Below, in pieces: positions 1 to 64,000 of a stretch of DNA of 64,000 nucleotides. Below the pieces are notes generated by a model that did no database searches, had not been told where the DNA came from, and worked only from the letters and a program-made list of their open reading frames with translations. The position numbers and the translations under genes were made by a program. Position 1 is the first letter of the stretch. Each line of letters begins with the position of its first letter. Location: positions 496,001-560,000 of the forward strand of contig VWND01000075.1 in NCBI GenBank assembly GCA_009599575.1, written 5' to 3'. The stretch comes from Blumeriella jaapii (taxonomy: Eukaryota > Ascomycota > Leotiomycetes > Helotiales > Drepanopezizaceae).

Positions 1-634
1 GCGGGAGCAAACTAGTCATCAAGGCCCCGTACGAGTATCCCGCGAGGAGAAGTCGTGGTTGCGTGTTCCCGACACCCGAATCTGCCTTGCGCATCGGGGG
101 ATATTCTGCGGACAAGGGCAACTCCTTAGAGCGAGGCGGTACAATGGCTTGAGACGGGACGGGAGTCAGATGATGTAGGTCAGGTTCGGAGAGCACGAAT
201 GCCGGGATGTCGAATGCATTTGCTGCGGCGAGAGGAGGTGGCAATAGTATACCATGAATGCCAAAAACGACATGTAGTCCTTCTGCTCAGCCTTGCCCTG
301 CCACGACGTCCGTCCTTTGGAAGCACCTGCTCCCCTTTGCCGACCGGTCAGTCGTCTGATCTCGATTGGAAGAGCAATCCTACCTGAAATTGAATGTCCC
401 AACCACAAAGTTCTCTTTCAGCAAGAGACTTGCTATTATCTCGACAATTGGATCATCGTAGCTCCCCCCCAGGGGCGCGTATGGATGCGCAACGATCGCA
501 GCCTTCCTGTTCCACTCCGTACAGTGTGATTTCGCAGTAGGAGTCAAGGAAGTCGGGTGGTAGACGCGGCAGTCGAGAAGCACATTGTCTTGGATCGAAG
601 GAATGGTGAAAGTCAAGGTCGGTTCGGGAAGCAT
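1..634 (-). CDS. alpha/beta hydrolase, 5' part only
   Basis: The protein starts MLPEPTLTFTIPS at 634 and runs off the left edge. An HPYAPLGGSYDDP segment is followed by GTFNFRGAGASKGRTSW, then FMVYY, then the nucleophile-elbow-like motif GYSYGAL near position 20. This order is that of a conserved fungal alpha/beta hydrolase family of unknown substrate. A short intron (about 332-381) splits the GTFNFR and GAGAS coding; its ends are GT and AG and the splice restores AGG for Arg. Between FMVYY and NAFDIPAFVLSEP the frame changes by one base near 223-228 with no usable intron, probably an indel. An alternative is a longer intron starting in the FMVYY coding, but that would delete a conserved stretch. 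The family call is from memory of the motif; the function is not known. Confidence 0.72.
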
Positions 635-1800
635 GGCGGGCAGTTCGGCGCCCTGGTTCCGGGAAGCGTCATCCAGTGTTAGGAGAATGGCTCGTCGCAG
701 GCATCGTGGATTTGCGTTTGCTGCGTATAGTCGTGGTATGCGGCAGGTAGCAGTGCGAGAAGACGGTCGAGCATCTCACAAGTGTCCGTTCGAGGAGATC
801 TGACCATTGAAGGGACGTGTTTCTTTGCGATCATCGACGTCAAGGACCAGGCGACGCGCTGGGCGCTTAGCTCGCTTAGCCCAGTCGCTTAGCCCAGTTG
901 CTTAAGCGCTTAAGCGCCACTAGGGTCTCGGTAAGCCTGTTTGGTCAACTTCAATGTACTGTTCGCTTGCCTCATCTTCTCCACGGATTCTATGTCCGGC
1001 AGTGTCTGACACAATCAGGCCAAGCGTCAATGATACCGTCCTCATTTCTGGTGCAACTCGTTACAGATGCGCTCAAGGACACACGTGCAGAGAACCCCGA
1101 ACTTCCTCGCCTTGTTGTTGAGCTTGTAGCTATAGTCACACATCAGGTGACGACGAATCAGTCAACCAAAACACAGTGAAAAGCTGCGACCAGGCCATCT
1201 GAATCAGCTTCTTCTGTCAGTTCATCGGGATAATGTTCTGTGTGCTGCGCTCGTACTTAGGTCCTTCCAAGTGGGTGGGTACCTTGAGACCATGATTTTG
1301 TACGTTTTCTATTCAGCTGCAGTGTTCGTTGAGTCGGCTTTGTTTTGTGCAATGTATTTAGGTCTGATGTTGCTGCGATCCTCCTCGAGTGAAAACAGGC
1401 CTTTTGATGTCTCGACGGATAATCCTGTCAAGGTTGTACGGTTTGCATCTTGGTGTACTTCTTTGGGTTCTATGTCTATGGTGAGCTAAGGTCTGCTTGT
1501 TTCCAAGAATAGTGGCAAGTAGTACGAGAGATGACGACAAACTCGCAACTCGAGTGATAAGTTAGCGTCTGAGTGCGAAACACAATTGCCAGATTCCGAG
1601 TGTTTTCATACCCATCATGCTCGATTTCGACCGCACCCCCCCACGATGTTGCCACGATCTCATGCACAGGCCCTCACAGCGTCCCCATCACACTCAGCCT
1701 TTGTGCGTACCTTAGCCATCCCCAATCCATCAACCAAATCCAAGTCCCGACCCACGCCCCTCGAACTACTCCCCTCGCTCCCCAGCCGCAAGACACGCAT
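635..1800. other. intergenic, no supported gene
   Basis: No reading frame here has convincing coding character or recognisable motifs. The left part is the shared upstream region of the hydrolase; the right part is the 3' flank of the small membrane protein. A short tandem GCTTAG repeat lies inside it. Confidence 0.5.
860..917. repeat. short tandem repeat of a GCTTAGCCCAGT-like unit
   Basis: About four imperfect copies of a 10-13 bp unit containing CGCTTAGC follow each other and end in two CTTAAGCG palindromes. It is a simple local repeat with no evident function. Confidence 0.6.
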
Positions 1801-2309
1801 TCACCCCTCGGCATCCTCCGTGGATAGCCAGGGTCCTCTCTCAAGATCGCCCTCACGCGCCAGAGTGCCATACCCCGATCCTCGTATACCGCCATCCTCC
1901 TGCCTCTCCACAGCAGCTCGCTCAACTCCGCCGGCAGGCCCCCACTTCTCCGCCGCGGTGATGGCACCGCGACGACGGATGGGACAGCGGTACGCCATGA
2001 AGAGGCCGGCAAGGCAGGCGAGGAAAAGCACGCTGGGGACGTAGAGGTAGGCAAAGAGCTGTTGTCGTATAGCGTTAGCGCGAGATGCCCTTTGCAAGTG
2101 ACGGATGGGAGGCCAGGAAGACTTACTTCTGGGTGTGTGGTTTCCGGCATGGTGACGGATCCCGAGGACGCGCTGCTGCTCGTGTTTGTGTTTACGATGT
2201 GCATTTGTTTCTGGAGCTGCGTTGTTGCTTCTTTAGATGCTGGACACTCCGGGATGTATGTTTCTTTGAGCTTCGCGGAGGAAAGAAGTGCGAGCGACTT
2301 GCGAATCAT
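1801..2309 (-). CDS. small single-pass membrane protein, unknown
   Basis: Two exons, 2127-2309 and 1801-2058, join across a 68-nt intron with a GTAAGT donor and a CAG acceptor, giving about 146 residues. Exon 2 opens with a hydrophobic segment (FAYLYVPSVLFLACLAGLFM) followed by a basic CPIRRR stretch, so the protein is probably anchored with its charged tail in the cytoplasm. A methionine just before the splice (MPETTHPE) would give a 93-residue protein instead. I do not recognise the family. The consistent splice and single clean membrane span are the evidence that it is real. Confidence 0.5.
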
Positions 2310-2814
2310 ATGATATCATCCTCGAAGTGGGTTGTTTCAGGTTCGGTTACTTACTTACAGACCAGGCACTGCCTATTTGATTCAGTTTTAGACTAGCGCC
2401 TGAATGACCTACCTACACGTTCAGGTCTTCCTCCATCACGTCATGTTCCTCTTCCCCCACACCTGCAAAAGCGTGAAATAGGGAGAAGAAAAAAAGGAAG
2501 ATTGAACTAGGGGCTCAAGCGCGATGAACATTTAAAGTCCTTATCTGATTATCCTGTTATCGAGAAGTAAGACGTAGACAAAGAGATAGACTGGCTGCAG
2601 AGCCAAGCTAAGCGGCAAAAAAATTGTATCAACTTTTTACTTTTTCTAGCTATGTCACGGTCTCGCATGATCGTCAAACATCATATACGGGAAAAGAATA
2701 TACATATACATCGGCAGAACTCGACCCAGCATCCATCATGTATCAGATCATAACGGGAAAAATGGCCGTGAGAAACCCCCTCCTTCAACCCCCCACATCC
2801 TGTCCGCCCCTCGC
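2310..2814. other. intergenic
   Basis: This gap separates two minus-strand genes. It holds the upstream region of the small membrane protein and the 3' flank of the MARVEL gene. I see nothing else in it. Confidence 0.4.
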
Positions 2815-3515
2815 TCAAACATACGCGTGTCTCCGTCCCGAGTGCGAGCTGCGATGGCTCCGGTGGCTCCCACTGCGCCTCCGCACATGCGTCGTCTCCT
2901 GCCTCACGATGTAGGTGTCCTTCTTCTTCTTATCAGGGCTGTGGAGGAAGGCCAGCACGCTCGTAAAGAAGAAGAAGATGCAATTGATGATGCCAAACGC
3001 GAAACACGCCTTCTTCATGGCGCACTGCTTGTCGGCGTCGAAGTGGATGCCGGCGAAGGTGGCGCTGCCCAGCTGGCCGAAGCTGATGGTGTGCGGGTCG
3101 CCGAGGCGCACGCGCGAGCACTTCTGGTCCGTGATGTAGCGCAGCGTGTACACGGCGCCGATGAGGGCGCCGACGAAGAGCAGGTCGACGAGCCCGACGA
3201 AGCGCGAGTTGTTCTTCGAGCGGTGGTAGGTGAAGAGGGTTGCGATGGCCCAGGCGAGCGCGAGCACCGAAACGATGAAGAGGACGAGGATATCGTCGGG
3301 CGTGAGCGCATTCGCCTTGTCGTAGATGTGTACGAAGTAGGCGAGCATGCCCATGGTGGGGATCTGGAGGAGGGGTAATTAGCTACAGATGCTGGGAGGT
3401 ATTGTGATGATAAGAAGCTCGGGAGTGGGCGTTAAGCGCAAGAAGGAGGAGGAGAGCTTACCAGAGTGATAATCTGCATAAAGCGCCAAAAGACGAAGAA
3501 GATGCCGAACAACAT
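2815..3515 (-). CDS. MARVEL-like four-span membrane protein
   Basis: Exon 1 (3462-3515) encodes MLFGIFFVFWRFMQIITL and exon 2 (2815-3363) the rest; the 98-nt intron has GTAAGC and CAG ends, giving 200 residues. Four hydrophobic segments are visible: the start to about residue 35, one around LVLFIVSVLALAWAIATLF, one around VDLLFVGALIGAVYTL, and one around FGIINCIFFFFTSVLAFL. They are followed by a basic His/Arg/Ser tail. This layout, with a charged loop between spans 3 and 4, is that of fungal MARVEL-domain proteins, which act in membrane apposition and at eisosome or plasma-membrane domains. The specific role is unknown. The start is the only ATG ahead of the first membrane span. Confidence 0.78.
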
Positions 3516-5225
3516 GTTGATGTTTTCTTTGCGATTATTGCGCTCCCTTGCTTGCCTATTTGCTTGCGCTGCCGTCGCGATGCCGCTGGTGTCGCGTCGA
3601 GTCCACCTCACTCCGATTGAATGCGACGAGGCTAGCTGATGCCGGGACGCGCTCTCGGTCTTCTTCGAAGATGTTCGCCGGCCGTTAATCGCGTCGCAGA
3701 CCTGATGGAGTTGGCTTGGGCAGGCAGGCGTTGTGTCTCGTTGTTGTATTTATTATTGGAGTGAAAGGGGGGGTTCTTTGCTTTTGCTCCACAGGGTAGG
3801 GAGGGAGTCGAGCGTGGCCAGTGAGGCCAGTGAGGCCAATGAGGCTCTGTGCGGCAACCGGGATGTACAGTATGTTTGTGTACGAGAGATTAAGTATCGC
3901 GGTGCACAGGACAGTGCAGTAGGTACTTGCGTACTTCTTGGAGATGACTTCTGGAAGAGCCAGTGACGTCGACGAGGCGTGGAACAATCGATTCCAGAGA
4001 GAAGGTTGCGGAAGACAGAGACAAGAGGTAGTGATCGGCAAAAGAGGTGGCTGGAAAGTTACGGTACAAGACGACCGACACCGACGACGCACCAGAGAAT
4101 GCTGATGCTGGAGATGTTTATATGCTTGGTTGCTTGCGCAATAATACCCCCTCGCGCAATATCAGACCTCCATAATGAGGGGGGCGGGAAGGTGGTGTTG
4201 TATTGTAGAAATGAGGTGGTTGGGCAGAAGCTCGTTCAAAGCCGAGATGAATACTCGACGGCGTAAGACTGAACGGGCGGTCTGTCCGACAAGGCGCAAG
4301 GATAGGTACCGGTACAGTGCAGTACAGTATTGTGCTGTATTGTAGTAGAAAAAGAAAAAGAAAACAATGTCTTTCGCCTACTCCCAGCCACCGGAATTGT
4401 AAGCGTGGATAGAACAAAGTGGTTGATTGGCCGCGATGTGTTACATCTATTTTCAGTTTCCCGGAATTTCAACGCAATTTACGTTATTAATAGTCATATC
4501 TCCTTCCTTTTTTCAAGAAGCTTCTATTATTAAATATTGCTGAAACGTTCCTTGCTCCGCTTGCATTTTACATAATCACTCTCGGCTAAGTCACGAGACA
4601 AGTCAACAAAAGCACGTCCGTTGATTTCTGGTGTAATACCAGAGTTCAAGATTTACACCTAAACCAACTCAACGCGTATAATTCAGACAATACGATGATT
4701 TAAAAGAATATCAAACGCTGAAAAGGTCTGAACAGTCTGAAAATACTTCAACAAATCACTTGATTTTCGCTCAAGAGGCTGTTGACCAAGCTATCATTAT
4801 CCTGTTGACGCAAATGGCATTTGAGTATTTAGCATTCTAATTTACTAGCCGATGTGGTAGCGGAGGTCTGCAAGATACTTACTGCGCATCTGCAGAAAAG
4901 GTGTATTCAGCTTGCCGTCTCAGAGATTGAGAATGCATGCTTCTGTTCAAATCAAAGTCAAATCGAGCAAATGACAATGAACCGAAAGCGCTGTAGCAAA
5001 TCTTAGAGTGCTTGGGTGGGGGTTTCACTTTTCTTCAGTGGGAACGAGCATTGAGCAAACATCAGATCAGATCGAAAAGGCATTGATTTTTGGGTACATC
5101 CTTTTATAAGAACTGCAGAAACACCAACGCAAGAACCTTTTCTGGAAAGCCGAGAACCCAACATCTGCCAAGCCGAGAATCATGCTGGATGAAATCCCCC
5201 CGAATCTCCTGCACACGAGGCAGGC
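3516..5225. other. long intergenic region
   Basis: About 1.7 kb separates two minus-strand genes. The left half is mixed composition and probably the promoter and leader of the MARVEL gene. From about 4440 to 5090 the sequence becomes AT-rich with many stops in all frames. No gene or repeat family is recognised. Confidence 0.5.
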
Positions 5226-6842
5226 TCACTCATCTCTCATACTGGCAGCTTTGTCCTCGGGATTGCCCTTCTTCACGAATCTGACCTTCTTCCTCGCAGG
5301 TGGCGGATCCATATTCCCCTTCTCAGCATGGGTGGGACCAGCGCGCTTCTTGTTGGCGGGAGATAATGGCGCAGACGTAGGTGAGCTTTGGTAGGGAGAA
5401 TTGTACGGAGCGTTGGAGGGAGCGTTGTAGGGAGACTTGTAGGGAGCTTTGGAGGGAGCGTTGTAAGGAGACTTGTATGGAGCGTTGGAGGGAGCGTTGG
5501 AGGGAGCGTTGGAGGGAGCGTTGTAAGGAGACTTGTATGGAGCGTTGGAGGGAGCGTTGGAGGGAGCGTTGTAGGGAGACTTGTAGGGAGACTTGTAGGG
5601 AGCGTTGGAGGGAGCGTTGGAGGGAGCGTTGTAGGGAGACTTGTAGGGAGCGTTGGAGGGAGCGTTGGAGGGAGCGTTGTAGGGAGAGTTGTAGGGAGAA
5701 TTGTAGGGAGACTTGTAGGGAGACTTGTAGGGAGCGTTGGAGGGAGCGTTGTAGTTGGGGAGAGTTATAGGGAGACTTGTAGGGAGCGTTGGAGGGAGCG
5801 TTGGAGGGAGCGTTGTAGGGAGACTTGTAGGGAGCGTTGGAGGGAGCGTTGGAGGGAGACATCTTGGTGGCAGGGATTGATGGCGCAGGCTCAAGTGAGC
5901 TGTTGGAGCGAGTCTTGTAGGGAGCTTTCTTGGTGGCAGGAGTTGATGTCGCAGACTCAAGTGAGCTGTTGTAGCGAGTGTTGTAGGGAGCTTTCTTGGT
6001 GGCAGGAGTTGATGTCGCAGACTCAAGTGAGCTGTTGTAGCGAGTCTTGTAGGGAGACATTTTGGTGGCAGGGGTTGATGGCGCAGGCTCAAGTGAGCTG
6101 TTGGAGCGAGTCTTGTAGGGAGCTTTCTTGGTGGCAGGAGTTGATGTCGCAGACCCAAGTGAGCTGTTGTAGCGAGTCTTGTAGGGAGACTTCTTGGTGG
6201 CAGGGGTTGATGCCGCGGACTCAAGTGAGCTGTTGTAGCGAGTGTTGTAGGGAGACTTCTTGGTGGCAGAAGTTGACGTCGCAGACTCAAGTGAGCTGTT
6301 GTAGCGAGTGTTGTAGGGAGACTTCTTGGTGGCAGGGGTTGATGTCACAGGCTCAAGTGAGCTGTTGTAGGGAGAATCGAAGACAGAAGGAGCGGGCAAA
6401 GACATGAGGTACCTCGTAGCAGAGCCAGGAAAGTAGAGGGTCTCGATCTTGTTGTCGATTCGAGGAACGTTGGGCGGCTGAGGCAGAGTGGAAGCAGGAC
6501 GAATGGGAAGCCGAGTTGAAAATATGGACGATACACCTGAAAGAAAGTCAGCCGATCGTACTTTTAGCAAGGAAGTTGAGAGTCGAACACACCTTGTGCA
6601 TCATCTTTGTCCAAGCTGCTTTCTTTGCTGTGCATCGACTTGGCTTCGATCTTCTCGTCATGTTCGATCTCGAGCGTGAGCTCCAGTCTCTGGATCAGCA
6701 TGCGCCTTCTTTTCTCTATCCATTCTCGACCCTTCTTTTGCAGCACCTTGATCTCTGCCTCTTCCTTCTTGAGCCATTCGGCTCGTCGGGCTTTCTTCGC
6801 CCTCTTCTCCTCTTTTCTGGCGTTGTTCGACGTTGTATCCAT
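5226..6842 (-). CDS. repeat-built disordered protein, frame broken
   Basis: Exon 1 (6593-6842) encodes a highly charged coiled-coil-like start, MDTTSNNARKEEKRAKKARR and onward, and a 56-nt intron (GTGTGT donor, TTTCAG acceptor) leads to exon 2. Exon 2 holds eight 22-residue units of the type YNSSLESATSTPATKKSPYN, then about 40 four-residue units (YKSP, YNAP, SNAP). The frame then changes at a CCCC run (5757-5760 on the plus strand). Removing one base restores SPNYNAP and leads to a non-repeated tail with PPPARKKVRFVKK and a stop at 5226, about 519 residues. As given, the frame instead ends at 5323 (487 residues) with an out-of-phase tail. The protein is proline/serine-rich and very likely disordered and nuclear. 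I know of no family. KVRF in the tail resembles an RVxF phosphatase-docking motif; this is inference only. Confidence 0.62.
5395..5860. repeat. 12-bp coding minisatellite, about 40 units
   Basis: On the minus strand the units read TACAAGTCTCCC, TACAACGCTCCC or TCCAACGCTCCC and keep the reading frame apart from one base near 5757-5760. Such arrays change length easily by slippage. Confidence 0.9.
5860..6385. repeat. 66-bp coding tandem repeat, eight units
   Basis: Eight 22-codon units in the same gene, each with the core NSSLE or NSSLG, then STPATKK or STPATKM and a PYNTR or PYKTR end. Units fall into two subtypes (Tyr-Asn-Ser start versus Ser-Asn-Ser start) that alternate in a way that suggests block duplications. 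Confidence 0.9.
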
Positions 6843-7637
6843 GTCGATCTGTAACACACGGGGTCGTTGAGGTGGGGTGTCGCGAAGGTGTAAGTTCGTC
6901 GTAGGTTGTCGAGAAGCTGAGGGTATACAAGTAGATCGAAGCCTTAGCCAGATCAACGCTAACTTAATTCGGACACCGGGGCAGGTGACTCGCTTAAGCC
7001 GAAGGTGAAGTAAACAAATCACAAAAGCTCTTTTGTCAAGCGGCGACTATGTTAAGATTCTTTCAAGAATATGCTAATGACAGAAATGACTGTTGTTGAT
7101 TCCAAGATTCAACGTAAATGGGAAGCACCGCCCTAGGAATCTAGAACAGCAGCTATACTGAAAGCTCTTCTTTAAACATGAAAAACGACCACAGTTTGCT
7201 GTTATGATCTTGAAGCTCGCTGCATCTATTCTGGAGGTGAAGCACCGCCGTGAGATAGCTAGCATTGTTTCTAATCTGTTACCTTTCAACTCCATGCGCT
7301 CGGGAGTGCCAGTGGGATGATAGTTCGGCAGACTGTGTCATATTGAGCACATTCAGCCGGTTTCTGGCAAGTAGAAGACTGTGAATCATACAAATCACGT
7401 CCAAAACACTCAATGATTCAGCCGGGATTGTATAACCAATTCAAATTCGTTGACTCAACCTCGAAAATAGGCTCTTTTTTGAAGCCGAGCTATGTAATTT
7501 TACCTTCCTATTTCTCCCCCACATAGCCTCCGGTTCCATCAACTTCACGACGAACTGCTACCCTGATTACGTACATAATTCACTAGCAGACTCACACAAC
7601 CTCGAAAGATATCCATTCAAACCTATTCCATTTTAAC
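6843..7637. other. divergent intergenic region
   Basis: This is the shared upstream region of the repeat-built gene (leftward) and the small secreted protein (rightward). It becomes AT-rich towards the right. No gene is seen. Confidence 0.5.
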
Positions 7638-8164
7638 ATGCAGTACCCCAAGTTCCTGGAGGTCATATTTTCTCTCCTCCTGTTCACAACCATCGGTACT
7701 GCCCATCCAGTTGATGCCAAGCCCACCCTTACCGCTCCAAGAGACAATGAGCGTGGATCGGATGATGTAGCCAAGATCGAGGCCCGCTCGCCGAGTCCGT
7801 ACCAGCAACAGCCAGCTCCAAACGGAGGTGGATGGAGGCCCCCGTCCGGCTACAAACCTTGGGTTTACGGGAGCTACAAACTGCACTGTTACAGCTCTGC
7901 CAACGCAAGTTAGTAGTCTTCCTCGATTTCTGCCTCCAAGCACTGACATACCGTGTAACACACAAAGACGTGATGGATGCCGCGTGGTGCACGGTATACT
8001 GGGGCACATACTGCTCTACAAGCGGCGCGATAAAAAAGTCCGCCCCGTTCATGCACAACGATGGAATACATCTGGATGGCGATTGTACTGCGCGCTTCTG
8101 CCGCTGTGAGATGAGACCCAGTGACGCGTTTTGCAAGGCGAATCATCTGTGCTTGAAGTCGTAG
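7638..8164 (+). CDS. small secreted cysteine-rich protein
   Basis: Exons 7638-7908 and 7968-8164 join across a 59-nt intron (GTTAGT donor, AAAG acceptor) to give 155 residues. Residues 1-22 are a clear signal peptide (MQYPKFLEVIFSLLLFTTIG). A Pro/Gln-rich spacer with a KIEAR site, possibly cut by a Kex2-like protease, precedes a compact C-terminal domain with eight cysteines in the contexts HCY, WCT, YCS, DCT, FCR, RCE, FCK and LCL. The even number of cysteines suggests four disulfides. I do not recognise a family. Size, secretion, cysteine content and the AT-rich neighbourhood fit an effector-like or antimicrobial protein, but that is inference. The first exon can be read through the donor for only a few bases before a stop, which supports the splice. 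Confidence 0.72.
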
Positions 8165-10316
8165 GGAATACGATCATCTATCATTGGTAAGTCGGTGTTT
8201 GCCTGTTGAAATTTCATGACCCTATTTTCTTCGACGTAGAGCTTTCTGACCTAGTCACAGGCTTGCGCGCAGGTGGCCTTGGGAATGTTGGATATAGTCG
8301 GTGCAGGATTGTGCAATCGGACTGTGCAATCGGATTGTGCAATCTTGGGCAGTCATCGTATTTGTCGATTTGGAGGCTATTTATAAGAGAGTCGAGCCTC
8401 TATGGAAATTGAATGATCAAGTCGGCTCGCGCTTTCTTTCCTCTTTCTGGCTGCTACTTCAGACATGGGTTTTCGCGAAGATGCGGCATTCTCCTTTTCC
8501 AGGGACGATGATCAAGGCCATAACCGAAGACCTTACAATGAAATCGTTGTTTTTCTCTCACTAATCTGGATAATGCTTGGGCCAAACTGACCTAGTGATC
8601 AGTAGCACCTTATCTATGGATTGTGATCCAATGGACCTTGTATGGAGATTGCACCCAGCGATACTGCCGCCGAGGTTTTTTAGTAAAGTTATGACTAGGT
8701 TTAATATTTTATTGGTCCTGGTTTTCCAAGTTTTTGTCAGCAGCATTAGACTAGTGCGGTGGCATTAGAGCGGAGGCTATTTTTCCTGGCGGAACAATCT
8801 CGAGAGTGAACTGGAATTTCTGATCTCACATTCATGGTCTGTAGTAGCATAATCGAAGTGAGCGAATAGAATGGTTTTTATTAAACCCCGTACTTTCAAA
8901 TTGATATTCTAAATGATCTGCTATAAAATTACGATTTGAGTGACAGATCCTCCTATATATACAACGCAATTTGACTCAAGAGGGTCAATTAGTGAGCGTA
9001 AGATCCAGGCCTTTTTGGGCTAGCGCCCTTCCCCCAAACCACTAGCGTGGTAAAGGCCAGCGAAGACGGATCTCTGAGCCTCTACGAGGCGCTGGCTATG
9101 AACCTTTAGTATCTTCAACAAATGGTTAAAAAGCTGATCAGAAACCAAGCTTTTAAGCTGAAGCAAAAAGTGCCCTTCGACACTGCAAGTCGTCGATGCA
9201 CGACCGGCCATGTACGCATGTTGGACAATTTTTTCTACGACTTATAATTTACACGAGCTGCTTTCTTTTACCATTTTCAATTCTTTTTCTTTCGGTTGCG
9301 CTTACGACAGCGTATATGACAGCTACCATATCCGCCCCAGTCAGCTAGACCTCTGCTGCGGCCGCTCCAAGCTCCACTGGACTAGGATATCACAACTTGA
9401 TCGGTGTTGCTGTTGGTGCCCTGGCTCTCTGGTAGACCAAGTCTTGTGAGTCTCTGATCCTTCTACTATCCGATCTCAGCCACTGGTTTCTGTGTTCCTC
9501 TAGGAGGCTCTCAAACGTGGCAAACAGGCTAGGTAGATCGGGAAGTTCGTAAATGAAGTGTACACAGATCTGCTTTCTTCGCGAAGGTGTTCAACCGCAA
9601 TATAATGAGTTCCCCATAACCTCCAAGTCCCAATCTGGTGATCGATGTGACACAAGTGAGCTCGAGAGGCCAATGGTTCCGCGAAGACAGCAGCTATCAC
9701 GTGAAGGACGCTCTTAGAGTCACAGACTGGCGCACCCTAGATTAGAGGGTTCTGATCGCTACCTGTAGAACAGATTTTGTCGGGATGGCATGTCGGAGCA
9801 AGAAAGGATTTGCAAATGAAGCGGAAATGAACGAAGACATCGCGATTGACAACCAGCCACGAAGATGCAACGTACGGGTCGAGAACTTGAGGGATCGCGC
9901 GGACGGTCTTTTTGTAAACAACCGACATCAACAGCCATGTACACCGACAGAAGTTTTGTGCCGTACAGTCGTGATCCTGATCCCACGCACGACGCACGAG
10001 AACCTGGTACAGCTTCTGAAACAGCAAGGTTGAGATGTCGGTTGTCGCGCCATTAAATCAGTTACAGAAGATTCTCCCCTCCGTATCTATTCACCGCTGC
10101 CTCTTTGTTTACATGCCAGCCCGTCTCAAGCGAGCCCCTGACCCCGCCTTCCAGGATCTTTCCATTCCCGGCTCCGGCTCCACTAAAACCCCATCGCCAA
10201 CGTACAGAACATCACCTCAAGCCATCATCGATCGAGCCCTCCCGTCAACCGCCTCCCAACGCCAATCCTCACCCCAGGATCCGAACCCTCCCAAAGCCCA
10301 ACCCAAAGACAAATAA
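8165..10316. other. AT-rich gene-poor region
   Basis: More than 2 kb without an intact gene. Near 8310-8345 a short unit (ATTGTGCAATCGG-like) repeats three times. Much of 8560-9020 is AT-rich with stops in all frames. A remnant resembling the C-terminus of a GPI-anchored protein is listed separately. The right end is the promoter of the DUF423 gene. Confidence 0.5.
9306..9432 (+). pseudogene. remnant of a GPI-anchored protein C-terminus
   Basis: In one frame the sequence reads TTAYMTATISAPVS, a stop, then TSAAAAPSSTGLGY, HNLIGVAVGALALW and a stop. A Ser/Ala/Thr-rich stretch followed by a short hydrophobic end with GVAVGALAL is the usual tail of fungal GPI-anchored proteins. No matching upstream coding sequence is seen, and an in-frame TAG interrupts it, so this looks like a relic. 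It could be coincidence. Confidence 0.35.
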
Positions 10317-10781
10317 ATGCCTGCTTTCTGGACCATCGGCTGCCTCTACGGCGCATCCGCCGTAACCCTCGGCGCCTTCGGCGCCCACGGATTGAAGAAG
10401 CGCATCGCCGACCCCCAACGCATCGCCAACTGGAGCACAGCAGCCCAATACCAAGTACCCACCACGCCTCCCTCCCCTCCCTCCGCAATTCCACCCTGCG
10501 AATCCGCTACAAGCTGGATAGAGACGCTGACTGGTTCGTGTGCACAGCTCGTCCATTCCGGCGTCCTGCTCGTCGCATCCGTGGCCGCGCCCCAGAACAA
10601 AGCGGCCGCCTCGCTGCTCGTCGCGGGCATGACCTTGTTCAGCGGCAGCATCTACCTCCTCACGCTCGATCCGCAGCGGTTCAAGGCCCTGGGCCCCGTT
10701 ACGCCCATTGGGGGCTTGTGTCTGATTGGGGGCTGGGTGGCGCTGGCGTTTGTTGGGAAGAGGATATCGTTTCCGAGATAA
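10317..10781 (+). CDS. DUF423/TMEM256 family membrane protein
   Basis: Exons 10317-10454 and 10548-10781 give 123 residues. The start, MPAFWTIGCLYGASAVTLGA, then FGAHGLKKR and a C-terminal PVTPIGGLCLIGGW are the conserved marks of the DUF423 family (bacterial YgdD, animal TMEM256). These are small proteins with about four membrane spans; the fungal ones are often assigned to mitochondria or the endoplasmic reticulum, with no proven function. The 93-nt intron (GTACCC donor, CACAG acceptor) contains no stop and keeps the frame, so an unspliced 154-residue reading is possible. The spliced product joins AAQYQ to LVHSGVLL, which matches the family, and has the usual length. Confidence 0.88.
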   Translation: MPAFWTIGCLYGASAVTLGAFGAHGLKKRIADPQRIANWSTAAQYQVPTTPPSPPSAIPPCESATSWIETLTGSCAQLVHSGVLLVASVAAPQNKAAASLLVAGMTLFSGSIYLLTLDPQRFKALGPVTPIGGLCLIGGWVALAFVGKRISFPR

Positions 10782-11612
10782 AGGATTTCTTGGAGCTGTG
10801 ACGTGTTACGATACATGTATAATGGAAGGGGGCTATGGGGTGGAGTCTCTGTTTTGGTGGCTTTACTGACCTGTGAAGTGTGGTGGGATTGAGGCGTATG
10901 ATACGCAAAAAGCGTCGTCCTGCCTTACATTCTCCAGCAACCTGGTCTCTTGTCTTGGTTCTGGAGTCAAAACCCCAGCTGGATGATGAGAGTGGGCATG
11001 TAGTGTGCCAGGCCAGTGGCCATTAGTGTAATACCAACAGCATCTTACTGGAGTTCGGCATACAGGCAAAGAGTCAAAAGATCAACTCCTTGTTTTAATG
11101 CCCTACGAGCAGTAGTGGTCCCGGCCCAGCGTCCATACCTAGGTCTGTTCCCGTACACATTTTCGGTTGTATACAGTCGTCAGCAAGCTACCAATAGCCT
11201 AGTAAATGTGCACATCATCCGCCTCGGTCTAGTTTTCTCAACGACAACTCTTGCAGTGAAGCTTTCCATAGCACTTCACCTCAAGTTCCATGATTTCTCC
11301 GTACGGAAAGAACCCATCAGTCTCTTACTTAATGGCGATAGATCGAAAGGGCTATGTCTCACCCAAAAGTTGTTAAGGATGGGGCACCATAAGTATATCA
11401 TCACGAGAGGTGAGAAGCAGTGACTCGAAGGTGACGAGTATATAATGTATGTGATATCAACCACTCTATTACATCAAACTCAGAACACATCACAGGGGAT
11501 CGCGGTGATAAAATCATCGAAAGTATTTTTGAACACTGAGTACATCTTACGACGAGACCGGTGTCCATCTCAGATGCGTCTTGCTAAATCTTAATGATGG
11601 CGTAACGATTTC
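10782..11612. other. convergent intergenic region
   Basis: This lies between the 3' ends of the DUF423 and GRF genes. I see no gene, only short unsupported frames on both strands. Confidence 0.5.
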
Positions 11613-12105
11613 CTAACGATTCCCGTCTTCTTGTTCAGCAGCCACGTATGCCTCGTCCCGTACGTCTTGCACGCCGAAATCCCAATCAATTTTCCCAGCA
11701 GAAGTATCTGCATTTGCCCATAGCACAAGTCCAGAACACTCGTCGCTGGATGCCCCCCGACACGTCTGCTCGTCATCAGCACGTCTCTTTCCTTTCTTAA
11801 GTGATCTCAAATCGGAGGCTTGTGTGGGCCTAGAGACACTCTTACTTACCTCTACGACTAGGTTTATACCCCGGGCAGTCACATTTTGGGTTCCCAGGAT
11901 GGATCCCGATGCTGTCTCCCCACGCGACCCACCCATGAGGGAATCGCGGATATGCTTTTCTCGCACAGGGCGGGTTGGAGCACACGAAGTAGGGCCGGCC
12001 CCCGTTGCCGTTGGCGTTGCCGCTCATGGTAATATGGCGATCGGCCCATCGTCCACAGCGACATTGTAGTTCCAGTAACTTATCGGTGGCACGATAGAAC
12101 GACAT
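11613..12105 (-). CDS. GRF-type zinc-finger protein
   Basis: The N-terminal half has the GRF zinc-finger layout: CRCG near residue 16, a GRPYFVCSNPPC segment and HGWVAW. GRF domains bind single-stranded nucleic acid and occur in topoisomerase, NEIL3 and APE2 proteins, and also alone in small fungal proteins. The best model joins 11870-12105 to 11613-11829 across a very short 40-nt intron (GTATAA donor, CTAG acceptor), giving 150 residues ending in a polar, acidic tail. Without that splice the frame ends at 11842 (87 residues, ending PSRRGK). The total spliced length is an exact multiple of three, which favours the longer form, but the intron is at the lower size limit. Confidence 0.68.
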
Positions 12106-13392
12106 GCTGATAGCGAGGATCGCGAAGTGGGATAAGAGTGTTAGAGGAGGATAAGAAGAATTGAGGAAAAGGGGAGGGGATGAGGAGAGGAGGGTTGGAG
12201 GCCTACACGGTCAGCTGCATAGCGCCCATTCAAGCAAGGCGCGAAACGCCTCTTGCTCTTTATAGGTCGAGGGTAAACAAGCAAACGATCAGAGTGATCC
12301 TATCATGTTGGGACACATTGTTTGTGTTACCAACGGGGGTGGTTCTTGAGTATATGCTTGTAGTTTCTACACCAATACTGCAATGTGGAGGGAGTCCTTA
12401 TGTCATCGCGAGAGTTAGGAGCTGAGGGTTATAACCCAACAGACGACTTTCGTAAGAGTGGTTAAAAAGTCGATATGTTCGCATGAGTTACAGAAGTCTA
12501 GAAACCGGGAATTGCTGTTGAAATGTAGGCTACGCCTGCGGCGAAGCTCGGATGATATTCTGAGCCATGTTCAAGAGCAAACGCAAGAGAGGGTCAATCT
12601 GATAATACCCCCCTCATACCCCAGAAAGCCAGAACATCAATCTAAAGCGAATGCGTAGCTAGAATGAAAGAAAATAGAATAGAATAAAGCAGAGATCAGT
12701 ACAGAATACAAAATGAGAAAAATTAAGAAACCAGAACAGAAAATAAACCAGAACATGACGTAAAACCAGAACATGATATATAACCAGAACAGGACAATAA
12801 ACCATAACAGAAAAAAAAAAGCCCAGAAACATCCTCGATCCCCAAACCGAAGAAACAAAGATACAAACGACTGAAAGCCGATCCAGATATTCCAAGAAAA
12901 AAAACACGTGCCTTTTAACCACTCCCCCCCCCCTTTTCAACAACCGGTTCCCACCCTCACACATCTTCTCCTCCAGTTCCATTCATCCACCCTGGCTTAG
13001 CTTTTAAACCCCGTCTCCATTTCCCACCTGCCTACCTAGGTACATACCTACAGTACCAACCCTACCCTTAAACAAAGAAAATCATTCCGACTTCCAAAGA
13101 TAGCGAGCTACCATGACTGCGAACAAATAAGCAAACAGACAGGGACAGCTGTAATAGCATTGGTATGCCGATAAATAGGTATCTACTTCTACAACTGGGA
13201 AGATCTCACCCTCCCCTACCCCTCTTCCCTTCCCTTCCCAAAACGCCAAGCAAGATCTCATACAGGAATGGACAGGTAGGTACGTGAAAACCCAACTACG
13301 TACCAACAACGAGCAGCGCATGCACTTGATATACACGTAGTAAATCACCTCGGAGACAGCTTAATCGCGACTCCAGGACTACTTGTCCTTTC
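12106..13392. other. intergenic with low-complexity stretch
   Basis: The left part is the promoter of the GRF gene and the right part the 3' flank of COX10. Between them lies a degenerate A-rich repeat, listed separately, then pyrimidine-rich sequence. No gene is supported. Confidence 0.5.
12690..12830. repeat. degenerate AACCAGAACA repeat
   Basis: The motif AACCAGAACA or a close variant returns about six times at irregular spacing of 15-25 bp on the plus strand, with A-rich filler between. Confidence 0.6.
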
Positions 13393-14956
13393 CTAGGCGC
13401 TTGTAACGGCAGCGGCCTTCTCCTCCTCCTTCTCGTCCTCTTCCCCTAAGCAATCTTCCTCGTCATACAAATCCGGCTCGCCAACCACAGCCCGCCACAC
13501 GCGCTGCCACATGCCTTTCTTCTCTACCATGGCCAAAATCATGACAACAGGCAGATGCCACACGCTGGCCCAGAACAAGCCCCTCGCACTCCCCTTGTAG
13601 CCCTCCAGCCTCCAAAAGCGGACGGCCTCGCGCACGAGGTAGACGTTGACGGGGGCGCTCGCAAGCGCAAAACTCCACTCCGTGACGCCGCAGTAGCACA
13701 GCCCGACGCAGATGGGGAAGAAGAGCAGCGAGTAGCGCAGCGCGACGCGGCCGTTGCGCGCCGGGTTCAGCCAGCAGAGCATCCGGTACCCGGCGTTCTT
13801 GTACTCTTCCCGGATGGACCACGACAGCGACATGAAGTGCGGGAACTGCCACGCCACGAGCAGGCCCGCGAGCAACCAGCCGCCGATGTTCGGAGAGCCC
13901 AGCAGCAGCTCGCGCCAGTCGCCGTGCGTCGCTGACTGCCCCGCAGCGGCGGCCCAGCCCATCAGGGGCGGGATGCCGCCCACGACGGCCCCGACCCAGG
14001 TGTTGAGTGCGCTGACTCGTTTGAGAGGCGTGTAGACTCCGGCGTAGAGCGCGATGTTGAGCGCCCCGAGGAAGGAGACGGTGGGGTTCACGCCGAAGTA
14101 GAGCGCAGTTGTTCCCCCAATTCCGGCGAGTATGGCGAAGAGCGCGGCGCCTCGCGTGGATATCAGACCGCGCACCAGAGGCCTGTTCCGCGTACGGGAC
14201 ATCATGGCGTCCCATTTCGGCTCATACAGCATGTTGAAGGCGTTGGCCGATGCGGCGCACAGCGTCGTACCCGTCGTGAGGAACAGGAGGGTCAGGAGAG
14301 AGCGAGGGCGTGTCGGTCGCGGACGGGAGGAGAAGTTCGGGGACGGGGTAGAGCGAGTATGAGGCGCACGCGGTGAGAACGACGAGTATCGAGAGGCGTG
14401 GTTTCGAGAGGGAGAGCAGCACGGGAATCAGTCGTCGGATGGAATTCGAGGGGGCTTTGGCCGCGGACTCGGAGAGATTGGAAGACGAGTTTTCCGGCAG
14501 CACGAGATCTGCTTCTCTGGCTGCCCGCCGCGCTGCTTGTCGTCGTCGGTGAGGCAGATCTTGCTTCGATGTTGGAGATGCCGGCGTAGACGGGAGCTTC
14601 GCAGCTTCATGCTCCTCTGCGATTGACCGTGAGTCCGGTGCTGCAGATGATCCAGCTCCTCTCTTTGCACTCAAACGCACGCGGTCCAGTATCGCGTTCG
14701 CAGAGAAATAGCCAGTCTTCAATCGTGGAGTCGAGCCCGTCGCTGCCAGGGCGGCTCTGACCTGGGATTTCTGCGAGAAGTTCCTGGTGGCAGCCCGGCA
14801 CGCCGGCCTAGCTGTCGACAGCAGACATGCGAGACATACGGTGCTGAGGCCACTGGGTCGAAAGGCGCTCGCAGGAGGGGACCGTACAATCATCGCTTGT
14901 CGTTGATGTTGTGGCCGGACAGGACATGATGGGTTGAGGTTTGGGGAGGCTGCCAT
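13393..14956 (-). CDS. COX10: protoheme IX farnesyltransferase COX10, frame broken
   Basis: COX10 attaches a farnesyl chain to heme b in the mitochondrial inner membrane, the first step to heme A for cytochrome c oxidase. The N-terminus is Arg/Ser/Ala-rich like a mitochondrial presequence. The membrane core has the prenyltransferase signature [20 protein letters not shown] followed by multiple spans ([34 protein letters not shown]). Reading passes from one frame ([18 protein letters not shown]) to the next ([20 protein letters not shown]) at about 14291-14300, with no GT-AG pair available. Removing one base, or adding two, in a CT-rich run gives about 520 residues with full family similarity. 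As COX10 is normally single-copy and needed for respiration, an assembly error is more likely than a dead gene. Confidence 0.9.
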
Positions 14957-16059
14957 CTCGGGCGCTTCTTTAGCGAGTAGCCGCGTAGACGCTTGGCTTA
15001 GGTAAGCATGTAGATAATTCAGGACAGAGACCAGGTAAATATAGACAGTAGGAAAAGTGACGAGAATATATCCACTTTGGTAAAGTTAAGTCTGATATCG
15101 CTGAACTGATACTGCAAAACAATCGATACACCTCTTGTCCTTCCATCCGATTCAGGGTGTTGCTGCAGGATCACGCTGCATGCCGTCTACGTGATCCCGG
15201 ATCCAAAGCATCGGCTTCGTGTGTGATCAATCAACACACACCACCTGCTTCTCCCGGGAATTCGTTCCCAAGTATTCTTTCTGCATGTAGAGCTTGGAGG
15301 GGGTTTGTTTGAAGGTAGGTATTTGGGAGCTTGTTTCCCTGTACTCTGTAAATCTGGTTTGTGAAAAGTTTTACGCTGATTCTGAAGGTCTTGTGGCAGA
15401 TAATGCTTGGGAATAGTTGGGGAGTGGTTGGGAGATGGTCGAGAAATGGAAAAGTGCCTGACTCTGGTACTGTTGTCTATTCAAGTTTCATTTTCTTGAA
15501 AAAGAAAGGTAGATTCTTCGACACATTTACTGTGATGAGACTCGGTTTATGCTAACAACGCTCGCTGGTACCCTTGTTTACCTAAGGTTTTCACCAATTT
15601 GGCTCTACTCGATCCTCAGTTGAAGTTCCTAGCATAAATGCCATATTATTAACAGCACTTTTGAGGTTTTGCTTTTATATTTGCTCTAAGAGAAAGAAAA
15701 TGTAATTTTATAAACCACCAATCTAGGCCTTGCTGGAAGAGATGGGATATGTAATTCTTTCTGTGATTATCATTCCTTGCAGTCAGCACTTATAACCAAG
15801 TAAAATAGATTTTGTGGTGGATATCACAGAAACACAGATTAACGGTTGGTGCGCCGGGAGTGGGGGTGCGCCGAAGTATTTTGAGCAGATACTTTAAAGG
15901 GTTATCATAAAATAAGCTGTGTTCTGAGTTGAGAGCTGCAAGGCAGTGTTCTACATGTAATACATTAATACTAGGCTATCACAGTGTGCTACTACTAGTA
16001 GTAGTCGTCAAGTGATGATGTAGGTACGGTAGCGTGCTACAATGCGCTAGCCGGCTTGC
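14957..16059. other. intergenic
   Basis: The left part is the COX10 promoter. The middle (about 15600-15830) is AT-rich. No gene is seen. The right end runs into the short retroposon-like element. Confidence 0.5.
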
Positions 16060-16242
16060 CACAGCCGGCTGATGATGATGATGATGATGATGTATTGTTT
16101 AACGTCTGGAGGGGGCAGTGAAACTGCGCAACCTCAACCCTCCCGCAGGGCATTGGAGACGTGCTAAGCTGGGGATTTTTACATACAAGAGACCCTCGAG
16201 AAAGCAGTTATATAAAAGAAATGTGTGACACAGCCGGCTGAT
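16060..16242 (-). mobile_element. SINE-like element, copy 1, with 14-bp target duplication
   Basis: The 14-bp sequence CACAGCCGGCTGAT occurs at 16060-16073 and again at 16229-16242. Between them lie a (GAT)n run, a core containing TGTTTAACGTCTGG and GTGCTAAGCTGGGG, and an end with AAAGAAATGTGTGA. Related cores occur at 23172 and 37069. The direct repeat fits a target-site duplication, and the microsatellite at one end fits the 3' tail of a short non-LTR retroposon transcribed from the minus strand. No RNA polymerase III box was recognised. Confidence 0.6.
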
Positions 16243-16584
16243 TGACTGACGGACGAACACAAATCGCTCTAAGCTATACAACTGCTTCTTAACTCCAAAT
16301 TCTACAAGTTGCGCTTTCCCTGTTGACAAAAGCTCGCTTGCCAACCAATCTTCCTTCCCTACCCCAGGTTATTTGTTCACCAACAACGCGAAGGAGCTTG
16401 GATAGCTCGAAGAGGCTACCATCCCGCCATAAAATCTCGAAACTTTTGGTACGTATCCCATTTTTCATGACGCTTCGATAACAACACTATTTAACAAGCT
16501 TCAAACAACCCTTCGAGCTCTATAAAAGCAAACTCCGTGCACCAAGTCAAGCCTTGAACAGAATCCTCGATCGACATCGACATC
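16243..16584. other. promoter and leader of the 2EXR gene
   Basis: Ordinary mixed-composition sequence lies between the short retroposon and the start at 16585. Nothing specific is recognised. Confidence 0.35.
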
Positions 16585-17489
16585 ATGCTTGCCCAGTTCG
16601 CTATTATCGAAAGCGCCTCGCCAGATATCTTCAGCGAGGCTGCAGATCGCTTCAAAGCCGAAGGCATGATTCACTGTCGAATCCACCGAAAGAAGACCAT
16701 GGGAGAGACGGGCATCACACTCACGACGTAAGCAACGTCTTTATCCATTAATCTGTTTCGGAACAGTCTCTGCAGCTATATGACAACGTGCTATTCCGTG
16801 GATGAATCCTGCTATGATCACTCTCGATTCTATACTAATTATGTTTCTCTTCAGGTTCCAGCGATTCATAGATCTCCCCTACGAACTCAGAAACATCATA
16901 TACCAAAGAGTCATGACTGAAGACCGAGTCATTCGGATTGTTTACCCAGCTAGAGTTCCCACCACCAGCTCTCCGAGCTTCCTTGCAATACTCCGTGTTA
17001 GCAAGCAACTAAACACCGAGGCACGACCCTTCTTCTACTCGCAGAACGTATTCCAAGTTGGCAACGGCAAAGCCTATTCCGGGACTGAGTGCAATCTCCC
17101 GGCGTTCAGGAGATTCCTGTATTACACACCAAATCTGTATCTCAACAAGATTCCTTGGGTCACCGTGGAACCCATGTCCACCAAAGTGCCACAACCTTGC
17201 ATGTTCAGTCTAGACGCCATGGGGAGAGGTGCGGTCCTCCGTGGGTTGTGAGCTGTACGAGAATCTATCAGAGTTGATGATGCTCGTCAACCTTATCAAG
17301 CTCCGTCTGAAAGGGATAAAGAATAACATAACGGTTTTTGACCCTTGGGCAGGCCGGGAACATCATCACATAAACCCGCCTCTTCAACGCCATGTGTTCC
17401 TCGGTCATAGTGCGGACGGAAAGTATAGTCTGTGGTTAGAAGCCTCTTTAAGTAGGTGGACCGCGAAATCCATACACCCTGGTCTCTGA
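16585..17489 (+). CDS. 2EXR-domain protein, frame broken
   Basis: Exon 1 (16585-16727) and exon 2 (from 16855) join across a 127-nt intron (GTAAGC donor, TTCAG acceptor). Exon 2 opens with FQRFIDLPYELRNIIYQRVM, the F-box-like LPxElRxxIY start of the 2EXR family, with LRVSKQLNTEARPFFYSQNV, typical of these large fungal families of unknown function. The frame ends at 17251 as given. Removing one G from the GGGG run at 17221-17224 continues into GEVRSSVGCELYENLSELMM and an Ile/Leu-rich region to a stop at 17489, about 258 residues. The second reading has leucine spacing expected for this family, so a one-base error is likely. A true pseudogene is possible because such families decay often. Confidence 0.68.
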
Positions 17490-18007
17490 GCATGTCGAGA
17501 GAAGTCTACTTGGAACACTGGCTACGAGACAACGAGAACAAGAGCACCTGCTAACAATCTCTTCAGATGCCCTTACTAAATTTCGAAAACGGCTATGAGA
17601 GCTTGAGAGTGTGTTGCGGCGAAGGTCGAGGTTGGCTGGATGGGGTTGGGTGCGCGACTCACCTTCTGTCTTTCCGCCGCTGGACCGCGCTAGTGACAGT
17701 GGCTAACTGAAGCACGTCACTGTGGCTTCTCGATGGCTTTATTGCATCGAAGCTGTTTGACTAAACTCCTTGTTCATGTTAGGCAGAAAACGTTCTGAGG
17801 AAAGTGTTGTTTACATGCAAGCTCTCCAAGCGAGACTAGAGCGGTTTCTGCACAAAAAGCGGGTAGACTTCAGACGAATACAAAGCAAAATTTCTGGGTG
17901 AAAACACAGAAACCAAAGCTCCAATCAAGCATCATCAATAAAGCAATTTGCCAACCCTCAAGTCTATGTACAGGAATCTATCGAAAACGCTGCAGTTTAC
18001 CTCACCT
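17490..18007. other. convergent intergenic region
   Basis: This lies between the 3' ends of the 2EXR and ice-binding genes. No gene or repeat is seen. Confidence 0.45.
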
Positions 18008-20675
18008 TCAAAACAAGCCCAGCAGAACCACCACCACCCCGGCAAAGATCCCCGAATCAACCCTCCGATTCTCCAACGCGCCCCCAACCGACGGCAGCGG
18101 CTTGCTCGTCCCCGCGGCGGTAGATCCGCCCCCGTCTGTACTTGCAGCCCCTTCAGGAATTAGAGGCGACTTGACATTCGTGATGGGGACTACAGGCACC
18201 GTGCTGCTCGGCAAGACCCAATTGCAAGTGACGCCCACGGCACAAGCCGTCGGGCCCTCGCTTCCGGTCCATTGCGTGGTCTGGCCGCTACACACGCAGC
18301 TCGTGGGGCAGCTGGTGGGGGTTTGCGTGCCGCCGGGCAGTACGCAGGAGCAGCTCTCGCCGTCGGAACATGGGAGCGGGCCTTCGGTGCCGGTCCACTT
18401 TGCAGGTGGCTATTAGCTAATGCGAGAATAAACAACGCAGAAAGAAGCGGGGTGGTATGGCTTACAGTGGATGTCTGTCCGGTGCATATTTTCCGGTGGG
18501 GACAGGATGTGAGTGTTGAGAGCGCCGTTATGGTTTTGGTCTTGATACCGCCGGGAAGAACGCACGAACAAGTCTTGTGCGCGGAACAGGGGAGCGGCCC
18601 TTCTGAGCCTGTCCACTAATCGGCTTTTAGCCTCTACACATGAATGTTGGATAAAGACTTACGATTGAGGTCTGCCCTGTACAGGTTGCTTGGTGGGGGC
18701 AAGATGTGAGAGTTGAGATGACCGTGGTCTCGATAGTGACCACTTTGTGACTTGTGAAATTACTCGAGCTTGCTAGAGCCTTTGAGAATGAACTTCTCGG
18801 GGCGCAGGCTTTGGTCGTGGCAGTGGCAGTGAAAGTACCAATGAGAGTAGAGTTCAACTCTGCAGTGATGGAGGGAAACAATTGGGAGTTGGTGATCATT
18901 GCTTCCAGTCCAGATGTAGTCTCAGAGACTATCGGGATGTCCTCGGTATATGAAGGAAAGTCTAAAGATATCACGTCTCCGGTTGTTGTCTGTCCTTCAG
19001 GGCCACCGACATTGCTACTTTTGTCGATTGAAATAATTGGTATGGAGGAAGACAATGTGGCTAGAGCACCGGAAGTCATTGAGTCAAAATCTGTGGGAGT
19101 GATCTCGGAAATCGTCGTCACATAGGTAGCTGTTGATTCCGATGCCGTGGCTGAAGAGTCTGTAATGAATCAGAAGTCATCCGTGAAAGGTGGGAAATCG
19201 AGAGTATAGACGTCACCTGTGGCTGTCAATCCCTCTCCGCCACCGCTGCTCCCAATGCTACTAGGTACTGACGAAGAAGAGGAAATAATAGCTGTTGTTT
19301 GCGAAAGCGTGAGACCGGCTGCTGAAGATGACGAGATTGTCACGCCGGGCTGAGACAGGCCCGAAAGACTCAGACTGGGAATTTGGAAACTCTTAGTCTC
19401 GGAAAATATAGCTTGAGTGGTCGTGGACGTGCGAAGACTGGGGGATTGAGAGCTGGAAGTCTGAGAACTATACAACGGAATGCTAGCAGTTAGAGAGCCA
19501 GACTGAGGACTTGAAGTTCGAGAACCTGCGTTCTGAGAGCTTGCAGTCTGAGACTCTGCAACCTGCGAGGTCACGGGTCCGGAGGCAGTTGTCTGAGAAC
19601 TGGACTCCAAGCCCCCAGGAGACAGGACACTTGAGCCTCCGGAGCCGGGAGTGGGATTGGGAGAGCCAGGAACTGTGGAAACAGTATTCGGAGAGTTGGG
19701 GCTCTCTTGACTTGAGGATCGAGGGCTGGAATTTGATTTTATAAGCTGGAAGCTTGTATCCTCGACACGCAAAAGTTCGAGAGAAAAAATTTACAAGGCA
19801 TGAGGGAGCAAACATAGAACTGATCAAACAATAACATCGTCAGAATAACGGGGAACTTACCTGGCAATTACTGACACTGTGCTAGCAGATGCCGAGACCA
19901 GATCCGTGGGAGTTGGAGGACCAGTAGGTGGAGTCGAGCTATCTAGGACAGTAGAGCTTGACGATGGTCCTGGACAGACAGGAATAGTGACGCTGTTCGC
20001 GCTCAGCGTGACCGCCTCTGTGAGCCCTATAGCTCGTCCATTCAACACGACGTTGGTGTTCAAAGTCACGGCAGCCTGAGCAAGTATAGTCCCAATGAAA
20101 GAGCTCCCGACGCCAAGGGTGGCCGAAGATCCAACGGCCCAGTACACGTTGCACGCGCTTCCACCGGCGCCGGCGAATGTCACTGATCCGGCAACGGTCA
20201 GGGACGATCCGATCTGAAAGTACCAGGCATCGCTTCGGGATCCGGTCCCGACGAGGAACAAGTCCCCGGTCAATCCGGCCGTACTGTCGAAACTGTATGT
20301 GCCGGGAGGCAGGAAATTCCCCCCGAGATCGGTCCCGGTCCTGTCTACGCTTTGGCTAAAACTATTGATCGTGGTAAAGGCAGCCGTGGCATCATAGAAT
20401 GCCGTCGTGGTCTGGCCGCCGAAGAATATACCGCCGGTGACCGTCAAGGTTTCTTGTCCTGTGATGCTGGTTCCGCCTGTGCCAAGAGCGCCGACAATCA
20501 ACGTTCTCCCGGTGTTGGTGACTGCTGGTCCGCCTAGAACACCATATTTACTCGCTGCCCCCAGGTTGATCTGTATGTGTTAGCCTCTAGAAACGTTTGT
20601 TGCAGTGGTAGATCACACTTGTGCGGAGCTGAGGGCAGACAAGCCGAAGACGCAAAGGGTACTGAAAACTTTCAT
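18008..20675 (-). CDS. GPI-anchored ice-binding (DUF3494) surface protein
   Basis: Five exons: 20619-20675, 19861-20570, 18663-19725, 18466-18615 and 18008-18397, about 789 residues with phase-consistent splices. Order: signal peptide (MKVFSTLCVFGLSALSSA); a DUF3494 ice-binding beta-solenoid (INLGAASKYGVLGGPAVTN to LSANSVTIPVCPG); a long Ser/Thr-rich stalk; three cysteine-rich modules around WTGSEGPLPCS or WTGTEGPLPCS and CSCVLPGG; and a hydrophobic tail (SGIFAGVVVVLLGLF) typical of a GPI signal. DUF3494 domains bind ice in bacteria and some fungi. The layout suggests a cell-wall protein exposing that domain. An in-frame TGA (19170-19172) interrupts exon 3; a 57-nt in-frame intron at 19160-19216 (GTGACG donor, TTACAG acceptor) would remove it, otherwise it is a nonsense codon. 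The domain call is strong; an ice-related role is inferred. Confidence 0.85.
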
Positions 20676-21780
20676 GATGGATGGCGATCTGAACAAGCAG
20701 AGTGCCGAGAGGGAGCTGTGTACCTGATAAGATGTTTTTGGAGGGCCGCGAGGAATGCGCGTCCGACATCTTCGAACTCCCCCAATAATTCTCTTTGGGA
20801 AGTCTCGCTTAACTTTGAAACAACGCGTAGATAAACCCAAGAATGGATTGTCATTCTCATCCCTTAGAAGGCTTGCTTTGCTTGGGTCTAGATCTCGACA
20901 CCGCACTCCGAGTTCAAAGAGAGCTGTCGTCGCAGCATTTCACCTGATTGTAGGAGGTGAAAAATCGTAGTAAGAGAGTTGGAGTCCTACCGTCCCCAAC
21001 AGCCATATAGCTTTGACCTCGCGCCCTTGACAGCTGAGACATCCATGCCATTTCGCCTATTTAGTCCTTTTGAAAAGACGTCTTTATGTACACAGAAGCC
21101 TGCCAAATGTATTGTAGACCACCGGTTAGGGAAGAAAAATTCAAGAAAGAAGATGCAATTAGTTGGAGGTTGAATTTATCTCCCAAACAATTATGGTAAA
21201 CACGATTCGTGAGCATAAATAAAATACCAGCACTTAGACGCAAATCGTGACAGACGATTCGAAGCTCCGTTGATCTTGAGACTTGAGTCGATGATTATGA
21301 AGGATTAAGAATGTGTGTTGATATGTCGTTGAAATAAAGTGATTTTGAAGCTTTGGCGCTAACGACTCATAGCTCCACTGCTAGAGTCCTAACCTTTAAC
21401 GAAAGAAATACAACAGTCTCCCATTTCCTCAGACTCCTCACCCTGCATTTATTTACTACAGACCTGGTTATGGGCGTGATCTGGCAGGCTTTCTGAGCCG
21501 CAGGTCTGGAGCTGTTTATAATCTGATGCTTTGTTAGGATGACTCAACACAGGAGTTGTGGAAGAAAAAGCGTAAATTTTTGATGCTGGCTGGAAACTAT
21601 CAAATCAGGATTTTCTTAACACAGTTGGCTTTCCCAACCATGCGTAAATGGAAAGCATGTAGAAGCAAAGGAGACGACCAAATCATGTGACCACGATGTC
21701 TCCTACCAGCCATCTATCTCATTCAGCATTCCACACCCCCAACACCACGCGAGCAACGTCCCATGAATTCACTCCTCCCC
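20676..21780. other. intergenic
   Basis: The left part is the promoter of the ice-binding gene and the right part the 3' flank of the next minus-strand gene. It is mildly AT-rich and no gene is seen. Confidence 0.45.
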
Positions 21781-22332
21781 TCAGCGCTCCTCCTCGACTC
21801 TCCTACACCCCCACACCGTAATCTTCGGCTTCTTCCCGCCAACATCCACGGGCTGCCCAAAGCTGCCCACAGCCGTCTCCAGAGTTCCCAGACTCAGCAC
21901 CTCCTGCAGCTCTCTCGCCAGGCTCGCAGGCGTCAGCACTTCGCCGCCCATGGCGAGCAACTCGTCCTGATACTCGGCCCACGAGTCGAACTCGTTCTTG
22001 TCCAGCGGCGCGACGTGCACGTCCTCGCCGTGATACACGACGCGGTCCGGGCTCAGCTTCGTGAGCTGCATGGTCCCGATGTAAGTGTCGAGCTCGCCCC
22101 AGTCGACGACGGCCAGGATTAGCTCGCGCAGCGCGGGGAGTATGGTGAAGAGGTCGTTGAGTTCGCCGCGCCGCAGCGCCGCCCAGCACCGGTGATCGAG
22201 GATTAGTCGCCTGAGGACTTTTTTGACGGAAGGCGGGATCTGCTCTGTGAAGACGATGGGGTCGGAGGATTGCGCGTAGATGGCGTCGCAGATGCTGCCG
22301 TCGGGGTTGAGGAACGTGATGCTGGATGACAT
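21781..22332 (-). CDS. unknown protein, 183 residues
   Basis: A single exon starting at the ATG of MSSSITFLNPDGSICDAIYA (22330-22332); longer readings upstream lack an ATG. The centre (KKVLRRLILDHRCWAALRRG, then LNDLFTILPALRELILAVVD) resembles the strand-helix pattern seen after F-box or 2EXR domains in fungal proteins. No complete F-box motif is present. The C-terminus is PKITVWGCRRVEEER. The GC-rich coding sequence is clearly non-random against its flanks, which supports a gene. Function unknown. Confidence 0.62.
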   Translation of the reverse strand: MSSSITFLNPDGSICDAIYAQSSDPIVFTEQIPPSVKKVLRRLILDHRCWAALRRGELNDLFTILPALRELILAVVDWGELDTYIGTMQLTKLSPDRVVYHGEDVHVAPLDKNEFDSWAEYQDELLAMGGEVLTPASLARELQEVLSLGTLETAVGSFGQPVDVGGKKPKITVWGCRRVEEER

Positions 22333-23171
22333 GATGTGATTGATGGCACGGTGCGGGGAGTTGTTGATAGATCTCGGTTGATCGACCACCTCCACCTTTA
22401 TGTTGATATTAGGGTGTCCAAAGTCACGGGATAGCAGAGTATAAACTTTGGCTTTCGTATATCTGGTGGACCTGACAGTCTGTGTACGAAAAGTGTAAAA
22501 CCTACTTCCCGGCTCTTTTTGAACGTCACCATCCTTTTTAGCCGCTTGATTAACCGGATGCGATCTTAGCAGTGTGGCCCGATAAGGTCATTCATTAGTC
22601 GAGTATGCAAATAACATGATAGGTGGACAACATCGGTACTGTAGGTATCCGAAGTGTAGAACTTGTAGAACTTTCGCAATGATCGCGCCCATTTAAAGCT
22701 GTCGCGGCGAGATCTGGGGTAGTCTGAGAACGGTGGGTGAAACGGCAGTTCACTCTGACCATGGCATTTATTAAGAATCATCCCTACGAAAAATCAGGAC
22801 AAACTATTTTAATCGCAGAACCAGCAATAATTTACCTTCGAGCGAGGTAAGAATTTCAGAGACGAGGAAATCTACAGCGGGTCACGCCAGGAAGCAGCTT
22901 TTTAGATGAGAATAAGGTTGCGCTGAGAACCGATTCAATCCACAAGCCAGACGAAGAGAAAGAGAAAGTTCAGGTTTTCGATTGCAGGGGTACAGTACCG
23001 ACCCTCGGGGTGCGAGGTTGACGACGACCTCGCAGCCTTTACTTAATACACCTGTATGTGGTGCGTAGTACGAATACTCAGCTTTTTCGATCGCAACAAT
23101 CTCTTTTTTATGCCGCAGAAAAAAGTGGGTGTACTTGGAAAGGCTTGGAAAGCCAAAATTAGGCAATTGGC

Positions 23172-23296
23172 ACGATGATAATGATGGAATTGTTTAAAGT
23201 CTGGAGGGGCAGTAGGGCATTGGAGACGTGCTAAGCTGGGGATTTTCACATACATAAGACCCTCGAGAAAGCAGTTATTAAAAGAAATGTGTGACA
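23172..23296 (-). mobile_element. SINE-like element, copy 2
   Basis: A short GATGATAATGAT run is followed by TGTTTAAAGTCTGGAGGGG, GGGCATTGGAGACGTGCTAA, CTCGAGAAAGCAGTTATTAA and AAAGAAATGTGTGACA, in the same order as the element at 16060 but about 30 bp shorter in the middle. No target duplication is evident here. Confidence 0.6.
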
Positions 23297-23728
23297 AGTT
23301 TGTTAAAAGGCTCAAAAGAATTGCGATAAAACGGTAAAAATGGATAACACAAGAGAACACATCATACGATAGCACGACAAATCGAAAGCACAATGCAGCG
23401 CTTTCGAAGAATTGTACCACGCAGCTATTTGTCCCCCTGGATTCCTTTCAGCTCGGCTATCTGTAGCATCTTTCCTTCGCTTAAGTGCATCCATCACGAC
23501 TAATCTCCTGGTGGAGAGCCTCCCCATCAACTATGGAGCATTCTTCTAATGTATATAAGGCTCCCTCCCCTGAGCAACAACTGCGTTCTGTAGTTGTGGT
23601 TTTAAATGACTGTACGAAGACTGCTTCTTTCATGCCATGTGATCTCTCGGGCCCCCGTTGATTGACCTTAGGTAGGTCCCTTGTGCTCTATTGCCTATCG
23701 GCTGCATTCCGCTAGACGTAATTCAATG

Positions 23729-23737
23729 CTACTACTA

Positions 23738-23769
<32 letters not shown>
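23729..23769. repeat. (CTA)n microsatellite
   Basis: About thirteen CTA/TAC triplets with one interruption. Confidence 0.95.
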
Positions 23770-24505
23770 TGTGCTCTAATCATCACATATTTTCGATCAG
23801 ACAACTCGCTATTTTTCAACAAATAAAATAACGAGAAGAAAAGAATAGTGTTATAAGAATTGCTGTATGAGTTCCGCAGCCAAAAGCGGCAAATCGGTGC
23901 ACGTGAAAACCGCACAAGAAATAACCTGCGGTCTAATTTGAAATGCTCTTAGGAAGTATTACAAAAGAGCTGCTACGGCGGGATGAAAAACCCGGGATAG
24001 ACGTTTCAAAAGAGCTTTTCCTATTAGTATCAAAGGTTGAAACGGTAGAAGACTACCTAGTCTTCGTTACGTTGTGTTGATGCCGTATGATAAATTTTCT
24101 ATCCTACCTACCTTAGTATGCGCAGTTGGGCATCTCTAGTAAACACGTGATCAACATCACCCTCCGGGTTTTTACCAAGTTTCCCCAATCGTGATTGTTA
24201 CTTTTTAATCCGTGTAGACTTTGTACATGAATCTTCTATTTGGCACGTCTTCGTATTTCCTGGGAGGTTCTTAGGATGGCAACGTGGCGAGCTGCCACAA
24301 GCCCGCTTGAGCGTGAATTAATACAACAACATCAATGGCAGGGGTCGGTAATCCAAGTTTTAAACTAGTCACGTGTGCCTGCTTTTTTCCTCCCTCCAGT
24401 GACGCCAGGCTAAATCGGCAGGGAAGCCAGCCTGTCGAGCCAGGCATCGCGTCTTACTACATATACACAGTAACAACACAAGAAATCCGCTTTTTCCAAG
24501 TCCCA

Positions 24506-26034
24506 CTAGAAGTACTCGTCGTACGCTACAGACGGTTGGTAATCGCCCGGATGCTGGTACACCTCCGTTGGCAGCAGTTTCGGCTTCTGCACCTCCATCC
24601 TTCCAGTGCCGAACTCCGCCTGGATCTTCGGGGTCCACTCGTGCATCTTCACGACGCGCAAATGGTCCTGTATTTCTTGTCAGCAAGCCGCAGTATAATG
24701 ACGCACAAAAGGTCCGACGCTTCGTACCAGATGATGTGACTCTCGTATATCTTCTTTAAACTAAACATTTGTCAGAGGGTGGGTAGGTGGGAGGGGCTTC
24801 TGTGGGGGAAGCAGTGGGTACCTCTTCTTCTATTACGCCCTCCTCGGTCGCATCTATGTCTTCCAAAAGTTCCTTACTGCGCTGGAAATTCCTGACGGCG
24901 AACCCCATGACGTCCTCCAGGTCGTAGCCAGCCCGGTACATGTAAATAAAGCTGACGTAGGAGCACTCGAGGAAGCTCCTCTCACGCCCCGCCGCGCCTG
25001 CGTATCTGTTCAGGTAGGCCGCATATAGGAATGTGTAGGGCAGAGCCACGAACCACAGGCGTTTGAGAAAGAAGGAGGTGGCGATGAGCTGGACGGCAGG
25101 AACCGCGGCAATGTACTGAAATAAGCCGTGACTGAGTTCAACAGCGGGCGAGTTGATCGTTACCGCGGCTATGGCGCTGCTGATTATCGTGGCAAGGCCT
25201 GCTTCGTCCTCTGCTGCGCGCAAGGCGCCGCTATAGACTATCGTCCGGCCTTTCATGTCAGCCACACAGTCGGAGATGCCTGTATCGTCAGCGAAGAACC
25301 TGGACGCTGCACAGCAGGGGGTCGAGCAGCAAACTTACTAGGCGCGTTGACAACGTAGAGTTGCCACGATTCCGGGTCGTTCCCGCTGGCTTTCACCAGT
25401 CGGCTCCATATCTTCTTGACGACAATGGTCGTAGGATGATCATCCGGCCAGATGAGCCCTGGTTCCCGCGGGGCCATAGTCTCTAATACCGCCGCCATCA
25501 GCTTGGCCGAGCTGTCCCATTTCGCCTCCTCTCGCAGGATCCGCTCGAAACCGATGCAGTTGAAGTGCTTGCCTGCTTGCACAGGGGCTTCTTCTTGACA
25601 CGTGACCCCTAGACGACGAAAATGGGTAGTCAGCATCTCGCCCAAGGAAATGCTCTTAGAAGCAGGATACCCAGAAGCATGTGTAGAGGTCAGACGCCAG
25701 GATGTGGTACTCCAAGATGTCTCTGCCACTTACAAACGATCCCCACCGACGTGGCCATAACGATCCCCATCGTCCCCGACCGTCTCGCCCACCTCCTCCC
25801 CCTCGACTCGCGGTAGTTCTGGAAGTATACTTTGGGGCCGCCCTGCACGGGTTGCCCGTACCGATTGACCGGCTTTCCGTACTGGTTGTATGACGCTGGA
25901 GCCTGTCGGGGGAAGTGCTGGGAAAAATTGCCATAGCCTCGTTGTGCTGGCTGAGATAAAGAAAGACACGTTGACAAAGCTCTCCCTCGTGCTCTACCCG
26001 AGCGTGAGCCAGTGAATCCAATTCGACTTAGCAT
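24506..26034 (-). CDS. OMA1-like M48 family protein without HEXXH
   Basis: Four exons (25734-26034, 25339-25608, 24762-25279, 24506-24667) give about 416 residues. A mitochondrial-type leader (MLSRIGFTGSRSGRARGRAL) and a short span lead to EEAPVQAGKHFNCIGFER, DDHPTTIVVKKIWSRLVKAS and GRTIVYSGALRAAEDEAGLA, in the order of OMA1 metalloproteases, which cut inner-membrane proteins under stress. Where active members have HEXXH after GLAxxL, this protein has SAIAA (25164-25178), so two zinc-binding His and the catalytic Glu are gone. The following SFLECSYVSF matches the third-ligand region, and TYPPSD replaces the usual THPS. The last exon (HLRVVKMHEWTPKIQAEF) matches the family end; its donor, GTTTAA, is weak. 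Likely a pseudoprotease or a decaying paralogue. Confidence 0.72.
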
Positions 26035-27006
26035 CGTGGCGATCGAGCGATATAAAAGGCTATGGCAGGAAGAGAAATAGTGTTGTGCAGTACTTGGGTA
26101 CCTAGGTCGTGTCAAAGCCTTTTTTTACCTGCCCATGCGCGGTCCAGGTCACGTGCTTCTCGCATCGTAACGCAGCCGGGCGGGTGGCGTCCGTCGGCGG
26201 CGTGGGTCATCAGGTAGCACAACATCCAGGGACAAACATGTTAGCGAATTGCATAGAAAAATGACGTGTGATCACAATAGAAAGGAAGGAGATGACGAAC
26301 AGGAGTGGCTGGTTTCAATATGCCGTGCAGGACCTCCAGCTTCTGAAGGCACTGCAACGAATACTCGTTACACACCCGCAGTAAATAAACAAAGCCTGGC
26401 ACTTAGCGAACCAAGGGAAGCTTGAGCCCGCGGAAGCTTGAGCCAGCGTTACACTCTGATGCTCTGGGATGGAATCCTTGAAACAGCAAGGTTATCTATC
26501 CATAATGTAAATCTATGGCCGCGTGCTTGCCGACTGGTCTTTCTAGAGTATTTCATTTCCCAACACTCCCCTACCTACCCATGTGTTCTTCCGAAGAATT
26601 TTTGCTTTTGTGGCAGTTACGATGCTTATTTCTATCCACTCCAATAGCATTCGTTTTACTCGTTGGCTTAAGGAAACCAGCCTTTCATAGAAGTTCTTTT
26701 CCGTAGAGACGGCGCGGCTCGTAGAAGTGTGATTCGTAACGTGTAAAAGGCAAGAGGTGAGATGGTTCGTGGGCGAGATAGAGGCCTGATTCTTGTCAAA
26801 GTGCTTGAGAATTTTCTTCCTTTTCGTAAGTCCGGGATGCTATTCGCTAACGGCGGGTATATGTAAGTTGATCAGAATGTATATCTCTTGGGAAATGCTC
26901 TTTTTAACGCCCGACAGAAATTAACACGTGGAAATCAAACGCCCGGAGTGGACTACCTGTGTTAGTGCCCCCCTTCATACCACACATACCGCGCTGGCGC
27001 ATCAGA
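26035..27006. other. intergenic
   Basis: The left end is the promoter of the OMA1-like gene. No gene is supported in the remainder. Confidence 0.45.
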
Positions 27007-27415
27007 TTATTGCGGCAAGGTTGCAAAACTCCCAAAGGCCTTCCTCCTAACAGTATGCAACTCCTCCCTCTTTCGATCCAGCACCTTCTTCAAATCATCC
27101 GCCGTCCTATTGTCCAGCCACTCCTGCTCTTCTTTCCACGCTTCGGCCGCGAACTACTCCTTCTTGCCACCGATCCGGAAGGCGAGCCGCCGCATGTGCG
27201 AGTTCGGTACTTCCTGTGGTCCGAGTACTCGTGTCCGCGTGCCGGTTGATCTCCGCCAGTTTCTTCTCCGAGGCGGCGATCTCGGTTCTGAGGCTCGCGA
27301 TGTAGCGCTAGGATTTCTTCAGAGTGCAGACTGAGAACTCGGTTCCTGAGATGGTGGTTAAGAGATGCGTCTTTTGCGCTGAGACTTGGTGAAGGCGCTG
27401 TTTAATTGACGACAT
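27007..27415 (-). pseudogene. decayed coiled-coil protein gene
   Basis: The frame starts at MSSIKQRLHQVSAQKTHLLT and runs to TLKKS, then a TAG (27308-27310), and continues RYIASLRTEIAASEKKLAEI. The frame then shifts once (about 27180-27230) to MRRLAFRIGGKKE, a second TAG (27154-27156), and FAAEAWKEEQEWLD to a stop at 27007. Together these pieces read as one short charged coiled-coil protein of a type I have seen in fungal genomes without known function. Two stops plus at least one frameshift mean it is not expressed as a normal protein. This exceeds the one-base breaks elsewhere in the window. Confidence 0.6.
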
Positions 27416-28915
27416 AGTGATTTGGAATTTGACTGAACACGTTAACACAGAAGTCTGTATAGCTAGCATTAAATCTGGGACAGAAAAGGGGAGAATTATC
27501 CTGGAAAGTTATATCATTCCTCGATGTGGCACGGAATTCTGTGGCGGGTTTGGCACAGCATTTAGCTTGGCTGACTGACGTGCTGGCGTTGGTGTTTGCA
27601 TGGGCGGAGGTGTTCAGCGGTTTGTAACCTTGGCATGCAGGTCAAGAGAAACAGCCAATTCCAACCTGTACATATATCAAAATTGCAAGAAAACTTAGAG
27701 TAAAATTTTGTGAAGGGCTTTCAAAATAGGAGTGGGTTAGGCAAAAATAGTAAAAGTTTTGTGAATCAAAATCTACGTACCTCAGCTTGACAAACTCTTC
27801 GTCGATTGTGGAGACTTGAAGAAAAATCGCCTGGCACTCAGATTGGACACAAGAGATCTGGAATTGTTGGGATCTGTACGAAGAGACGCACTTGTCTCGG
27901 GTTCGTTTATCCGTATATATTGACTTTGCATCCTCGCCGAGTCAAGCGAGCGACCCCGAAGACAAGATTTCGACGATCACATCCTGACAGAAATTCGCTA
28001 CCATTTTTTAACTCTTCCCTGTGAGTTTCCTCGTAGTCCTGCTGAGCATGGAGGCTTGTCACTGCGCCCCAACTTAAGCACATCTTGTGGCTCCCAGATA
28101 CTACAGCTGCCGGTCCCGGCAATTTCCCGGCAATTTCTAGGCTACTCGTTTGAACAGTTACTCGATTCAAGGATAGGCAACTGAAAGACCTGCGCTCTAC
28201 GACGTTACAGTAGGAAATCTGTTACAGTAGATTCAACGGGCGAAAGCATAACATACAGGAGTAGCTGCTCACTCAAATTGAGTATTCTGCCAGTGAAAAG
28301 AGGTGTCTTTAGCACATGAGACCCCTTCCTCAAACTTGGCTGCCACCAGATCACAGTTCCACAACGGGAATCCCACTATCAAGTCTATAGCGCACAGCTA
28401 AAACATCAGATACACACCAAACGCGTAACTCGCACAAAGAAATGTGGCAATCGCCGCGATGTCACAAACGTATCAACAGCCTTGAACGCAAATCTCCGGC
28501 CCTAGGACCAGACCACGGTGGAAGGTCAGCGTCGGGCCCATCCACGAGTCCAACACGATGTAACGGCATCGCAAAGCACAAGGGCCATAGGCCGGAGAGG
28601 TAAAAGAAAGTCATCAGATTGCGGCAAACATCGATCCTCATGGGATCAACGTTCAGAGTTAACTTATTCGCCTGCCCGTTTTATCAGTGCTTGGTCTGGC
28701 TTGGCTCCCGCTCCCATTTGTCCGTGCGAAAGTAAATCACACTACTGTACTGTAAGTCAAGTAGACTTATCTCACGTACAGTGCCAAGCAAAAAAGTATA
28801 TATGTACTGGTTGTACATACTGTATACTGTAGTACTGCGTATGTATATCAACATCGATGGCCTCGGCACGACATCACCGATGTCCTGTTCCTTCTCTCTT
28901 TTTGCCATCGCGAAC
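27416..28915. other. intergenic
   Basis: About 1.5 kb between the decayed gene and the rhamnosidase. It is AT-rich on the left; the right 300 bp are the rhamnosidase promoter and leader. No gene is seen. Confidence 0.45.
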
Positions 28916-31206
28916 ATGTTTTGGTTGTGGACATTCATTCTTACCTCACTCGTGATACCCTCTGTACTGGCCGCAGACCATCCATGGCAGACCCAATTCC
29001 ATGCCGTGGGCGAGGACTGGCACAAGTATGTGCGGGCTCCCCCGCGGGAGATTGTACGACCTGCCCGCGTGCTCGGGTCGTATACATATGGCGACGTTAT
29101 CAATCCGGATGGCTTGATCACCGGCACGGCATCGACCATTCTGACGAGGATACCGAAGGACGCGACCGCGGCCGGGGCCTCAGACGTGACACCGTCGATC
29201 GTCGTCGACTGGGGCCAGAACATGGCCGGAATCGTCTCCATTGAATTCGGAGGTTCGCTCAACACGACTACAGGGCGGCCCGGTATCAGATTGGCATTCT
29301 CAGAAACGCTGCAGTTCCTGAGCAATGTGAGCGACTTTTCGCGATCGGATAATGTAAACAAGCGAATGCCGCTACATCCGAGCACAGTGCTGACACAGGC
29401 AGGGAGAAACCATCGATGATCACATCACGCCAGGAAGCGACCAGGTAAGAAAGAACACAACCAACCCATTAAGATATTTCATATTCGACAGAAACTAACA
29501 CCTGACAGATTGCCGTGCGCCCAGCTCCTTACACATGGACGAACACCCACGGCTGTGAATTTGGCGACCGCGTCTGTGCAGATGGTCTCCACGGGTTCCG
29601 ATACATGAAGATCTCTCTGGATGCTCTCCCCGCGGATGCACCTTACACGTCGTCCTATGGACAGGTCTCCATCACTTCCGTGAGCCTGGACTTCAGCGGT
29701 TTTCGTGGCACCCCCGAGACCTTCACCGGCTGGTTCGAGAGCTCGGACGAGCAGCTCAACCAGTGGTGGTATGACGGGGTCTACACGAATGACATGTGTA
29801 CCGACACGTTTCGAGCGAACGATACCGATCCTCGGCAGGCAGGGAGCTCGACGCTGATTGGGAAGCTGGTCCTTCACGATGGCGCGAAACGAGATCGGGA
29901 TCCATATGTTGGAGATCTTGCCGTTGCCTCAAGGACCTCCTATCTCAGCCACGACACTGCGGCGGCGACGAGGAACGTCCTGGCCGATATTGCGGATCAC
30001 CAACGAGCCGATGGCTGGCTTCCACCCGCAAGCATCAGAAACTACACGCTCCCGCTCTACGACTATCCCCTGTGGTGGGTCGTCTGTAGTTACGACCTCT
30101 TCATGTATACCGGTGACACGGCATACGTTACGAAGTACTACCCTCACCTCCGCAGAGTGCTCGACACATTCTACCCATCCACCACCAATCTCACGACCGG
30201 GCTCCTGAGCAAAGGCATTGGCGTCTCAGAGGGTTACGGCGACTACGCTTTCCTCCCTCGCTCGGGGACCATCACCTACTACAACGCCCTGTACGTGCTG
30301 GCCCTCGACCACGCGGCCTCCATCGCCCTCTCTCTCGGCCACGAAGCAGACTACGCGCGCTGGTTCTCGCGCGCGCGCACCGTCTCCAAGGCCATGGACC
30401 AGCTCTTCGACGCCTCCAGCGGCGCTTTCTACGACGGTGGCATCTGCAACGGCACCTTCTGCCCCACGCACGCCCAAGACGGCAACAGCCTCAGCATCCT
30501 CGCGGGCGCCACGAACACCACTCGCGCCAGATCGATCCTCGGCCACCTCTCAAGCCAGCACGCGCGCCCCTACGGCAACGCCTTCTACGACAACGACGTG
30601 CTGGGCCCCTTCTCGCAGCGCGTCTACGCCTTCATCTCCTACTTCGAGATCGCCGCGCGCTTCCGCACGGGTCTGGCCGTCTCCGCGCTCGAGGAGATCC
30701 GGCGCCTGTACGGCTGGATGAGCACGCACGACCCGGGCGTCACGACGTGGGAGGGCATCGGCCCCGGCGGCGTGCCGTTCGAGGACGGCTTCACCTCCCT
30801 GGCGCACGGCTGGGCCACGGGCATCGTGCCCGCGCTGACGAACTACGTGCTCGGCGTCGAGCCGACGGGGCCGGGCTTCTCCTCGTGGGCTGTGCGGCCG
30901 GTCCCAGGCGACGTGCGCTGGGCCAAGGGCGTGGTGCCCACCCCGAGGGGCCCGATCGAGGTCTCCTGGAATGGCAGCGCGAATGGCCTGTTCTCCCTGC
31001 GGGTGACGGCGCCGGTGGGCACGCGCGGCGTTGTGAGCGTGCCGCGAGGGGCTGGTAGGCGGCTGTATGTCAACTCGCAACTCGTCGTGCAGGCGGCGAG
31101 CGATGATGGCTATGTGAATGTGGCGGTTGACGGGGGCGAGACGCATACGGTTCTACAGTTGGATTCCGCTTTGGATATAACGATGATCGATCGATCAAAT
31201 GCATGA
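28916..31206 (+). CDS. secreted GH78 alpha-L-rhamnosidase
   Basis: Exons 28916-29353, 29403-29444 and 29509-31206 give 725 residues. The first 20 residues (MFWLWTFILTSLVIPSVLAA) are a signal peptide, and the start was chosen as the ATG directly before them. The body follows the fungal GH78 pattern: DWGQNMAGIVSIEFGG in an N-terminal beta domain, a six-hairpin barrel with WWYDGVYTNDMCTDTF, KRDRDPYVGDLAVASRTSYL and YPLWWVVCSYDLFMYTGDTA, and a C-terminal beta domain. GH78 enzymes remove terminal L-rhamnose from plant glycosides, rhamnogalacturonan or glycolipids. The middle exon has only 14 codons; using the second of two nearby acceptors (29402) gives SDNGETIDDHITPGSDQIAV, which fits the family, while the first runs into a stop. 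The gene is GC-rich compared with its flanks. Confidence 0.92.
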
Positions 31207-32407
31207 ATCCTTCTTCATCCCAAACGTTCACAAATCCTTGCGGTTCACACACGCGTGTCTCAATCCCTGCCTGTCAAGCAGTCATTTGACTCGCTTTTGC
31301 TACTCCTCACTCGTATCTACGCGTTCCATCTTAGCCAGCAAGTTCATCGTAAGACCCTCTGTCTCTCAAATGCCTTTGGGACACGTCCGGGTACCGCTTG
31401 CCACGCCCAGTCATGCAGACGTTCATCGTGTTGAGGGAAAGCGAAAGGCCAATTGTACAGTTAAGGTAAGCGAAGTATGTTTACAAAACAAACATCAGGA
31501 TGACATGACCGTGGTCACAGAAGACGGTAAGAACTTCCACGCAAAGATCGCCGCCGTCTTCACAGTGGGGAACCGTTTCGCTTGCGATTGCTCTCTGGTT
31601 GACTCGTAGGGGAGGTAGATAAATACTGTACGTACTGTAAGAGAGGAGGGCACGCCCCCCCCCCCCCCCCCTCCTCCATCACCACAAATTCACATGCTCG
31701 CTTCTCGGGGTTGCGGATTCTTCCCACGTTCGAGTTTGGGAGCGGAGGGGACGGGTGGTAGGGAGGGAGAAAGTGTACGTACTTTAGTTATGGTTCAAGA
31801 AGTCTTACATCGTAAACATGCTTATTGTCCGCCTTTGTCTTTAAGATTCCAGAAGGCCTTCTATAGCTTTACGGATTCGGAGCAAATATGCCCAGTAAGC
31901 GTTGATACATACAGATACGATCAAGTGGATTGAGACTAAACACGTGATCGCACGTGATGCCAAGGCCTTCTACGTGAGTGTGACGGGTCGAGGATCTGGA
32001 ACGTGCACGAGCCACTTCTGCGAACAACAACCAATCCACAGTTTCTCAATCCACATAGAACACCGAAGACCCAGCCTTTTGCACGACACTTCTCCTTTCT
32101 AGAAGCTTTCTGACAAGACATCATCATCATCTCTTCTGGTGTTCATGACCTATTAGTTTCTTTTCTTTTGAGCGATCTAGAACAAGTAGCTTCTTTTCTG
32201 ACCTTAGACACTTCCCAACAGCTGGATCCAACACAACCACGAACTTGAACACGTCCTCGTAAACCTTACACGACTCCCGCGGCGGCAAAAGTGAACTGAA
32301 GATTACATTCGATATTGCGAATTGAGAGAATATATCGGATCAACTAAATCGACACCACCACTCATGACGCAGCCCTTCTCGCCTCTCTCCTGCCTGTCCG
32401 TCCAAAT
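31207..32407. other. convergent intergenic region
   Basis: This lies between the 3' ends of the rhamnosidase and glyoxal oxidase genes. It contains a run of 17 C (31655-31671). No supported gene. Confidence 0.5.
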
Positions 32408-35216
32408 CTACACACCCGGCAGATCAAACCCCGTCAACTTCGGCCAGGCCCCCAGCTTCGCTGGATCCCCTCCAATCCTGACAAACACCCCGACAGACGG
32501 CGTCGGCCCATCGAGCACAAACAGCATGTACCAGCCCGGGGGACAGACGTGTGCATTCGGCGGCGCCGTCACCGTACAGGTCGTGCCAGAGCACGACACG
32601 GCCGGGAAGAGCGTTCGCTGGCCCATGCTGTTACCATGCGTGCTGGACACGGAGCCGAGCAGCGACACTCTCAGATTGGCGGCCGAGCCCGCCGTAAGCG
32701 TGAACGTGTACGCGGCGCCGTACTTCCAGTCCTTGATGCCGAGGGTCAAAGTTGGGCGGGCGAGGCCCGAGAGTAAGTAGGGAGGGGTGAAGACCTCGAC
32801 GCGGTATTCCTCGGGCCAGTTGCCTTGCGGCGAGCTGTAGTCGCCTGTGGGGTCGGAGCCGGAGATCATGACGCGGCCGTCGAGGAGCGTGATGGCTTCG
32901 GAGTGGTAGAGGCGCGCGACGGTGGTGTTGGCCAGGACGGACATGCGCTGGTTGACGGGCTTCGAGGGGTCGTAGAGTACGGCGTTCAGGTTGGGGGCGC
33001 CACCCAGGCCAAATCCGGCGACACCGTGCTGGCCGCCGCCGGTGATGAGATAGGTGCCGTCTGGCAGGCCGGCCATGCAGGGCATAACTCGTCGGGAGGG
33101 CTGGCATGGATTAGCGAGGCTCGCAACGCCAGAGAGGGAGGGAGAAAAATGGCATGGAACTTACCATCCGCTCGATGGTCCAGACTGGGTTTGCGGCTTC
33201 GGGCTGAGTGGAAACGCAGTTGTCAATAGCATAGCCGCCATTCGAAGTCGAGCCACCGCAGGCCAGAACTCCGAGGGGCGTTGTGAAAGGCGCATACTGC
33301 GGCAGGGCGACCATCGAGCCCTGGAGCTGATACGTACGGCCTCCCGTTGCGTCGTTGACGGCCCCGGGAAGATTGGGCAGAGTCCTGATGGTAGCGAACG
33401 TCTTCTCGTCCAGAATCCGGGCCTCGTTATGGTAGAGGATGAAGATGCCCGAGGGGACCACCATGATGAACGGGTAAAGATTGAAAGGGTGCGTTCGCTG
33501 CAAGAAGTCCAAGTAAACAGTGCCTCCGCCTGTTCTGGGGAGGATCTCCAGATTTGGTTGCTGGTCGGCGTTCTGGCCGATCTCACCACCCACGACCAGA
33601 ATCGAGCCATTGGCCATGATCATCGCGCTCGGGTACCATCGAGGAACGAGCAGCTGGAGGTTGTTGGGGTCCTCGGTCCACTGGTGTGTTCCCTTGACGC
33701 CAGCAGATCCATCCGGCCAGTACAAGCGAACGCCGTAGTCGATTGCCCAGACCAGCCTCCAACCGTGATCTGCCTGCCGGCTTTATCAGGAAGCGTGAGG
33801 CCCGCGGCGCAGAAGACGTCCGTCTTGAGACCTGTCATCTGTCGCCATGCGTTGCCGAACGTGTTGATCTGGGTAAGATCAAGCTCGTACGCCCCAGTCC
33901 CGTTGGGCTCTCCCGTCCCAGCCTTCTCCACGAAGGTGACTTTGCCCGTGATGGCCTGAGACGTGATCAGGGGCACGACAACGCCTCCGATCAACAGTGA
34001 GTACTTGCCCGCCGAGTTTCCCGCGGGGAATGCCCACTTGACGGGGGAGGAAGTCCAGGTGTAGTACGTGAGCCTGTTCCCGCTTCCACAGTAGTAGTTC
34101 TTGTTGCCAGTGCACAGGGCGTTGCAGTCAGAGTCGGCGTACTTCAGAGGCAGGGCAGAGTACGTGTACTGCTGAACATCATTTGGATTCGTCGATGTCG
34201 TGGGCGCAGATGCGACTTGCATATTCTGAACATCTCCGCAAACTACGAACGTCAGGTCGGCACTCGTGATTGCCCACCTCTATACTTACAGCATTGGGAA
34301 GCATATTCGAGCCCGGCAGCGTTGAATCCAAATTGCTGACAACGAGTGATGCAGGACACGGGGTCGTTGGTCTGCGTATCCCAGACCTTGTATGGCAGGA
34401 CTGGCAGCTGCATGTTCCCGTTCTCCTTCGCGGGGATGTTGTCCCTGCTTCGTTAGCATTGCACATGGCGAGTCCGAGATCAAACATACTGCAGACATCC
34501 CGAATAGGTCCATCCAGACGGCAAACCGCTCTTTTGGGGACCCGGCCCTGCTGGCTGTTGGGTCGGCGCGGTTGGTTTGGGAGTCCCGGCTATGCTTATA
34601 CTACCTGGTTTGGTAGACGAGGAGCCTGTGGTCCCTCTCTTGTAAACAGACAGTCGGTTGCCAGCGCCACACTTCTCTGCAGAGTTCCCTCCACACTTCC
34701 AGATCGTCAGTAAGATCCAAGTCTCAAAGCGGGAAATGAGATGAAGGATCAGTTCCTCTGTCATGAAGGAAAAGTGATCATGGACATACGGCGAAGCTGC
34801 AATCAGAAGCCGGCGCAACGGCAGACCCAGTCCCAAAAGCGTCACCACAGTAGCCTTTCCACGTCAGAAGTTGCAATACAGAGACCAGAAACGTGAGAAT
34901 CCCTACATTCTCGACCGTACTCAGTCCCAAAGTATGTATATCCTGCGCAATCGCTCGCACACGATTCGAGAGTCATGGTATCATACGCCGTCGCCTTGGA
35001 CCCCAGAGCTCGCACGTTGGTGCCCTCCGTCTGGCATCCATAATACGTCCATCCTGTCAGCGCCGATTGTCTCTTCTCCAATACCACTGCCGCAGAAGAT
35101 AGCAGTGGTGTGAGCTGCGGAAGTCAGCTACATGTATCTTCATCGGAATTCGGAAGCACAGCACATACCAAAGACACCAGCACCACTGCCTTGACGGTAA
35201 CCTTGAGATACCCCAT
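32408..35216 (-). CDS. two-WSC glyoxal oxidase (copper radical oxidase), frame broken
   Basis: Seven exons: 35169-35216, 34907-35114, 34790-34854, 34490-34695, 34290-34444, 33165-34242 and 32408-33100, about 817 residues with all splice phases consistent. A signal peptide and an EKR maturation site precede two WSC carbohydrate-binding domains ([20 protein letters not shown] to [29 protein letters not shown] to [10 protein letters not shown]). The kelch-type catalytic domain follows ([57 protein letters not shown]) and then the DUF1929 end. Such enzymes oxidise small aldehydes and make hydrogen peroxide; the WSC domains would hold it on glycans. The YHS stretch fits the copper ligands. One base is missing near 33735-33738 (STTAF should read STYGV), so the frame breaks inside the catalytic domain. 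Confidence 0.88.
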
Positions 35217-35836
35217 GTCTTCAAGTGATTGTTGAAGGGGCCAAGAAACTAACGTATATCAACAACGAGAGCCCACTCGAACGAGGGATGACGAGCACAA
35301 GGAATGTTATGCTGCTTGGCTGGACAGGACAGGATACCTAAGTCTCCTGTCTGCTTTGTCTCTTTGACAACGGCATTCAAAGTGCACTCAAGCGGTGAGA
35401 TGAAAGCTCCAAAGAAGAATTGCTCATTCCACACGACTAGGGAGGATTCGCGCCAGCAAACCACCACGCCGAGCACCTTCGTCTTCATATCACGATCATC
35501 ACGCGACCCTTCCATTCCCGGAATCCCGAGTCTGACGTGAAGAAAATACCCGACGCCCATCTGTACATGTTTTAGACCCGGGACCTTCTGAATGGCTAAC
35601 GCGTCGCGGTTCGACTCCATATTTAGGGCGATAGGAACAGGAACCCAATTCGAACCCTTGCCAAGGCACTTATCTCCCAAACATCCATCGCGAGGGATAA
35701 CAACAGTCCTGCGGCTGACGCTTGACCGTCTCCGCATTTGTGAAATACATCAGCCATCTGACCTCCCAGGAGACTTTCGACGTTAGGCAGGCAGTCAGCG
35801 GTCAGCTGTTTCCACTGATGTGCATTTCTTGTGCAC

Positions 35837-35861
35837 ATATATATATATATATATATATATT
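35837..35861. repeat. (AT)n microsatellite
   Basis: About twelve uninterrupted AT units. Confidence 0.95.
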
Positions 35862-36055
35862 TATACATTTGCCGGTACAGAACGGCGTATGCAGTTCGCT
35901 TGGACCCCACTGCGTGCATGCATGACATAGTCACGGAAGCCTGCCTATGGAATCGGGGAATCAGCTTAGACGAGGGAAGCTTGAATAGGGTGGTAAGCAA
36001 TGCCGAGGAAAGCTTGAAAGGGAAGCAAGGAGCGGAAGAAAGCTATGTAGCAGCA

Positions 36056-36103
36056 GGGGGGGGGGGGGGGGGGGGGGGTGGGGGGGGGGGGGGGGGGGGG
36101 GGG
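36056..36103. repeat. near-pure G tract of 48 bases
   Basis: Forty-eight bases, all G except one T at 36079. Such a tract can form G-quadruplex structure and is very hard to sequence, so its real length is uncertain. Confidence 0.9.
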
Positions 36104-36701
36104 ATGAATACAGATACTTTATATGAAGAGATTAATGAAAAATCGACTGAATCGATCTCGGACTCGGACTCGGACTCACTGCCAGCCTCGCCTTTTTGTA
36201 TGACTATCATGTAGATTATTAGTATGGCTTGGTCATTCGGCTACACGCGCGGTGGGGGCGGTTGCAACGACCACGACAACGGCGATGCAGACAGGAATGG
36301 GTCGCTCGCTGATACACCGTCCCTACCTAGGTAAGTACAGTAGGCCCCTATGGCAAGCGGACCACAGGCCCGGACCAGAGCTCTTTTATCAAGCCGAACG
36401 GACTGATCTCTCGTATCTGTACCGTAGGTACCTACCAATGCTGTACCTTAGTAAGAACCTCAGCCAGCCCCCCGATTCTTTGGTCAAAGACAAACAATCA
36501 GGGGCGCGCTGAGATAAGGGGTCAGATACCGCGTACAGCTATCTAGCTAGCTGCACGTCAATGTCGATTTTTCCTGGACTTCGGCCGGAGGTCATCCTGC
36601 TCGCTGCTCGCTTCTCGCTTCTCGCTTCTCGCTTGCAGGTTGCAAAACAACCCGATTCGATTTACCTGGCTGTGAGGGGGGGGAGAGCGAGGGGATGTGC
36701 A

Positions 36702-36921
36702 AACGACAACGACAACGACAACGACACAGTGTGCAGCAGCAGGTAAGGGAGAGCGAACGAACGAACGAACGAACGCTCGCTCGAGTCACACGTATGGGTG
36801 TACACACATTCTGTGTTCTCGGCACTGCACTGCGGGACACGAACCGTGCCGCTGTCAGTCAGCGCTCCGGCGGTATGTATGTATGTATGTATGTATGTAT
36901 GTCTGTGTGGGTGGGTGGGTG
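36702..36921. repeat. cluster of four microsatellites
   Basis: In order: AACGAC units (36702-36727), GAAC units (36753-36774), TATG units (36873-36901) and GGGT units (36908-36921). Confidence 0.9.
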
Positions 36922-37068
36922 TTTGTACACGCCCATGTGTTGCATGGCAGTGCAGCATGAACTACCGACAGCGGATAGGACGGGGTCTGGCGAGCGGTGG
37001 TGATGCGTAGGATGCGAGAGTTGTCGGGGGATTCCCGGAGTGGTGTCGGAGGTCGGATTGTGGTTGTT

Positions 37069-37285
37069 GATGGATGATGATGATGATGGAGATGATGTTG
37101 TGTAACGTCAGGGGAGGGGGGGGGAGGGAGGGGAGGCAAAGCAACCTTAAGGCAAGGCAACTTCAAGGCAAAGCAACCTCAAGGCTTCCGTGGGGCGTTG
37201 GACGTGCTGTGTTGGGGTTGATTTTTTGTTAGTGTACGAAAGACCTTTTAGAAAGCATCTATGTGAATGAAAGAAATGTGTGACA
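37069..37285 (-). mobile_element. SINE-like element, copy 3 (diverged)
   Basis: It begins with a GAT microsatellite, then TGTGTAACGTCAGGGG, then a G-rich and GGCAAGGCAACTTCAA-repeated insert, GGGCGTTGGACGTGCT, and ends AAAGAAATGTGTGACAG. The order of blocks matches the copies at 16060 and 23172, but identity is clearly lower and the middle is expanded. Confidence 0.5.
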
Positions 37286-37953
37286 GATGTTCGCTGTTTG
37301 AGCCCGTCCCCCCTACAGGCGGAATGGTGCTCCATGGAGTTGGTGAGGTGAGCCTTAGGTGCTCGAGTGAGCGTTGCGAAATTGAGAGAGCTGTTGAATG
37401 CTCGAGGTGATATGGCCTTACTAGCCGATCGTCTCAGCTCGTGAGAGCAATCGGCGGTTGATAGAAGGCGTGCCTAAGGAGTTTTTGGACTGGATATGCT
37501 GTTTTTTCGAGCTTCATTTGTCTGGTTCTTTGGCTTCATCCGCGATAGGGAGGAGGGGAAGGGAGCGCTAGATTTTGAGAACAAGGGGATTGAGTTGTGT
37601 ATGGCTATACCTACCCTGCAGTTGGTGACACTATAGGATGTTTCGTATATGCTCTTTTGGCTGTTCGGATTTGAACTGCTGTGCTTTTGAGGTTGGGGTT
37701 TCTTGATCTCCAGACAGCTTCTACCCAAGCTCTATTCCAGCCACGCTGTTCAAGTGACCACCTTTACGGTGAGAGCATCAGGTATCGTCCGGCGAGCAAC
37801 AGTTTCTCTTGCATAGAAGAAGACATCCTTATCGGCGGTACAAGGTGTTATAGAGCCCAGGTCACGTGCATATACTCCAAGTCCATCTCACTCAATTCGC
37901 GTCCCATCTCCATTTTTTTCAAAGTCCTCCCAATACCACCAGTGTCCCAAACC

Positions 37954-39202
37954 ATGGACGTCCCAATCGCAGCCAACGTGCTTGGTACGATGGGAGCCGT
38001 TTGCTGGTCCATCCAAGTATCTCTTCCCCTCCATCTTCCCCATTTCCACGCTCTGTCTAATGCTCTAATACCTTCCTACCTCCTCTCCAGCTCATCCCCC
38101 AAATCGTGCTCAATTACCGCAGACATAACACGGTTGGGCTCCAGCGCTCCATGATGCTCCTCTGGGCCCTGGCTGGCATCCCGCTCGGCGCGTACAACAT
38201 CGTCGAGGACTTCAACGTCGCGCTGCAGATCCAGCCGCAGATCTTGACGGCGCTGAGTTTGGGGACATGGATCCAGTGTTATTACTATGATGATGTGCGT
38301 TCTCTCTCTCTTTATGCCTCAATCGTATCGGAGTTATCGAACCTGGGTTTTTCTTCCAAAGGAGAATGGAAGCGCGCAATGAGTGCGTGAGCGAGGGAAC
38401 AAGTAAGCACCTTTGCTAACAATGTGACGAGAGCAGAAATGGTGTGTAACCCGCTGCACGGCCTTCGTCGTCGCCATCGGCGCCCTTCTGGGTGGCATGG
38501 AAGCCGGCCTCATTTTCGCTCTCAAGGTACGCCCTCGGTCCCAGCTTCGCCTTAGACAGACGCAGCCGCTGACTGACAAACACCACAGGCCGGCGTCGAG
38601 CGCGACGCCCACTGGCCCGTAACTCTCACGGGCGTCGTCTCGGCCATCCTGCTCTCAGCGGGCGTGCTGAGGCATTACTGGGATATCTACGTGCACCGCA
38701 CCGTGCGTGGCATCTCATTCATCTTCGTGGGCATTGATGCGGCGGGGGATGTGTTCTCGTTGGTCTCTGTTTGTACGTCTTTCTTCCCCCTCTCTTCCTT
38801 CTCTTCGTTCCTCTCCTCTCCTCTTTTCGTTTCTTCGTTCTTACCGCTTCTCCTTTCGTGTTCGCCCGCGCATCGAGCAGGCAAACTCACCCAAGCAGGC
38901 TTCCACCGCGAGCTCGACATCCTAGGCATGGCCATCTACGCCAGCGAGTTCGTGCTGTGGTGCGGCGTCTTCGCCCGGGGGGGTACTTCAACCTGCGGCC
39001 CTGGCTCGCGCAGAGACTGAAAGCGCGGCGAGAAGAGCGTGGGGAGGTGGTCGCCGATGGCGGGATGGGAAGTGGGGATGGGGATGGAGGCGCGTCAAAT
39101 GATATCCAGATTCACCGGGCGCCGTCGTCGACGTCGGTTTTTCGGACGCCGAGCTCGATTGTGGGGTCCGGCGCGTCGGTGAGGTTGGAGATTGCTGGGT
39201 AG
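37954..39202 (+). CDS. PQ-loop repeat membrane protein, frame broken
   Basis: Exons 37954-38016, 38091-38294, 38437-38526, 38589-38772 and 38881-39202 give about 287 residues. The first PQ-loop (SIQLIPQIVLNYRRHNTVGL) and a second (VRGISFIFVGIDAAGDVFSL) lie in a seven-span layout like that of cystinosin and Ypq/PQLC2 proteins, which export cystine or cationic amino acids from vacuoles and lysosomes. The substrate cannot be read from the sequence. The last exon breaks frame in a run of seven G (38977-38983); one more G restores FARGGYFNLRPW, followed by a polar C-terminal tail to the stop at 39202. As given, the frame would end at 39020. Confidence 0.84.
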
Positions 39203-40572
39203 GCGAGTAAGGGATGGATGGCGTTTGAGGATAGTATGGTCTCGATGGGTGTTCTGTGTGCACGTTGTGCTTGTAGATAAGTGTTCGAGCTGGGTGGTCT
39301 TTGGATGTGATCACAAGCACGGGTCTGAAGCAAGGGCATCATGATTGTGGAGTTTATAATAGGCTGGGATGTGAAAGGCTTTGTTTCGTACTAGCTTTCT
39401 GTCGGTGATCCTTTTCTTCCTACATGACAACTTCTGCTTATTGGCCGCAAGGTTCGCAGCTTCTTTCTCTAGATAAGCTCGCGTTGCTCTTGAGTTCGAA
39501 AGCATTTGTTTGATAGTATTGAAAGTCGATATCCATCTTCAGTAGTGCGAGCTCCAACTTACTATCCCAAGAGCTGCTATGATGAAAGTAGCGTACTGCT
39601 TTGGTTTAGTGTGATCGTAGTTTTCGTTCTTGTGAATGTTGGCAATGATGCTATCACAATTTTCATCAAACGCAACTTACATCACCGGTGACCCCCATGT
39701 GGCTGGTGATAGAGCTTCTAGAAGAAACATACGTTCTTCTTGCCACTTGAAGCTACAGCTGGCATAAGCAATATGGTAATGATCTTTCAGCAGAACCCTG
39801 TAACATACGTCGTTTGTGCCTCCACTACAACTGGCTCCGGCCGGCGGCACAACTCGGCGCTTGACTCTGCCAATCTGGCTTCGAGGTCTGAGACCAAGAA
39901 GTTCAACTGTGTTTCTTGTTGGCAAGGTTAGCTATAATCCTAGGCCTGCTGATGTACCGTTCGACTGCCAGTTGTCGAACTGGAATGCTCGGTTTGACCT
40001 TTGCAAACGTGATTGCTCTGGAGTGATAGAAAGCTCGCGCCTAATCCCTCCCACCTCTTATTCCGTCTCCGGCTTCGCCCTCAAAGGGTAGGTAAAACGC
40101 AAAAGGTCACAGCGACCGGGAGAAAAATGACAAGCGAAGTGGGTGAATGGTGTTATAGAAATGTGGGAGCAGGTGGAATTACATATGAAAAGATCCTGAA
40201 TCATACGGACTGCGTGATGCTTATACCTATATTGATATCGCTTCTTTGTCACGTGACTATCGCCAAATACGGCCAGTGAGAAATTCTGCCCAAGGCGGTC
40301 AGGCTAAAGTGCTTTTCGTGTGACCATCAGACGCGTTGGTACGCGCACCAAAGAAAGTCGAAACTTCGGTCGGCTACGTCTTTCCAGCCTTCCCACGCGA
40401 ACTCGACCCACGACTAAAGAACACTCCGGTCTCTTCGACCTCGGGTTCCTCTCCTCGATAACACGGTCATCGAAACGCGAGGATATACTTCTGGCCGATG
40501 GGGTAGTGACACGGGAGCAGGTCTCGATGCAGATTACATCAGGGGGGATCAGCCACAGAGCTCGCAGCAGCC
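39203..40572. other. intergenic, RIF1 upstream region
   Basis: About 1.4 kb with no supported gene; the right part is the promoter of RIF1. Confidence 0.5.
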
Positions 40573-43500
40573 ATGGTAGATTCGGCGGCTGCCTCAAATC
40601 CACCGCCATCCCTCGAAGCCAGACCCCCTACGCCGCCGCGAGACTCGTGCGATAGCGACGCGAAGCCGGCCCGCTTTGGCTTTGCAAAGCATCTTTACAA
40701 CCATCCCACTCACCGACGGGCATCGGCCCCAGTTGCTGGTTCTGTCGCTGTCGAGTCGCCTGTACACACCCCCGGATCAGGCTCGAAGTCGGGGAAGAAG
40801 AAGGTGTTATGGTCGGAGTTGACGGAGTATGAAGAGGCTCCCGCGCCATCCTTCGACGGCAAGAATATCAGACGGGTGGTCCAACCTCTGGCTCCCTCTT
40901 CAGAACGAAAACCACCCAAGTCTATTCTCAAGGCCTCGAATGGCCTACACGAGCAAGAACGCAATGGCGTAGGAGCAAGCCCGAAGCTGCGGCCTCTTCA
41001 CCACCACCCGACGTTCGCCATCATGCTGGACTCGATCTTACAGCAGTTGGCAGGGAATGATAGGAGTTCGAAGATGGATGCTTATTTGATGCTGTCCAGC
41101 ACATTGAAAGCGTCAGACAACGTGCCGGACTTGAAGGCATTGAAAGCCAAGATGGGATTGCTGTGTCACTTCATTGGGCAGGATCTGTTGCACAAGCTGG
41201 AAAATGGCAAGCCCGATACTACACTGGTGGTCAATGCCTTGGTTCTGCTCTCCAGTTTTCTCCAAAAACCTGCAATCTCGGAAATGTTCTCTGCAGAATT
41301 CTCCGTGCAAATGGTGGAACATGCTATCAAGACTTTCGAGGGAAAGGAGCCCTCAAAGGAGATAATCAAGCATCTGATGTTCATCATGGCCCAGCAGAGT
41401 TTCCCTGCGAAAGTCATGACCGAGAAGAGGGTCGGGAAGCTGGTCATGGTCTTGCACAATATGGATCTCAGCGGGAAGAGTATTGCTATGTCCAGGATCA
41501 ACATCTGTCGGGCGCTCCTACGGCAGTCGAGGAGCCATATGGTTTCCAATCCGATATGGTTCAATGACATGTTCACTGATATGCTCAGCAGCCTCAAGGA
41601 AATTCGCACTCAGGCAATCACATTTGCATTCGAAGCTGCTTCTGCGCTCAGCACCGACAGCAACGCTACGCGCGCCGTCACGAACTTGTTTGCGCTTCAG
41701 CCTCCGGAGAAGGAATTCTATGCAAAATTCTACGCCAATCAATTGAAGGGTATGGTCAGAAAGAAAGACGACTGGGATAGTGCTTCTGTGCCACAGATAT
41801 GGAGCATAATTATGCTGTTCTTCCGCTCAAGGCCTCAAGCTTTGGAACAGTGGCAGTTCTTCAACGACTTCCTCCAAGTCATCCAGCTGTGCTTCAATTC
41901 TGGCAACATACCGACTCGTGCGGAGGCTAATATTGCCTGGAATCGCTTCATATTTGCGGTTCAGCTGAGTGAAAAGACATCTCCCAAATTCCGCGGCTTG
42001 CTCTCGCAGGCCATCTTTACCCAAATCGGATCACGCAAATCCCATTCCAACAGAAAGCGAGGACTCGGCAGTATGAATTTCCTGCTATACTATGCGCTCA
42101 GGCCCCAATCGACTCCAAATCAGCTGGAACTGTATTGGGACGAGTACGTCGCTCCCCTTGCCGAGGCGTGTCTAAATTCTGCTAAGGAGCGTGAGGGTCC
42201 AGAGGTGGCAAAGCAGGAGGCCACGGATGCATGCATAATCCTTCAGTGTCTCTTTGACTCGACAACGCAGCGGAAATGGTCAGAGTCGAGGGCGATTGAG
42301 AGCCTACAGCAACTACCTATGGATCCAACGGAACTTCCAGCATTGGATTCACGGTGGCTCCGGAAAAACCATGCTCGAGTTTTCAAAGTCCTGGTACCTC
42401 TCATCGAGAGGTTGTATTGGGACCTTGGCGACGATACCCCAATTACACGGCTTTGGAAAACATACATTACATCGATTTCTTCACCAGCGGTCGCCGAAAT
42501 CGATCCCCATCTGGACACAATGTCTTGCGTCGCCTCGATCTTCAGCATGCTACATAAATTCTGGAATGTTGGTGGGGATAAGCTTGGAAGCTTGCCTCCA
42601 GCAAACGCGTTTTCCACTGCCGAAAAATCTGCAGCGTTCTTGAAGGGCTTTGGATGCATTATTTTGACAACCCTTACTGGCCTTCGGGTGCTGCCCTTCA
42701 GCAAGAGGTCGATCTCAATTGCTCATAATTCGTTCTTCGCCGTCCCTACCCCAACCCATCAACAACCTCGAAAAATCCGCAATGAAAGCAGGCCGCCTCT
42801 CCACCATCTTTTATTGCTCTTGACGAGTCCGTCGCCCGGGCTCGATTTCAAGGAGCCCTTTGCGCACATGGTCCATCTTATACTCCAGAAATTCTGGGAT
42901 TCTCAACAGTCGAAAAAGGCCAAAATGGAGCTTCTCAACAATCTGTTTCATCTCTTACCAAGTGATAAGCCCGGCTCGTCTCGTGTCATTTGGGAAGTCC
43001 TAGCTGGTTTTGCCGCTACTACTACGAGTTTAAAAGGAGATCAGGAGAGTGGAAGTGACGAACCATTGCCTAGTCTGACGTATAAGACGTTGATTGAATT
43101 TCTAAGCAAAGGTGTTAATCTCTCTCCAAATTCCGTTCCTCGTGGCTGGGAGGCTCTCTTTGATGCTTTGATCACCTCGGCTACACTGGATGTCGGCGAT
43201 GCCGGCAGGGCCATTGCTGTCATCGAACCCCTGGCCAAGATCTTCACCACTTCGGTACCAAATGTGGACATTGAATCGAGGGGATTATGCTATCTCAACT
43301 TTATTCTTGAAAAGGCAACATATCCAAAGGATCGACGTGCTCTAGACGCAGCCGCAAAACGTTTGACGGGGGGCCCTGCCACGCAGAAGCCGTCGACCTT
43401 TGACCCATACGTTCACTTGTATGAGTACGTAAGAACAGGGCTTGAAACCGCTTACGATACTCACTCCCCAGACCATCTCGACGCAAACGCAAAGATCATC

Positions 43501-46500
43501 GCGGCTACAACGGCTTTGCTCTCGAAATGTCCTATCTCATTGATCTTTTCCGCTCTTGCCAAATTACAGCTGGGCATCATACATTGGGTAATTGATAGCG
43601 AAGCAAAGCTTGTTGGTGGAGATACGCTGTCAAGAGCTGTAAGTTAATTTCTGCCACTACCCAATCACTCGCTAATGCAAAACAGGTTGCAACACTATGG
43701 GCGATGGTGAAGAAGTTAATCAAGAGACTACTGGAGAACAATAGTCACTCAAGGATTCTCAATGAATTAGAGTTATCGATCTGTGCTGGTTTCGAAAGCA
43801 AACACAAGAGTGTTTTTGTCGGAACAGTCAGTTTTTGGAATTCTTCCTTTGGCTCATGCGAAGAGCATTTAGAATATCCCGAGCACAGCAAAGAAGTCTT
43901 GCTCCGTGTTCGTCAAATCGCCGAAATCCAGCTCCCTTCCTTTCCCGACATCCTTGAAGAGGAGCCTTCGGCGAACCAAAGACAACCTGTAGATTTTCTC
44001 GACCCCCAAGACTCGTCTGATCTCCCTGCCGAAGAGCAGTCTCCTATGACGAGAAAATTGAGGTCAGCAACGCCACGTGTTTTGATCCAAGTCAATCGAT
44101 CAACGTCAGCGAAGAGGTCTCGTGAGACTACCCCTCCTTTTGGCAAACGAAAGTCGAGAAAGTTGGATGTTACGCCTCGATTCCGTCATGACGACTCGCA
44201 AGTACAGTTCGAAGCTATAGAGTCTTCACCACTGGCAGATAGAATCATGGACTCTCAGCTCTTGACGGACAGGCAAAAGGAGACTAAGGAGCGGCAAAAT
44301 ACTGATCAAGCTATGTTCCCCGATCTGAGATCCACTCCGGTTGCAAAAGAGAAATTGGTGCAGAACGATTCTGAGGTGGATCTTCCTATCCATCGTTCTT
44401 CGTCGCAATTACGGACTCGAAACGTCACGATTACTCGGGCTACCACACCTACTCTTGTGCTCCCGAGTGACGACGATGGGTTTATCGCTTCTTCTCCGAC
44501 TCCTACCCGCGCTATTCAGGGTGAGAAGATGATCTTGGATCCTCCATCATCTCCGCCTGAGGTCCTCGCAAAGGAAGCGAGGCTCTACAAGGATTCTTAC
44601 CTTGAGGTCACACCATCCCCGGGACCAATACAAGAGCCTTCGGAATCGGCTAGCGAAGATGATGAGACGAGTATGGATCTAGACCATACCACGGAATTCG
44701 TCGAAAAGCGTCTTGAACTTTCGGAGCTTGAGCCTTCGTCAATTGAGAGTCACGAGGTTGCCAACGAGACATTTTCCATGGGACCTTCTGCTCAAATCAA
44801 TCCTTTCATATTTACGAACAGCACCATCTCCAGCGTCGAACTTACACCTCAAGGACGTCATAGTTCATCCGTGGAAGAAGATCCTTCTCGGCTTTTCAGG
44901 ATTTCTCAAAGAGAAGAAGACACGACGTCGGCAATGGAAGTCGATGGCGAGGAACCCTTGACAATTGAAGGGCATCCCGACCTTGCCAATAAGGGTCTAT
45001 CTACGATTGGTAGTCTTAATGACCCTCAGCATCCCGGCACGCCGATTCAGCCTACTTTCAATTCTCCAGTTGGCGATTTCGTCGATGCACCGTCTAGTCC
45101 CGCTTCGTCCGATAAGCAGGTATTTGAAGATGCCGTTTCTTCTCCCCCACGCATGACCAGACAAAAGGCCGCACAAGCCCGAATTTCATCAACCACATCC
45201 GATTTTGGCAATGACTCAAGTTTCGTCCGGATGATGGCAGAATATGACGAACCTGCTCCTGCTAGACTCCCTAGAAATGCGACCCGAAACACTCTCAGAC
45301 GAAGTCCGCGAGTGTCTTTATCAAAATCTGAGATCCCCCCACGCCAGAGATCCCTGTTTCGGCTCGAAGATCGCCATTGAAACAAACCACCAATGTTCAA
45401 GACGTAGACCAAGCAGTGCATTCTACATCGGACCCAACAAGGTCGTCTTCCATACTTTCGTTGGTTCCAGAGACGCCAGGATTCAAAGCTAAAGTGCCAA
45501 TTATCGGGAACGACGGAGTAGAATATGACGAGGAAGACACCATTGTTGTGGACACCTCTAGTCTGCACAGGTTTCAGCCCACAGCCACACGTAGCAAGAG
45601 GAGTCGAAAGCGAAAGCATCAAGACGTCAGCGGAGACTCGAACGAAGTACCCGACAGCCAGAACCCCGCGGCTGGACGAGACAGTGGGTACTTTACGTTC
45701 GCTTTCCGGTTTCTCGCTGACGCCTTTAGATACTTCTCCAAAGAAGTCATCTCCGAAGAAGAAGAAACGACCCCGAGGACGGCCTAGAAGGGAATCTCGG
45801 ATAAAACAGGCCGAGTCACAGTCACAAGATGCCGATTTGAGTCAGGAATTTGGAAGTCAGGATGTCTCGGTGGATCTGGATGCGCCAGTAACCGATGTGG
45901 CATTTTGCAGTACAATGAGCTCGTTTACTTCGAGCGTCCAGGAGGACGAGATGGAGGAAATCGACAGAACGGCCAGTCCGGCTAGGACCAATTTCAAAGT
46001 CGAGCAGACCTCCGAAAAGTCTGTTGAAGAAGAGCCTACCCGAGAGCAGCAGTATCACAGGCAAATTGCATCTACTCTATCATCTAGCGGTGACCAGGAA
46101 TCAGGGGAAATCCTGCCTACACCCTCCAACGGAATCGAGATACGCGCTGCTACTGAAAATTCTTTTGTCGAAGAGACCTTGGCAGCGCCAAGTGTGGAAG
46201 CCGAACCGCCATTCGCCATCGGACAGGGCGCCAACATGGGCACTTCAGATGCCAACCAGACTAACGAAACAACTGTCGACATAATAGAAGAGACACGCAT
46301 CGAAGAGTTCACTCTTTCCCGCAAATCCAGCTCGCCTGTCGTGGAGGAGACACACATTGAAGAATCGGTCCTATCGGAAAGCTGGAGCGCAGCAGCCGAC
46401 AAGCCAGCAGTCATTGTCGGCAAAGAACTCGATATTCCTGAAGCTATTATGACAAAACCATCAGCTGCCGCGCCGTTAGTCTCTAACACTCCCGCAACGG

Positions 46501-46664
46501 TGGACAGCATGGCCGACAGGCTGCAAAGCTTGCTGGACGATTTGCAGACGGCGTCGCTGAGTAGAGAGGAAGCAAATCGGCTGGAAGATCTGTTCATGGA
46601 TGCGAAGGGGCACTTATATGGTGCCGCGAGGAGGGGCAGGCTGTCGGCGGAGAAGGAATGGTAG
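40573..46664 (+). CDS. RIF1: telomere and replication-timing factor RIF1
   Basis: Exon 1 (40573-43638) and exon 2 (43686-46664) join across a 47-nt intron (GTAAGT donor, ACAG acceptor), about 2,014 residues. From about residue 145 an alpha-helical repeat region (PTFAIMLDSILQQLAGNDRS, LKALKAKMGLLCHFIGQDLL, EIRTQAITFAFEAA) is that of the Rif1 N-terminal domain. The second half is acidic, Ser/Pro-rich and disordered. Rif1 limits telomere elongation and delays origin firing by bringing protein phosphatase 1 (PP1) to MCM. KVLW (residues 77-80) and SILK (117-120) resemble the RVxF and SILK docking pair. Frame breaks in a run of six C (45335-45340) and returns near a CCCC run (45664-45667), so about 110 codons read in another frame as given; two one-base corrections join everything with no net change of length. 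Confidence 0.88.
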
Positions 46665-47579
46665 GATTCGTGAAGCGTGGCATGGTACGATAGGGCCAGG
46701 AGCGAGGAGTTTCGGGTTTCTTTTGTTGCTTTTAGCAGAGCGTAGTGTCTTTGCTACTTTATGTTATATATGTCCCTATTGTTTGGCGCGGCATTGCTGG
46801 CGTACGATGATGGTGATCACACGTGTGTGTGGAATAATATTGCGATACCATAAGAAAAGCAATCCACGAGTTTTTTTGTCTTAGTCTGGCTCTCGGCTTG
46901 TAAAGCCAGATGACGGACTTACCTCAATGATTATATATGCCTACCTAGGCAACCGATCAATTCTTGCCCGTTCTCGAGCCAACTCACCCACTTAAAGCAT
47001 TGCTACCCTTAACGCTTTTTCATACACAACAGCGCCGACGATAACTAAACTGCGAAAGCTTTAGGGTGTTCTCTTTTAAAGCGACGGAATGGACAGTTGT
47101 AAGTACAATTTTGAATTCCTGTGTTACTTTCGTGCCATGTTGTTGAAAATTTGCAATGGTGGATTGCTGAGTGATGTTAACAGATGATTTGGAATGTGAG
47201 AATCGTTGTGATTTGCTCTAGTGTCAACTCAACGCAAATGCAAGCAAATCCTTTGCAAGTATAACGAATGCATCCATAAGTGTGATGATTAACGCAATTC
47301 TCAGCCCAGCACGAGACCCCAACCGAGGCCCCCAAGAAAGCTCACAGATGTCGGCTCTTCCGAGAATAACTGGACATTAGCAACCGACAGCAAAGAGAAG
47401 ATTCCCCAAGCCCTCGTTCAGGACGTCTTCCGACACTTGGTAGCAGCGCAATACCCACTACAGCAGTTCAAAACTCGACACCCCCCCAGCCCGTTCATGC
47501 CCCCGCACCACTCGCACGTCGCTATCCCCCGCGTCAGCGATCCATCCCATCCCATCCCATCCCATCCCATCCCATCCCC
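46665..47579. other. convergent intergenic region
   Basis: This lies between RIF1 and a small secreted protein gene. A possible tiny cysteine-rich coding unit (47089-47292) is discussed as a finding but not supported as a gene. Confidence 0.4.
47543..47579. repeat. (CCCAT)n microsatellite
   Basis: Seven CCCAT units just downstream of the stop of the small secreted protein gene. Confidence 0.95.
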
Positions 47580-48011
47580 TCACCTCACCCCTTCCCGCCA
47601 ACGAGCAGAGGAGCACTCACCATAAACCGGCAGACACATGCCCCGGTCCCCCGTCGGCTGGCAGCTGACGCCGACCACCGGCCGCGGCGGCCCCACCTGC
47701 ACGCCGCTGCCGTCGGCCTTGCGCGCCACCTGGGCCGGCGACGCGAAGGAGAAGCTGCACGAGGCGTAGAGGTCGAAGCTGGCGGGCTCGACGGTGATCT
47801 CGCTTACGGCGAGGGGGTTGGCGAGGGCGTAGGTGTTGCCGTCGGCGGCGAGGGGGAGGGTGTAGCGCGCGGGTCCGCCGTGGAAGGTCAGTGTTAGGTT
47901 GGCGTAGGTGAAGTGGGGGTCGTCTGGGGCGCGGGGGGTGAGGGGGGAAGAGGCCGTGAGGAGGGGGGCGAGGAGGAGGAGGAGGAGAGGGGGGAGGGTA
48001 GTGGGGTGCAT
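47580..48011 (-). CDS. small secreted protein, unknown
   Basis: Starts at the ATG of MHPTTLPPLLLLLLAPLLTA, a strong signal peptide, and reads 143 residues to 47580. The mature part has FTYANLTLTFHGGPARYTLP, NPLAVSEITVEPASFDLYAS and VQVGPPRPVVGVSCQPTGD, a beta-rich pattern seen in small secreted fungal proteins of unknown role. The final residues (GECSSARWREGVR) may be wrong: a good donor (GTGAGT) follows the VY codons and a short last exon could replace them, but I could not find a convincing acceptor. GC content is far higher than in the flanks. Confidence 0.65.
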   Translation of the reverse strand: MHPTTLPPLLLLLLAPLLTASSPLTPRAPDDPHFTYANLTLTFHGGPARYTLPLAADGNTYALANPLAVSEITVEPASFDLYASCSFSFASPAQVARKADGSGVQVGPPRPVVGVSCQPTGDRGMCLPVYGECSSARWREGVR

Positions 48012-49365
48012 GTTTGGGGGTGGATGGATAGGTGTGTGGTGGTTGGTTGGATGGGAGTTTGGTCTGTTGGTTAAGTTGGAGATGGGGATCGAATAGCTTA
48101 TATAAATACCTACATAGAGATAGGGGAAACGAGGGAAGTATCACCGGACCCTTAACGCTTCACAGCGTTAAGAAAGCCCTCTTTCTCCTCCTCTCTCACA
48201 CACACACTCTCTCTCTTTCTCTCGGGCTTCTGAAGAGCACCGTAGGATCTAGCGCCAGTCACACAACGAGGATCCCAACTTGGTCTTCCGCGCGTACACG
48301 AATCCTCTCCCTTCTATTTCCATCCTGAGAATCAGAACCATCCGAGCCGTCATACCACCAGGCCATGCATTGGCAGGGTCGTCAGTGACATGTCACCTGC
48401 TCCGCAAATACGAGGTCGTGTGCGACGCTGGACGGGAGCTCGTCGCGTAGCGAGAGCTGAGGGCTGAGGGCCGAAAAATAGAATCACCTGTGACGATTAG
48501 CTGGGCATCTGCCGCAGCACTTCCGAGCGTCGTGGCTCGAAATAGAAAAGAAAGGGAGGAAGGAGGGAGGGAGGTGTGTTGGTTTAAGCGAGATGGATGT
48601 AAACAAACGGAGATTGTGCAACCTCCGTATTGCGGTACGCCTTTCCCCGGCTGACATTTGATCAAGTATCATGAAACACCTGTAGATATTTGATGTCAGT
48701 GACTGATGCGTCATCACTGGTATCCACTAGCGTCTAGGTTCCAGTACTATTTTCTACATTCTGTTCTGTACTACCCTATCTAGAGCCTTCTCCATACTCC
48801 ATCTGAAGCTTAAAATGAGCATGTCTAGCCACAGTCAATTCCCCGGATGAATCTCGGACCACATTTTTCAGCGGTGAGGAAGCACTTTATCGTCCACTCT
48901 GATGGTCCTGGTTATGAGTCTAGATATCGTAGACGTCCGTGTCGCAGAGGTATCAAATTTTCAAAATTAATGGTTTCTTAATCTTGGTTCGAGGGTTAAA
49001 GGACCGGCGAGAGCAAGTGACCCGCTAATTATTTATCGAACTTCGAGTACTCGATCGCTGCTTTCTTGTCAAGTTGAAAGTTTCCAAACATCCATGTTTG
49101 GTATTCCTAACCATCCACCCAGTCCATTCACGCTATTCCATGCCATGCACGCATACATCTCATCCCAATTCAACCGCCCTCGCGCGAAACACCACCCGCG
49201 ATGCCCCTAAACAGAAGCCGCCTAGCTGACGATGTCTTCAGCTTTAAAAGGGGAGCGAGAACGTACATCCTCGGGGATATCAAACGCAATTCAGGCCACC
49301 CATATATATCCGCCTCATCCTACAGTACCACTCCTGCCTGTCAACCAATGACGCGAAACTCCAGG
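48012..49365. other. intergenic
   Basis: Upstream of the secreted protein gene a CT/CA-rich microsatellite lies near 48182-48223. The remaining kilobase is AT-rich and shows no gene. Confidence 0.45.
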
Positions 49366-51011
49366 TCAACCCGAGTCAGCATCATCAGGTAGTTCCTGGA
49401 ACCTGCCCTCCGTGATAGCCTTCTCAACTGGGTTCTGCACGCTCATGACACCAGTCTTCTTGAGTCTATGTTCGTGTCAGATTTTCCATCCAGATTCGTG
49501 TCTCATAATCCCGAGCAAGGCAAACGTAGGGAACGAACCTCTCAAACAGCACAAACAATTTCTCCGCCTCCCTCTCCTTCTCCTCCTCCGTCATATCCTC
49601 CATCTGCACCTGCTCCTCCATTTCCAGCAGTTGTCCCGTAATAGGGTTCACCCGCTGCGCCATGCTTTCCTGGCTAGCACGCGTATTGCTGCTCTCGCTG
49701 CTCGTGCTCCACGCCTCCAGCGCGTTCTCGGGGATCGGCACGTTGTGCTGAAACAGGAAGCCGGACGCGAAGCCGTAGCCGACGTTTTGCACGAACGTGC
49801 GAGCGTCCTTGTTCGAGAGCTCGAAGAGAAGCGCCGAGATGGATTCGCGGACTTGTGGTGTGGTGGGGTTGTTGGTTAGCCGGAGAAGGCGGGAGGGTAG
49901 CGTTTCGGTACGCCCAAGTACCTGCTTACGATCTTCTTCGGAAGGGAGGAGGAGCTTGCCGAGGTATTCTTGGACGTCTTTGGGGGCGAGGGGCAGAACC
50001 TTTCGGAATAGAGTGAGGAGGGGTGAGACATTCTGTTCGAGCTCAGTGTCTTCATAGAATCTGACGCTCTTGTCCAGGAGTTCTACGAAGCGATCTATAT
50101 TGACATTTGGTGTTGATCTAGGGAAGAGGGTAGCCACATTATCTTTGTGCTCTAGGTCCAAGTTCATCAGTGCATTGACTAACGATCCGATTGGCGGTTC
50201 CAGAGGCTTGGTGCTTGAGACAGAACGTTTGGAGAGAATGAGCAAGATTGGCTGAACTGCCGCCGAGAAAGCTTGGATCCGTTGCGGACAGTGGTGTGTG
50301 ATATTGAACATCAGCTTCGCCGTCTCAATCAGAGCCATGTCTTCCATGGGGTCAAATTCCCTGGCTTTCTTCTGCTTCGCGCTGTATTGCTTCGAAGTTC
50401 TACTGATGTTCTGGCATATGCTTTCCGCCAAATGGTAATCGTCAATCAGCTTCTCCAAATTGAGGTTCGTACCGTATGTACTGAGAAAAATGATCCGGGA
50501 TACTAGGAACTCGTCATCTCGGTTGTCATTCTTCAACCTGCTGCAGGCCTTCTGCTCGAATCCCAAATCTAAAAAAATTTGTCTCGTCTCGGGCCTGAGG
50601 AGGAGAGCATTGGCCAGTACTCGTAGGGCATTTCGAGAAGTTGTGAGGGAGGGGCTGTTGAACGCGTGGCGGGCTATTGTCTCTATCCCCTGAAATTAAT
50701 TAGCCAATGCATCTGCTCGAACAGAGAGTGACTTGCCTTCTTAGTGAAGATGGGGTCGGAGTCGGCAGGGTCGCGCCCGTAGACCTTCACTTGTTCTAGA
50801 ATTGCATCTCGTTCTACCAATGTCAGAAAGGTGGTGAGAGTTGAACATTAAGCTTACGGTGTGGCAATAAGCTGATATGCTCCAGGTCAGTTGTCAGTTT
50901 GCCCATGAGGCTAGTAACCTCTTCGAGTTTCTCTGCCGCTGTTAGCAGGCTTCCCTACTTGCATGAAGATTACTTACCGGCTCCCTTTGATGCCGTAGAT
51001 AATGTAGACAT
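49366..51011 (-). CDS. RIC8: Ric8/synembryn, G-alpha exchange factor and chaperone
   Basis: Five exons: 50978-51011, 50858-50938, 50737-50813, 49539-50689 and 49366-49465, 480 residues, all phases consistent. The protein is an armadillo-like helical repeat with the Ric8 landmarks QRDAILEQVKVYGRDPADSD, GFEQKACSRLKNDNRDDEFL, SRIIFLSTYGTNLNLEKLID and the C-terminal LEMEEQVQMEDMTEEEKERE and KKTGVMSVQNPVEKA. Ric8 folds and activates heterotrimeric G-protein alpha subunits and in fungi controls growth, conidiation and virulence signalling. The third intron has a GC-AG border (GCAAGT donor at 50731-50736); a GT alternative would not keep the IFTKKGIETIARHAF join. First exons are very short (34 and 81 nt). 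This is one of the few long genes here without a frame break. Confidence 0.93.
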
Positions 51012-52539
51012 TGTTGAGCTTGCCAATGGCTTCCAAGCTGCTGGTTTCTGTATCGTCACCGGAAAATAGTATCAAACGCTTTCACGGCTTCTGAAGAAGC
51101 TGTTTCCAGCACAAAACCAAAGTGTCTTGATTCAAGCACACCCTTGCCTTTGTTCGAATCTAGACCCTTCGTTTCGTAATATTTTGAGTGCTGAATTTGA
51201 CAGCTGAGTATTGAATTCGACAGCTGGCAAGCCAAATCGTAGACCTGAAAGCCGGCCTGGTCGGTCGCAAGAAAGATGCAGGAGTCGGGACCCCTAAGAG
51301 CACAAAGCTTCTACCTGCCAGACAACGTGTCTACCAGGTCTTGGCTGGCAGATATAGATCCTGCAAGGCCGTCGAGATATCGTCTTTGATAGTGTCTGCT
51401 GTCCCAGTGCAACGTGGTGAGAGAATCACCGGCTGTTATCTGCTATTGGAGCTCCTGTCCCACGTCTCACGCCACGCGCGATGTAACCGGGCCTCGTACA
51501 GCCCTACGATATGTACAGTATGTGTATGTATGTATGTCGGGCCAGGCGAGAGCTGCAGCAGACCGAGGGATATCCGGGACCGGGTTCGAGGGTTCGAGGG
51601 CGTACAAGGAGAGGCCTGGAGGGGGATCGCGGGGTACTGATGTGCTCGATTCAAGGGCAAGGGGATGGCGGGTTCTGGAGGGGGAATACTGTCGTCGTCG
51701 AGGGGCAAGTCGGAGACAGTAGTAAGCGTGCTGCATAGACAAATCTCTGCATTGTAAGCTTTGTTGACATCGGCGTGCTGGTACTGTAGCAAAATTGGCG
51801 GTTGGCGTTGGTGCTGTAGTTTGGTTCTCGGTCTTCAAGGATCTTGCATCGGCCTTTCGGCGTTACTGTTGTTGCGTTACTGTACATGGAAATAGCTTGG
51901 CGCCAAAGCGCTGTGGTACAGTACAGTACAGTGCAGTACATATGTGTACAGTATTTACTTAGTCCATCATTCTGTACCTATTCATCAAGCTTCTTTCCTT
52001 CTCATTGAAGTAACATTACTCCTCTTTCATGGTGTACTAACACAAGTAAGAAAACGGGCTAACTGATTATTCCAATGGTGTATCTTTTCATACTGTACTG
52101 TAGTGCATGACCATCGGCCTAGATCGTCACGTGCTTGGATAAATCAATATTGACACTTTAGCGAGAAGAGCAGACAGGCTCGATCTCTACTCAGTACCAA
52201 ACCCGGGAACGCAGTGCGTGTCTCTGCTACAGGTCCATACATTCTCCGATGTAGACATTCAAGATTGCTGACCTACAGTTTTTACTTTCCTTTCTCAAAA
52301 TTCCTTAATTCGCTCTTGCCTCGACAAACGGGAACCGCAAAGCAACACGATACGGCGACTCAGATCTTCTTAGGATTTTCAGACACTATGCATTATCAAC
52401 CCCATCCTCATAAGACCTGAGCACCTGATCATTATTTACATCATTTTCTTGTACTCTTCGCTCAGAGCCTAGTGCCATTTGCATTGAACTATCCCAGCAT
52501 TTCGAGAAGCGTCACGACATAATTCCCTACAAATCCATC
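51012..52539. other. divergent intergenic region
   Basis: This is the shared upstream region of RIC8 and the next plus-strand gene. Around 51908-51955 GTACAGTACAGTACAGT-like repeats form short palindromes. No gene is supported, although several overlapping open frames exist on both strands. Confidence 0.5.
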
Positions 52540-53550
52540 ATGGCTAGCGATGGCTTCATGCCAGTTTCTCGAAATCCAAACCGAGATCCAGTACATCAAC
52601 GTACCGTGTCGGCACCCGGTCGATTTTATTCAATTCCTACCCCAGCGGAGGAGATGACACTCTGCCAAACGGTCTCAGCTTCAGCATCGTCAACTAACGA
52701 GACTGAGAAACATACCAACCCATCAACTCCAGCATCTTCAACCTTAGGAATCAGCTCCGCATACTTTCTTTCCCATCTGCACATACTACAACCGGAACCG
52801 CGTAGACACACTTTCCATCCATACCTTCTGCTGGAGACAAACAGCAAAAGTGGACTGTTGAAGAAGGCGTACTCTCTATTCAAGGCATTCCTTGAAGACA
52901 GATACGACTTCTACACACTCCGATCATTGCGAGAGGAAGCCTATCAAGACAAATACCCAAATAGCCTCCCCTCTCGGATTCAACAAATATGGATGGGAAT
53001 GGTGCTTAAATTGATGTCAACATTTCACGAGAGCACTCGCTGCCCCGAATGCCTGCAAACCCCCGTCACCTCCAATTCGTATCTGCAAATGAACCACTAT
53101 CTCTACCATCCCGCAAGCAGCGATTTCGTGCGCCTGCGCCAGCGCCTGTTCGACCAAGATCCGGTGCTACTGCAGGAGGGAGAGTGGCATGCCTACGTGG
53201 AAGGTCTATATCGGATCACCACAATGTACTGGGAAAGCCAGACAACAACCCCGGAGGGCGAATTTTTCAGTTGGAGCGCGTGCCGCGAGCCCCCATGTTC
53301 AACAACGGCTCTCTTAACAAAGACGGGAGATGTCCAGGGCAGCTTGTGGAAGGGCCGGGTTTTAGAGGAACCACTTCCGGTGGAGGCGGCATCGCGACCA
53401 TGTTCAACAACGGCTCTCTCAACAAAGACGGGAGATGTCCAGGGCAGCTTGTGGAAGGGCCGGGTTTTGGAGGAACCACTTCCGGTGGAGGCGGCATCGC
53501 GAGAGCCGTCCACGAGTAGCTTCGATCTGGGGCAACTCCTCTCGGCATAA
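52540..53550 (+). CDS. unknown protein with internal 35-residue duplication
   Basis: A single exon of 336 residues starting at MASDGFMPVSRNPNRDPVHQ. The N-terminal third is Ser/Thr-rich and probably disordered. The middle is helical (LLKKAYSLFKAFLEDRYDFY, IQQIWMGMVLKLMSTFHEST) with a CPEC pair. The C-terminal part contains two nearly identical 35-residue blocks (CSTTALLTKTGDVQGSLWKG and CSTTALSTKTGDVQGSLWKG starts). I do not recognise the family. The blocks end close to the stop, so the duplication lengthens the tail without breaking the frame. A short alternative frame over the repeat is Gly-rich and equally open, so the exact C-terminus is uncertain. Confidence 0.6.
   Translation: MASDGFMPVSRNPNRDPVHQRTVSAPGRFYSIPTPAEEMTLCQTVSASASSTNETEKHTNPSTPASSTLGISSAYFLSHLHILQPEPRRHTFHPYLLLETNSKSGLLKKAYSLFKAFLEDRYDFYTLRSLREEAYQDKYPNSLPSRIQQIWMGMVLKLMSTFHESTRCPECLQTPVTSNSYLQMNHYLYHPASSDFVRLRQRLFDQDPVLLQEGEWHAYVEGLYRITTMYWESQTTTPEGEFFSWSACREPPCSTTALLTKTGDVQGSLWKGRVLEEPLPVEAASRPCSTTALSTKTGDVQGSLWKGRVLEEPLPVEAASREPSTSSFDLGQLLSA
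53293..53502. repeat. 105-bp tandem duplication
   Basis: Two adjacent 105-bp units (53293-53397 and 53398-53502). The two differences I found by eye are transitions (CTCTTAAC versus CTCTCAAC; TTTTAGAG versus TTTTGGAG). The near identity indicates a recent event. Confidence 0.92.
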
Positions 53551-54165
53551 CCCGGAACGCGATCCATGGCTGGAAGAACGCGGGTGGTTCTTGGAACGAG
53601 AGCATGGTTGCCTTCAACATCGTGGAGACGAGAAAAAGAGAACTGAGTGATGGTAAACGTGGCGAGACGTTCAGCACCTGTGAAAGAATGGTACGGGCAG
53701 CAATCCTTTTCGGGAAGCTTTGGTAGATGGCGATTACTTAGCGACAATTGAGCGTTCATCTGACATGCCTCGTGTTTAGGCAGCTTCCAAGACTTCGTGG
53801 TGGCCGTTAGGCATACGTTTTTCCAACCTGAAATTTCCACAGCCATGACTACGTAGATCATTGTCTCGGTTCAGATGAAGCAGCTTGCCCCTGGACTTCT
53901 ACTTTACTAGGAGTCGAAATCGAGTTTTTCGTGTAAACGTGAGCCAAAACTTCGCTCTTTTTTTTGTCGAGGAGGTTTCGATAACGCAGATCTCGCATGA
54001 TACAGATCGGCGAGTAAGCTTGTATCAATTACTGTTGAACAAGTATCAATCCCTTCCGTAGCAAGTCCTTTCCGCTGTCAGCGGGCTTTCGAAAACCACT
54101 TGCAGCTTTTAAGCCAGATGAGAACGACTATCATCACTATAATCATTTCGGCCTATGGACGACAA
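53551..54165. other. convergent intergenic region
   Basis: No gene or repeat is recognised. Confidence 0.4.
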
Positions 54166-54750
54166 TCAAGGCCAATTCGACATGTAGTAATCTCCCAACG
54201 GTCCCCCAACGCTCGAGTAAACAGCCTGCGTGAACATCTTGTTCTGCCACTCCGGCGTCCCCTCAGACAAGCAACAGAGACAAGTCCCGACGATAGAGTC
54301 CAGCTTCGGATCCCCCACACACACCAGAATCTTTCCAGCTCAAGGCCGTCATGAAGTTTGTGCAGGGGCGCGATTGTCCGTCTGCTCTGAGGCGGTGTTT
54401 GAGGAGTTCTTGGTCTTCGATGGGTTTGCCAAAGATGAGCTCGAGGAGGATGCCGAGATTGCAGAGGGTAACGCGCGTGGTGAAGCGGGACTCCGTGGTC
54501 GGGATGACTGGTATTCGAGCTTCTCCCGGACCTGCGGCATCTTTGACCGTGAAAGACGAAAGAGGCTGGAAAATAAAGGTTGCTCTGCAAGGATCTCGGC
54601 ATCGCGCTGGCGGGAGAAAACGTTTCCCATTTCCTGCTTACGTGCTAGCCACGGCGTTGCCTGTAACTGGAGGAGCGATTATACGAGGATCGTGGCAAGC
54701 TCCAATCGCTTTTTCTGGCTTCACTTTGCGCGGTAGCGATTTTTATTATC
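54166..54750 (-). pseudogene. DUF7580-like protein, C-terminal part only
   Basis: The minus strand reads FQPLSSFTVKDAAGPGEARI, TTESRFTTRVTLCNLGILLE, LIFGKPIEDQELLKHRLRAD and FMTALSWKDSGVCG. After removal of one base from a run of five C (54312-54316 on the plus strand) it continues DPKLDSIVGTCLCCLSEGTP and NKMFTQAVYSSVGGPLGDYY to a stop at 54166. This order (LGILLLEL-like, ALSW, C-rich, QAVYSSVGGPL) resembles the C-terminal region of fungal DUF7580 proteins, often linked to prion-like or HeLo systems. A 57-nt intron with a GTAAGC donor (about 54597-54653) gives a short upstream exon, but the N-terminal domain is absent, so the gene is truncated or the rest is too diverged to see. Family assignment is tentative. 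Confidence 0.42.
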
Positions 54751-55835
54751 TCGCTGAGGCTGATTGATGCGTGGCCCTCGGTCAGCAGTCTCGGATGCTG
54801 GGATCGGTCGAAACTCATGGGTCCGTCGGCCGTCTTTCAGATATCCTAAGCACCCATCTGTGACTTGTTCGGCACGTCGTATCGAATGGCGTAGATTCTT
54901 TAATCAAGCGATCTCGAGTATTTGCGAAAATTTCGCGTCACTTGAATATTATAGCTCATTTGCGTGGGCGGAATGTGATACTACAGAGTGAGTCTGTGTC
55001 GACACTAATCGAATTGAGAGATCAACTGCGGAGTCCATGAATTGTGTAGATTGACTTAAAGATCTTAGAAGAATATCTAAACACCTTTAGTGCCTCCGCG
55101 AAGGTGTTTCCGCAGAGTTCTTGCCTGAGTTGCGCATTTTTTACCGCACAATCTGTCCCAATGGTGTTCAGGTACACTATATCCTGGTGCATGGAAATTG
55201 TTGTCTGGAAGTGTTAACGAAGGAAGGCTTTCGAGCATATGATGAGATCTTATATTGCTTCCGTAAGAGCTTGTGAAACTGCATACGTGCTCATGGCAGG
55301 ACTATCAACGATTCAATGCCGGATTTGAATGGTAACTTATGATTCATTGCATGCAAATTCTCCCTGTGCTCGCTACCTTACCGGTGGAAACTTTGCCAAA
55401 CGAGACTTCAGAAAAGGAGCTTGTTCCACTATTCTCCAAACAGTCTGGGTATAGACGTCTCTTGTTTCGGACGTAGATAAGACCCGGCCGCTCTGCTGAA
55501 TTTGATAACATTGATTTCGCTACGAAAGGCCTCGGCAAAGTCGATGGCCGTCGTCTCCAGAGCAGTGCTAATGTGGGCATCTGATTGACATTCTCCAAGA
55601 AAAATATGATGTTCAATCTGCGACTGGGAAAATCACCGATTTGGTCAAATATGTTCCAGGTTCATGATGCTGTAAAAGCATCGATCGAAGATCAGATGGA
55701 AAGAAAAGACTTGAGCCTGACGAGTCTTGTAGGCGGAACCAACGAGCCAACGGCTAGTGATCCGTATGCCGCAAAGATCAAATGGTAAATGGAGGTGTAA
55801 GAGTTTGATGCACTTTTAAATTTCAAATTCCCAAT
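54751..55835. other. intergenic
   Basis: AT-rich sequence with no supported gene. An imperfect inverted repeat around CCTCCGCGAAGGTGTTTCCG lies near 55095. Confidence 0.4.
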
Positions 55836-57016
55836 TCATACTTGAATCGCCCTCAAGAATGCTGGGCTCTCATAGCCTTCGACGACTGCCGCAATGGGCG
55901 TGGCATTTGCGTCAGAGACTCCAGACTGTTCCTGCAGTCGTCGAACGTATGACTGTGCCACACTAAGCCAAGAAGCTCTTTCACCTTTACTCGCTCCAAG
56001 CCCCCGCCAGACCCAGATAGATTTTCCCACGTCAAGAAGGAACACATCTTTACCGTCAAAATCGTCCTTTTGAACCTGTTGGCCGTCTTTGATAAGCTCA
56101 AAAGAGAGCTGCCCAGAAGCGTCACTGAGCCGGAAGAGCTTGCTCGGTCGTGGCTTCGCGATGTTGGGGACGAAGTTATGGTCCTGGGAGCCTTAAATTC
56201 GCTTTGTGTGATGCCTTCGCCTCCTAGGAGATTGATAAACACTTTCGACCTCGAGTCTGTCTGCGCGAGAACTTCCACATCGATGTGTTTGGCTAGCGTC
56301 ATATCATGTACGACTTGTGCTCCCTTCGCCTTCTCCATGGGTCTGCAATTCTTACCCTGCCAAACCCATATCTTGTTCCCTTTATCCAGAACAAACACGT
56401 CGTCTTCATCCAGACTTTTCCACGTCGGCTCAACCTCAACCACCACAAGACCCCGACCAGCAGGGTGTTGGAAGATCCTCAGCAACGTCGTAACCTCCTT
56501 CGGCGCTTCCTTCTCTACGTGCGTGAAACCCGACTCCACCCCTCCACTCAAAATCCTCAACCTCGGGAAAAGCTCCAGAAACTCATCGGAAGGCTGCTCC
56601 TGCGTCTCCCGGTGCTGCGTCGCCACGCCCTTCAGAAATTCATCCAATTCCACCGTTTTGTAAGCCGCCGTCCCAGCCTCGTCCTGCGAGGTCTTGCTGC
56701 CCAGCCAGAAGAAGATCTCGTGCACCAGCTTCTCCTGCCCCTCCTTCTGGCCTACCTTGAACGAATGCAGCACGATGTAACTGTCGCCGTCGTAGAATTG
56801 GCCGGCCTTCTCCTGAGGCCAGGCAATGACCTCGAATTTTTCGATTCGCCAGATGTATAGTCCTGCAACCTTCCCCACGCGGCCATCGTTCCAGGCTGGT
56901 TCTGTGAGGGCGGAGTTGTATTTCACGCGGTGATCGATTTCGGTGCCTATAAGTTCAACATTGCTGTCTTTGATATCGTATTCTTTCAAGTGTGTGAGGC
57001 CTTGGTTGGGTGGCAT
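55836..57016 (-). CDS. gelsolin-repeat actin-binding protein, frame broken
   Basis: The start chosen is the ATG of MPPNQGLTHLKEYDIKDSNV; upstream reading lacks an in-frame ATG. Three gelsolin-type repeats are visible: GLYIWRIEKFEVIAWPQEKA with FYDGDSYIVLHSFK and HEIFFWLGSKTSQDEAGTAA; then DVFVLDKGNKIWVWQGKNC; then DVFLLDVGKSIWVWRGLGAS. These bind calcium and actin and cap or sever filaments; fungal three-repeat members are short relatives of gelsolin and villin. The frame breaks near 56190 (AAGGCTCC on the minus strand). One added G gives EFKGSQDHNFVPNIAKPRPS followed by KLFRLSDASGQLSFELIKDG and a stop at 55836, about 393 residues. Uncorrected, the protein would lose its third repeat. Confidence 0.86.
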
Positions 57017-57600
57017 TTCGGGTTTGTTGATAGTAGTAATTGATTGGGTTGTGATGGGAAAGGCAAGTGATGAATGTCGTTGGCCTTTCTGTAGCTCGAG
57101 CACTGTAGCGGGGTCCAGAGTCCTTGCGTACACTGTCCTTTTCCAGGATGTAGCCACGCATTTTCATTCGTTGGATAAGGTACGCTTAGTCACTGTTGTC
57201 CACTACTTAAACTTCCAATTATTTTGAACATTACCGCGATCACTGAAGTGGCTTTGTACTCGAGTCTCTTGAAAGTATCACGTCTTGATATATTTTTGTT
57301 CAACTGCAAGGGATGTTTACTCCACTTAACCTCGACTCGCTTACGATACTACATAAGTAGATCCTGATAACACGACATTTAGATCGGGATTCCGAAAGTC
57401 AGGAACGCTTTTCAATCATTGTGATACCGGTATTGCGAAATGAAGATTACAGTATGACTAGCTTGGTGCTGCGAACTGGAATAGCGTGAAAGTTTCCTGG
57501 CTACATCATCCTGCTTCGAAACACACATGGTCATCTCCTTCAATATCACCCTTCAAGTTACCCTCTCCATTACTTTCAGCCGAACAATCTTCATGTTTTA
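57017..57600. other. intergenic
   Basis: This holds the leader and promoter of the gelsolin-repeat gene and the 3' flank of the oxygenase gene. Nothing else is seen. Confidence 0.4.
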
Positions 57601-60600
57601 CTAAGCCCCATTCGTTCCATTCGTCCCATGCGTCCCATTCGTCCCATGCGTCCCATTCGTCCCATGCGTCCCATGAACACCATTCCCGTTACTCACCGGC
57701 ACGCCATACCCCTCATCCTCCTCGTACTCCAGCGTCAGCGTCGTGGGGATTGGGCTTTCCGCCGCATTACAATCCAGGTACTTCCGCATCTTCACTCCGG
57801 CGAGCTCATGCTCCACCACCATGAAGCTGCCCTGCTTGCCCGTGGCCCTCCTGATATTCCTTAGTTTGAAGACCTCCTTCAGCGTAGCGGCCAAACTGCA
57901 CCCGACAAGCCTGGAGCCGTAGCAGTAATGCAAGCCGTGGCCGAGCAGGATGTAGTCTTTGAGCGGGCGGTGCGGGTCTAATTTCTCCGGGTTGGGAAAC
58001 TGCAGCGGATCCATGGCGGCCTTGGACGTGGCGATGAGAACGGTGCGACCAGCGGGGATGGTGACGGGACCGCGGGCGCCGTCGACGATCCGGAGGTCCT
58101 TCGATGCGACGCGGGGGAGGCCGGGGACGACGCCGGCGTGACGCATGCCTTCGAAAACGAAACCGACCATCTCGCGGTCTGAAGCTTCGTCGTCCATGTG
58201 TGCGAGCTCGACGATTCGAGCTTTGTATTCTTCATACCCTTCACTGAGGTAGAGATCGATCAGGAGCGAGGCTTGTTGCGTAAGATTGCCCGCTACGGGG
58301 GCACTTATGCCGATACAGTCGGCCACCAGGTCGCCGATGGGAAGCTTGGTGTCGTTGAGGGCGTGGTATAGTCTGTCTGCCTCCGGACCAACTTCAAAGG
58401 CAGATCCTTTAGCGAGCCAGTCGACGATTCCCTCCTTGAACCCTTGCTGGGTCTTGAGATGTGCCTCGAAAATCTTTCCCAAAGCTGCACCAGCTTCGAT
58501 GCCCTTAGCTCGTAACTCAAACTCCTTGGCCGGGATGATGTTGAAGCTTTGGTACATGAACAGTACGAGGAAGGCCTGGAACGCTTGGGGAATAGAGATA
58601 ATGCCGCGAGGGAACTCCGCAGTCTTGAGTGGAATGGCGAATCTTTGTGCCAGCCAGAGGATAGGCACCACGTTTGTAACATCTCGTACAATGTCAATCG
58701 ATCTCCTGGCGCTGTTGGAGTACTGCAAAGAGGACTTTTTGATAAGCTTGGCGACATTGGTCTGGAAGAACTTCGAAATTTTAGCCTCGAAATTGTCTTC
58801 AAACATGGCCTTGTGGAGCTTGACGGAACGTTCGTCATGTCTTTTTGCCTCGTCCCAGCCGATCATGAAATCACGACCACCAGTGCAGTTGCGGATAGCG
58901 TCCTGGTACATGACGCGGAAGTTTTCGCGATCTTCGAATACCTTGACACATCCCTCGTGGGTGTGGATACCGATGACATCCTTTCCACTCGGAGGTCTTT
59001 CCAAATCGTACTGTTTGATTGTCTTGTTTTGCTTTAGAATATCTTTTGCGGCTGTGGGAGTGTAGAATGGAAGCAGGACGTATGATGAAGTGCCAGTCCA
59101 AGCCCCTGGCAGACCATTAAATAGCAGATGCGGCAACGCTCCTCCATACGAGCCCAGCACTGGAGCTTGAAGCTTAGCGAAGCCCCAGTCTGTCAGAGTG
59201 CTGCTGTTGAAATCGTAACTCAGGAATCGATCTCCTCTAATTAGAGCAACGGCGTCATTGAGAATACCTCGCCCGGTTGTCTGACCCGGACAGACTCCGC
59301 TACCAGGGACTGCTGGCTTCGTCACTTCAGCCATGAGCCCGGGGTACAGCTCAAGATTGTCGATGTGGCCGTACAGCAGTCGAGCCCTTCGCGCAGTTTC
59401 TTTCTCTGGATTCCAGTCTTCAAAGCTCTCGTACGGCTTGAGATTGAGGTATTTGCGGAATCTAGGAGATTCAGTTGACTTTTCTGTCACTAGTGACTTT
59501 GAGATCCGTGACTTACTCATTCAAGGTGCAAACATTGAACACATCCCGTGCTTGCAACTGGCCCATGATTTCCACAATTTTCATAGCTGCTGGGGTACTA
59601 TGCGCTCCGAAAGCATGAGCTGGCTCATCGATACAATCTTTGATTAGCTCTGAGAGCTGGACATCGTCAAACTTGCCATCTGGATCTCGTTCCAGACCAC
59701 CGAAGGTCCATTCGCGGGCAGGCTTGGCCATCAGAGCGTGCCCTCGCTTCTTCAACATCCCCATAAATTTTTCTTTCGTAAGATCATCCGCTGAGTTCAG
59801 CCCAGGGATGTCGCTCTTGAGAACCCACTCCATCCAATCGCTGTCGGCAGCGCTGAGCGCAGCATGCCAATGGTACAGAACAGCGAACTCGACCGAACAG
59901 ACGTTTCCAGTTCCTCTCTCAACTCGCTTACCACCTTGTTTGATCTCAGCTGCAAGATCCAAAGACCAGGTCGAATCAGCGCGAGGCGTGTTAAGAATTG
60001 CCGCAACGTAGTCTCGCAAGACCACAGATGCAAAATAGCCGACATTGATGTTTCGCGTGATTTGGAAAATATCCTCATCCTGCCTGTGTAATCGATTAGC
60101 ACCACTTGATATAGAGCCTGGGCGGAGGAAAACCTCACATCTTCTGTTCTTCAACGCTAAGCTTGGCCCAAGGCTTGTACTTCCCATCCGCATTGATCGT
60201 CAACAGATTCTCAGCCACGTGGTGTGATTTCTCGAAAACATCAACAAGACTGCAACCACGCCAGGGGGCATCATCATGATTCTATGAGATGCAATAGAAT
60301 CAGGGTAAATGGTCCCGTTCTTGTAAGTTCTCACCCGCTCTTGCTCCTTGGCGTCATTCCCGTAAAGAGTGCTCAGGTCAGCGTAACTAGAAGTCTCGTT
60401 GATCCACGGATTCTCTCGAGACGTTTGAAAACACTCATGGATGACTATCGTGGCAAAGGAAAAAAATAGTCGGTTGAGACCGGAGGGGTGAGGGCGAAAT
60501 GGGCCGGTCCGCTTGAGCAGCTGGTCGAAGACAAGTTCTGGATCCGGGAGATTGGGGCCTTGATTCTTGAGTGGAGGAACAGATCGCGAGTACGGTGTGC

Positions 60601-61018
60601 CGGCTTTACCCATCTCAGGGTCCCAGGGACTATTTCCACCTCCGTCATGTCTGCGGTATCTAACCGTGGGTCCAGCAAGTGTTGGAGGCGGGTGAGGGAG
60701 GTCATTCCATAGCATTGCTACAAAATCATCCGAGATCTTCTTGCTCAACCCGCTATCCGAGGGGAGAGTTTGGAGCATGCGGACGCCATTCTCGAGGAGA
60801 AGCTCTTTGTCGTCCATGGGTTCGCCGGAGGCAAGAGTGGTGATGGCTTGGGCCACTGTTGCGGCATGGGTCGGGTTGAGACTGAAAACATCCTTGACGA
60901 CGGATGTCTTCTTTGCGGTAATAGGAGGAGCTGCTTCGGCGTCTGATTTACCGTCTGGAGCACTACTGGGCTTTCGTCTTATCGAACCTAGCAGTGATTT
61001 GAAGTTATTGGGAGCCAT
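57601..61018 (-). CDS. Ppo-type fatty acid dioxygenase / P450 fusion, frame broken
   Basis: Exons 60139-61018, 59517-60083 and 57601-59461 give about 1,102 residues. The N-terminal half is a heme peroxidase-like dioxygenase (FFSFATIVIHECFQTSRENP, NETSSYADLSTLYGND, EFAVLYHWHAALS, where the Tyr and His of the catalytic motif are kept). The C-terminal half is a P450 with the heme-thiolate loop GHGLHYCYGSRL. Such proteins turn linoleic acid into hydroxy and dihydroxy oxylipins (psi factors) that steer sexual and asexual spore formation; the retained Cys fits a PpoA-like diol synthase more than PpoC. The frame breaks near 60220-60226; one added base joins FSRNH to HVAENLLTINADGKY. The tail is made of THGTNG units from an 18-bp repeat (57606-57675). 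The two introns have GTGAGG/CACAG and GTAAGT/CCTAG ends. Confidence 0.92.
57606..57675. repeat. 18-bp tandem repeat at the oxygenase C-terminus
   Basis: About four units of CCCATTCGTCCCATGCGT on the plus strand, encoding THGTNG repeats that end NGTNGA. Confidence 0.85.
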
Positions 61019-62764
61019 GGTGTTGTTTCCGAAAAATAAAAGATGTATCTCAACCAATTCAATGTTTCCAATTGCGAGTTAGGTACCCAAAATTCCCGAT
61101 CTTCTTCATCAAGAATCGGCCGATGGGTAAAAAGATTGGAGGAAATACACAAATTCAGAGAAAACAGCTTGGGAAAGAAGAGGTCCTAGCCTTGGAAGCT
61201 CCTACTGAGACATGCACAAGTGCCCGCCGCACGAATTTCAATCCGTCGCATTTCACTCGTTATCAATTGTTCGCGTCGATCAGACACCTGGCTGGCGACA
61301 CAACAGTAGTGCTACGCCGGCTGTCTTGCCGCTTGCACAAGTCACATTCTGCTCCTTGCATTTGACTTCGTGGGATATTATCAGCGAGCTTCAGCCGTGG
61401 CGTCTGGTGGCGGCATGAAGAGGGGGCTGGCTGAAGAGAGCATTGTAAGACCTTCAATTCCACGTTGACTCTCATTCGCTCAGCACGAATATTTGTTGGG
61501 AAGTGTAAGGCTTCGAAGCCGCTTTGCAAGCTGCTGTGTGATGTCGTATGCATGCTCGTCACACTGCAGAGCACAGCTCAGCGATTGTTGTCGTTTGAAA
61601 GAAACGGAGGTCACCCCGAGACTACGTTTTCTCTGTACTGCATGTTTTCGTCGAATTTAAGTTTCTCGACAGACTACGACAGACTACTGTGTATTCAAGT
61701 GCCTTCTCAGAGACATTCAGATTGAAACTTGGATCTGTGGCACGAATTTTAGCAGAACGCTCACATTCAAGAAAGGCGAAAGGAATGTACTGTACTACGA
61801 CCTTATATTCACATATGTCTAGAGCCCGAATAAGCTACTACGACGGTTTTCTTTCGAATAAGCAAAACACAGAAACCAAAAATTAGCGTCAAAACACCTT
61901 AGTACGGATTCCAATTCGACACGTTTGATTCTGGTTTTCAATCTTTCCAAACAGAACTTGCTATCTCTTTTTTTTTACTTACACGCTCACGTCGTCCGCT
62001 CCAGACCAAGGGCAAGTTTGCCTACATACAGAAGACTTATGCTATTGCATGGAAGGCAAAGATTTGTTTGGCGCACAATATCCACCGTGGGGGTTCATCT
62101 GCCAAAAATGATAGATTCACAGCTTCGGGAAAACGAAAAGAGGTGATCACATGGAAACACTAGTTGCCAATAAATCGCTCGGTGCTGCAAAAAGACTTAG
62201 ACGTCCCAACTTGGATCTGAACGCGGTGGATGGGATGTCATTCGTCGGTCCGGGCCGCCGAGTCAAGTCTAAAGACGGCTCATGAGTATTCAGCTGCCAT
62301 TCCCGAGCACCTTAAGTAGCTAGTGGTTATCACTAATGGTCGGGATCGTCAGTCGCGGCGTAACTGGAAAGTGTCTTGCATTTCGGATGCATTCTAACCT
62401 ATCATATCACACAGAACGTCACTGGTCCATGGAGGCCTTTGGCACATAACGCGAAATTTCAGGGAGGACTGTGCCGACAAGTCATATCTCATGCTAACTA
62501 ACGACTCGACTTCTCGTCGTGACTTCGTCCGCGTAAATGCATCAGAAGTCTCTGAAGCACGGCTTTGGTCATTGCCACATGCACTGAGGGGCAGCAAAGA
62601 CAGTAGACGACGAGAATACATGAAGAGTCCAGCCTGAGCAGCCTCGGCCAACTGCAGTCTCAAGTCTCCAAACATTGCTGGCACAGAACGCCATCATCAA
62701 GCGAGCATCCGCCATCACACGAAGAATTCGTACCATTGCATTCTCCGTGCGCCAGGCAAACCCG
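61019..62764. other. divergent intergenic region
   Basis: This is the shared upstream region of the oxygenase and the DUF2235 gene, about 1.7 kb. It is AT-rich in the middle and no gene is supported. Confidence 0.5.
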
Positions 62765-64000
62765 ATGGACTCTCGCGTTCAAGAGCACTGGCGACCGAAG
62801 GCATATCCCAGCCAGACATGGATCGATCACAGCATCGACGATTCCGTAGCGACTATGGCAGTCTCGAACGAAGAACCTCAGGTCCCTCTCCCTCTCAGCA
62901 TCCGCGCAATTCGGGACTCAAATGCTCCGTATCGGCATGTTCGAACACTGGTGATTTGCCTCGATGGTACTGGCGATAAGTTCGATAACGATAATAGTAA
63001 TGTTGTTAATTTTGTGGCTTGCTTGAAGAAGGATGATCCGTCGCAAGTAACTTATGTATGTGAGCCCGCACCGTTGGGTCCCCGAAGCCGAGATACTCAC
63101 AGTTGGACTCCACTACTACTGTCTTCTTGAAGTGCAACTCTTTTCATGCTCACGTATTTCACAGTATCAATCCGGTATTGGTACATACGATGGCCATGGC
63201 CTTAAAGGCGGGATTTCCGCAGCAGTCGACAGTAAGCAAAATTTCATTCAAGTTCCGTTCTCCACGTCGCTCAAAGAGGCCTCATAGCTCGCCTATCGAC
63301 ATCACACATCCCCTTGCTTCCAAAACATCAAACTGATACGCTCCTTCAACAGTGGCTGTCGGTTCCGGCCTTGGTATCCACATCAAAGACGCCTATCGCT
63401 TCCTCATGCAAAACTACCGCGAAGGTGACAAAATCTGCCTCCTGGGCTTTAGCCGGGGCTCTTATACCGTGCGTTGTCTCGCTGGCATGCTGCACAAAGT
63501 CGGACTGCTGCCCAAGCACAACCGCGCCCAGGTGAACTTCGCCTACAACTTCTACAAGAACAATTCGCCCGAGGGATGGGCCATGAGTGCCGACTTCAAA
63601 AAGACCTTTTGCATCGACGTCAACGTGTACTTCGTAGGCGTGTGGGACTGTGTCGCGAGCGTGGGCTTTATCCCACGCAAGCTGCCTTTCGGCAAGACCC
63701 CGACGAACTCGATTTGCTTCTTCAGACACGCCATGGCGCTGGATGAGCATAGGGCCAAGTTTAAGATCTGCCAGTATGTGCATTCAAATCCGAATGATGC
63801 GAAGCGGACGCCAGGGTTGGCTGAGAAGGTTAAGGAAAAGGCGGACGAGGATGTTGGGCGTATATCGAGACTGTTCAGCTCGTTTTGGTGCAAAGCCCAC
63901 GCCGGGGATCGAGCAGAATGCCAGTGAGAGGAAACGCTCAGACTCGACTGCGAGGGAGAGGGACGGTGATCAGGATGAGTTGGAGAAGGAGTTTGAGAAG
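62765..64000 (+). CDS. DUF2235 alpha/beta hydrolase, 5' part, frame broken
   Basis: Exons 62765-63055, 63165-63231 and from 63353 to the right edge. The conserved start RTLVICLDGTGDKFDNDNSN, then YQSGIGTYDGHG, AVGSGLGIHIKDAYRFLMQN, and the nucleophile elbow LLGFSRGSYTVRCLAGMLHK identify the DUF2235 family, related to bacterial Tle1-type phospholipases. In fungi these are abundant, uncharacterised and predicted esterases. DVYFVGVWDCVASVG-like sequence (read VNVYFVGVWDCVASVG) carries a likely catalytic Asp. The frame breaks at the TTTT run 63883-63886; removing one T gives FSSFGAKPTPGIEQNASERK and an open frame to the window end. As given it stops at 63927. The start is the first ATG upstream of the family core; an earlier start cannot be excluded. 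Confidence 0.82.

Follow-up and report, generated by a model that had tools for sequence, protein, structure and literature searches.

A putative surface-tethered ice-binding protein family in the Helotiales, combining a DUF3494 domain, a Ser/Thr stalk and CBM1-like cysteine modules

A gene of Blumeriella jaapii and its relatives in other Helotiales encode an ice-binding domain, a stalk, cysteine-rich modules and a hydrophobic tail in this order, and this architecture is a real, conserved gene family rather than a feature unique to the B. jaapii genome. Judging from the sequences and a predicted structure, the family may well encode a surface-tethered ice-binding protein, a reading to which we assign a probability of about 0.58. 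That the protein is tethered, that it binds ice and that the B. jaapii copy is in working state are what we infer from the observations given below. The gene occupies positions 18008..20675 on the minus strand of the window (i.e. the whole 64 000-nucleotide stretch analysed), with its ATG at 20675 and its last stop codon at 18010-18008, exactly as originally predicted.

Gene structure and the ice-binding domain

In the five-exon model, exon 1 (20619..20675) encodes a hydrophobic, signal-peptide-like leader of 19 residues (MKVFSTLCVFGLSALSSAQ), exon 2 (19861..20570) the ice-binding domain and the start of the stalk, and exon 3 (18663..19725) the Ser/Thr stalk and the first half of module unit 1, followed by exons 4 (18466..18615) and 5 (18008..18397), all on the minus strand. 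The four intervening introns (intron 1, 20571..20618, 48 nt, phase 0; intron 2, 19726..19860, 135 nt, phase 2; intron 3, 18616..18662, 47 nt, phase 0; and intron 4, 18398..18465, 68 nt, phase 0) are all GT-AG with a G at position +5. The leader is a good candidate for the signal peptide that had been proposed, and similar leaders, as read from the sequence, start proteins P0003, P0121 and P0241. When joined, the five exons fail to give a continuous open frame, as an in-frame TGA (19170..19172, minus strand) interrupts exon 3; in the five-exon reading it follows residue 440 and lies 222 residues beyond the ice-binding domain.

The first 199 residues of exon 2 (19974..20570, minus strand) match DUF3494 (PF11999) over profile positions 1-208 of 208, with a score of 131.2 bits vs a curated cut-off of 28.7 in the Pfam scan; no second PF11999 match was found in the B. 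jaapii genome (47 372 573 bases in 91 contigs). The model predicted for this region is an irregular beta-solenoid with a long helix alongside, i.e. the fold that had been anticipated. Ser153 and Thr156 of the ice-binding face of AnpIBP are kept in the window protein, in which the motif SSATLG is identical, and Thr occupies five of the six column-4 positions of the ice face, the register of strand 3 having been chosen by hand. Among the fungal sequences aligned, the ice-face Thr is present in 14/15 at strand 1, 11/16 at strand 3, 16/16 at strand 4, 15/16 at strand 5 and 15/16 at strand 6. Exon 2 is thus supported as encoding a true DUF3494 solenoid that has kept its ice-face residues.

Elsewhere in the window, a neighbouring open frame contains a 2EXR domain (16784-17251, plus strand; PF20150, E 3.8e-06), and a 566-residue open frame (29506-31203, plus strand) contains alpha-L-rhamnosidase domains (PF17389 and PF17390). 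Further matches were a UbiA prenyltransferase (13396-14427, minus strand; PF01040), a glyoxal oxidase N-terminal domain (33114-33782, minus strand; PF07250), a Rif1 N-terminal domain (40510-43644, plus strand; PF12231) and Ric8 (49469-50695, minus strand; PF10165). Both strands of 5229-6600 carry long open frames of simple repeated residues, perhaps reflecting a tandem repeat and not a gene.

Stalk, cysteine modules and C-terminus

Over its 322 residues (six-exon model, see below) the stalk has 84 Ser and 50 Thr, in agreement with the long Ser/Thr stalk first described. It includes two copies of a repeat on the minus strand, copy 1 (GGGEGLTATGDVYTLDFPPFTDDF, 19173..19244) and copy 2 (GGPEGQTTTGDVISLDFPSYTEDI, 18936..19007), which over 24 codons have 15 of their 27 differences at third codon positions and encode 9 of 15 shared residues by different codons; across the 14 codons wholly within 19216-19160, 10 of 17 differences are at third positions. 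Such third-position differences and differing codons for shared residues argue that the stalk repeats evolved as coding sequence. By eye, the Rhexocercosporidium and Drepanopeziza proteins carry similar stalk units.

Three WTG modules are present, as had been noted, but the repeating unit proved to be larger than proposed, comprising a first half of the form TSCP....C.GQT and a second of the form WTG..GP..C.....C..VLP. On the minus strand, unit 1 spans 18663..18725 (first half, TSCP..C.GQT) and 18547..18615 (WTG half), unit 2 18466..18528 and 18329..18397, and unit 3 18272..18328 and 18203..18271, the WTG half of unit 3 (GPTACAVGVTC) showing, on visual inspection, the closest likeness to CBM1. 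Intron 3 and intron 4 each lie directly before WTG in phase 0, as originally stated, and thus interrupt units 1 and 2 at the same point, where the two halves meet, while the first half of unit 3 has no intron after it. At the DNA level the WTG half of unit 1 shares 75% identity with that of unit 2, and the WTG half of unit 3 shares 55% with the former and 65% with the latter. Of the suggestion that module and intron duplicated together, the shared position and phase hold; the sequences of introns 3 and 4 show no detectable similarity (0.404 of 500 shuffles score as high), the same shuffle test giving 0.002 for introns 1 and 3, which occupy non-comparable places. Since it draws on intron position and phase and not on intron sequence, co-duplication is plausible only. 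In Diplocarpon coronariae the alternative models P0007 and P0003 diverge from the module sequence of P0001 exactly after TSV and TSA, and these breaks suggest that this species has introns at the two points too.

A module search of the B. jaapii contigs found no second module gene. Two candidate loci, L005 (E 0.024) and L006 (E 0.376), were unconvincing when translated, and L004 (E 0.006) turned out to be the first half of unit 1 of the same gene. Where all three units are present (four proteins), module similarity exceeds that of the ice-binding domains in 6/6 pairs; when seven proteins are compared in all 21 pairings, the modules are the better conserved part in 12, equal in one and the less conserved part in eight, the pattern failing on the Cadophora–Leptodontidium–Rhexocercosporidium side. 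In a full-length structure prediction of P0241 only the ice-binding domain and, at either terminus, short helices were resolved, and the stalk and modules were mostly at pLDDT <50, the modules having no confident predicted structure.

A likeness of the modules to the carbohydrate-binding family CBM1 (PF00734) was noticed by eye before the profile searches, which are therefore not a blind test of it. The module alignment comprised 16 rows, leaving out the P0242 and P0121 units without a first half and the degenerate P0006 unit. No CBM_1 match at E ≤ 1 emerged when the two open frames in which the modules lie were put through a plain Pfam scan. When the 16-row profile was searched against PDB, eight sequences were retrieved at E ≤ 10, the best six being cellobiohydrolase I CBM1 chains (E 0.048-0.26) that are close variants of one domain and so not independent. 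Scanned singly, 4/16 module rows matched CBM_1 at E ≤ 10 (best E 0.024, below the Pfam cut-off), and Alg17C_C, an alginate-lyase C-terminal family, was also found in 4/16 (best 0.046). The module was absent from the 15 CBM1 matches of the B. jaapii genome at E ≤ 10. Comparison by hhalign of the module with eight of 10 own-genome CBM1 loci (L034 and L036 left out) gave a probability of 33%, an E-value of 4.7e-4 for one comparison and a score of 19.4. No free shuffle out of 150 scored as high (maximum 19.21, with one shuffle reaching the probability), nor did any of 150 shuffles with cysteines fixed (maximum 17.68). The module and CBM1 have in common a GQ..W-T-G..GP..C-x5-C core. The module differs in lacking the last cysteine and the YYSQC aromatic face, so that it does not show the four cysteines and YYxQC of CBM1, and in having extra residues between the landmarks and additional cysteines before and after the shared core. 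The modules therefore look CBM1-like without being CBM1, and may be distant relatives or mimics.

The C-terminus (GGALENRRVDSGIFAGVVVVLLGLF, 18011..18085, minus strand) is, by sequence, of GPI type: a hydrophobic stretch of ~14-15 residues with nothing charged behind it and two Arg just before. All six full-length proteins (that of the window, P0001, P0002, P0006, P0241 and P0242) end in a hydrophobic stretch, and GGA or AGA occurs 21-22 residues from the end in all of them except P0006. This hydrophobic tail fits a GPI signal, as first suggested; in the window, it shares an open frame with the ATG only if 19216-19160 is spliced out.

Relatives, domain history and known systems

In the full-length search, 246 of the 7987 candidates that were scored reached E ≤ 0.001, and among the 120 matches listed the fungal-named proteins were P0001, P0002, P0003, P0006 and P0007. 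The relatives, all of which are predicted gene models, show the same domain order in other fungi. Drepanopeziza brunnea P0241, D. coronariae P0001 and Rhexocercosporidium P0002 have the ice-binding domain, the stalk, three units and the hydrophobic tail, the module units of Cadophora sp. M221 P0242 and C. gregata P0006 are partly lost or degenerate, and Leptodontidium P0121 has the ice-binding domain and two units in a model that ends early. All relatives with the module architecture belong to the Helotiales. No module was found in the six models P0122-P0127, in a search limited to ~130-413 residues and with P0126 marked as partial. The search with the module region (residues 583-712) returned six proteins at E ≤ 0.001 out of 178 candidates, two of them (P0001 and P0003) from one species, and 6/6 contained PF11999; as this search covers proteins of ~424-1347 residues that share exact words, the exclusivity of the module to such proteins applies to that range.

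A tree was built from 69 of 241 cut domains, 16 of which were taken beforehand as fungal and the other 53 sampled. The 16 comprised 12 named Helotiales (the domain from the window included) and P0124, P0128, P0129 and P0133, which were treated as fungal by sequence likeness; the further D. coronariae models P0003 and P0007 were left out of the trees, and no basidiomycete was knowingly included. One of these, P0124 (308 amino acids), is labelled as a Deltaproteobacteria MAG and is nearly identical to Cadophora malorum P0122, which makes fungal contamination of that bin probable. The 16 fungal rows form a single branch (100/99), within which the domain from the window clusters with those of Drepanopeziza and Diplocarpon (99/88), i.e. 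with those of its own family. It does so on a long branch, the longest end branch (0.84) of the 16, which may mean relaxed constraint, yet the modules of the same protein are no less similar to those of Rhexocercosporidium than the modules of its relatives are. The analysis neither showed nor rejected a common origin for the Helotiales domain and that of AnpIBP (p-AU 0.558).

To our knowledge, the characterised fungal DUF3494 proteins have been treated as secreted. TisAFP of Typhula and the yeast LeIBP (PDB 3vn3 and 3uyu) share the DUF3494 fold, are more distant in sequence and are single-domain proteins. The ice adhesin of Marinomonas primoryensis resembles the protein proposed here in the idea of an ice-binding domain anchored to the cell, but it is a bacterial protein, described at 1.5 MDa, of the RTX type and with a different ice-binding fold. 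Bacterial multi-domain DUF3494 proteins (with PEP-CTERM, PF07589, or autotransporter, PF03797, domains) also tie the ice-binding domain to a surface or matrix, although their partner and anchor domains differ and none was found to bear a WTG module among the module-region matches; proteins with adhesion-type partner domains have been described among them (PMC9957290). The sequence of AnpIBP from Antarctomyces psychrotrophicus (PDB 7bwx and 7bwy) is, as presented for the solved chain, without stalk, modules or anchor, and the same article describes microbial ice-binding proteins as secreted (PMC7277481). In the glacier alga Ancylonema, AnIBP is described as joining DUF3494 to a DPH/root-cap domain, and so resembles the present family in having a eukaryotic lineage-specific domain fused behind DUF3494 and differs from it in the partner domain (PMC10796529). 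Our literature searches, which covered mostly non-subscription journals, revealed no GPI-anchored or wall-bound fungal DUF3494 protein among the papers listed, in keeping with the view that the combination is not a described fungal system.

The in-frame stop, alternative readings and possible role

The stop in exon 3 would be removed by a possible 57-nt, phase-1, in-frame intron (19160..19216, minus strand; GTGACG...CTGAT...ACAG), and the resulting six-exon model is open and encodes 770 amino acids. Donors were counted as GT sites with a branch-plus-acceptor pattern 44-76 nt later in 264 kb of the genome, the segment itself included. Here, donors with G at +5 were the sole class in excess (216 seen vs 177.5 expected), whereas those with C at +5 (177 vs 176.5) and GTGACG itself (4 vs 4.3) showed none; the count is noisy, some hexamers without +5 G being high as well (GTCACT, 8 vs 1.7; GTTGAC, 9 vs 3.3). 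Two ab initio intron models trained on the same 264 kb were dropped as they converged on meaningless consensus sites. The segment also overlaps stalk repeat copy 1. A donor class without excess, and overlap with a repeat that evolved as coding sequence, disfavour an ordinary intron. This leaves splicing from a weak site, readthrough, an error in the assembly or a very recent loss to account for the TGA.

If the stop is used, the product in this strain would be a secreted protein made up of the ice-binding domain and ~220 stalk residues, lacking modules and anchor, and everything downstream would be a very recent relic. The place of the TGA well past the ice-binding domain, the unremarkable donor class and the long end branch of the window domain all speak for this possibility, which we regard as unlikely but worth keeping in mind. 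On the other side, 348 residues beyond the TGA keep the frame and the GT-AG introns, and the modules they include are 79% identical to those of Rhexocercosporidium, i.e. not below the Diplocarpon (75%) and Drepanopeziza (77%) modules compared with the same protein. Both points disfavour a long-standing loss and do not count against a recent one. The degrees of belief given to this and the following alternatives overlap and are not meant to sum to one.

With the full-length protein, the hydrophobic tail might not be a GPI signal, in which case the protein would be a secreted one whose modules are free cysteine-rich domains. The shortness of the tail, the two Arg just before it and a GPI reading made by eye leave room for this, yet the hydrophobic ends of all six full-length proteins and the GGA or AGA shared by five of them make it rather improbable. 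We hold it equally improbable that the protein is an adhesin for plant surfaces or litter, its modules binding cellulose or chitin and its DUF3494 domain serving as a spacer or binding a ligand other than ice. The predominance of (non-independent) CBM1 chains among the best PDB matches and the hhalign score exceeding 150/150 shuffles with fixed cysteines would favour such an adhesin, as would the single-row CBM_1 matches, which Alg17C_C equals in number. Against it stand the plain Pfam scan without CBM_1, the missing last cysteine and aromatics, the ice-face Thr kept in most fungal rows at strands 1, 3, 4, 5 and 6, and the location of the modules at the anchor end, away from the exposed tip.

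For a surface-tethered ice-binding protein, which we prefer, the leader would direct the protein into the secretory path and the C-terminal tail would be replaced by a GPI anchor. The modules would then form the base within or upon the wall, where they might hold on to polysaccharide, as their CBM1-like core hints, and an O-glycosylated stalk would keep the ice-binding face outside. There it could pin advancing ice where this meets the surface of hyphae or spores, and pinning would limit recrystallisation and the growth of ice into the cell while the fungus is frozen in fallen leaves. Ascospores of B. jaapii are described as forming in apothecia on overwintered fallen leaves (PMC8621041). A bolder and doubtful extension is that leaf-inhabiting Helotiales evolved a wall-anchored ice adhesin, with a CBM1-derived base gripping polysaccharide (of their own wall or plant cellulose) and a distal DUF3494 domain gripping ice, which would control surface ice in the frozen leaf.

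The family represents a conserved, apparently tethered form of DUF3494 protein, whose modules have so far turned up on no other kind of protein in the size range searched, and it places a fungal example beside the bacterial and algal ones in which DUF3494 is joined to extra domains. If our reading is true, there are temperate plant-associated fungi that control the ice on their own surface, and the gene would offer a way to test how they overwinter in leaf litter.
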